From a virus, in the IMG/VR virus record IMGVR_UViG_3300006904_000014, positions 1 through 34,281 of that record: a stretch of DNA of 34,281 nucleotides, one strand, 5' to 3'. The notes under the pieces were generated by a model that was not told where the DNA came from, did no database searches, and saw only the letters and a program-made list of their open reading frames with translations. Below are positions 1 to 34,281 of this stretch, one piece after another. The translations under genes and the position numbers were made by a program. Position 1 is the first letter of the stretch; each line of letters opens with the position of its first letter.

Positions 1-1957
1 CCCGACCTCTCGGCGCCTGCGCCGCTGCCTGCAGCTCCTGCAGCGTCTTGATCGGCTGTCCCTCGTCGCGGATGAAGTGCCAACTCGACCCGCCGAACCC
101 ACCCGGGCCCTTGTCGACAATCTCCGACGCCGTCACCATCTCCGGATCCATGGCGCCTACGAGATCGGCGCGTGCGAACGCGGCGTCGCCGTTGCGCATC
201 ATCTTGAGCATCAGCGCCCTGTTCTCGGGAACCGACCAGTCGATGCCGAGCGATCCAAGGAAACGCTTGTCGGGCCCGAATGGCTGGCCCTGCTCGCGCA
301 TCCGCCGCAGCACGAAGTTCTCCGCGGTCTCGTCCGGGTGCTTCAGTTCGGCGACCGTCTTGCCCTTCTCGATCGGGTGCGGGCCTGCTGGCTCGGCAGG
401 CACTGCAGTAGCCGGCGCCGCTGCAGCCGGCGCCGCTTCGGACATCCGGTCCAGCAGTTCATCAGCCTGCTTCGACAGCTGCCGCCGAAGCGGGACATCC
501 TCGGGACGCGTCAGCGTCTTGAGGTGCGCCATGATGTCGTCGTGCTGCTGCTCGAGCGAACGCTCGACGGGGGCGCCAAGTGTGGCGCTCTCGGTAGGCG
601 TGCCCTGCGCGAACTTCTTCTTGCCGATCGCGGTGACGTCGGCGGTCTGTGCTTCGACGACCGACGGCGGACCCGGCGCCTTGACGTTGCCCGGATCGTA
701 GCCGCGCTGACCGGGCGCCCCAAACTCGCCGATCGGGACATCGCGCGACGGCGGTGCGACGCCCGGGCCGATGTCGGGCGCCTCGAGGTGGCGCAGCATG
801 TCGTCCAGCTCGGCGCGAGCGGCGTCGTGCTCCGCGACGGCCTGTGCGAGTTCGGCAGCCTTGGCCTCAGGTAGGGGTGGGCGAGCGCCCTGCATCGCCG
901 CGAGCTCCGTATCGGCGCCCTCGATCAGCCGGGTTGCCTCGGCGAGGTCGGCCGGCGACATGGCGGAGATCTCGGCGTCGGTGAGCCCCATGCCACGGAG
1001 GCCCTCGTGCAGGCGGGGCGTGATGGGCTGAGCGGGCGGGGTTGCGGCCTGCTCATATGCCGCCTTGGCCGCGTCCCTGACCTGCTCGCGCTCGACCGAT
1101 GCAGCCTTGTACGTCGCGTCGATCTGCGGCGCGGCCTGCTCGGTCTCGACCACCCGCAGCTTCGCGCGCTGCTTGGCCAGCTGAGCCTGCTCGCGCGCGG
1201 CGCGCGTCTCGGCCAGCCGCGCACGCGCCATATCCGCCGCGGCGTCATTCGCCTCGAGCGTCGACTGATGCGCCGCCTGCCACGCCGATTCGGCCTCGAG
1301 CGCAGCCTTGTCAGCGGCACCGACCCGCGAGAACAGGCGCCGCGCTGCGATCGTCCCATGCTCGATCCCGAGCGCCGCAGCGCCGCCGGCAACGCCGAAC
1401 GCGAACCCCGGCCCGAGCGATGCGGCCAACCCCTCCGCCGACAGCTCGCGGTCGCCGAGCGCCGTGTCTGACAGGTACATGCCGGCGTTCTGCACGGCGC
1501 CCTCGATGCCACCCGCGGCGAGCACCTTGCCGACACCCGCAGCGCCGCCGATCGCGCGGCCCTCGGCAACCATCGGCGAGAGCGCGTGCGAGATGAGACC
1601 GGACGGCGCGCTGCCGAGCAGCGATCCGGGTGCCGCAACAGCCGGCAAAATCGCGCCCGCGACCTGGCCTGCGCCGCTCGCGATTGGGTGCCCTTCGCGC
1701 TCTGCGGCGAGCCGCTCGAACTCGCCCTGGTCGAGCAGGCCCTTGAGGGCGTAGTCGGACAGGCCGAGCGTTGCGCCGCTGAGGATCCCGGTCGCCGCGG
1801 CGTTGATGCCGCCGAGCACGCCGCGATCGGGCGACTCGGGCGACGCGATCGCACGGGACGCGTCGGTGCCCTCGACCGGCTCGTACCCGACGTAGTTGCC
1901 GACCTGCTCGGCCGGAACGTCGATGACGGCGCCGCTGGGTGAGCGAAGTAGCGGCAT
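1..1957 (-). CDS. Large internal virion (ejection) protein, 3' end outside window
   Basis: An open frame runs from ATG at 1957 to the window edge without a stop, giving at least 652 residues. The ATG directly abuts the TAG stop of the upstream gene. The N-terminus (MPLLRSPSGAVIDVPAEQV) has the short 'set parameter' look common at the start of phage internal virion proteins. Residues about 46-200 contain several Gly/Ala-rich hydrophobic stretches. Residues about 205-305 are Ala/Glu/Arg/Gln-rich with heptad character and are a likely coiled coil. A Pro/Ala-rich linker follows at about 480-500. It is the third of three consecutive large, Ala/Gln-rich genes after the nozzle gene, the position of T7 gp14-gp15-gp16-type ejection proteins. 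The function is inferred from position and composition. I see no enzymatic motif in the visible part; a lytic transglycosylase or other domain could lie beyond the edge. Confidence 0.8.
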   Translation of the reverse strand, partial: MPLLRSPSGAVIDVPAEQVGNYVGYEPVEGTDASRAIASPESPDRGVLGGINAAATGILSGATLGLSDYALKGLLDQGEFERLAAEREGHPIASGAGQVAGAILPAVAAPGSLLGSAPSGLISHALSPMVAEGRAIGGAAGVGKVLAAGGIEGAVQNAGMYLSDTALGDRELSAEGLAASLGPGFAFGVAGGAAALGIEHGTIAARRLFSRVGAADKAALEAESAWQAAHQSTLEANDAAADMARARLAETRAAREQAQLAKQRAKLRVVETEQAAPQIDATYKAASVEREQVRDAAKAAYEQAATPPAQPITPRLHEGLRGMGLTDAEISAMSPADLAEATRLIEGADTELAAMQGARPPLPEAKAAELAQAVAEHDAARAELDDMLRHLEAPDIGPGVAPPSRDVPIGEFGAPGQRGYDPGNVKAPGPPSVVEAQTADVTAIGKKKFAQGTPTESATLGAPVERSLEQQHDDIMAHLKTLTRPEDVPLRRQLSKQADELLDRMSEAAPAAAAPATAVPAEPAGPHPIEKGKTVAELKHPDETAENFVLRRMREQGQPFGPDKRFLGSLGIDWSVPENRALMLKMMRNGDAAFARADLVGAMDPEMVTASEIVDKGPGGFGGSSWHFIRDEGQPIKTLQELQAAAQAPRGR

Positions 1958-4570
1958 CTAGTGTCCACCCCGAGCGAGCCTGGCTCTCTCTCTCTGATCC
2001 CAGAAGTCGCTGACGTTCCCGATTTCGTTGACCGCCTCTTGAAACGAGAGGCCCTTGGTGGACATCAAGTTCTGGACCTTGGCCCTCCACTCGGCATCGG
2101 AGGCGCGCATCTGCGAGTCCCAGAAACGATCGCTATCTTGCTTTCGCTCACCCTCCGCCCTCGGGTTTGGGGCAGACCCTGGAACTCCGCGCGCTCCCTT
2201 GGCGGCGCGCTCGTCGTAGGCGGCGCGATACCTGGCTCGCTCTGCCTCGGTCGTCCGCTGCCGGCGCTGCTCCTCGAGCTGTGCGCGCTCCTCGGGCGAC
2301 AGGCTATCGGTCGTGCGCTGCGTGTACGGCCCGCTCAGCTGCGGCGGCGCGACCGACTGCGCAATCTCGTTGCGCGTCGCCTCGGGCAACGAAGCCATGA
2401 CGTCGGCGAACAGCTTCGGATCGGTGTCGCGAATCAGCCTGGCCGTGCCGATCGCCAGGGACGGTCGGTCGCCCTCGAGCGGCGCCCTCAGCTTGCCGAT
2501 GATGTCGGCGTACTTCTCGTGCCCGACCTTGGCGGACTGCGAGACGAGCGCGCGGATCTTCTCGTCGGTGTCCGGGGCGAGGCCGTAGTCGGACGTCCGC
2601 CCTTCCGGGAACGCCTTGCTGGGCGCACTGCGGCGCGCGTTGGCTTCCTCGAGCGCCGCGTCCATCTCGGTGCGCGCGCCAAGTTCGCCAAGCCGCTGCT
2701 CGACGTCGCCGCGGAATCCCCCCGGGGTCGCGTCGGCGGCCAGCTCTTGCGCTGTCTTCTCGCTGCCGAGTTGCTCCGCCTTGGTCGCCGTCGCCGGATT
2801 CCACGTCGTCTTGATCCCCGCACCGCGCAGCGCGACGTTGCCCTTCTGGATCAGCTCGGTGTTGAGCGTCTTGAGCGCGGCGAGTGCCTTACCCTTGTCG
2901 ACCGAGCGCGAGAACACGCTGTCGGTGTCCACGCTCAGCACATCGTCGAGCGCCTCGAGCGCGCGCACCGAGAGCCGCTCGCCGATGGTCGTGGCGTAGT
3001 TGATCTTGACGTTCTGGAGCCCGACCTTGAGCTGCGCCCACTCCTCGCGGTTCCATGCGTCTGGACCTCTCTCGAGCATCTGCTTCGCGGTGTCGATGTC
3101 GTTCGTCAGGTTCTGCGTGTTCTTCAGGACCTTCATCGCCTCTTGGGCGCTCTCCTTGTTGACGCCGAACGCCACGTCATTGATGCGCGCGCTGTCCCGT
3201 AGCTGGCCTGCGTAGTCGTTCAGCTTCTGCGCCTGCGCCTGGTCCTTCGCAGCGCGCGCCGCGGCCTCGGCCTTCTCGGCATCGGCGAACTTCTTCTGGC
3301 CCTCGGGCGTCAGGATCAGGCTGCCGGTCGACGGGTCGACGACGCCCTGTTCGGCGATCTTCTTCTCGACCTCACTCTTCTGCAGGCCCTTCGCCGTGGC
3401 GATCTTCGTCGCGATCTCGTCGATCTCCTTCTGCTTCTGGAACTCCAGCTGGCTCTCGAACCGCTTCTGCTCGAGGTTCTGTCCGCGCAGCTGCACACCG
3501 ATGGTCTGCTGATGCATCATCAGCGTCTGCTTGCGAGCAGCCTCGGCCTCGCGCTTCTGCTGCTCGCGCTGAACCGCAGTGCCGAGCGTGTCAGCGGCCT
3601 TCTGGTCGAGGTTCGCGAGTGCGACGTCCGCATTCGCGCGCACCACGTCGCTCGTGGTCTGCTGCTTGATCGTCTCGACCTGGCGCTTGGCCTGCTCGAT
3701 GTAGCCGAGCCGCAGCGTATCCATCTCGGCGAGTCGGTCGCGCCCAGCTTCCCGCTGCATCCCAAGCGCATCCCGCTGGAGTCCGAGGTTGGCGCGCTTC
3801 TGATCGAGGTCCTGCATCTGGGCCGCGACCTTGCGATCGATGGCCTTGTAGACCGCTCCCATCGCGTCGATCGGCTGTCCAGCCATCGCCTGCCCGATGC
3901 CGATGAGCGCCGAGCTCAGAGCCGCGAGCACCGGGTGGTCGACGCTGCGATCGATCTTGGTGTCCGCGACGGCCTTGGCGTTGCGCTGGTACTCCTCCGT
4001 CTTGGCCTGCAGCGCCGCGGCGTTCTCCTGGGCGACTCTCGCGCGCTCGGCGAGCAGCTCGTCGGCATGCCGATCCGCGGCCTCCATGACCTTGCCGACC
4101 GCGGTGGCCTGGTTCGCGAGCGCCTCGCCCTGACGCTGGACCGCCGCGCGCTCGCCCTGCTGCGCGGTGACCGAGGCGTTGTAGGCGCCGGCCGTGCCGA
4201 TCTTCGCCAGCTGGTCGTTCGTCATCGGGCCCGGCGTGTTCGGCCGTCCCGCGTCGGTCTCCTGTGCCGGCGTAGCGACGGGTCCGCGCGGGCCGCCGGG
4301 GCCCTGCGGTGGTGACTGACTCGGCATCGTCACGGGCGCGCCGGACGCGTCGGGCGGGGGCGCGGCAGTCAGCTTGCTGAGGTCCTGCTGGTCCTGTGGC
4401 GTGAACGTCGGCGGTGGGGGCGCCACAGGAAACACCGGTGGCTGCGCGACCTCGGGCGGAGGCGAGTATGGCTGTAGACCCGGGAAGGCCTGCGCCAGCT
4501 GCTGCGGCACGGTGATGCGCCGCCCGTCCGGCGTGGTCACTTCCGTCATGTCGGTCCCGAAGAGCGCCAT
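1958..4570 (-). CDS. Coiled-coil internal virion (ejection) protein
   Basis: 870 residues, ATG start to TAG stop. Residues about 35-115 are Pro-rich low complexity. About 135-470 are strongly charged and Ala/Gln/Lys/Glu-rich with long uninterrupted helices (for example AADRHADELLAERARVAQEN), so a long coiled coil is expected. About 213-238 (AALSSALIGIGQAMAGQPI) is a hydrophobic Gly/Ala patch that may be a membrane-active segment. The C-terminal 150 residues are again very charged. Second of three genes after the nozzle gene and similar in size to T7 gp15-like ejection proteins. Known podoviruses place such proteins inside the capsid around the portal and inject them to build a channel through the envelope. 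The assignment rests on position, size and composition, not on a recognised domain. The start has only a weak ribosome-binding site (GAGCC), 6 nt after the previous stop. Confidence 0.82.
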   Translation of the reverse strand: MALFGTDMTEVTTPDGRRITVPQQLAQAFPGLQPYSPPPEVAQPPVFPVAPPPPTFTPQDQQDLSKLTAAPPPDASGAPVTMPSQSPPQGPGGPRGPVATPAQETDAGRPNTPGPMTNDQLAKIGTAGAYNASVTAQQGERAAVQRQGEALANQATAVGKVMEAADRHADELLAERARVAQENAAALQAKTEEYQRNAKAVADTKIDRSVDHPVLAALSSALIGIGQAMAGQPIDAMGAVYKAIDRKVAAQMQDLDQKRANLGLQRDALGMQREAGRDRLAEMDTLRLGYIEQAKRQVETIKQQTTSDVVRANADVALANLDQKAADTLGTAVQREQQKREAEAARKQTLMMHQQTIGVQLRGQNLEQKRFESQLEFQKQKEIDEIATKIATAKGLQKSEVEKKIAEQGVVDPSTGSLILTPEGQKKFADAEKAEAAARAAKDQAQAQKLNDYAGQLRDSARINDVAFGVNKESAQEAMKVLKNTQNLTNDIDTAKQMLERGPDAWNREEWAQLKVGLQNVKINYATTIGERLSVRALEALDDVLSVDTDSVFSRSVDKGKALAALKTLNTELIQKGNVALRGAGIKTTWNPATATKAEQLGSEKTAQELAADATPGGFRGDVEQRLGELGARTEMDAALEEANARRSAPSKAFPEGRTSDYGLAPDTDEKIRALVSQSAKVGHEKYADIIGKLRAPLEGDRPSLAIGTARLIRDTDPKLFADVMASLPEATRNEIAQSVAPPQLSGPYTQRTTDSLSPEERAQLEEQRRQRTTEAERARYRAAYDERAAKGARGVPGSAPNPRAEGERKQDSDRFWDSQMRASDAEWRAKVQNLMSTKGLSFQEAVNEIGNVSDFWDQRERARLARGGH

Positions 4571-4576
4571 GGCTCG

Positions 4577-5569
4577 CTACGGCCCCCAGTTGTTTCCACC
4601 GAGCGCGCCGCCCGGTGGTGCCGCTGCGCGGGGTGCCGCCGCGGACATGCCGCCTGTCGCGTAGGCCGCGCCGATCTGGCCGCCCATCTGGAGCAGTCCG
4701 GGGAGGATGCCCTTGTCGTTCGCGGCGATCTGGGCCTTCGCCAGCTGGGCCTGGAGCGTCGCCTGATCCCAGCCGAGCATCTGCCCGAGCGCCGCGAGCT
4801 GCTGCTGGTCGTTCATCCCGCGCTGCGCGAGCTGGGCCTGCAGGTTCGCGAGCGCGACCGTGTTTCCGGCCTGCGCGTTGGCCAGCGTCGTCTGCTGGTC
4901 CATTGCGCCTTGCTGGAGAATTGCCTGCTGGCCGAGCTGCGCATTTTGCGTGGCGACGTTTGCGTCCTGGCCGTACATGCCGCCGTAGAGCTGGCCGAGC
5001 TGGGCGTTTGCGGCCTGCTGGTCCTGCATCTGCGCGCCCGCCGCAAGCCCTGCGCCCTGGAGCCCGAGGTCTGCGCTGTTGCGCGCAGCGTTGCGGTACG
5101 CGAGCGCAGCGTTTGCGCCACGCGCCATCCTCGCCGCAGCCTGTTGCGCAGCGTTCGCCTGCCCGAGTTGGCGGTTCACCGCGAGCTCGCCGGCGCCTGC
5201 CTGCTGCCCGCTCGCGATCCCGCCGAGCCGGTTCGCGACGCCAAGCATCCCACCACGCGACTGGTCGATCTGCCCGGTCGCGAGCTGCGCCGGTGCGCCG
5301 AGCTGCGTGCGGCCCGCCATCGTTGCAGCTGCGGTCGGCGCGGCGCGTCCCTGGGCGTTCTGCGCGATCTGTCCGAGCTGGTTGGTGGCCTGCCCGTAGT
5401 TCGCGAGCTTCCCGTCGACACCCTTGGTCGCATCGCCACCGAACAGGAGGTTCTTCGTGTAGTCGGAGCCCGCTGCAGCATCGATGATCGGTCGTGCACC
5501 TCCAGCCTCGGATATGCCGCCGGTCGCGACACCGAGACCGACTCGCTTTGCAATATCCCAGAATCCCAT
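4577..5569 (-). CDS. Ala/Gln-rich internal virion protein, gp14-like
   Basis: 330 residues. The start MGFWDIAKRVGLGVATGGI is chosen because a GAGGAG site lies 6 nt upstream and the ATG overlaps the TAA of the nozzle gene by one base (TAATG). A longer in-frame ATG upstream would only read through the end of the nozzle gene in another frame. Residues about 90-290 are a low-complexity array rich in Ala, Gln, Gly and Asn with many AQLGQ/ANAQ-type units, predicted helical. Both ends carry Gly/Ala-rich hydrophobic stretches. The short length, amphipathic Gly/Ala N-terminus and position directly after the nozzle gene match the first member of the T7 gp14/15/16-type ejection set. No enzymatic motif is seen. 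The role is inferred. Confidence 0.82.
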   Translation of the reverse strand: MGFWDIAKRVGLGVATGGISEAGGARPIIDAAAGSDYTKNLLFGGDATKGVDGKLANYGQATNQLGQIAQNAQGRAAPTAAATMAGRTQLGAPAQLATGQIDQSRGGMLGVANRLGGIASGQQAGAGELAVNRQLGQANAAQQAAARMARGANAALAYRNAARNSADLGLQGAGLAAGAQMQDQQAANAQLGQLYGGMYGQDANVATQNAQLGQQAILQQGAMDQQTTLANAQAGNTVALANLQAQLAQRGMNDQQQLAALGQMLGWDQATLQAQLAKAQIAANDKGILPGLLQMGGQIGAAYATGGMSAAAPRAAAPPGGALGGNNWGP

Positions 5570-8500
5570 TATAGGCTCCTCGACGACGTGAATGGTTTGA
5601 TGGCGTGCGCCTTGACTCCGCCGGTGAGCAACATCTCGGTCAGCTCGAACGACGCACCCGCGTGGCCCTCCGCCTCGAAGTCCTCGAAGCGGAATTGAAT
5701 CGACTGGCCCGCCTCGTCGAGATGAAGCCTCCACTGGTACAGGCCTGGCGCGGTCCCGCCGTACGCGCCATCGCCGTAGTTCCCGTCGCCGTAGTTCGTC
5801 CCGACGATCGGCTCAAGCCCGATGGTCGCTGCGTTCCCACCGGTGATCCAACCGGCGTCGTCGGTGAGCCCCGTCGCGTCGTACCAGTAGCTGTCGGTCC
5901 AGCCCGGCGTGTAGTCGGTCTGGTACTGGATGCCGAGCTGGTGCGGCGACGCCCACGTGCCGAGCAGGTGCAGGTGCCAGAAGCGCTGGAAGCCCTGCAG
6001 CTGGGGCAGCATGTGGATCCACGCCGTCTCGAGCCGCAGTCGGATCCGCGCGTTGTCGTCGAGGTAGACGCCCGGCGTCTCGCGGAACACGCGACCGTCG
6101 GTGCGCAGGTAGTGGTAACGGCCGTTGACCACGGCGGCGTCGAAGCCCTCGTGGTTCGTGAAGGTCGACCACTGCGTGTGGTAGTGGTCGAACAGCAGCG
6201 AGAGGCCGCTGTCGGTCAGGAACACGATCTGCGTGCGGTCCGGCATGACCGTGGCGCGCCGCACCGTCTGGGCGTTGTACGCCTCTACCGGGGCACCGAC
6301 ATACGAGACGGACCCGTCGCGAGCGAGCAGGTAGATGCCCTTCGCCGACTTGAACATATGGCCGTTCGGCGTCAGGACGATCGACGACGGGTCTGTGCAG
6401 CCGACGTCGGACGTGATGAGCTGCGGCGTCGAGAAGCCGCCCGTCGAGGTGTCGCCGTTCGGCGCCGGACCATCGCCCTGGAACAGGAAGATGCTCGACG
6501 CCTTCCAGATCACGCCGCGCCCGTCCTGGAACGCACCGGCCGTGATGTCGCCGCCGAACGGGTCGCATCCGATCACGAGGTCCGGCGGGATCTCGACGCC
6601 GTAGCCGTCATCGAGCGGCTGCGAGTAGCGCAGGTTCAGGCCATTCGACGGGTCGGTGAAGAATAGCCGCGACTGCCCGCGGAACACGACCGAGCCGAGC
6701 GCCGATGGGTCGTTACTCAGAACACCGCCGTTCATGTAGAGCGGCTCCTGCGTGCGCAGCGTCGCATCGCTCATCTGGTCGATGAACGAGACGGTGTCGA
6801 CGCTGGTCGAGTTCGCGACGTAGCCGTTCGCAGTGCCCGCCGTGGTCGGGTCGAGCGAGGTGACGCGGAACAGCTCGGCCGTATCACCGGTGTCCGATGC
6901 GAGCGATCGCGCAACACAGATCCGCGTGTTGGTGCCCTGTGTGATCCGCAGCGTGGGGAGCGTCAGCGTGACCTGTGTGTCGGCGCCGCCCATCGTGACC
7001 AGCGTGCCGATGGAGACCGGGCCGCGATGGACCTCGCCCTGGAAGTCGGTGCGCTCGTACCAGGCGCGGTAGAGGTACGTCACCGCCGATGTCATCGAAC
7101 CACCGCCTGCGGAGACTGTGACGATCAGCTCGGGCCCGACGTGGAACCCCTGCTCGGTCCACTGTCGCCCGTCGTAGTGCTGCGGGCACGCACCGGCGAG
7201 GTAGAGCCCGCGGCCGAGCTGCGCGTACTGGTGCGAGTCCTCGCTATCGAAATCGAGCGTGAACAGGCGGATCCCGGTCTCGCGGAACTTGTCGTTGTTC
7301 TCGGAGACGAGTCGCTCACGAAAGGGTAGGGAGATGGACACGGAGTCACCATCGAGCGGCGCCGACGCGAGGTGCTGTCGCCCAGGGAGTCCAGCCGCGG
7401 CGCCCGGGGCTAGTCGCGCAACGCAGACCCCGTCGCTCATTCGGAGCGTCACGTAGACGTTGAAGAACGTCGTGTCGTGGACGAGCGTGACAAAGGCGCT
7501 GCTGGTCAGCGAGGAGCCGCCGATCAGGAAGGCGCGGGCGACGATCCCGACCGACCGCACTGTGAAGGTCGCGCCCAGTCCAGAGTTCAAGCTGACCCGG
7601 GCGATGATCACCGATGCGTTCGACGGGTCGACTGCATCCTCCTCCCATGCCGTGATCGCGACGACGTTGGTCAGAGCCAAGGTGACGCGCACGATGCTGA
7701 CGACCACCGGTCCTGTTTTCGTCGAGCCGACTTGCGCAATCGGATCCGCCGGTGAGACGGCCCCGGCGCCGAACATCGCCACCTTGGATGCGCCCCCCGA
7801 GATGTAGGCGATCCCGAAGAGACCGGATCCTGGGTCGTCATTGTCTTCGAACGCGAGACCAAGCGGCGACGTCGCATCCCGCGCGGCGGCGAACGTGAAC
7901 ACGGATGGGTGTCCGAGGATCGGCGACCCGAGCGTACCCGACGCGTCGACGTAGCCGAGGCGGATCGCCGTCGTTCCAGCCTCGAACCATGCGATCGCCG
8001 CCGGCGTCCCGGATCGCGCAGTCGCGCACGCGTCGTAGATCGGCTGGGTGAAGTCCAGGTCAGAGACGAGAACGACGGGCGTTATCGCCGCGCTCGGGGC
8101 CGCCGGGTTGACGACGATCGCCATCACGCTGTTCGTCGTCGGGACGGCGTAGTAGATGTGCAGGTTGGGGCCGCACGTGACACACCGAGGAGACCGCCCG
8201 AGCGCATCGGCCTGCGTTGCCGCGCGGTAGACTCTGCCGCTCACGGCGTCGACGACGTTCCACCACACGCCGCCGGCGGAGTCCTCCCATGCCGCGACCG
8301 TGACGTCGTCGAGCGTGGCGTGATCTGGCTGTAGCTGCTGCGTCCCGGTCTTGACGAGCGGCCGATCGTTGCCGACTACGCTGTAGACCGCTCCGGTGTC
8401 GCTCCACTGGTCCGCGCCGGTCTGGCGCGAGTAGGCGCGGTTCGAGGTGAACGCGATCAGCTCGTTGTCGCGTGTGGCTGTACGAATCGCGCCGGACAGG

Positions 8501-8688
8501 ACGGACGCCGAGCCGTCGATCACCGATGCGAGCGACTCGTAGCCGTTGCGTTTGCGGATGGACGTCTCACGGGAAAAGACGCCGTTCTCGAGCACGAGCA
8601 GCTGCGTCGGAGGGACGTTTTTGCTGTCGGCGCGCGTAGATACGCCCCCGCGAAACCCGACGTGAACCTCAGCGGGGCGTAGCGCCAT
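5569..8688 (-). CDS. Large tail nozzle / packaged-DNA-stabilisation-type protein
   Basis: 1039 residues, ATG start with an AGAGGTG site 4-5 nt upstream. The N-terminus (FRGGVSTRADSKNVPPTQL, then GVFSRETSIRKRNGYESL) has the form typical of podoviral nozzle proteins: a statement of loaded data followed by beta-strands. The rest is almost all beta-strand with repeated aromatic and Asp/Gly turns, consistent with a beta-propeller-like fold as in P22 gp10-type proteins. Near residues 961-974 a short tandem Tyr-Gly-Asp-Gly repeat occurs. The C-terminal region (YQWRLHLDEAGQSIQFRFED) resembles the end of such tail proteins. The protein would sit at the distal end of the short tail and close the DNA channel. 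It follows the adaptor and fibre genes and is translationally coupled to the first ejection gene. The family call is from overall look and context; an alternative is another large tail-hub protein. Confidence 0.78.
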   Translation of the reverse strand: MALRPAEVHVGFRGGVSTRADSKNVPPTQLLVLENGVFSRETSIRKRNGYESLASVIDGSASVLSGAIRTATRDNELIAFTSNRAYSRQTGADQWSDTGAVYSVVGNDRPLVKTGTQQLQPDHATLDDVTVAAWEDSAGGVWWNVVDAVSGRVYRAATQADALGRSPRCVTCGPNLHIYYAVPTTNSVMAIVVNPAAPSAAITPVVLVSDLDFTQPIYDACATARSGTPAAIAWFEAGTTAIRLGYVDASGTLGSPILGHPSVFTFAAARDATSPLGLAFEDNDDPGSGLFGIAYISGGASKVAMFGAGAVSPADPIAQVGSTKTGPVVVSIVRVTLALTNVVAITAWEEDAVDPSNASVIIARVSLNSGLGATFTVRSVGIVARAFLIGGSSLTSSAFVTLVHDTTFFNVYVTLRMSDGVCVARLAPGAAAGLPGRQHLASAPLDGDSVSISLPFRERLVSENNDKFRETGIRLFTLDFDSEDSHQYAQLGRGLYLAGACPQHYDGRQWTEQGFHVGPELIVTVSAGGGSMTSAVTYLYRAWYERTDFQGEVHRGPVSIGTLVTMGGADTQVTLTLPTLRITQGTNTRICVARSLASDTGDTAELFRVTSLDPTTAGTANGYVANSTSVDTVSFIDQMSDATLRTQEPLYMNGGVLSNDPSALGSVVFRGQSRLFFTDPSNGLNLRYSQPLDDGYGVEIPPDLVIGCDPFGGDITAGAFQDGRGVIWKASSIFLFQGDGPAPNGDTSTGGFSTPQLITSDVGCTDPSSIVLTPNGHMFKSAKGIYLLARDGSVSYVGAPVEAYNAQTVRRATVMPDRTQIVFLTDSGLSLLFDHYHTQWSTFTNHEGFDAAVVNGRYHYLRTDGRVFRETPGVYLDDNARIRLRLETAWIHMLPQLQGFQRFWHLHLLGTWASPHQLGIQYQTDYTPGWTDSYWYDATGLTDDAGWITGGNAATIGLEPIVGTNYGDGNYGDGAYGGTAPGLYQWRLHLDEAGQSIQFRFEDFEAEGHAGASFELTEMLLTGGVKAHAIKPFTSSRSL
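5771..5800 (-). repeat. Tandem 15-bp repeat encoding Tyr-Gly-Asp-Gly units
   Basis: Two adjacent 15-nt units (5771-5785 and 5786-5800) share the first 12 bases (tcgccgtagttc on the plus strand). They encode consecutive YGDG-type units near residue 965 of the nozzle protein. Simple coding repeat; probably a glycine-rich turn region. Confidence 0.7.
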
Positions 8689-8756
8689 GCGGCACCTCTG
8701 CGCGGGGGTTCAGGTTGCGCGCCGACCGAGCGCGACTCAGGATGGTGCGAGAGCTA

Positions 8757-9101
8757 ATGAAGACCGTACTGCTGCTGTCGAGTGCCCTTCTGTTTTCATG
8801 CGTAGAGGGGCCGGCTGCTATGCCAGCCCCGAGCGAGGCGGACCAGTGTGCCGTTGCCATCTGGCGGTACAAGTACGCGTCGGAGATCCGCGTCACTGGT
8901 TCCTGCCCAGCCGGGGAGACCAGGACGCTCTCCTTGCACGTCGCTGACGGCGAAACAGAATTGAGCGTGGCCGTGGCCAGGTTCGCGTGCCCGGAGATCA
9001 TCCTGGTGAACCTGGTGAATGCGCTCGAGCCGGACCTGCAGGTTGGCGCCGCGGTGATCCGCGACGACGGCGCGCGAGTGGCCTGCGACGCAGCCCCGTG
9101 A
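8757..9101 (+). CDS. Plus-strand lipoprotein, moron-like
   Basis: 114 residues on the strand opposite to all neighbouring genes. The start ATG at 8757 gives MKTVLLLSSALLFSC: a charged N-terminus, a hydrophobic core and a lipobox-like LFSC, so Cys15 would be lipidated by the Lsp pathway. The mature part has four more cysteines (31, 50, 78, 110), which could form two disulfides in the periplasm. A GAGAG sequence lies just upstream; an ATG at 8742 is an alternative start. The gene sits in a 423-nt space between two minus-strand virion genes, ends 10 nt before the convergent stop at 9112 and starts 68 nt from the divergent nozzle start, so it needs its own promoter. Small phage lipoproteins such as T5 Llp block receptors and exclude superinfecting phages; that role here is only an inference. 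I do not recognise the family. Confidence 0.72.
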   Translation: MKTVLLLSSALLFSCVEGPAAMPAPSEADQCAVAIWRYKYASEIRVTGSCPAGETRTLSLHVADGETELSVAVARFACPEIILVNLVNALEPDLQVGAAVIRDDGARVACDAAP

Positions 9102-9111
9102 CGCCCGGCCA

Positions 9112-10158
9112 TCACGTCCACACCACCCGGTAGCCAAGAACGATGTCTCCGGTGGTTCCGCCGCCGGTCAGGTTGATGCGGAAGAAGAAGCCGTCGCCGT
9201 TGGCGTTGCTCAGCCCGGTGATCTCGAGCTGCACGTAGCCCGGGTTGTTCGCGCTGTTCGTCGCCGCCGCGCCGATGTTGCTGACCGAGCCGTTGGCACC
9301 GTTGATGAGCTCCAGCTGTGCGCTGATCGTCCCCGCCGCGCTGGTCTTCTGGATCCAGACCTTCCAGGCGGTGACCGTTCCGCCCGTCGGCATGATCACC
9401 GGCAGATAGTTCGATCCGGTGGTCGTCAGCAGCGCGAGCGTGCTGCCAAGCGTCGCTCCTGAGGCCGGGGCGGCAAGCTGGATCGGGAATACCTGCCCGG
9501 CCGCCGCGAACGGCGTCGTTGAGACCGTACCGGAGGGGCTGACCGTGAGAACTCGGGCGAACCCAGTGCTCCCCGGATCTGGGCTCGTCGGGAACGTCAT
9601 CGTGTACGACACCGCGAGCGCCGACGGTGCCGCGAGCCCAACGAACACCGCGTCGCTCGTGCCGGTCTCGAACAGGCGCACGTCGCCGCTCGCGAGCCGC
9701 GCCCATCCGGTGCCGCTGTTCTGCTTGAACGTGTAGCGATCGCCTGAGTCGTCGAAGTTCAGCGCCGCGGCGACCGAGACGTAGTCGCCGCCGATCGCGC
9801 CCGCGAAGGCGCCAACGTTCAACGCGGCCCCGTTGGTTATCTGCACGTTGGTGCCGGCGCTCGATCGCCACGTCAGCTCATTGTTGACTGCGTTGACAAA
9901 GAGGCTCTTATTGTTCGAGGTCAGCGCGACGATCGACGCGAAGGTCAGGCGGTGCAGGTTGATGGGCGCGTACAGCGACGCGAACGTCAGATCGGCGTTG
10001 ATCTCGATCCCGTTCGTCTTGACGGTCGTGCCCTTGCCTGGCGAATGGTCATGCGCGTCGATCAGTGCGGTGTTCGCGTCCTGCGTGTCATCCCAAACGC
10101 CAGCGCCCGAGACTCCGCGCACCGGCAACGTGAGTCCGATGTTTGGGTATGTCGTCAC
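9112..10158 (-). CDS. Fibre-like virion protein
   Basis: 348 residues, GTG start overlapping the previous stop by 4 nt (GTGA). The N-terminus (YPNIGLTLPVRGVSGAGVW, DDTQDANTALIDAHDH) is the type found on many phage tail or head fibres, where a conserved anchor is followed by a glycine-rich turn (HSPGKGT). Residues about 60-200 are short beta-strands with repeated 'LFVN', 'LTWRSSAGTNVQITNG' and 'DDSGDRYTFKQ' motifs. The C-terminal 130 residues form a Thr/Ser/Gly-rich beta domain (APASGATLGSTLALLTTTGS). All this suggests an elongated trimeric beta fibre or virion surface protein. It lies between a small protein gene and the nozzle gene, in the virion block. Receptor binding is possible, but which part is distal is unknown. 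Confidence 0.78.
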   Translation of the reverse strand: MTTYPNIGLTLPVRGVSGAGVWDDTQDANTALIDAHDHSPGKGTTVKTNGIEINADLTFASLYAPINLHRLTFASIVALTSNNKSLFVNAVNNELTWRSSAGTNVQITNGAALNVGAFAGAIGGDYVSVAAALNFDDSGDRYTFKQNSGTGWARLASGDVRLFETGTSDAVFVGLAAPSALAVSYTMTFPTSPDPGSTGFARVLTVSPSGTVSTTPFAAAGQVFPIQLAAPASGATLGSTLALLTTTGSNYLPVIMPTGGTVTAWKVWIQKTSAAGTISAQLELINGANGSVSNIGAAATNSANNPGYVQLEITGLSNANGDGFFFRINLTGGGTTGDIVLGYRVVWT

Positions 10159-10496
10159 CAGACCTCCACGCGCGCATCGGGCTGGTCGACGCCGACGACG
10201 GTGATCCAGACCTCGAGATCCGGATGCGGGTTCGCGATGTCCATCGCGTGCGCGAACGTCGCGTCGGCGACCGTGGCGACCATCGTGTATCCGAGCGCGT
10301 CGCGACCCAGGCCGTGCTGCACCTTGTTCGTCCCGACGACTAGATCCACGACCTTCGCTTCGCGGTTCCGAGCGCGCTGCAGTCGCTCAATCGCCGCGCC
10401 GGTCTCCTCGAACGCGCGTGCGACCTGCGGATCGTCGACCTGCGTCAGTCCGAGCGACGTCGCCGGCGGGATGCGCTGTGGTCTGCGCCCGGCCAT
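10155..10496 (-). CDS. Small virion-block protein, unknown function
   Basis: 113 residues. The ATG at 10496 is chosen because GAGGTGG lies 6 nt upstream and the ATG overlaps the stop of the adaptor gene (TGATG); a GTG three codons upstream is also possible. The N-terminus is basic and Pro-rich (AGRRPQRIPP). Residues about 24-45 are a predicted helix with charged residues, followed by a beta-rich domain (KVVDLVVGTNKVQHGLGR, then VWITVVGVDQPDARVEVW). It sits between the adaptor candidate and the fibre-like protein. It could be a tail adaptor, a fibre-attachment or a fibre chaperone protein. I do not recognise the family. Confidence 0.72.
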   Translation of the reverse strand: MAGRRPQRIPPATSLGLTQVDDPQVARAFEETGAAIERLQRARNREAKVVDLVVGTNKVQHGLGRDALGYTMVATVADATFAHAMDIANPHPDLEVWITVVGVDQPDARVEVW

Positions 10497-11143
10497 CAGC
10501 GCCACCTCTCGTCGCGAACGACGTCATCCCAGTAGCACTCGCGGATCGGGATGTAGTCGGGCTCCTGCGCCTTGCGTTGTGACGCTCCACCGGTGATGAC
10601 GACGCGCGCCTTCTCGAGCTGGCGCTCCCACGCGGTGATGTCGCGCTCGCTGTTCGCCGCGAGCCGGATGAGCGCGCCGTAGATGACGAACTCCTCCCAT
10701 CCGTTGAAGAACTCGCGCGCCTCGTTCAGCTGCGGCGCCAGCGGCGTGGTGACAAAGCGCAGCGTGTAGACCGCGTCCGGTGTCGGGTACAGGTCGACCC
10801 CGCGCTCGGTGGACCGGAAGCAGTAGGGTCGACCGGTCGGGGCGAAGCTGTCGATCTCGTCGATGCCGATCTGGTCCATCGGAACGTACGACGTGCCCTC
10901 GAGCCGGCTGATCTTGCGGACGACCCACGTGCTGTCGGGCAGCGGCGAATAGTCCACGCCGGCGATCGTGAACACCGTGCTCACGATGTCCCAGTAGCCC
11001 TGGTTCGTCTGCGCGATCAGCTGGTAGAGCTCGGCCCAAGACGCCTGGATCTCGGTCGTCAGGTTCGCGTCAGGGAAGCGGATGGAACTCCGCATGTCGC
11101 CCCGGAAGCGAACGATCGAGATGATGTCGGCGAGAGACTTCAT
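10496..11143 (-). CDS. Head-tail adaptor (connector) candidate
   Basis: 215 residues when started at the ATG at 11143, which has a strong GGAGG site 7 nt upstream. A longer version from 11191 (231 residues) would overlap the tailspike stop by ATGA but has no such site, so the shorter form is preferred. The protein is mostly helical at the N-terminus (MKSLADIISIVRFRGDM, then ASWAELYQLIAQTNQGYWD), a beta-strand middle (YSPLPDSTWVVRKISRLEG) and a helical end with ELEKAR-type charge. This helix-beta-helix layout, about 200-residue length and position before the nozzle gene fit podoviral adaptor proteins that join portal to tail (P22 gp4- or T7 gp11-type role). The family identity is inferred. Confidence 0.75.
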   Translation of the reverse strand: MKSLADIISIVRFRGDMRSSIRFPDANLTTEIQASWAELYQLIAQTNQGYWDIVSTVFTIAGVDYSPLPDSTWVVRKISRLEGTSYVPMDQIGIDEIDSFAPTGRPYCFRSTERGVDLYPTPDAVYTLRFVTTPLAPQLNEAREFFNGWEEFVIYGALIRLAANSERDITAWERQLEKARVVITGGASQRKAQEPDYIPIRECYWDDVVRDERWR

Positions 11144-11187
11144 GGTGTCGCCTCCGAGAGGAGCAGGCAGGAATGCGGGAAGGCTGC

Positions 11188-12477
11188 TCATGAGATCGCC
11201 CCGAACGACTTCCATGTCCCCGGGGTTCCTCCGGTAACGCAGATCCATCCGGCGAAGCCACCGGAGATAGGGTCAGCATTGAACACGACTTCGCCGGCAA
11301 CATGGGTCCCGGTACTCGGCGCTGCCGCGCGCGTACCCGCGCCCTTGAGCGCCCCACCGAGCGTCACCAGATCCGCGATGGTCGAGTTGACCTGCCCGGT
11401 GCTCTGGTTGATGTAGAAGGATGCGGCGCCGGTGGCCTCGCCCATCACGTACTCGTCGACGTCCGTGACGGTGTTCCCGGTGCCGAGCGCATATGCTTCA
11501 TTGAGGATGAGGTGAGTGAAGGTGTGGCCGTTGGCTGCCATCCTGACGCCGCGAACTCCGCATCTGTTCGCGCCGGTCGAGATCCGGATGATCTCGTTCC
11601 GGTTAGCGAGCAGCCCGACGTACACGCCGAACAAGTGATTGTCTGCGCCGGTGATGAGGATACTCGGCGTGGTCTCGACATCGGGTCCAGGCTCGGTCTG
11701 GATGTGGTAGAAGTTGTCCCCCGAGCTGCCGATCACCACGTCGTTCTGCGTGTTGTTCTCTGCCCAGATGCCGAACCATCCATTGCCGCCACCGCCGGTG
11801 ATGTTGACGCCGATCTGGTTGCCGTTGGCCCACAGGTAGCGGCACGAGATCGCATTCGCGTTGAGCTTGAACCCGGAGCCCGACGGGAAGCCGGATACGA
11901 ACACGTTCTCGATGCCGGCCAGGAAGTTGAGCTGCGTGATCGCACCGAGGTTGATCCCATCGCCCGCGGTGCCGTTGCCATCGAGGCTGAGATTTCGAAT
12001 CCAGGACCCGGAGCCGCCGGCACCACTCGGGTCCTCGGTGCTGTTCTGCTCGCGGATCGCGCTGCCCGTCGAGCCGGTGATGCGCCGCAGAACGCAGTGC
12101 CCCATCTGCTCTCCGGCCAGCGACACGTAGCCGGGGAGTTGCAGGTTGCTGAACATGTACGGCCGCGTCGATCGCGGGATCAGCACCTCGGACCCGCGAA
12201 ACGTGCCGTTCGAGATCGATCCCAGCGACGCCGCGTAGTCAAGCGCCTCCTGAATCGCCGCCGTATCGTCGGTCACTCCGTCGCCGACAGCACCGAACGC
12301 CTTGATGGTCACCGGAGCGCGCTGGAGCACGGTCCGGATGTCGTCGAGCGCGGTCCTGATCGCATTGAGATCGGCCGCGGTGATCTGCCTCGTCGCGTTC
12401 GTGACCGGCTTGATGTCGGTCTTCGCCGCGTATAGCGCAGCGTCCAGGGCGGTGTTGTCGTCGACGAAGTTGGTCAC
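11188..12477 (-). CDS. Tailspike with pectate-lyase-like beta-helix
   Basis: 429 residues, GTG start 3 nt after the previous stop. After a short helical head-binding part (residues 1-50) comes VTIKAFGAVGDGVTDDTAAI (residues 57-76), the hallmark entry of the Pectate_lyase_3 / right-handed parallel beta-helix superfamily found in phage tailspikes and depolymerases. Residues about 90-350 are short beta-strands rich in Gly, Asn and Val, with many N-containing turns. The C-terminal 45 residues (HVAGEVVFNADPISGGFAGW, ending GTWKSFGAIS) look like a small trimerisation or capping domain seen at the ends of many phage tail proteins. It probably binds or degrades a host surface polysaccharide. Catalytic residues cannot be assigned from sequence alone. 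Confidence 0.85.
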   Translation of the reverse strand: MTNFVDDNTALDAALYAAKTDIKPVTNATRQITAADLNAIRTALDDIRTVLQRAPVTIKAFGAVGDGVTDDTAAIQEALDYAASLGSISNGTFRGSEVLIPRSTRPYMFSNLQLPGYVSLAGEQMGHCVLRRITGSTGSAIREQNSTEDPSGAGGSGSWIRNLSLDGNGTAGDGINLGAITQLNFLAGIENVFVSGFPSGSGFKLNANAISCRYLWANGNQIGVNITGGGGNGWFGIWAENNTQNDVVIGSSGDNFYHIQTEPGPDVETTPSILITGADNHLFGVYVGLLANRNEIIRISTGANRCGVRGVRMAANGHTFTHLILNEAYALGTGNTVTDVDEYVMGEATGAASFYINQSTGQVNSTIADLVTLGGALKGAGTRAAAPSTGTHVAGEVVFNADPISGGFAGWICVTGGTPGTWKSFGAIS

Positions 12478-12480
12478 GAC

Positions 12481-13212
12481 TCAGCTCAGCGTGCAGCCGT
12501 TCTGGTAGATCACCGACCAGGCCGATCCGGTCCACTCGAGGACGGCGCAGTCACCGACCACGGTGGCCGATGCGACCACGCCGATCGCGCCGAGGTGGGT
12601 GTACGCCTCCGCGATCATCCCGGTGAACACACCGTCGATGCTTCCGACCGGGGTTCCCGACACAGCAGAGCACGTGACGATGCACCGCTCGCCGACCGCA
12701 CTTCCGTTCGGCAGCGCGTTGGCCCCGGTCGACGACACGGTGTTGGTCACCGAGCAGCAGTACCGGATCCACAGGTTCAGCCCGGTGAGCGGGGTCGTGC
12801 CGACCACGACCGCGTTGGCCGCACCACCTGCGCGCTGGACACGCGTTGCGCGCCAGAGCGGCGTGGTTGCGCCCGTCGCGACCAGTTCGATCGCCTGGCC
12901 CACGTCGGTGAACGTGAACGCCGAGGCACACGCGAATCCCGTCGTGGTGTCCGGGCTGGAGATCGTCACCGTTCCGAGAGGCGTCGATGCAGCCGAGACG
13001 CACACGATGCGCTTGCGCTGACCAGCGACGGTCGGAGCGGCGAGCGTGTACGCCTTGGTGCCCGAGACGGTGAGCTCGGTGAGGTACGTGGTGAGCGACA
13101 GCGCGCCGGCCGCGGAGACGGCGTCGATGCCGGCGCCGATCGCGTCCGAGAGCCCGTCGATGGTGCTCTGGTCGAAGTTTCCGACCTGCTTGAGTTGAGC
13201 TGCAGTCAGCAT
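12481..13212 (-). CDS. Virion surface/decoration-type protein with internal duplication
   Basis: 243 residues, ATG start one base after the TAA of the preceding gene. The N-terminal helix (MLTAAQLKQVGNFDQSTI) is followed by two related beta domains. The first has TVAGQRKRIVCVSAASTPLG and ends LWRATRVQR; the second has SAVGERCIVTCSAVSGTPVG and ends CAVLEWTGSAWSVIY. The shared G-x-R-x-x-V-x-C ... TP-x-G ... W order suggests duplication of one beta-sandwich unit. Seven or more cysteines are present, which is unusual for phage virion proteins. Position after the capsid and the first small head protein suggests a decoration, head-fibre or tail-attachment role. Not a recognised named family. Confidence 0.75.
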   Translation of the reverse strand: MLTAAQLKQVGNFDQSTIDGLSDAIGAGIDAVSAAGALSLTTYLTELTVSGTKAYTLAAPTVAGQRKRIVCVSAASTPLGTVTISSPDTTTGFACASAFTFTDVGQAIELVATGATTPLWRATRVQRAGGAANAVVVGTTPLTGLNLWIRYCCSVTNTVSSTGANALPNGSAVGERCIVTCSAVSGTPVGSIDGVFTGMIAEAYTHLGAIGVVASATVVGDCAVLEWTGSAWSVIYQNGCTLS

Positions 13213-13213
13213 G

Positions 13214-13615
13214 TTACGGATTCCTTGAGGACGTGCGAACCGTCCACGTGAAGTAGGGGATGTCGGTGGTCGCCAAGTCCGTCAGCGTGTTGTTGACGTA
13301 GAACTTGGCGGTGAAGGTCCCGGCGGTGACGTCGATGGCCGTGATCTTTCCGAAGAGACCAGCGGTGCCCTCGCCGCCCCACGAGATGATCGGGGAGCCG
13401 ACGAGCGCGGGGTAGACGTAGCGGAACGTCCCGGTGTAGATGCCGGTCGATCCCGAGTACGTCAGCGCGGTGATCTCGCCGTTGAGGGCGCTCTGCGCGT
13501 CGAGCGTGCAGTTGGCAGCTGCGCCGCCACCGGTGACGTGCGCGTACAGCGTGACGCTGCTGGCGCGCGCCGTCTCCAGCGGATGAGTGCATCGAGCGGT
13601 TCCTTGAATCGTCAT
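13214..13615 (-). CDS. Capsid-adjacent structural (decoration-like) protein
   Basis: 133 residues, ATG start with a TGAGGAG site 5 nt upstream; the site includes the stop of the capsid gene. Almost entirely beta-strand with Thr/Ser/Gly-rich turns (GEITALTYSGSTGIYTGTF; FGKITAIDVTAGTFTAKFYV). Two cysteines near residues 9 and 36. Small all-beta proteins encoded straight after the major capsid gene are often head decoration or cement proteins, and the strong ribosome-binding site agrees with abundant expression. The role is inferred. Confidence 0.75.
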   Translation of the reverse strand: MTIQGTARCTHPLETARASSVTLYAHVTGGGAAANCTLDAQSALNGEITALTYSGSTGIYTGTFRYVYPALVGSPIISWGGEGTAGLFGKITAIDVTAGTFTAKFYVNNTLTDLATTDIPYFTWTVRTSSRNP

Positions 13616-13624
13616 GGCCGCTCC

Positions 13625-14893
13625 TCAGGTGCTCGGGTTGATCTTCGCGTTCCAGTTCCATCCCGGTGCCGAGCAGCCGACGTTGGAGTAGTTCGCGAGG
13701 CGGGCTTCCGCGCTGTCCTCGTTCTGCGAGGGCTGCAGGCGGTTGCCGGTGTAGCTCTCGCCGGTCCAGTTGATCAGCTCGCCCGTGTGCCACAGGGTCC
13801 ACGTGTTGAGCTGCAGGCCGGTGAGGCGATTCGAGGGACAGTTGCGGTCGGGGTAGATGCGGACGACCCGGCCGCCGACGAGCGCCTTGTAGCCGCTGAA
13901 GCCGACAATGAGGTCGCCGGTCTCGTTGCGGATCGACGTGGTCAGTTCGCCCAGGATGCGCATCTTCGAGTTCGAGATCAGCTCGAGGTCCGACAGCGAC
14001 TCGGGGTTCGCGAAGATGTGCGACGTCTTGGCGCCGTACTTGCCAGCCTTGCCGGTCGCCTTGATGATGACCTCGTCGAGGCCGCCGGCCGCGGTGCCGT
14101 CGTAGTAGATGCCGCCCAGGTAGACCGGAGCTGGCGTGCGAACGACCGAGTTGAACGACGCGGCCAGCTTCGTGGTGCGGTCGTCGATCGGAAGCCAGTC
14201 CTCGACGCCGGCGAGGCAGACGTCGTAGTCGCCGCGCTGGAAGACGTACGAGGAGGTCGCGACGCCAGCGATCTTGGTGCCGAGGTTGTCGGCGATCGTG
14301 ACGGTGCCGGCCTCGTGGTCCACCGCCGTGACGGTCGTGGTGTCACCGCCGTCGAGCAGCGTGCCCGTGCCGTCGGTCGCGCTGAGCTGCAGGACCTGGT
14401 TGATGTGGAAGTTGAAGACGGCCGCGTTGTCGGTGAACGTCAGCGTGGTCGTGTTCGTCGAGGCGATCGCGAGCTTGCCGATGTTGCCACCGGCGGTGCG
14501 GTACAGCCGGCGACCGATCTTCTCGCCCAGCGACTTGAAGCCGCGGTCGAACTCCTTGATCGAGGAGACGTACGCGTCGGACTTGCGCGCCGTCGAGAAC
14601 AGCAGCTCGTGGTTGACCACGATGCGCTGGTACTGAGTCTTCCTCGGGATGAGGAAGTCCTCGTACTGGCTGATCGTGTTGTCGGTCATCGCGGACGCGT
14701 AGTCGCCGTTCGCGCCGCTCGGGTTGCCGAACTCGACGGGCTGGACGTATCGACGTCCGCCGGCCATGACGCCCTGCTCCTTCGACATGAAGGCAAACAG
14801 GGCGTTCTCCCCGTAGCTCTGCTCGAGGATCTTCTCGGTGGTGTAGACGTCCTTCAGAAAGGCGTCTTGATTCGCTAGCGTATGTGCGGTCAC
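13625..14893 (-). CDS. Major capsid protein
   Basis: 422 residues, GTG start with AAGGAG 8 nt upstream. The N-terminal region is helical with MSKEQGVMAGGRRYVQPVEF and QYEDFLIPRKTQYQRIVVNH, then a long spine-like helix (DAYVSSIKEFDRGFKSLGEK). A beta-rich middle (DNAAVFNFHINQVLQLSATD; TTTVTAVDHEAGTVTIADNL) looks like the insertion/P-domain of HK97-fold capsid proteins of podoviruses. The C-terminal part includes SHIFANPESLSDLEL and the closing Trp-rich strand. It follows the scaffold-like gene and precedes the decoration-like gene, the normal head gene order. The strong ribosome-binding site can be hidden by a hairpin (see the separate entry). The HK97 fold is inferred from pattern and order. 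Confidence 0.88.
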   Translation of the reverse strand: MTAHTLANQDAFLKDVYTTEKILEQSYGENALFAFMSKEQGVMAGGRRYVQPVEFGNPSGANGDYASAMTDNTISQYEDFLIPRKTQYQRIVVNHELLFSTARKSDAYVSSIKEFDRGFKSLGEKIGRRLYRTAGGNIGKLAIASTNTTTLTFTDNAAVFNFHINQVLQLSATDGTGTLLDGGDTTTVTAVDHEAGTVTIADNLGTKIAGVATSSYVFQRGDYDVCLAGVEDWLPIDDRTTKLAASFNSVVRTPAPVYLGGIYYDGTAAGGLDEVIIKATGKAGKYGAKTSHIFANPESLSDLELISNSKMRILGELTTSIRNETGDLIVGFSGYKALVGGRVVRIYPDRNCPSNRLTGLQLNTWTLWHTGELINWTGESYTGNRLQPSQNEDSAEARLANYSNVGCSAPGWNWNAKINPST

Positions 14894-14898
14894 GTGAT

Positions 14899-14919
14899 GT
14901 GCTCCTTGTTGGGGAGCAC
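14899..14919 (-). promoter_or_regulatory. Hairpin covering the capsid gene ribosome-binding site
   Basis: On the minus-strand RNA, GTGCTCC (14919-14913) can pair perfectly with GGAGCAC (14905-14899) across a 7-nt loop, CCAACAA. The AAGGAG Shine-Dalgarno site of the capsid gene (14902-14907) lies in the loop edge and 3' arm. Folding would reduce ribosome access to the GTG at 14893; ribosomes or an RNA-binding protein could open it. It could also act as an RNA processing or stability element. Confidence 0.6.
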
Positions 14920-14936
14920 CGCGAGTCAGCTATCGA

Positions 14937-16247
14937 TCAGGAGTCTCCGAAGTGCTTGACGGCGAGCAGCTTGATGCGCTCCTTTTCAGTGCGCCAAGTC
15001 TTCTTCGGTGGCTCCTCGGTCGGTGCTGGCTTTGCTGCCGGAGTTGTTGCGGGTGCAACACTCGCGCTCGCGTTCGTGATGGTCCGGGGCCCGTTTCCCT
15101 GTGGCTCCGCTTTTTGATCCGTCGCTACGGCTGCTTGAGTTGGCGTGGCGGTGCTTGCTGCTGGTGCCTTCTGCGTTGCCTTGGCGATCTTGTCGGCAAG
15201 GGCTTGGTAGCGAGTCTCGATCTTGCGGGATGCGAGATCGATCAAGTTGGTGTCCTGGTCGGCGCGGCTGTACTCGCCCGTCTTGAACCCGCGGTTCAGC
15301 TCCTTCCAGAGCAACTCCTCGGGCTTCATGCCGTCGAAGTCGGTGCTGAGGTTGCGCAGGAGCGGATACTTCGTCGCGTGATCGCCGGCGCCGATGAACT
15401 GTGCGACGAGCGGCACCTTCGTGGCCGCCTCCGCCGCGTCAGGATCCTGAGCGGGCGCGGGCTTCGTCGCATCTGCCGTGCGGTCACGGCGGTCCCGCGC
15501 CAGCAGGTGCCGCACGCGCTCGGACTCGCGCTGCGCCTTGATGCTAGGGTCGAGCGGCACCCCCAGTTCGCGCTCGGTGAGGTCGTGGTAGAGCCACGTC
15601 AGGTGCTTGTCGACGTCGGGGTGCTTCGGGTCATCGACGCCCAGTGCGGTGGCGTACACCCGACGGAGCGCGCCGATCGAGTCCTCCATGATGGTCCGCT
15701 CGGCCTCGTCGAGGGCTTTCTCTCGCGCCGTCGGCTCACCGCGGGCGGGCCGCGCGCGCAGCTGCTCGAGTTCGGTCACGAGCTTCGTGTTGTGCTCGGC
15801 GAACCGGTCCGCGCGGGCCTTGTGCTCGGCGATCGCGTCCTCGGTGGACTTCGCCGGAGCGGTAGAGGGCGCCGCGGCAGCTGCAGGGGGTGTCGAAGTC
15901 TCCGGTGGCGTCGCCTGAGTCGGAGCGACAGCGGCAACCGGCGCCCCTGCAGCGGGCGGCGAATCGGGTTTGGGTGCTTCGGGTGGCTCGTCGGAGACCG
16001 TCCCGTGCTTGTCGATGTTCTCGAGCATCTTGCGCGCGGTGGGGCTCAGGCCGAGACCTCGGCCGCCCTTGCCGACGGTCACCGACTCCTGCTCGACGGA
16101 GCCGGCTGCCACGTCGCGGACCGGCTCGGAGGATCCCGACCCGATGGTCACCGACTCGTGGATCTGGCCGCGCGCGCGTTGCGAGTTGCCAGCGGCGGGC
16201 TTGGCGCCGCCGATCGGTGACATCTCCTCGTGAAACTCGACGTCCAT
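14937..16247 (-). CDS. Scaffold-like head assembly protein
   Basis: 436 residues, ATG overlapping the previous TAA (TAATG). It is highly charged and low complexity: Pro/Ala-rich at about 88-135, a Glu/Arg/Lys-rich helical stretch at about 138-190 (KARADRFAEHNTKLVTELEQ), a more ordered helical middle at about 190-360, and an Ala/Thr/Pro-rich tail with a basic helical end (KTWRTEKERIKLLAVKHFGD). No cysteine is seen. The composition, the basic C-terminal helix and the position between the portal-linked gene and the capsid gene fit a capsid scaffolding protein. Scaffolds guide procapsid assembly and leave before or during DNA packaging. Sequence families of scaffolds diverge strongly, so the call rests on context and composition. 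Confidence 0.78.
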   Translation of the reverse strand: MDVEFHEEMSPIGGAKPAAGNSQRARGQIHESVTIGSGSSEPVRDVAAGSVEQESVTVGKGGRGLGLSPTARKMLENIDKHGTVSDEPPEAPKPDSPPAAGAPVAAVAPTQATPPETSTPPAAAAAPSTAPAKSTEDAIAEHKARADRFAEHNTKLVTELEQLRARPARGEPTAREKALDEAERTIMEDSIGALRRVYATALGVDDPKHPDVDKHLTWLYHDLTERELGVPLDPSIKAQRESERVRHLLARDRRDRTADATKPAPAQDPDAAEAATKVPLVAQFIGAGDHATKYPLLRNLSTDFDGMKPEELLWKELNRGFKTGEYSRADQDTNLIDLASRKIETRYQALADKIAKATQKAPAASTATPTQAAVATDQKAEPQGNGPRTITNASASVAPATTPAAKPAPTEEPPKKTWRTEKERIKLLAVKHFGDS

Positions 16248-16519
16248 TACTCGTTATCCTTGAGGCTGAGCGCCTTGACCCATGACGGGACCTTCTTCCG
16301 CGGAATGCTCGCGAGCGAATCCTGCTCGCCCCAGTTCCAGTCCGACTCGTCCGACGGCTGGCACTCGCGCGCCATGATCGCCGCGTCGGCCGCGCTCGTG
16401 TCGCCCTCCATGGTCCGGTAGTCGACGCGGGGCAGCTTGATGCCGTACGAATAGCGGGACTCGTCGACGGCGATCTGCGCCTGCTCGATGGAGAGTGGGT
16501 GGTCGAAAACGATTCGCAT
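16247..16519 (-). CDS. Small head-block protein, unknown function
   Basis: 90 residues, ATG start with GAGGAA just upstream; the site overlaps the portal stop region. Features: an N-terminal beta segment (MRIVFDHPLSIEQAQIAVDE), an acidic middle with several Trp/Asp (SDESDWNWGEQDSL) and a basic end (PRKKVPSWVKALSLKDNE). It lies between portal and scaffold. Possibly a head assembly helper; the family is not recognised. Confidence 0.75.
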   Translation of the reverse strand: MRIVFDHPLSIEQAQIAVDESRYSYGIKLPRVDYRTMEGDTSAADAAIMARECQPSDESDWNWGEQDSLASIPRKKVPSWVKALSLKDNE

Positions 16520-16525
16520 TCTTCC

Positions 16526-18481
16526 TCAGGCCGCCATCGGCATCTGCGCCGGCGGCATCATGGGTTGACCCATCGGCGGTGCGCCGATCGGCATGGGTGG
16601 TGGGACCGGGCCCTGCGGCATCAGCGGGACGCCACCGGGAAGCGGCTGCTCGGCGGGCGCCATGCCCATCGGCTGCGGTGCCGGGCCCTTGACCTTGAGC
16701 GCCTCGGTGACGAGGTCGCAGTACGTGCGGTAGCGCTCCTGGATCTCGGGCGGCGCGTTCTCGCACTGGATCCAGTTGTAGAACGCGACCGAGACCTTCA
16801 ATTCGATGTCGAGATCGTTGTACTGCTCGGGCATCGGCAGGTCCTCGTCGACCTCGGCGAGCAGATCCATCTTGCGCAGGCAGTTCTTGAGCGGCGCGAG
16901 CAGGATCCGATTCGCCTCCTGCAGGTCGGGCTCGTCGAACAGCATGGGCACGAGCCACTGTGGGATGACGCCGGCCTTCGCCAGCTGCTCGACCACGGCG
17001 ATCTTGCCGGCGCGGGTGTCCGGGATGAAGCCGACCGGCTCGATGCGCAGGCGGTACGAGCCTTCCTTGAGCACGACCTTCGAGTAGTCCAGCTGCTGGA
17101 TGGCGTCACGGCTCTTCCACGTCGTGGCGACCCAGGAGCGCTTGGCGCCGCTGCCCTCGTAGCGCCGACGGGCAACGCGCGCGCTGGCGTCGAGGTAGCA
17201 CTGCCCGCCATGCATCCGATACCGCGCGTAGTTCGCCTGTGGGATGCGGAACCGGTCCGAGTCGATGTCGTACTGGGTGTCGAGTGCGACGCCGCTGGCG
17301 CCGGCGCCGAGCGAGGACTTCGATTCCGCGTTCGCCTTCGAGACGCCGGAGAGGTCGAATGCCCAGCCGATGAATTCCTTCAGGGCGCTCATCTGCGCCA
17401 TGTTGAAGGACTGCGGCGCGATGTACGTCGGCGGCTGCGAGCCGTTGTAGTTGACCTTGTAGGGCGCCGCGCCGGCGAGCATCTCCACCGGGATGTCGTT
17501 CGCCTTGTTGACCATCCAGATCCCGCGGCCCGTCGCGGCGAGGTTCAGCTGGATGTCGCGCACGATCAGGTTGATCCGGTGCTGGATCCCGATGAGCATG
17601 TCGACGAAGCCCTCGGGGTAGATGCCCCAGTCGGGGTCGCCGAGCTGAAACATCGACCATGGGAACCTCGGCTCGTGCCACTGCTCGGTGACGAGCGTAA
17701 GGCCCTCGACGCAGAGCACGTGCCGGCCGATGTCGGAGTCGGGCACCATCGGCGGGAACCACGCCTCCCATGTGTCCACGTAGTCGTCGAGGTCGCCGAC
17801 CTTCGGGCCGTCGCCGTCCACGTCGGTGTCATCCTTGCGGCGCAGCGAGGCGGGCGCGCGCTCGAGGATCCACTCCTTGCTCTTCGGGAACAACTCGGCG
17901 AGGTGGTCGCGGGCGACGCGCTGGATCCGGATCGCCTGGCGCGGCTTGCCGTACTTGAGCTCGCGCCGGTCGAACAGCAGATCGTTCACCGGGATGCGCT
18001 CGGCGATGACCGCTTCGTCGCTGTCGTCGACGCGTGTGAACCCCAGACCCAACTTGACACCGTCCTGAAGCGCGCGGACCGACAGCGCATCGAACTCGGT
18101 GTCCCGCATCTGGCCGACCACGAACTCGCGGTACTTCTTCGCGCGCTTCTTCAGCTCGAAGTCGCTGTCATCGACGACGATCCCCGGCATGGGCCGGTCC
18201 TTCGAGAGCCGCGACGCGAAGGTGTCGCCGATCGCCTTGATGACGTTGAGTCGCGCGATGCCCATGCCCGAGCCCGCTAGGGCGGCGATCGCAAGGCGCT
18301 GGTTCTGCAACTCGACGCCGCGGTAGACCCGCTCGCGGGTCAGGTTCTTCGCGTGGAAGTTCGCTTCACGCTCGAGCAGCGCCTTGCCGTACGGGACCAG
18401 CCGATCGTGCACCGGCTCACCCAGCGCCGCGCGCATCCAGTGTGCGTCGCTGCGGATGGGGGCGTTGTATCGTGGGACCAT
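16526..18481 (-). CDS. Portal protein
   Basis: 651 residues, ATG at 18481. The N-terminal half is helical with RERVYRGVELQNQRLAIAAL and a long region of alternating helices and strands (DTWEAWFPPMVPDSDIGRHV; WSMFQLGDPDWGIYPEGFVD). The helical segment PEGFVDMLIGIQHRINLIVR followed by strands near residues 310-345 is typical of podoviral portals, where it leads into the stem helix. The last roughly 50 residues are a Pro/Met/Gly/Gln-rich tail. It lies directly downstream of the terminase block and upstream of scaffold and capsid. The portal forms a dodecameric ring at one vertex, through which DNA enters and leaves. No good Shine-Dalgarno site is visible before the start; a stem-loop lies just upstream. 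An in-frame ATG 15 codons later is an alternative start. Confidence 0.87.
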   Translation of the reverse strand: MVPRYNAPIRSDAHWMRAALGEPVHDRLVPYGKALLEREANFHAKNLTRERVYRGVELQNQRLAIAALAGSGMGIARLNVIKAIGDTFASRLSKDRPMPGIVVDDSDFELKKRAKKYREFVVGQMRDTEFDALSVRALQDGVKLGLGFTRVDDSDEAVIAERIPVNDLLFDRRELKYGKPRQAIRIQRVARDHLAELFPKSKEWILERAPASLRRKDDTDVDGDGPKVGDLDDYVDTWEAWFPPMVPDSDIGRHVLCVEGLTLVTEQWHEPRFPWSMFQLGDPDWGIYPEGFVDMLIGIQHRINLIVRDIQLNLAATGRGIWMVNKANDIPVEMLAGAAPYKVNYNGSQPPTYIAPQSFNMAQMSALKEFIGWAFDLSGVSKANAESKSSLGAGASGVALDTQYDIDSDRFRIPQANYARYRMHGGQCYLDASARVARRRYEGSGAKRSWVATTWKSRDAIQQLDYSKVVLKEGSYRLRIEPVGFIPDTRAGKIAVVEQLAKAGVIPQWLVPMLFDEPDLQEANRILLAPLKNCLRKMDLLAEVDEDLPMPEQYNDLDIELKVSVAFYNWIQCENAPPEIQERYRTYCDLVTEALKVKGPAPQPMGMAPAEQPLPGGVPLMPQGPVPPPMPIGAPPMGQPMMPPAQMPMAA

Positions 18482-18538
18482 GGCAAGGGATCGATGGTCC
18501 CTTTGCCTGTGGACCGGTTGATTTGCAGGGAGCGTTAC

Positions 18539-18667
18539 ATGAGTCGCGAATCAGTGCAAGTAGGAGCTTCAGGTGCTACCGTTTGGGCACCCCCGGTCGC
18601 GCCGGGAACCTTCGATTGGTGGTTGGCTTGCTACCGGCCCGAGGTCGAAGCTGGGTTAGTAGCCTGA
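18539..18667 (+). CDS. Candidate plus-strand small ORF in the pre-portal gap
   Basis: 42 residues from ATG at 18539, with GGGAG 6 nt upstream, which is a good ribosome-binding site. The product begins MSRESVQVGASGATVWAPPV and contains DWWLACYRPEVEAG. It has no recognised domain. About half of its codons end in G or C, clearly less than in the neighbouring phage genes, so it is either a recently gained or weakly selected peptide, or a chance frame in a regulatory region. It would need its own plus-strand promoter. Confidence 0.3.
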   Translation: MSRESVQVGASGATVWAPPVAPGTFDWWLACYRPEVEAGLVA

Positions 18668-18680
18668 GGGTCGCAACCTG

Positions 18681-18706
18681 GACGCCCGGAGTGGCTACCG
18701 GGTGTC
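18681..18706 (-). terminator. Stem-loop after the upstream operon block, possible terminator
   Basis: It begins 10 nt after the TGA of the gene at 18716. On the minus strand GAC-A-CCCGG pairs with CCGGG-C-GTC around an 8-nt loop, with one A/C mismatch. No U-tract follows, so it is not a classic intrinsic terminator. It could be a pause, processing or mRNA-end stabilising site. Confidence 0.3.
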
Positions 18707-18715
18707 GGCAATTGT

Positions 18716-19036
18716 TCAGTCCGCGGTCACGGTGGCGGTCCCGTCCGCGTAGATGCGCAGGTGGCCGGTCGTGGCGAGCCAGGCGCTTGGCCTGCCGTCC
18801 TCGTCGTCGGGCGTCTCCTTGCGGCGCCACACGGTCTCCGAGGTCACGGACGGCCCCATCTTGACGGTGCGCACGGCCAGTTCCCATTCTCCGGCCTCGG
18901 GGCTGACGCACCACATCATCGGCTCGGCGGACAGGCGGTTGAAGTAGACGCGCAGCGCGCCGACGTACTGCATCACGGGGATGAGCGATGCGGGCTTGCG
19001 GATCGGGCGCGTGTCGATCTCGCTGCTGGGTTTCAT
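18716..19036 (-). CDS. Unknown beta-rich protein
   Basis: 106 residues, ATG overlapping the previous stop by 4 nt. The N-terminal 20 residues are polar (KPSSEIDTRPIRKPASLIPV); the rest is alternating strands with several Trp (EPMMWCVSPEAGEWELAVRT; GHLRIYADGTATVTAD). No recognised family. It is the last gene of the terminase-side block, before the structured gap ahead of the portal. Confidence 0.75.
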   Translation of the reverse strand: MKPSSEIDTRPIRKPASLIPVMQYVGALRVYFNRLSAEPMMWCVSPEAGEWELAVRTVKMGPSVTSETVWRRKETPDDEDGRPSAWLATTGHLRIYADGTATVTAD

Positions 19037-19230
19037 CGAATCTCCCTGCGCCGATACTGGGGCGGGCTAGCCGGGCAACCGCAGGGCGTCCCGCCTTCCG
19101 TCCAGCCGCGGTCGAAGCACTCCGGACAACGCGGACGCTCGCGCTCGAGGTACGCTAGACGATCGTAGAGCCTAGCGATCTCGTCGGTCAGCTCCTGGCT
19201 GTCCGCCCTCTTCAGGATGTCCTTGCTCAT
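19033..19230 (-). CDS. Small zinc-finger-like protein
   Basis: 65 residues, ATG overlapping the previous stop by 4 nt. The first 32 residues are a charged helix (SQELTDEIARLYDRLAYLER). They are followed by CPECFDRGWTEGGTPCGC, where Cys35/38 and Cys50/52 form a DnaJ-like zinc-knuckle pattern. A basic tail ends the protein. A helix plus zinc knuckle is common in small phage regulatory or binding proteins; its partner is unknown. Confidence 0.75.
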   Translation of the reverse strand: MSKDILKRADSQELTDEIARLYDRLAYLERERPRCPECFDRGWTEGGTPCGCPASPPQYRRREIR

Positions 19231-19484
19231 TCGTCTCCCTCGTACCCCGCGGCGCGCCACGGCCCGGGGTCGGGCTTCAGGTCCTGGCCGGTGCCTTCCG
19301 TCTGCCTCAGGTCCTGTACCTGCGTCACGAGCTGGCCGATCTTCACGGTGGGGCCGATGCGAAACCCGCGGCGGCGCCCGTACTCAAGCAGCTGGATCAG
19401 CTGGGCAAGATCAGACTCAGCGGGCGGGACCGGGACGACGTTGCCGTCCTCGTCGGCGTCGATGGGGCCGGTGGGTGGCTTCAT
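19227..19484 (-). CDS. Small unknown protein
   Basis: 85 residues from ATG at 19484 (4-nt overlap with the previous stop); another ATG four codons upstream is possible. The acidic, Pro-rich N-terminus (PPTGPIDADEDGNVVPVPPA) is followed by a helix (ESDLAQLIQLLEYGRRRGF) and strands (RIGPTVKIGQLVTQVQDLRQ). No family recognised. Confidence 0.72.
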   Translation of the reverse strand: MKPPTGPIDADEDGNVVPVPPAESDLAQLIQLLEYGRRRGFRIGPTVKIGQLVTQVQDLRQTEGTGQDLKPDPGPWRAAGYEGDE

Positions 19485-19669
19485 GTCGGCGCCCACTCAT
19501 GGCCTCGATATGCGCCGTGGTCGAGTCCCTCGCGGTAGACGCCGCGATGCGTGACCTGACCGTCGTCTTCACACCGACACTCGCCGCGTTCGATGCGATC
19601 GCATCGGCACTCCTGCCAGCGAGGCACCTGCGGCGAACGAGGCGTTGGGTCGAGTTCGCCGTCCCTCAT
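19481..19669 (-). CDS. Small Cys/His-rich unknown protein
   Basis: 62 residues, ATG overlapping the previous stop by 4 nt. Contains two CxC pairs (Cys21/23 and Cys31/33) and several His (THRGVYREGLDHGAYRGHEW), so a small metal-binding fold is possible. Member of the run of tiny coupled genes after the terminase. Confidence 0.68.
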   Translation of the reverse strand: MRDGELDPTPRSPQVPRWQECRCDRIERGECRCEDDGQVTHRGVYREGLDHGAYRGHEWAPT

Positions 19670-19824
19670 TGTCCGCTCCTGTCCTCGTCGCCGGGGTCGT
19701 GGTTCTCGCGCGGATGGCATTGCTCGGCTCGCCACGCCTCGAAGTACTGCCAGAGTAGAGGCTGGCGAAACACGCGGTCCCTCTCTCGCAGGTACTCATC
19801 GCGGGAGATGGTGAACGCCGGCAT
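19666..19824 (-). CDS. Small unknown protein after large terminase
   Basis: 52 residues, ATG with AGGG about 5 nt upstream; it starts 7 nt after the terminase TAG. Sequence features: FTISRDEYLRERDRVFRQPL, helical and basic, then an acidic His/Asp/Glu-rich tail (ENHDPGDEDRSGQ). No family recognised. Confidence 0.68.
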   Translation of the reverse strand: MPAFTISRDEYLRERDRVFRQPLLWQYFEAWRAEQCHPRENHDPGDEDRSGQ

Positions 19825-19831
19825 GTCGACC

Positions 19832-21595
19832 CTAGTAGTCATACGCGTGGCTCCCATACACGGTGTTCTCGGTCTGATTGTACTCGCCCGGGACCTCGTC
19901 GCCTTCCTCGTACGCGCGCTGCTGCCGGGCCATGCGGGCGTCGAGATCGCGCTCCTCGCGCTCGGCTTCAGCGAGCAGCGCAGCGCGAGTGCCTGGTGCA
20001 GGCTTATCGGCGACAGGCCGGTTCGTGTAGTGCGTGAGGTGCCTGAAGGCGTAAAGGGCCCCATCCGACACGTGGTTGCCGTGAATCTTGCCGTCACTCG
20101 CGCGCCTGGCCGCATCGTCCTTCAGCGGCTTGCCCGGCTTCGTCGGCAGGTACACGAGGTGTCGGTGCTCGTCGAGGAGCGGCGATCCTTCGCGGTACCG
20201 CACCATGCCCTTGCGGATATCGCCGGCCATCAGCGCCTGCCACGTCGGCTTGCTGCTCTTGTCCGCCTCGTCGATCGGCAGACCGACGCGCTCGCGCCAG
20301 CCCGCCATGTTCGCCGCGACCTGGCCAGCGGGGTCGCCGACGAGCACCACGACATTGTCCAGGCCTTCCCACAGCGCCTTCAGGTAGTCGCGCTGGTCAT
20401 CCGGCACGACCTTGAACTCCTTCCAGCTGAACACCTCGTAGATCTGCGGGCGATCGGGTGCGTGCGTGAAGGCCCAGACGCAGATCGCGAACGGATCCTG
20501 CGCGTATCCGAAGTCGGCGCCGATCGCGTAGAGCCAGTCATACGGTTTGCGACCACGCCCCGGAATCGGCAGGTCGGCGAGCGCCGCGTTGAGGTCGACC
20601 CACGGCGGGTGTGCCTGATTGATCCGGTTGTCGGTGAGCCGCTGCGGGGCGTAGGTGAGCCCGATGTGCTGCGGTACCGCGTGGACCGGGTAGACGTAGC
20701 GCGCGTCGCTCTTGACCCACTTGCCCAGCCACTCACGGACGTAGTCGGGCTCGGTTCCGGTCCAGCCGTTGGCGATGAGCGCCTCGCCGGCGGTGCGCGC
20801 GAACCGCTCCTCGGGCGTTGAGCCGAACCACGGGTTGTCGATCACCGACCAGCGGTGCACTTCCCAGTTCGGCAGCGGGGTGTCACCGCTTGTTTCCTCG
20901 GGCGTGCAGTCGTAGAAGTAGCCGGCACAGTCCTCGCTCGGCGAGCCGGTCAGTTTCAGCTTGCCGCTCTTGCGGGCGCCCGGCTTGTCGTTGTGCTTGC
21001 GCTTGTCGGCGAGGCAGGCCTGGGCGACTTGCAGGATGAACGCGCGCAGGTGGCGCATCTTCTGGGCCTCGTCGACCCAGATATCATCCTTCGCCTGGCC
21101 GCGCAGCTTGCCGATGGACTGCTCGTCGTCGGCTCCGAACAGCGCGATCTGCGAGCCGTTCGAGAAGTTGATCTCGAGCGTCGTGTCGTTGGTGCGCGCG
21201 ACGACCGAGCCGAGCTTCCAGCCGTCGCCGGTGGCCGTGCCGTGCTTCGCGATGAGGTCGCAGAAGCCCTGCCCCATGTCGTTGCGCCAGACGATCTTGC
21301 GCGCCTCGGGCTTCGTCTCGTTCACGTACACGCCGCGCCAGCCGGGCACCTCGATGGCCAGCGACAGCCACTCGTGGACACCACCGTCGCTCTTGCCCGC
21401 GCGCCGGGTGCACAGCGCCGCGGCCTGGAGCGCCTCGGTCTGCCAGAAGGCGCGTTGCTTGGGGTGCTGCTCGAACCGCTCGCGCAGCAGCTTGCAGAGC
21501 TCGGTCGTGGCGTCTGGCTCTGCACTCACGACCTCCGCCGGCCGCAGCTTGGCCAGTCTGCCGAGGGTCGAGAGGACAGAGGGGCTGAGATGCAT
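19832..21595 (-). CDS. Terminase large subunit
   Basis: 587 residues, ATG at 21595, TAG stop. The packaging motor has an N-terminal ATPase and a C-terminal nuclease. Seen here: a Walker A-like CTRRAGKS (62-69, in the 'RxxGKS' variant common in terminases), a Walker B DIWVDEA (171-177, with Asp175/Glu176), a coupling motif KLTGSPS (214-220), and the three acidic sites of the RNase H-like nuclease: Asp361 in GADFGY, Asp421 in VGDPAG and Asp511 in VSDGALYA. Length is in the usual range for this family. In phages it cuts concatemeric DNA and pumps it into the procapsid through the portal. The portal gene follows after five small genes and the structured gap, an order found in many podoviruses. 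This is the best anchored gene of the window. Confidence 0.95.
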   Translation of the reverse strand: MHLSPSVLSTLGRLAKLRPAEVVSAEPDATTELCKLLRERFEQHPKQRAFWQTEALQAAALCTRRAGKSDGGVHEWLSLAIEVPGWRGVYVNETKPEARKIVWRNDMGQGFCDLIAKHGTATGDGWKLGSVVARTNDTTLEINFSNGSQIALFGADDEQSIGKLRGQAKDDIWVDEAQKMRHLRAFILQVAQACLADKRKHNDKPGARKSGKLKLTGSPSEDCAGYFYDCTPEETSGDTPLPNWEVHRWSVIDNPWFGSTPEERFARTAGEALIANGWTGTEPDYVREWLGKWVKSDARYVYPVHAVPQHIGLTYAPQRLTDNRINQAHPPWVDLNAALADLPIPGRGRKPYDWLYAIGADFGYAQDPFAICVWAFTHAPDRPQIYEVFSWKEFKVVPDDQRDYLKALWEGLDNVVVLVGDPAGQVAANMAGWRERVGLPIDEADKSSKPTWQALMAGDIRKGMVRYREGSPLLDEHRHLVYLPTKPGKPLKDDAARRASDGKIHGNHVSDGALYAFRHLTHYTNRPVADKPAPGTRAALLAEAEREERDLDARMARQQRAYEEGDEVPGEYNQTENTVYGSHAYDY

Positions 21596-21599
21596 GGCG

Positions 21600-21764
21600 T
21601 CAGGTGACCGGGAACCGCCGGTCGATCTCCTCGGCTACACACTTCGCGCGGTGCTCGAGGCGCGGATCGTGGCTGTACTTCTCGCAGTAGGCCATGGCAC
21701 GCAGTAGGTCGCTCGTCTTCCAGGAGCGCACCAGCGCCTGCTCCTCGGCCTTCCAGTCGCTCAC
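21600..21764 (-). CDS. Small protein upstream of terminase
   Basis: 54 residues, GTG start at 21764 overlapping the previous TGA (GTGA); the stop lies 4 nt before the terminase ATG. Mostly helical and charged: VSDWKAEEQALVRSWKTS, then LLRAMAYCEKYSHDPRLEHR, ending EEIDRRFPVT. No family is recognised. Position just before the large terminase is where a small terminase or packaging helper can be, but 54 residues is short for one. Confidence 0.75.
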   Translation of the reverse strand: MSDWKAEEQALVRSWKTSDLLRAMAYCEKYSHDPRLEHRAKCVAEEIDRRFPVT

Positions 21765-22129
21765 CGACCCACCGCCTTGCCCCTGGGCGCCGTCGCCCGC
21801 TCCATCTCCTCGTCGCTCAACACCTCGACCGGCATGCCCATCGGCTCACCATCGTACTTCGCGGCGGCGTCGATGTCGTCGCTGTCCCACTGCATGATGC
21901 ACTCCGCGCCCGCCTCGAACGGACCGAACATGCGTCGCGGGCCCTTCGGATCGTGCTGGCTTGGCAGTCGCTTCTCGTTCGTCCAGCCGGGCGGCGAGAC
22001 GAGGAACACGGCACGGCCTCGCACGCGGATCGAGAAGCCCTTCAGGTTGGCGGGCGGCGCATCGCAGTTGACGTTCGATGGGGAGCCGAACAGCGGCATG
22101 TGGGGCAGCGTAATGGAGAGGAGCTTCAT
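21761..22129 (-). CDS. Unknown protein
   Basis: 122 residues, ATG overlapping the previous TGA by 4 nt. Beta-rich start (MKLLSITLPHMPLFGSPSNV), a basic strand pair (KGFSIRVRGRAVFLVSPPGW), an acidic middle and a charged tail (DEEMERATAPRGKAVGR). No recognised domain. Part of the coupled gene string between the control region and the terminase. Confidence 0.75.
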   Translation of the reverse strand: MKLLSITLPHMPLFGSPSNVNCDAPPANLKGFSIRVRGRAVFLVSPPGWTNEKRLPSQHDPKGPRRMFGPFEAGAECIMQWDSDDIDAAAKYDGEPMGMPVEVLSDEEMERATAPRGKAVGR

Positions 22130-22482
22130 CGGTTCGGCTCCGAGTCGAGGAGGAGCGACCCACCGTCCTTGTCGGCTCCGCTGTGGGCGACTGGCCATAC
22201 GACAGTGGACGTAGAGTCGGTGCGGATGGTGGCGAACGCGGCCCCGAGCTTCGGGATGGTCACGTACCAGTGCTGCGGAGGAAGCCCGTCATGGTGAACA
22301 TGGAGCGGCATCCCAATCCGTAGCCCACACTTCCAGTTCTTGGCCAGGAAGTCGATCTCGATGACGCGGAGGTCGTCCAGGCATGTCGGGCACCGTCCTC
22401 CGACGGCAAAGTACACCGCGTCGTCGGGCACCTCGAACTCGAGGACCTCATCGCGGTCTGGGTGGTGCTGGTACTGCTTCAT
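22126..22482 (-). CDS. Unknown zinc-knuckle-like protein
   Basis: 118 residues, ATG start with 4-nt overlap. An acidic N-terminus (HHPDRDEVLEFEVPDDAVYF) is followed by CPTC (Cys31/34), Cys52 and a His cluster HVHHDG (61-66), which together may bind one zinc ion. The C-terminal half is beta-rich (HWYVTIPKLGAAFATIRTDS). No family recognised. Confidence 0.76.
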   Translation of the reverse strand: MKQYQHHPDRDEVLEFEVPDDAVYFAVGGRCPTCLDDLRVIEIDFLAKNWKCGLRIGMPLHVHHDGLPPQHWYVTIPKLGAAFATIRTDSTSTVVWPVAHSGADKDGGSLLLDSEPNR

Positions 22483-22685
22483 CGGCTGGCGTCCTGTGCC
22501 TTGAGACCTCCCGAGCCAGGCAGGCGATCGCCGGTGATGCGGTACGAGCCGAGCCGGTGCGCCTCGTGCTTCTCGATCGGCAGGAAGGCCCTCAGATGGG
22601 CAAGAAGTGACGCCTCGTGTTCACTGGTCACGGACAGCGCGATGTACGCGCGGCCCTCTTCGTCGATTCCGATCTCGGCGTTCAC
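22479..22685 (-). CDS. Small unknown protein
   Basis: 68 residues, GTG start with GTGA overlap. A beta-strand start with acidic turn (MNAEIGIDEEGRAYIALSVT) is followed by a helix (EASLLAHLRAFLPIEKHEAH) and a short strand. A compact alpha/beta fold is likely. No family recognised. Confidence 0.74.
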   Translation of the reverse strand: MNAEIGIDEEGRAYIALSVTSEHEASLLAHLRAFLPIEKHEAHRLGSYRITGDRLPGSGGLKAQDASR

Positions 22686-22984
22686 TTGGGATCCATCCTA
22701 TCGGCCAGCGCGCGCAGTTCCGCGGCCATCGTCTTGCGAGCGTCACCGACGGCACGTCTCAGGGTAAGCGCGACGTCCTGCTGCGACAGCATATCCTCGT
22801 GCGGGATGAAGGTCTGGATTGGATGGTAGGCGTAGAACCTGAGCGCGTACCCATCGCGATTCGCGTCGACGCAGATCGACTGCTTGTCGTTCAGCGCCAT
22901 GATCCGCAGGCCGGTGTCGTGGACCATCTCCTTGAGAGCTGCGGTCGCCACGTCGAAATCGAACTTGAAGTGCTTGTCACTCAT
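22682..22984 (-). CDS. Small unknown protein
   Basis: 100 residues, ATG overlapping the previous stop by 4 nt. Features: MSDKHFKFDFDVATAALKEM, then ICVDANRDGYALRFYAYHPI with a beta hairpin look, ending with a basic helix (DARKTMAAELRALADRMDPK). It follows the GNAT-like gene in the same operon. No family recognised. Confidence 0.75.
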   Translation of the reverse strand: MSDKHFKFDFDVATAALKEMVHDTGLRIMALNDKQSICVDANRDGYALRFYAYHPIQTFIPHEDMLSQQDVALTLRRAVGDARKTMAAELRALADRMDPK

Positions 22985-23463
22985 GTGAGCCATTCTCCTA
23001 GCGGCAGATACGCCGCGGTTACGCCGCACCTTGCGAGCCACGGCACGATCCACTCGTCGGAGCGACGTGCCCCGCGATGTGTGTAGACCAGTCGATTCTT
23101 GAGCTGCGCCGCGTTCACCAGCGCGGTCATCACGCCCCGCTTGCGCAGCAGCTCGCCCTTGCCGATGCGCAGCCGCGTGTGCGTCCAGTGCACGGTGTCG
23201 ACACGACGGCCCGGGCACCACGCCAGCCAGCCCGCGACCGCGCCGTCGAGGTCCGCGACGAGCAGCTGTGTGTCGGTCCGACCGAGCACAGCGTCCAGCT
23301 TGGGCCGCTCGAGGCGCTTGAAGTCGGGCCAGGGCAGCTTGAACAGGCGATTCGAGCTCTGCTTGTAGCCCTCGCCGAACGACGAGCGGATGTAGGCCAT
23401 CTCGCCGGGGTCGTCGCGGTGCGCGTGGCGGATGCGGAGGGCGAGAGCGGGTGACCCGCCCAT
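22981..23463 (-). CDS. GNAT-like acyltransferase-type protein
   Basis: 160 residues from ATG at 23463. A longer frame exists, but its first 37 codons would read through the tRNA-like sequence, so the later start is preferred; no strong ribosome-binding site is visible. The order fits a GNAT fold: IRHAHRDDPGEMAYIRSSF (strand and helices 1-2), DTQLLVADLDGAVAGWLAWC (strands 2-3), DTVHWTHTRLRIGKGELLRK (strand 4 with a weak, R/G-poor acetyl-CoA loop, then helix 3), LKNRLVYTHR (strand 5). The classic RxxGxG/A loop is not clear, so it may be a divergent or non-catalytic member. Phages use such proteins to modify host or DNA targets; the target here is unknown. Confidence 0.6.
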   Translation of the reverse strand: MGGSPALALRIRHAHRDDPGEMAYIRSSFGEGYKQSSNRLFKLPWPDFKRLERPKLDAVLGRTDTQLLVADLDGAVAGWLAWCPGRRVDTVHWTHTRLRIGKGELLRKRGVMTALVNAAQLKNRLVYTHRGARRSDEWIVPWLARCGVTAAYLPLGEWLT

Positions 23464-23476
23464 CTGCAGCCCTGTC

Positions 23477-23565
23477 TGGTGCGACACGGATGGTTTCGAA
23501 CCATCACCCACCGCCGGCTGTGCTGCAGCACCGGTCGGCCGCTCTACCGCTTGGCGTACGGTCGC
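23477..23565 (-). tRNA. Degenerate tRNA-like sequence (89 nt)
   Basis: It lies in the only gene-free space of this block (23464-23570). On the minus strand: a perfect T-arm, GATGG-TTCGAAA-CCATC (23505-23489); a tRNA-type D-arm with AAGCGGTAGAGC (23552-23541); and a 3' end with encoded ACCA (23480-23477). The acceptor arms GCGACCG (23565-23559) and CGTGTCGC pair over five positions, then need a bulge. The anticodon arm is abnormal: CCGGT/GCCGG can form a stem, but the loop is 11 nt, and a perfect 12-bp palindrome, GTGCTGCAGCAC, fills it (23520-23531). No clean anticodon can be read. It may be a decayed tRNA gene, a tRNA mimic, or a tRNA-derived att-type sequence. Confidence 0.45.
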
Positions 23566-23570
23566 GTGAG

Positions 23571-23882
23571 TCACTTGGTAACAGCCTCGAGAAACGCCCT
23601 GAGCGCCTCGTCCTTGCTCCGCTGCGCACCCCGCAGTGCCTGCTCGGCCTTCTGCAGCTGTCGGTACGCGCGCGCCGCATCGCCTTCCAGCGTCACGCGA
23701 TCGGCAGTGCGGATCGGGCGCACGTTCGAGGGCGTCTCATCCTCCGCCGGCGGCTCATCGGGCACGTCGGGTAGCGCGTCCGCCCCATCGCACTCCACGC
23801 CGTCGCACTCGAGCGGTCGCTTGAGCGTCGCCGGGTCGATGTTGGCGTAGAGCACCATCGCGCAGTCGGGGGAGTGCTTCAC
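23571..23882 (-). CDS. Unknown protein with charged C-terminal helix
   Basis: 103 residues, GTG start overlapping the previous stop (GTGA). The N-terminal part is Cys/Asp/Glu/Pro-rich (ECDGVECDGADALPDVPDEP), likely disordered. The C-terminal part is a long charged helix (AYRQLQKAEQALRGAQRSKD). It ends just before the tRNA-like sequence. No family recognised. Confidence 0.74.
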   Translation of the reverse strand: MKHSPDCAMVLYANIDPATLKRPLECDGVECDGADALPDVPDEPPAEDETPSNVRPIRTADRVTLEGDAARAYRQLQKAEQALRGAQRSKDEALRAFLEAVTK

Positions 23883-24214
23883 GGTCTGAGCCCTCGGATG
23901 CGTCGCAGCTGCTCGTCGTCCTGCGTAGATTGGTCCTGTGCCAGCGCCACTAGTTTCCCGATGCGGCACTCGGCAGCGCGCAGATTCATGCGGTCCTCGC
24001 CTTCGTTCAGCCAGCGCTGTGCATCGAGTTGCAGCTGGAACAGCTCGGTCGTCACGCGGTCGAGCCGGCCGATCGCGGCATCGAGTTCGTCCCCGAGCAG
24101 GCGGACCAGCGCTCCGGTGCTCGGCTCCTGCGGGTCCGTCGGCTTCGCTTCCATCATCGTCCACGGCCGCGACCATGCGACGAGACGCTTGGCCCAAGCG
24201 CGATCGAACTTCAC
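23879..24214 (-). CDS. Unknown helical protein
   Basis: 111 residues, GTG start with GTGA overlap. Begins with a Trp-rich basic segment (VKFDRAWAKRLVAWSRPWTM), then long amphipathic helices (DELDAAIGRLDRVTTELFQL; RMNLRAAECRIGKLVALAQD), and a basic end. Probably an alpha-helical bundle or coiled-coil protein. No family recognised. Confidence 0.74.
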   Translation of the reverse strand: MKFDRAWAKRLVAWSRPWTMMEAKPTDPQEPSTGALVRLLGDELDAAIGRLDRVTTELFQLQLDAQRWLNEGEDRMNLRAAECRIGKLVALAQDQSTQDDEQLRRIRGLRP

Positions 24215-24273
24215 TTGCCACCTCGCTGATGCAGGCGTCGGTGCCACCAGTGCAGGCGCTCGAGGAGGGTCAT
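24211..24273 (-). CDS. Micro-protein (20 residues), helical
   Basis: ATG overlaps the previous stop by 4 nt and its TGA overlaps the next GTG by 4 nt, so the frame fills the junction exactly. Product: MTLLERLHWWHRRLHQRGGK, amphipathic and strongly basic with two Trp. The two-sided coupling argues that it is a real, translated micro-gene rather than chance. The role is unknown; basic amphipathic peptides of this size can bind membranes or nucleic acid. Confidence 0.6.
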   Translation of the reverse strand: MTLLERLHWWHRRLHQRGGK

Positions 24274-24719
24274 GGAATGAAATCCTCCAGGCCCACGATC
24301 TTCGATGGGTCGACCGGCTCCTTGCCGCCGTACCCGTGCTCTTCGAGCGCACGCTCCTTGGCGTCTTGCGCGGCGTGGCCAGCCGCTGACGGTCGCGACG
24401 ACTCGAAATTCAAGATCGGCGCAGCGATCGAGCGCGAGATCGAGGCGGGCCACGCCGCGACCCGTGTTGCAATCGGACTCGTCGCCCACGCCTGTTGCGC
24501 CACCTGCATCTCGAGCCGACGCAACTCATGCCGCCCGAGCGCCACGCCGAGCGAGTGGAAGCAGCGCGGCCAGTCGAGCCCGAGGCGATGTACAGGGATC
24601 GCGGGCAGTCCGAGCAGCGCCGCGCCGATGCAGCCCTCTGCCCAGAACGCACCGTCGAGGGTGACGCGCTTGCCACACGAGAATGAGCGGGGCGCGTTGG
24701 CGAAGTCGAAGGCGCTCAC
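24270..24719 (-). CDS. Unknown protein
   Basis: 149 residues, GTG start with GTGA overlap. Cys-containing N-terminus (FSCGKRVTLDGAFWAEGC), a helical basic middle (GRHELRRLEMQVAQQAWATS), then an Ala/Ser-rich stretch and an acidic C-terminus (DAKERALEEHGYGGKEPVDP). No family is recognised; it belongs to the mixed block of small coupled genes upstream of the terminase. Confidence 0.72.
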   Translation of the reverse strand: MSAFDFANAPRSFSCGKRVTLDGAFWAEGCIGAALLGLPAIPVHRLGLDWPRCFHSLGVALGRHELRRLEMQVAQQAWATSPIATRVAAWPASISRSIAAPILNFESSRPSAAGHAAQDAKERALEEHGYGGKEPVDPSKIVGLEDFIP

Positions 24720-24997
24720 AGCACCAGCCTCTTCGCGTCACCGATCCAGCCCGGAATCCACGGCGCGGTCCGCAGCGCTGGGTGCAGATCGAGGAACAGC
24801 GCTCGCATGCGGTCGTCCATGCTGACCAGTTGAGCGTCGCCGCGTTTCAGTAGCCGCCTCGACCTGTGGTAGGTCAGGCCGCGTAGCTCATTCAGCCGCG
24901 CTTGGTCCTGCTCGGTGAAGCCCCGCGTCCACTTGAGGTACGCATCGTGGATCGCTAGCCACTCGAGGTCGGTCGTCTCGAAGTCATCGTCGCTCAC
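24716..24997 (-). CDS. Unknown helical protein
   Basis: 93 residues, GTG start with GTGA overlap. Acidic start (MSDDDFETTDLEWLAIHDAY), then helices with basic patches (EQDQARLNELRGLTYHRSRR) and a hydrophobic C-terminal helix (RMRALFLDLHPALRTAPWIP). Small helical fold; no family recognised. Confidence 0.74.
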   Translation of the reverse strand: MSDDDFETTDLEWLAIHDAYLKWTRGFTEQDQARLNELRGLTYHRSRRLLKRGDAQLVSMDDRMRALFLDLHPALRTAPWIPGWIGDAKRLVL

Positions 24998-25359
24998 CCG
25001 TTCACCGTCCCCGACTCCACGCCGATCGCGCAGGTCGAGCCGGCCCAGGGCGAGGTCAGGCCACAGTATGCGACCAACGACCGCGTCACGCCGTCGTAGT
25101 GCTCTGTCTCGATGGTGCACGCCACCTCATCCGGCACATCGCTCACCGGCACCCTCAAATCGAACACCCCGTGAACCGGGCATCGGTAGCTGTGCGGCAC
25201 CAGCTTGCCCGTGTCGCCGCGCTCGCGGATGCCCCAGGTCTTGCCGCGGGGAACGACGCTCGAGTGGCCGACCGACGCGCCAGGCACGACGAAGATCGGC
25301 GAGCGCGTGACGTCCTCGGTGTGCCAGCGGAGGCGCGGATGAGGGCGATGATCAGGCAT
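24994..25359 (-). CDS. Zinc-ribbon-like unknown protein
   Basis: 121 residues, ATG overlapping the previous stop by one base (TGATG). Contains YRCPVHGVFDLRVPVSD with CPxH (Cys60/His63), then VACTIE (Cys81) and YCG (Cys99) with a further Cys110. The spacing is of a zinc-ribbon or rubredoxin-like fold, similar to FmdB-type elements. The rest is beta-rich with HTEDVTRSPIFVVPGASVGH. The role is unknown; such domains occur in phage proteins that bind nucleic acid or partner proteins. Confidence 0.7.
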   Translation of the reverse strand: MPDHRPHPRLRWHTEDVTRSPIFVVPGASVGHSSVVPRGKTWGIRERGDTGKLVPHSYRCPVHGVFDLRVPVSDVPDEVACTIETEHYDGVTRSLVAYCGLTSPWAGSTCAIGVESGTVNG

Positions 25360-25595
25360 CAGATCGCCTTCCCCAGGAAGGACATCATCGGACTCGGCCT
25401 GTTCGCCATCTCGAGCACCAACTCCGGCGTGTAGATCGCGCGCAGCATCTCCGCGCACTCGCTGATGTCGAGCGCCATGATCGACGAGAACGCGGCGAGC
25501 CAGCGCCTCAGCTTGCGGTTGTGGCGCTGCGGCGGTGGCGGACCGAGAGCAGCGAGTCGTTCACAGCGCTCGACGGCGCGCTTGGGGTCGATCAC
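25359..25595 (-). CDS. Unknown protein
   Basis: 78 residues, GTG start overlapping the previous stop (GTGA). A basic N-terminus (RAVERCERLAALGPPPPQRH) with a short Pro run is followed by a helix (RKLRRWLAAFSSIMALDISE) and a longer amphipathic helix with Met clusters (AEMLRAIYTPELVLEMANRP). No family recognised. Confidence 0.74.
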   Translation of the reverse strand: MIDPKRAVERCERLAALGPPPPQRHNRKLRRWLAAFSSIMALDISECAEMLRAIYTPELVLEMANRPSPMMSFLGKAI

Positions 25596-26002
25596 TGTGG
25601 CGTCTCCGTGGTGGTGGTCGCGCTCGCATCCCAGAGCGCCAGGGTGAACGCACGCTCTTGCGGCGTGAAGGACTGCAGAGCTCGCTGCAGCTCCTCGCGG
25701 AACTGGGCCTGCAGCTGCTCGGGCGTGGCTTGATCGTGCTGCGTCAGGCGGTAGCGCTCGCGTTGCTCCTTGAGCAGGTTGGTCAGCGCGCTCGAGTAGA
25801 ACTTGAAATTCTCGGTCCACTCCTCAGGGGGGAGCGGCTGCTCATCCGCGGTCGACTTGAGCCAGTGCGCGAGGCGCCGGCCGACGACGTTCAGGATGCG
25901 CTCGAGGCGCTCGACATTCTTCGTGAGCGCGTGCGATCCGATGACGATGCCGTCGATGTTGACGTCGACGAGGGCCGGGAACTGAGCGCGCGGGCGACCC
26001 AC
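25592..26002 (-). CDS. Possible small terminase-like protein
   Basis: 136 residues from GTG at 26002 (weak GAAG site upstream). A TTG start 10 codons earlier is also possible and cannot be excluded. Mostly helical with long charged helices (SHALTKNVERLERILNVVGR; WTENFKFYSSALTNLLKEQR; QFREELQRALQSFTPQERAF). Size, helical content, a basic central segment and position as first gene of the terminase-side block fit a small terminase subunit, which recognises the packaging site; no HTH is clear, so this is tentative. It is the first gene behind the control region, so it may define the start of a late or middle transcript. Confidence 0.55.
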   Translation of the reverse strand: MGRPRAQFPALVDVNIDGIVIGSHALTKNVERLERILNVVGRRLAHWLKSTADEQPLPPEEWTENFKFYSSALTNLLKEQRERYRLTQHDQATPEQLQAQFREELQRALQSFTPQERAFTLALWDASATTTTETPQ

Positions 26003-26202
26003 GCTACTTCTGCCCGGGGTACGGCGTTGCAAGGCACCGGAAGCGCATGGTCGAGTTGGTTCTACACGAAATGACCATACGTGACCATACGGACATTTGT
26101 GTCATAGTCTCAACTAGGCGAACCCTGGTAGCGCTACTCCGATACTTTCTGCCATGACGTCGATTTACTCGGCCAGCGTAAGCTAGCTGCTTGCGACAAT
26201 GT
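26003..26202. promoter_or_regulatory. Non-coding control region with candidate minus-strand promoter and tandem repeat
   Basis: About 200 nt without a supported gene (170 nt if the TTG start is used). On the minus strand TTGAGA (26113-26108) and TATGGT (26089-26084) are separated by 18 nt, a plausible -35/-10 pair. TATGGT lies in a tandem 10-bp repeat. A 10-bp palindrome, gtagcgctac, is at 26128-26137. The region has lower G+C content than its surroundings. An XRE-type regulator is encoded 400-600 nt upstream and is a candidate ligand. Confidence 0.5.
26072..26091. repeat. Tandem 10-bp repeat in control region
   Basis: Two exact adjacent copies of tgaccatacg (26072-26081, 26082-26091). The second copy includes the candidate -10 element of the promoter. 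The one-helical-turn period would place two bound proteins on the same DNA face. Confidence 0.65.
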
Positions 26203-26478
26203 CTAACTATGCGTACCTATGTGTCTATTAGTCCGAAGATCAAGCACTCCCGTTCTCCGTCTGTGCCGAAGAGGAAGAACCCAGCGGCTCGCCAAGAGCT
26301 GGTCCCGCTCACTCCCGACGAGCAGGACGCGCTGGTCCTCGGGCGTCATGTAGCCGCCGGCCCGGTCCACGACGTCCACGAGCGCCTGTAGCGCGGTCTG
26401 AAGGTCGTCGGCGTACTGCCTTGCATCGATGGCCGGTTCACAATCTCCGCCGCAGTCCCATTCCAGCGACGATCTCAT
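26203..26478 (-). CDS. Unknown protein
   Basis: 91 residues from ATG at 26478 (4-nt overlap with the upstream stop). Cys/Asp/Glu-rich start (SSLEWDCGGDCEPAIDARQY), a helix (ADDLQTALQALVDVVDRAGG), then a basic, Arg-rich end (ASRWVLPLRHRRRTGVLDLR). Last gene before the control region. The C-terminus is unusually basic. No family recognised. Confidence 0.68.
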   Translation of the reverse strand: MRSSLEWDCGGDCEPAIDARQYADDLQTALQALVDVVDRAGGYMTPEDQRVLLVGSERDQLLASRWVLPLRHRRRTGVLDLRTNRHIGTHS

Positions 26479-26603
26479 GGCACGACCCCGATCTGCCTCG
26501 CCCGCTCGGTCGCCGCCCAGGCGCGCATCACGATCGCCGGTGGCCATCCGCGCCAGGTCGTCCAGCGCGGGTCGGTGCCGAAGCGGACGGAGAAGTCGGT
26601 CAC
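26475..26603 (-). CDS. Small Trp-rich protein (42 residues)
   Basis: GTG start at 26603 overlaps the TGA of the XRE gene; its TGA overlaps the next ATG. The product, MTDFSVRFGTDPRWTTWRGW... ending QIGVVP, has four Trp and a basic helix (VMRAWAATERARQIGV). Coupling on both sides supports it as a real gene. Function unknown. Confidence 0.62.
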   Translation of the reverse strand: MTDFSVRFGTDPRWTTWRGWPPAIVMRAWAATERARQIGVVP

Positions 26604-26833
26604 GACTGGACCCTGCCAATCAGCCTGCCGATCGTCGTCCCGCAGGCGTCTGCGATGTCAATCAGGACGTGAAGCATCAGCCGCTGCCGGCCGAGCTCCA
26701 TGTTGCATAGCGCAGCCCGCGTCAGGGGTGGTTGCAGGCTCGCAGCCAGCATCTCCTGTGTCAGCCCACGGCGCGCACGAGCGCGCGCGATCCGACGATC
26801 GATCTCAACGTATACCGGCTCAACGTTCGTCAT
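26600..26833 (-). CDS. XRE-family transcriptional regulator, small
   Basis: 77 residues, ATG overlapping the previous stop by 4 nt. Residues about 12-65 form a lambda-repressor-type HTH: IDRRIARARARRGLTQEML (helix 1 and start of helix 2, with the conserved RxxxGLTQE), LTRAALCNMELGRQRL (recognition helix and turn), VLIDIADACGTTIGRLI (last helices). There is almost no other domain, so it would bind DNA as a simple dimer. It sits between the resolvase gene and two small genes, upstream of the control region; it may repress that promoter or its own operon. Cro/CI-type control of the lytic programme is possible but not shown. Confidence 0.85.
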   Translation of the reverse strand: MTNVEPVYVEIDRRIARARARRGLTQEMLAASLQPPLTRAALCNMELGRQRLMLHVLIDIADACGTTIGRLIGRVQS

Positions 26834-27264
26834 GCCAACTCCTCCACTACGATGCATGTTTCGTTGCTGTCCCATCGTTCCTGCAAGACGTGCAGCTCCA
26901 GGTATTCGCGCTTGTCGTCGTGCACAACACCCTCGCGGACCATCGCATCGACGAGTGCCTTGCACCCGGCGACGAGGTTGTCGCGGTCCATCTCCTGACA
27001 CCGCCCTGCATAGTGGCGCGTGATCGTGACACGGCGCTTGCTCGATGGGCGGGCCATGATCAGCCCGCTGCGTTCGACAGCCAGCGCGGCCAGCTTCACC
27101 AGCCACTGCCACTCGTCCCTTGCCTTCGCGTACCGCCACCTCGACGCCCCGGCGTTGACGGTGCGTGTGTTCGCCGACTCGATTCGCTTGTCGAGCCGGA
27201 ACGCCCAGCGTGCGGTGACCTCGGCGTCGGGCGAGAATCCGCACTTGGGACACGAGGCGCTCAT
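26830..27264 (-). CDS. RusA-like Holliday junction resolvase
   Basis: 144 residues from ATG at 27264 (4-nt overlap). The C-terminal half carries the RusA signature: MDRDNLVAGCKALVDAMVRE with Asp93, Asp95 and Asp106, then VVHDDKREYLEL with Asp116/117. These acidic residues match the metal-binding triad and the 'DDs' motif of E. coli RusA. The N-terminal CPKC (Cys6/9) plus a strand-rich part resembles the beta-sheet that holds the RusA dimer, with a possible extra zinc knuckle. RusA enzymes cut four-way DNA junctions, resolve recombination intermediates and debranch phage DNA before packaging. It lies in the replication block. Confidence 0.88.
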   Translation of the reverse strand: MSASCPKCGFSPDAEVTARWAFRLDKRIESANTRTVNAGASRWRYAKARDEWQWLVKLAALAVERSGLIMARPSSKRRVTITRHYAGRCQEMDRDNLVAGCKALVDAMVREGVVHDDKREYLELHVLQERWDSNETCIVVEELA

Positions 27265-27467
27265 CGCGTAACCCTGCACGAGATCGTCGCGCCAGCGATC
27301 GTGTCGCGGCCGGTAACCGCTTGATCATCCGGATCGAGCGCGATGCGCAGGCTCCCAAAGTAGGCCACGAGTTCACCGTCTGCTGACGTGCACATGCGCG
27401 TCGGTCGACCACCGCACCTCGCGAGTTCGACCAGCATCTCCTGCTGGAGTCGTTCGAGATCGCTCAC
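27261..27467 (-). CDS. Small unknown protein
   Basis: 68 residues, GTG start at 27467 overlapping the previous stop. An acidic helix (SDLERLQQEMLVELARCGGR) is followed by beta-strands (ADGELVAYFGSLRIALDPDD; RDTIAGATISCRVTR). No family recognised. Confidence 0.74.
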   Translation of the reverse strand: MSDLERLQQEMLVELARCGGRPTRMCTSADGELVAYFGSLRIALDPDDQAVTGRDTIAGATISCRVTR

Positions 27468-27682
27468 CCGAGCACCTCGGCCGCTTGTGCTGGAGCGTGG
27501 AAGTCTGGCCCGGCCGGAATCCGCGCGAACATGCGAAGCGCTTCGAGCGCCCGACCAGCCTGCTTCGCGCACCACGCTGCCCGTTCGCCATCACCGACGA
27601 CGCCCCACGCTGGAGAGCCGGTCGACTGATGCCACGACGCGGCGTACACGGCGAGCCAAAGCGCGCGTTCGCCCGGGGTCAT
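27464..27682 (-). CDS. Small unknown protein
   Basis: 72 residues, ATG with 4-nt overlap. Rich in Ala, Trp and Gly (ERALWLAVYAASWHQSTGSP; WCAKQAGRALEALRMFARIP), mainly helical. The pattern resembles small phage proteins of unknown function linked to DNA metabolism genes. No family recognised. Confidence 0.74.
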   Translation of the reverse strand: MTPGERALWLAVYAASWHQSTGSPAWGVVGDGERAAWCAKQAGRALEALRMFARIPAGPDFHAPAQAAEVLG

Positions 27683-27885
27683 GGCGCGACGCCCCAGCCG
27701 CGATCGCTCGCGTCACTCGCCGAGCAGTCGCAGTACAGCCCGCCAGGGCGCTCCTGGTTTCGCATCGAGTGCAGCCGACAGCATGGCTCGTGTGCCTCCG
27801 GCGGACCGAACGGCCATCGCGTGGCCGGCACCGGGTCGAGCAGGACGCGCCAACCGTGGCCGTAGTTCTCGGTGCGGGCGATCAT
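27679..27885 (-). CDS. Small Cys-rich unknown protein
   Basis: 68 residues, ATG with 4-nt overlap. Beta-rich, Trp- and Pro-rich start (HGWRVLLDPVPATRWPFGPP), then EPCCRLHSMRN and LYCDCSAS, with Cys35/36 and Cys52/54 as a possible metal site. No family recognised. Confidence 0.72.
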   Translation of the reverse strand: MIARTENYGHGWRVLLDPVPATRWPFGPPEAHEPCCRLHSMRNQERPGGLYCDCSASDASDRGWGVAP

Positions 27886-28025
27886 CGCTTCCTCGCTTTG
27901 TTCAGCTGCCGCCGGATCGCCGACTCAATCACGTCCGGGCTCGTTCGAAACTTGTACGACAGATCGGAGACGCTCGCCCCGTCGCAGAACAGGCGGGCGA
28001 TGACGTCGGAACGGGGTGCTCTCAT
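27882..28025 (-). CDS. Small helix-turn-helix-like protein
   Basis: 47 residues, ATG with 4-nt overlap. RSDVIARLFCDGASVSDLSY then KFRTSPDVIESAIRRQLNKA has the spacing of a short HTH of the resolvase/DUF433 type: an arginine-rich first helix, GxSVxDLxxxF turn and a basic last helix. Could be a DNA-binding accessory of the replication block. Confidence 0.68.
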   Translation of the reverse strand: MRAPRSDVIARLFCDGASVSDLSYKFRTSPDVIESAIRRQLNKARKR

Positions 28026-28621
28026 CGCCCCAGCGCACTTCGGTGCCCGTTGCACCGGCACAGGTCCGACTCGAGGCAGTTCGCGCACAGCGCACCGGCC
28101 GCTGCTTCGAGCCCGACCTGGTCCAGCATGCGATTGATTGCCCCGTCGAACACCTCACCGTCGGTCAGAGCAACGCCGTCTGCTGCGGCGCGCTCGATCT
28201 GGTCGTCAACGAGCGACGCAGTCGGATCGGACACGGCAAGCGCCACAAAGCGAGATAGGCCAGCGTCGGGCGGCGCAGCCGCGGCCCGTGCGGCGATCAC
28301 GCGCTCCTCGTCGCGACGCTTGCGCTCGGCATCGCGCGCGGCACATCGGGCGTCCAGCTCCTCGCGAGACGACACTACGACGGGCGCGGCCTTCGGCTCG
28401 ATGAGCGGCACGATCCCGCGGCGTCGCTTCGTTGCAATGCCGGCGTCGAACGACGACATCACCAGGCCGAGTGGAACCTCGCCGTCGATCACGGCGCGGA
28501 GACCTCGAGCAGCGGCTTGTGCCAGCGAGATGCCGTGGGCCGCAGCGAAGTCGACGCCATCCTGGTATAGCTCGTTCGAGAGCGAGACTGAGCGGCGCGT
28601 CTGTTTGTGTTTCTTGGTCAC
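28022..28621 (-). CDS. Ribbon-helix-helix-like DNA-binding protein
   Basis: 199 residues, GTG start at 28621 overlapping the helicase TGA by 4 nt. Residues 10-46 fit a ribbon-helix-helix fold: a beta-strand with alternating residues (RRSVSLSN), then helix A (ELYQDGVDFAAAHG) and helix B (ISLAQAAARGLRAVI). The middle (87-117) is a long Arg/Ala/Glu helix and likely a linker or coiled coil. The C-terminal part contains CANCLESDLCRC (Cys179, 182, 188, 190), a possible zinc knuckle. RHH proteins often act as repressors or ParB-like DNA binders. Its place behind the helicase suggests control of replication genes or DNA handling. Confidence 0.72.
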   Translation of the reverse strand: MTKKHKQTRRSVSLSNELYQDGVDFAAAHGISLAQAAARGLRAVIDGEVPLGLVMSSFDAGIATKRRRGIVPLIEPKAAPVVVSSREELDARCAARDAERKRRDEERVIAARAAAAPPDAGLSRFVALAVSDPTASLVDDQIERAAADGVALTDGEVFDGAINRMLDQVGLEAAAGALCANCLESDLCRCNGHRSALGR

Positions 28622-29976
28622 GAGATACACGTCGTTTCCCCTCGCCAGCGGGCGAAGATTGTTCCGGTTCTGCCGTTGCTGTTCTTCATCACGATCACCT
28701 GCGCCGTCGCCTCGAATTCGTCGCGCGTCGGCTCCAACGTGTGGCCCTCCCACTCGGGATGCCAGTCGACCCCTTTAATCGGGTCGCCATACACCGAGCC
28801 GCGGTAGATCGCGACGGCGCACTTCGCCCTCTCCTCGAGCGAACCACTCTCGCGTAGATCCGAGAGCTGCGGGCGCTTGTCCTGTCGCCGCTCGAGCTCG
28901 CGGTTGAGCTGAGACATGACCACGTAGGCGATCCCGTCGTGCTTCGCCGCGTCTGCGAACGTCGACACGATCTCGCTCAGCGCCTCGTGGGTCGACAGCC
29001 GAGGTCGCCGGTCGGGGTGCTTCACGAGCTGCACGTAGTCAACGATGGCCACGCGCGTGCCGTTCTGCTTCCTGTGGCGCCGCACGCTGCGCACGATCTC
29101 GTCTGCGGTGATTCCGCTGCGCCCGTCGACCATCCACCGCCGGCCGCGCATCTTCGCTGCGGCTCGGATGAGTTGGTCCATCTCGCCACGGTTCACCTCC
29201 GCGTTCCTCAGGCGCTCGGCCGCGACACCGCTGCAGCGCGATATTGCGCGATCGGCGTACGCGTCCTCGGTGTCCTCGAGAGAGAACAGATGGACCCCGA
29301 CGCCGTCAGCAGAGCCGGCCTCCGCGGTGGCAAGCCCCAGACTCGACTTCCCCATACCGGGCCGCGCGGCGACGATGCTCACGATCCCGGGCTGCCACCC
29401 GCCCATCTTCTCGTCGAGTTTTGCCACCCCAGTCGGGAACCCGGTCATCGCCTTCGCACCGGTGGTTCGCTCACCGAGGATGCGGTCCAGCTGACCGAAC
29501 CGGCGCCTCACCAGGTCGGTGATGCTGGTCGTCTTGTCGGGCTGGTCCTCGTCGATCTTCGACAACACCGCCATCGCCGCGGATAGGATCTCTGCGCCGC
29601 CGGTCTCCGAGGTGCTTCTCTCGAGAACATCGGACAGACCGACCCGAACACGTCGAGCGAGCGACGCATCTCGGATCTGCCGCACGTACTCGACCGCGTT
29701 GTCCACGGTCGGGACGTTCAGGCAGAGTTCCCCGAGGAACGCGAAGTCGACCGCGCCGCCGTAGCCGTCCTTCGCGAGCTGCGCCTGCACCGTCACGACG
29801 TCGATCGGCCGGTTCTCGTGCTCGAGATTGCGCATCGCGCCGAACACGAGCCGATGCTGCGCGTGCTGGAAGTCGGCGACCTCGAGCCGAGGGAACTGCG
29901 CGAGCGTTCCGGGATCGAGAAAGACGGCTCCAAGGACGGAGGCTTCGAGTGCGTGGGCTGCGATCGGTGAGGTCAT
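28618..29976 (-). CDS. dnaB: Replicative DNA helicase, DnaB type
   Basis: 452 residues, ATG with 4-nt overlap. Residues 1-135 are the DnaB N-terminal domain (HALEASVLGAVFLD, YVRQIRDASLARRV). The C-terminal RecA-like ATPase has Walker A AARPGMGKS (203-211), Walker B VAIVDYVQLV (309-318), and the Q/R-containing segment SQLNRELERRQDKRPQLSDL (355-374), followed by the arginine-finger-type element SGSLEERA. Length and order fit phage and bacterial DnaB/gp12-type helicases. It forms a ring, moves on the lagging-strand template and is loaded at the origin, here probably by the protein encoded directly upstream. With no DNA polymerase seen, the phage likely recruits host replisome parts or encodes a polymerase outside the window. 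Confidence 0.93.
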   Translation of the reverse strand: MTSPIAAHALEASVLGAVFLDPGTLAQFPRLEVADFQHAQHRLVFGAMRNLEHENRPIDVVTVQAQLAKDGYGGAVDFAFLGELCLNVPTVDNAVEYVRQIRDASLARRVRVGLSDVLERSTSETGGAEILSAAMAVLSKIDEDQPDKTTSITDLVRRRFGQLDRILGERTTGAKAMTGFPTGVAKLDEKMGGWQPGIVSIVAARPGMGKSSLGLATAEAGSADGVGVHLFSLEDTEDAYADRAISRCSGVAAERLRNAEVNRGEMDQLIRAAAKMRGRRWMVDGRSGITADEIVRSVRRHRKQNGTRVAIVDYVQLVKHPDRRPRLSTHEALSEIVSTFADAAKHDGIAYVVMSQLNRELERRQDKRPQLSDLRESGSLEERAKCAVAIYRGSVYGDPIKGVDWHPEWEGHTLEPTRDEFEATAQVIVMKNSNGRTGTIFARWRGETTCIS

Positions 29977-30929
29977 AGGATCTTCGTCGGTGCTCGTTGT
30001 GGTTCGGTTGGCTTGCGAGATCCGTTGCTCGGCGGCCGCGCGCGCGGCCGTGCGGCTTCCTCGAGCGATGTGTCGACGGCACGATTCGCTCGGGCGGGCT
30101 CCCAGATCAGCGCAGGCTTGAAGTACTTGCGGCTCCGCTCACGCATCGCCTCGGCGAGCGCCACAGCGACGATGTGCAGCATCTTCGCGTCGACGGCGGT
30201 CGCGTCGAAGCCAGCCTCGAGTAGCTGCTTCTCACAGCTGTTCAGGTTCTGCTCGTTCACCCCAGCAGGAGAGGCTGGTAACAATGGGGCGCTCTGCTCA
30301 ATCCCTGCCCGCCTGAGACCGGCGTCGGCTTCCAGCATGGCGCCCCACCAGCGCTGGCGCCTAGCCCACGCACTCTCGCCCGGTGGTGGTGTGGTTGGTG
30401 GGATCGCGCGCGGGAGGGAGAGATCTTCCGGAGAAGGAGTAGGAGTAGGAGCGCTGGATTGTGGTGGTTCGGTGCTGGTCGCCTGCTGGCTTTGCTGGTC
30501 GTTTGCTAGTCCAGCATCTCCAGCATGTGCTGGTCGAGTGTCGGTTCCATTACCAATCATCCTGCCTGTGTCATCTCGTCTCGCTTTCGCCGCGCGCGCC
30601 CGTCCAGCATGTTGACGTTTGCTGGTCAGGTCGGCGCACCACTCGATTTGGCCCTCAGTCCCGCGCATCCTGAGCCCGCCCGGGACCTCGTCGGCCAGCT
30701 TGGACCGAATGAGAGCATCCCAGCCGGCATCGCCCAGGATGCTCTCCACGGTGTCTCGGTCCACCACGTAGGCGTCGTGGTCCTCACCGAACCGCTCGGT
30801 CTGCCAGCTCCAGATCCGCGCGACCTTGATGATCGCGAAGTCAGGGTCGCCGAGTCCGGTCAGGCGGGCCAGCGTGCGGAACCTCGGGTCGTTCCACGCG
30901 CGCGCCTCGATGCGAACGGGTGCGCTCAC
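29973..30929 (-). CDS. Replication initiator / helicase-loader-type protein
   Basis: 318 residues from GTG at 30929 (GGAG 10 nt upstream); an ATG 14 codons earlier opens the frame but has no good site. Residues 1-105 look like a winged-helix-type DNA-binding domain of phage replication proteins (DPRFRTLARLTGLGDPDFAI; YVVDRDTVESILGDAGWDAL). Residues about 115-190 are a Pro/Ser/Thr/Gln-rich linker; the C-terminal 130 residues form a helical domain that in such proteins can contact the helicase (NSCEKQLLEAGFDATAVDAK). Its place directly before dnaB is the classic initiator-helicase pair (lambda O-P, DnaD-like). The linker codons hold a set of repeats described separately as a candidate origin. 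Family identity is inferred. Confidence 0.8.
   Translation of the reverse strand: MSAPVRIEARAWNDPRFRTLARLTGLGDPDFAIIKVARIWSWQTERFGEDHDAYVVDRDTVESILGDAGWDALIRSKLADEVPGGLRMRGTEGQIEWCADLTSKRQHAGRARAAKARRDDTGRMIGNGTDTRPAHAGDAGLANDQQSQQATSTEPPQSSAPTPTPSPEDLSLPRAIPPTTPPPGESAWARRQRWWGAMLEADAGLRRAGIEQSAPLLPASPAGVNEQNLNSCEKQLLEAGFDATAVDAKMLHIVAVALAEAMRERSRKYFKPALIWEPARANRAVDTSLEEAARPRARPPSNGSRKPTEPQRAPTKIL
30473..30627. repeat. Iteron-like repeat cluster inside initiator gene; candidate origin
   Basis: Plus-strand tgctggtc occurs at 30473-30480, 30493-30500, 30528-30535 and 30620-30627. Near-copies are at 30484 (tgctggc) and 30504 (tgctagtc). The inverted form ccagca is at 30511, 30520 and 30604, and CCAGCA-TG-TGCTGG at 30520-30533 is an almost perfect 14-nt dyad. 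A purine-rich aggagt array lies beside it (30430-30450). Local G+C content is lower than in the genes around it. This resembles the iterons in the lambda O gene. Confidence 0.55.
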
Positions 30930-31031
30930 TCGACTAATACTCCACGATCGATCGGAGATTGCCAATCGCAATATCGGGCCTGCACGCGAGCCGACAACCC
31001 ATAACTTCAGGGTAGCCGGCGCCCCTTGGTC
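30930..31031. promoter_or_regulatory. Intergenic region with two palindromes before initiator gene
   Basis: The 102 nt hold no ORF. They contain cgatcgatcg (30945-30954, perfect palindrome) and gattgccaatc (30957-30967, palindrome around a central C). These lie just upstream of the initiator GTG and its GGAG site. Weak -35/-10-like matches are present but not convincing. It may be an operator/promoter for the replication operon. Confidence 0.45.
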
Positions 31032-31445
31032 TCACCTCATCACCGCCTTGCTCGTCATCTCCGCCATCACCATCTCGGGCACCCCGCCCTCGCACCACTC
31101 CTGCTCTTGCGTCGTCGTCCTCGCCACGCCCGTCAACGTCGCCGCCCGAATCCTCGCGCCCCGCAGGTTCGGCGTGCTCGTCCTCGTTACCGCAACCGCC
31201 TCGACCGGGACGCTCGCCCCGTGCATCGCGATCTCCACGTGCCGCCTGCAAGCCGGGCAGGTGTTGTGCGGTAGGCGCTCGCCAGGACGCACAACCATGA
31301 CGTTGACCCGCGCGTACGGCAGCTCGAGCACGCAGGTCGTGACGATCCGCCCACCCGGGTACGCGGCGCGGAGTGCGTGCCACGTCGAGGGTTGCTCGGT
31401 GTGGACGAGGGTCACGCCGGTGGTGAGGTATGCGGGGTTGGTCAT
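31032..31445 (-). CDS. Unknown protein with CxxC zinc knuckle
   Basis: 137 residues, ATG overlapping the previous stop by 4 nt. A beta-rich start (YLTTGVTLVHTEQPSTWHAL), ERLPHNTCPACRRHVEIAMH with Cys63/66 and two His (likely zinc binding), then strands and a polar end (TTTQEQEWCEGGVPEMVMAE). Last gene before the palindrome-containing intergenic region. No family recognised. Confidence 0.72.
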   Translation of the reverse strand: MTNPAYLTTGVTLVHTEQPSTWHALRAAYPGGRIVTTCVLELPYARVNVMVVRPGERLPHNTCPACRRHVEIAMHGASVPVEAVAVTRTSTPNLRGARIRAATLTGVARTTTQEQEWCEGGVPEMVMAEMTSKAVMR

Positions 31446-32218
31446 GCGGCCTCCGGCGCCCACCGCTTGCCTCGCTCCATCCACCGGTCATGCGTTCTGC
31501 TGTCGTGGCCCGTGCCGTCGATTCCGAGCTCGCGGCAGACCGGGCATGGGCGCGGTTTGCGGCCTTGCGCCCTGGTCACAGCGAGCACGCGGTCTCTCAT
31601 GTTGTCGAGGCAGACGAGGCACTGCGCCGCGCCGGCGAACGACTCGCGCTTCCCGCACCGCACGCAGATGCCTTGCGCCTTGCGCCCGGCGGCTACCTTC
31701 GCTCCGTGCGCAGTGTTGCTCGCCGTGCACCGTTCACACAGGAGCGCCCTGCGTCCGTTCAGGGCAACGCCGCACGTCTGGCATTTCTTGTACGCGATCG
31801 AGTCTGCGTAGTCGGCCGCACGTTGGATACAGGCCGAGCAGTATCTCGTTCCGGGCTTGACGGGGCGGCAGCGGCACGCGTAGCAGTCACCGCGCGCGAC
31901 TGCATCGGCACGGTACTGGCGCAACCGCATGGCGTTGGACGAGAACGGCATCGTTGGCCACGCGGCAGTGACAATGGGCCGCTCGGTCAGCGCGCGAGTG
32001 ACGGGCGAGTCCGGGATCCATGCTGCCGCGCGGACGAGGTCGACGGGCAGGATGGAGCGGACGAGGCTGATGCGAATCGTGTCGACGGTCGGCGTCGAGG
32101 CTCGCGCGCGATCCCGACGACGACGGTTCGCGGTCTCGCGAACACGAATACGGCGGTGTCGCCTGATCTCGAAGAACCGAGCGGCGGACTCGGCGGAAGT
32201 CTCGCGGCGTACCCTCAC
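31442..32218 (-). CDS. Protein with four zinc-knuckle units
   Basis: 258 residues from GTG at 32218 (GTGA overlap). The first about 95 residues are basic and low complexity, and a Met at residue 97 (MRLRQYRADAVARG) is a possible shorter start. Then come regularly spaced CxxC pairs: Cys112/115 with 127/130, 146/149 with 161/164, 185/188 with 200/203, and 225/228 with His238/His243. This is an array of about four knuckles, with the last of CCHH type. Such arrays bind RNA, DNA or proteins. No enzymatic motif is visible. It lies in the early accessory block. Function unknown; a nucleic-acid-binding host-takeover role is a guess. Confidence 0.72.
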   Translation of the reverse strand: MRVRRETSAESAARFFEIRRHRRIRVRETANRRRRDRARASTPTVDTIRISLVRSILPVDLVRAAAWIPDSPVTRALTERPIVTAAWPTMPFSSNAMRLRQYRADAVARGDCYACRCRPVKPGTRYCSACIQRAADYADSIAYKKCQTCGVALNGRRALLCERCTASNTAHGAKVAAGRKAQGICVRCGKRESFAGAAQCLVCLDNMRDRVLAVTRAQGRKPRPCPVCRELGIDGTGHDSRTHDRWMERGKRWAPEAA

Positions 32219-32529
32219 GGCTCACCATCAAAGCAAAGCCCGCCAACCGCCGCGGCGATCAACAGCCCACCGAATACGGCCAGCGCCACGATCGGCCACG
32301 CGCCGGCGAGGGCGTACAGCGTAGCGTAGACGGCGACGACGAACGCGACGAGAACGGTCGAGTAGATGCGAGCGGTGGCGCGGAGGGTTATGGACGGCCT
32401 TGTGCTTGCCGGAATCTCTGCGCCGTTGGTGCTGAGTCCGGCCCGAGCCTCAGGCGTCAGCTTGACGACTGTGACGGTCGAGCCGTCGTCGGTTAGCCGA
32501 ATCACCTCGGCTGACTCGATGAGCTTCAC
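32215..32529 (-). CDS. Two-helix membrane protein
   Basis: 104 residues, GTG start in the second unit of a tandem repeat. Residues 1-48 are polar. About 53-75 (ARIYSTVLVAFVVAVYATLY) and 79-98 (IVALAVFGGLLIAAAVGG) are hydrophobic helices joined by a short turn, so the topology is a hairpin in the inner membrane. A holin-type role is conceivable by shape, but there is no endolysin nearby and the early-block position does not support it. Could also be a superinfection-exclusion or membrane-anchor protein. Confidence 0.72.
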   Translation of the reverse strand: MKLIESAEVIRLTDDGSTVTVVKLTPEARAGLSTNGAEIPASTRPSITLRATARIYSTVLVAFVVAVYATLYALAGAWPIVALAVFGGLLIAAAVGGLCFDGEP

Positions 32530-32554
32530 GGTCTGGACCTCACGGTCTGGACCT
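32527..32554. repeat. 14-bp tandem duplication at a gene junction
   Basis: cacggtctggacct occurs twice without a gap (32527-32540 and 32541-32554). One copy provides the GTG start of the downstream gene; the junction provides the TGA stop of the upstream gene. Confidence 0.75.
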
Positions 32555-32794
32555 CACAGCCTGTGCTCCTCTCAGATACGGCCATCGCTCCACCAGTTCG
32601 CGGAACCGACGCTCCGCCTCCGAGTGCGGCCACAGGAACGCGATCGCCTCGAGATCCGACAGCGTCGTTTTGACGGGCGACAGCGACTGCACGAACGTTC
32701 CGTCGACGACCAGCAGGTACGAGCACAGGCCGTCGCTGTCGGGGACTGAGCGAGTGGGGCGCGCGGTTAGGTGGTCGAAGTAGGAGGCGGTCAT
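32540..32794 (-). CDS. Small unknown protein after RNA ligase
   Basis: 84 residues, ATG at 32794 with 4-nt overlap of the ligase stop; a longer in-frame start exists inside the ligase but is not needed. Mostly helical, hydrophobic and basic (YFDHLTARPTRSVPDSDGLC; TTLSDLEAIAFLWPHSEAER). Its last codons run into the 14-bp tandem duplication, so its end may be recently changed. No family recognised. Coupling to the ligase suggests a linked function. Confidence 0.72.
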   Translation of the reverse strand: MTASYFDHLTARPTRSVPDSDGLCSYLLVVDGTFVQSLSPVKTTLSDLEAIAFLWPHSEAERRFRELVERWPYLRGAQAVRSRP

Positions 32795-33879
32795 CGCCCG
32801 AGCATCCTCTCCAGGCTCTGCAGCGAGCCCCGCCGCATGATCGCCTTGGCGGTGTCGAGGTCGTGTCGCTCCTCGCCGAGCATTCTGAACAGCACCGACG
32901 ACCACGGTCGGTCCTTCACGGCCATCGCGAACTCCTTGCGGGTCGCGCGCGGCATGTTCTCCTCGAAGTCCTTCACGCACTGCTCGGCGATCAGGTCTAG
33001 GTCCGCCTGAATCGGCTCGATGACCGGCCTGAACTCGGGGAAGCTGTTGAGCAACTCCTCGGTATCGCCGGTCTGCCAGAGCTCGAACGCGCGCCGCGGC
33101 GTCGCCTCGCCCTTGAGGTGGTGCAGGATCACGTAGCGCGGCGACTTGATCTTGACGCGGTTGAACGCGTCATCGACCACGACGAAGCCTTCCTGCCTGA
33201 GCGGGTCGAGCGCCTCGGCCGCCGCGAGGCAGGCGTCGACGGTTCCGATCGGGAACTCGCTGACCAGTTCGCAGTGCATCTGAGCTGCGTGTTCGGCGAG
33301 TTCCGCGCTCGTCAGTTCGAGCCCGGTGTCCAGCCAGCGCGCGCCGTGGAGGACCAGTCGCGGCCTATCGTGGCGGACGACCACGCGATTCGGCGAGTCG
33401 CACAGCTCGAACATGTACGTCACGCGCACGTCGGCGGCGCGGTGCCAGAGCCGATCGGCCGCCACCTGCCAGAACGCATCGCGGAACGTCCTGGTGTCGC
33501 TTCCGAACGAACCGCCGGCCGTCGGATGTCCGCTGCTGGCGACGCACCACCCGTAGTCGATGCCCCTGTAGTGTAGGATCATCAGCGAGCCGTCGAGCTT
33601 CTCTTGTACGCGAGCACTGGCCCAGTCGATGGGCGCCGCGAGGTGCTCACCGTGGTTCCAAAACTTGTTGTATGGCCACGCGAGCACGCGGCGCTGGGCC
33701 ACGTCGACGACCATCCCGCGGCACTGCTGGACCATAGGGTCGGCCATCGGCGACTCGATCTGGTTGTACTTGAGCGAGGCGAGGTCGCCGTCGCGCACAA
33801 CCGAGATGTGCAGGTCGTTCTCGAGGTGCTCGAGCCAGTCGGTACGCTCGAGCATGAGGCGTTGGACGAGGTTTTCCAC
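32791..33879 (-). CDS. RNA ligase, T4 Rnl1-type
   Basis: 362 residues, GTG start with GGAG 6 nt upstream. The nucleotidyltransferase motifs are present in order: motif I QEKLDGSLM with the AMP-accepting Lys94, motif IIIa-type TYMFELCDSPNRVV (154-167), motif IV EGFVVVDD (Glu230), and motif V RVKIKSPRY (Lys243/Lys245). The N-terminal PYNKFWNHGEH resembles the T4 Rnl1 start. Such enzymes seal RNA nicks, and in T4 Rnl1 repairs tRNA cut by the PrrC anticodon nuclease together with polynucleotide kinase Pnkp. No kinase is seen in the window, and a tRNA-like element is 10 kb away. tRNA or other RNA repair is a reasonable inference. Confidence 0.92.
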   Translation of the reverse strand: MENLVQRLMLERTDWLEHLENDLHISVVRDGDLASLKYNQIESPMADPMVQQCRGMVVDVAQRRVLAWPYNKFWNHGEHLAAPIDWASARVQEKLDGSLMILHYRGIDYGWCVASSGHPTAGGSFGSDTRTFRDAFWQVAADRLWHRAADVRVTYMFELCDSPNRVVVRHDRPRLVLHGARWLDTGLELTSAELAEHAAQMHCELVSEFPIGTVDACLAAAEALDPLRQEGFVVVDDAFNRVKIKSPRYVILHHLKGEATPRRAFELWQTGDTEELLNSFPEFRPVIEPIQADLDLIAEQCVKDFEENMPRATRKEFAMAVKDRPWSSVLFRMLGEERHDLDTAKAIMRRGSLQSLERMLGR

Positions 33880-34146
33880 TCAGGACTCCACGGTGAGAGA
33901 AGGTGCGGCCCGCTCGTCACCGCACTCACGCCCGGAGATGTGGGCGCAAGCACTCGACCGGAGCATCGGATGATGGGTGACGAGGCTCGACGGTGTACGC
34001 GAGGACGAGCGGGCCGCGGAATGGGACGGACGGATCGGTGTGCGAGCGTCCGGGACACGGACAGACTGTCCCGGAGGCGCCCACGCGTCGGATGTCCAGT
34101 TCTTGTGCTCCGGAAGAGCAGTGAGCACCGGGAACGGCGTGATCAT
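33880..34146 (-). CDS. Small unknown protein upstream of RNA ligase
   Basis: 88 residues, ATG overlapping the HTH stop (ATGA). A polar N-terminus (PFPVLTALPEHKNWTSDAWA) is followed by a Ser/Arg/Pro-rich middle and RSSACAHISGRECGDERAAP with two Cys. The frame crosses a strong 9-bp inverted repeat (34049-34075), so the middle could be structural RNA rather than conserved protein. Codon use is GC-rich like its neighbours. Function unknown. Confidence 0.6.
   Translation of the reverse strand: MITPFPVLTALPEHKNWTSDAWAPPGQSVRVPDARTPIRPSHSAARSSSRTPSSLVTHHPMLRSSACAHISGRECGDERAAPSLTVES
34049..34075. repeat. Perfect 9-bp inverted repeat inside small ORF
   Basis: TCCGGGACA (34049-34057) and TGTCCCGGA (34067-34075) are exact reverse complements separated by 9 nt. 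A strong hairpin can form in either strand's RNA. It may be an operator, a pause or a processing site; no U-tract follows. Confidence 0.6.
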
Positions 34147-34281
34147 GCGACCCTCCGTTTCCGTGCGCGCCGAGGTACGACGATGAACTCCAGGCCCACC
34201 GCTTCAGCTACCTCCTCCGCCTGTGCGGTGCTCATCGTGGCGTCGTCGATGAGCATCTTGCGTAGGTTCGACCTGTCGATC
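34143..34281 (-). CDS. C-terminus of XRE-like HTH protein (5' end outside window)
   Basis: 46 residues are visible, ending at TGA 34143-34145, with the downstream ATG overlapping by ATGA. The segment DRSNLRKMLIDDATMSTAQA then EEVAEAVGLEFIVVPRRARK matches the last part of Cro/CI-type HTH domains: the helix before the recognition site, the turn, the last helices and a basic beta-strand end. The N-terminal part, including any start, is beyond the window. Could be a phage regulator or an antitoxin-type protein; partner genes would be upstream. Confidence 0.6.
   Translation of the reverse strand, partial: IDRSNLRKMLIDDATMSTAQAEEVAEAVGLEFIVVPRRARKRRVA

Follow-up and report, generated by a model that had tools for sequence, protein, structure and literature searches.

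The window, by which we mean the whole 34,281-nucleotide stretch analysed here, is an IMG/VR virus record in which a small open reading frame, ORF 8757–9101, runs against the two virion genes that flank it. We asked whether this frame is a gene, how it came to lie beside the fibre gene, and what its product may do. A sequence-only reading had described it as a moron lipoprotein gene whose product could block receptors for other phages. To our knowledge, only a few coliphages have yielded superinfection-exclusion lipoproteins, and sequence searches would miss most such proteins. The relatives used for comparison, about 80, were taken from searches with the nozzle-like protein and the N-terminal domain of the fibre. 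Elsewhere in the window, genes for a DnaB-like helicase and a T4-type RNA ligase are found at 28618–29976 and 32791–33879 (-).

ORF 8757–9101 encodes a predicted lipoprotein

Both flanking genes lie on the minus strand, as the sequence-only reading had stated, and the ORF occupies its own space between them without overlap, with gaps of 68 bp to gene 5569–8688, which starts divergently, and of 10 bp to the end of the fibre gene (Table 1). The two neighbours are structural genes, but the name 'nozzle' for one of them was that reader's label and is not proved; we use 'nozzle-like' for this protein.

The codon-position GC of the ORF is 0.66/0.51/0.80, coding-like as in real genes of this phage, and its base composition is close to the phage's own. 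One relative, L003/L007 (IMGVR_UViG_3300050513_000050), encodes the same lipoprotein at 94% identity. Of the 29 substitutions between the two genes, 3 fall at the first, 4 at the second and 22 at the third codon position (P = 3.4e-6 for the third). The NG86 dN/dS for this pair is 0.095, as low as that of the nozzle-like gene (0.091); the fibre gives 0.205. The remaining five phases show a weaker signal or none: dN/dS is 0.21 in an antisense frame with the same wobble positions and above 1 in the rest. The window and L003/L007 are the only two distinct sequences of this lipoprotein, termed type A; L002/L005 is the same phage as the window (99.99%). Because dN/dS is 0.095 and 22 of the 29 changes fall at position 3, we count the ORF as translated; judged by these substitution patterns, it is a real reading frame under selection. 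Spurious long frames abound in GC-rich DNA, and one rival reading takes the ORF for such a frame, untranslated and lying by chance opposite the structural genes. It is contradicted by the dN/dS and the codon-position bias, and lipobox ORFs recur at the identical spot in relatives. We reject this reading on dN/dS and regard it as scarcely credible. The comparison of homologues, which the sequence-only reading had named as a way to overturn its proposal, thus favours translation.

The predicted precursor begins MKTVLLLSSALLFSC. The signal peptide and the lipobox-like LFSC noticed earlier are present by pattern rule, and the four mature cysteines are in the sequence. With K as its second residue and Cys as its fifteenth, the precursor matches the PROSITE-type lipobox rule; F at −2 deviates from the strict consensus [LVI][ASTVI][GAS]C quoted in PMC6139136. 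The plus-strand frame is open upstream of 8757 as far as a TTG at 8715, and a proper signal peptide is obtained from the ATG at 8757 (or 8742). The span from Cys31 to Cys110 is likely a disulfide-bonded all-beta domain, as modelled by AF2 at low confidence (pLDDT 43); a fold search with this model was dropped because the pLDDT is too weak. In the E. coli sorting rule, Asp at +2 is the inner-membrane retention residue. Among all the lipobox proteins compared, Asp at +2 is absent except in L073.

Table 1. Positions in the window (first nine rows) and types of lipoprotein at the corresponding site in relatives
Feature	Position or loci	Strand	Description
Virion protein, 'nozzle-like'	5569..8688	-	1039 aa; weak PHROG match 'virion structural protein'
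Leader between divergent starts	8689..8756		conserved in L007, L004, L006
Segment without blastn match in L004	8744..9779		distal fibre and lipoprotein gene
Lipoprotein gene, type A of the site	8757..9101	+	ATG to TGA, 114 aa; coding signature, dN/dS 0.095
Predicted signal peptide MKTVLLLSSALLFS, lipobox end LFS-C	8757..8798	+	sequence, pattern-rule match
Codon of Cys15, predicted lipid-bearing	8799..8801	+	residue +2 is Val, not Asp
Mature cysteines Cys31, 50, 78, 110	8847..9086	+	sequence; AF2 model
Fibre gene	9112..10158	-	348 aa; conserved N-terminal domain (DAHDH..GKG)
Fibre tip domain	9115..9486	-	homologous to C-terminal domain of L016, L020, L073 lipoproteins; jelly-roll in L020 model
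Type B	L004, L023a, L052, L062
Type E	L013, L014, L065, L048		L048 without lipobox
Type T	L020:886-1851, L016:3121-4128, L073:7071-8006, L017:3682-4557	-	about 300 aa; signal peptide and two jelly-roll domains
Apparent singletons	window (A), L006, L012, L015, L023b, L051, L026, L056

The leader upstream of the gene (8689–8756) is conserved over about 8689–8745 (GTTCAGNTTGCG..CTCAG) even in L004 and L006, whose lipoproteins have no relationship to that of the window, and it contains a weak Shine-Dalgarno-like GAGAG at 8749–8753. It is a candidate promoter region and may hold a two-way promoter of unfamiliar type. No recognisable promoter (sigma-70-like) or terminator was found, and the inverted repeats around the lipoprotein gene are short and of the kind expected by chance. 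A Mu-like invertible fibre-tip segment was considered and set aside, given these short repeats and the relatives' ORFs having lipoprotein signals of their own. Expression during lysogeny, raised by the sequence-only reading, found no support: no promoter was detected, and a pattern search of GTDB species genomes with the profile of the flanking nozzle-like protein gave no host or prophage match.

The site beside the fibre gene is optional and multi-allelic

Comparison with relatives shows an empty site in 17 loci, about half of those resolved, where the fibre stop lies −18 to +11 bp from the next start and the direct successor of the fibre is the counterpart of gene 5569–8688. Filled relatives carry an insert of 0.2–1.8 kb (424 bp in the window), and in almost every case this includes a lipoprotein gene on the other strand whose end is no more than 25 bp from the fibre stop. 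A positional scan with a fixed lipobox rule, covering 56 dereplicated loci and 25 bp from the fibre stop, detected an opposite-strand lipobox ORF ending −15 to +21 bp from that stop in 15 of them, with about 0.01 expected. Elsewhere in 585 kb there are only four such ORFs, one of which is the second lipoprotein of L023/L034. Cases at the site that the rule missed are L016/L036, L026 and L020; in L048 a type-E relative lacks the lipobox, and in L023 two lipoproteins stand in tandem. No lipoprotein was seen in the 0.18–0.28 kb inserts of L042, L047 and L064, and the region is organised differently in some of the more distant loci.

At least nine unrelated types of lipoprotein are found at the site by BLAST grouping, and some are very rich in cysteine. 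Even L004 and L006, with nozzle-like proteins 83% and 79% identical to that of the window, carry lipoproteins at this position and on this strand that are unrelated to the window's. The window gene is therefore inserted between genes that are adjacent in relatives and replaced by unrelated genes in sister phages. These empty sites, unrelated types and fixed position identify ORF 8757–9101, on the evidence of sequence comparison, as a member of a moron-type cassette for predicted outer-membrane lipoproteins beside the receptor-binding gene, the fibre presumably being the receptor-binding protein. The moron proposal of the sequence-only reading is supported, in place and in orientation. As in other morons, the gene sits between otherwise abutting genes, on the opposite strand, and is replaceable by unrelated genes; unlike typical ones, it has no recognisable promoter or terminator of its own and its base composition is near that of the phage.

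In L020 the site also carries a gene that looks by eye like a DNA methyltransferase, with a DPPY motif (L020:2471-3160 (-)), and one further small gene (L020:3205-3573 (+)), so it accepts more than lipoproteins. A type-E-like gene, recognised by eye and with a GC-T lipobox-like start, is found at L114:14494-14865 (-) (G008:33494-33865), away from an empty fibre site.

The variable region extends into the fibre gene. Blastn homology to L004 breaks off within the fibre gene, at 9780, and is regained at 8743, which leaves 14 bp to the start of the lipoprotein gene; for L006 the corresponding point of return is 8740. Given the break at 9780 and the resumption at 8743, the distal fibre and the lipoprotein form one contiguous variable block. 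We found no association between lipoprotein type and fibre-tip type among 18 phages (permutation p 0.68), so the two partners need not travel together or match functionally, and a matched pairing of types is not supported. The fibre tips of the window (fibre gene 9112–10158) and its relatives fall into two sequence classes, which are swapped between close relatives.

Some of the lipoproteins carry a fibre-tip domain

The second domain of the type T lipoproteins is clearly homologous to the fibre tip of the clade in L020, L016 and L073 (E-values of 8e-31, 2e-17 and 4e-16) and weakly similar to it in L017 (6e-4). The L020 lipoprotein matches the tip of its own fibre at 38%, while those of L016 and L073 are closer to the tips of other phages. 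The structural model of the L020 lipoprotein has a pLDDT of 75 overall, rising to some 90 or higher over the greater part of its second domain. That domain aligns with CBM16 (Z 11.8, rmsd 3.7 over 129 residues, about 12% identity), and the model also resembles viral proteins, tail fibres among them. With CBM16, CBM36 and CBM6 modules the L020 domain shares the jelly-roll fold only; this is not a feature of the window lipoprotein. Type T lipoproteins may be membrane-anchored decoys.

The sequence-only reading did not recognise the family of the window lipoprotein, and our searches agree: no relative was found in Pfam, PHROG or PDB, none in cultured phages by tblastn (the first phage matches are at chance level), and no homologue in GTDB genomes by pattern search. 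There is no sequence similarity between type A and the Llp, Cor and Rtp45 families (tblastn, PHROG), and no PHROG or Pfam match to o-spanin families. The fibre-tip domain is not detected in it either (E>1 with tip HMMs, hhalign probability 0.5%). We considered whether it is a diverged fibre tip and found no support, the short blastp similarities (E 0.014–0.047) being judged chance. Cultured phages likewise yielded no relative of the fibre, of the nozzle-like protein, or of three of the lipoprotein types.

Receptor masking is the proposed function

The closest parallels to this locus are small lipoproteins that make a phage receptor unavailable. In the T5 record AY543070, oad (-) and llp (+) are adjacent and divergent. 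Acting on the periplasmic side, Llp blocks its receptor, FhuA (PMC9586334). T5 Llp, to which the Cor group is related, is likewise a small phage lipoprotein with its gene next to the receptor-binding gene and on the opposite strand. The layouts differ in that llp diverges from oad, whereas the window gene is convergent with the fibre gene and divergent from the virion gene beyond it; the clade of the window, unlike T5, has many unrelated types at one site, and neither Llp nor Cor resembles type A in sequence. The lipoprotein Rtp45 makes the receptor LptDE unavailable and carries an internal disulfide (PMC12685063). The Rtp45/Oekolampad exclusion lipoproteins are also small, and a disulfide is predicted in the window's; Rtp45 is about 6 kDa and of different sequence.

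We regard receptor masking as the best explanation in view of the position, the predicted export, the optional presence and the occurrence of fibre-tip domains in several alleles, and we suggest, with a probability of roughly 0.5, that the window gene encodes a receptor-masking (superinfection exclusion) moron lipoprotein. The product would be exported and lipidated at Cys15. It would probably go to the outer membrane, because its +2 residue is not Asp, by an E. coli rule that may not be that of the host. A small cysteine-bonded beta domain would then lie on the periplasmic or outer face and interfere with a surface receptor, such that the infected cell and its debris would no longer adsorb related phages, in parallel with receptor masking by T5 Llp and Rtp45. 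Relatives with either no insert or one of the types described above are what might be seen for a gene that tracks host receptors. We infer lipidation, outer-membrane location, timing, receptor interference and the kinship of type A in kind with its neighbours at the site. The fibre-tip homologue in the lipoproteins of L016, L020, L073 and, weakly, L017 argues for masking. Against it stand the independence of lipoprotein and tip types, contrary to a simple matched-pair model, the spanin-like hints in several types, the failure to detect a promoter or terminator, and the small sample of type A, with its two distinct sequences. The receptor blocking suggested earlier has thus gained the T5 llp layout and a fibre-tip domain in three, probably four, relatives' lipoproteins, but type A shows no similarity to Llp, and here we still infer masking from position and kind, not from sequence.

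Because relatives hold different anchored proteins, or none, at this fibre-side spot, the window lipoprotein is probably an interchangeable tool that alters the surface of the infected cell, perhaps excluding other phages. A wider proposal, which is tentative and in our view doubtful, is that this uncultured phage clade keeps an exchangeable fibre-side cassette of masking lipoproteins, some of them anchored fibre-tip decoys that would occupy the receptor from the side of the cell, with type A as an independently recruited masker for another receptor. The kind of gene is known; a multi-allelic site and lipoproteins with fibre-tip domains are new as far as searches of an open-access library show. 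The fibre-tip lipoproteins suggest a mechanism, in which a homologue of the domain that the phage itself uses to bind the receptor, tethered to the membrane, would mask that receptor. In addition, many unrelated candidates can be picked out by position, without homology, as genes on the opposite strand whose stop codon is no more than 25 bp from that of the fibre gene.

Alternative functions

The main rival to receptor masking is a detached o-spanin, that is, the outer-membrane half of the lysis complex encoded apart from its inner-membrane partner. O-spanins (Rz1-like) are, as predicted for the window product, phage-encoded outer-membrane lipoproteins; small size and lipobox fit, and the families are very diverse, the largest separation from an i-spanin being about 1 kb (PMC6139136). 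The type-B proteins of L004 and L052 match the PHROG 'Rz-like spanin' phrog_812 (E 0.001) and others match phrog_456 weakly. However, phrog_812 also matches proteins of Bacillus, Lactococcus and archaea at E<=1, suggesting that it partly scores signal peptides, and the window lipoprotein itself matches no spanin. No small TM or inner-membrane partner lies within about 1 kb, where the neighbours are virion genes, and the gene is on the opposite strand and missing from about half of the resolved relatives. Fibre-tip types of about 300 aa are unlike spanins, and a more plausible lysis cassette is seen in G001 and G002, where another TM/lipobox gene abuts a gene with weak CHAP similarity. We consider an o-spanin improbable.

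Morons commonly aid the survival of the infected cell, and the lipoprotein could instead serve another envelope function, such as nutrition, adhesion, stress, predation or immunity to the toxin of a competitor. The many unrelated types, some of them Cys-rich, and their independence of the fibre tip would fit such a role, but the fixed fibre-side position and the fibre-tip domain of several alleles point to receptor biology, and a pattern search of bacterial genomes found no homologue; this explanation is unlikely, though it deserves consideration. That the gene, when present, almost always abuts the fibre stop, and that tip-like lipoproteins could contact the fibre, might also indicate an accessory that aids fibre folding or, via the tip, keeps progeny fibres off the host membrane. 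Known fibre chaperones, however, are not exported and opposite-strand products as this one is predicted to be, and the gene is absent from many relatives whose fibres share the N-terminal domain, making this role very unlikely.

Two relatives show a candidate lysis cassette of TM/lipobox and weak CHAP genes at the late-gene end (L107:7106-8136 (+) and L110:468-1435 (-)). A second lipoprotein-like protein of 432 aa (LAACW) is encoded in the same direction as the late genes at L110:2456-3754 (-) (G002), and the corresponding place in G001 is taken by a carbohydrate esterase (SASA family).
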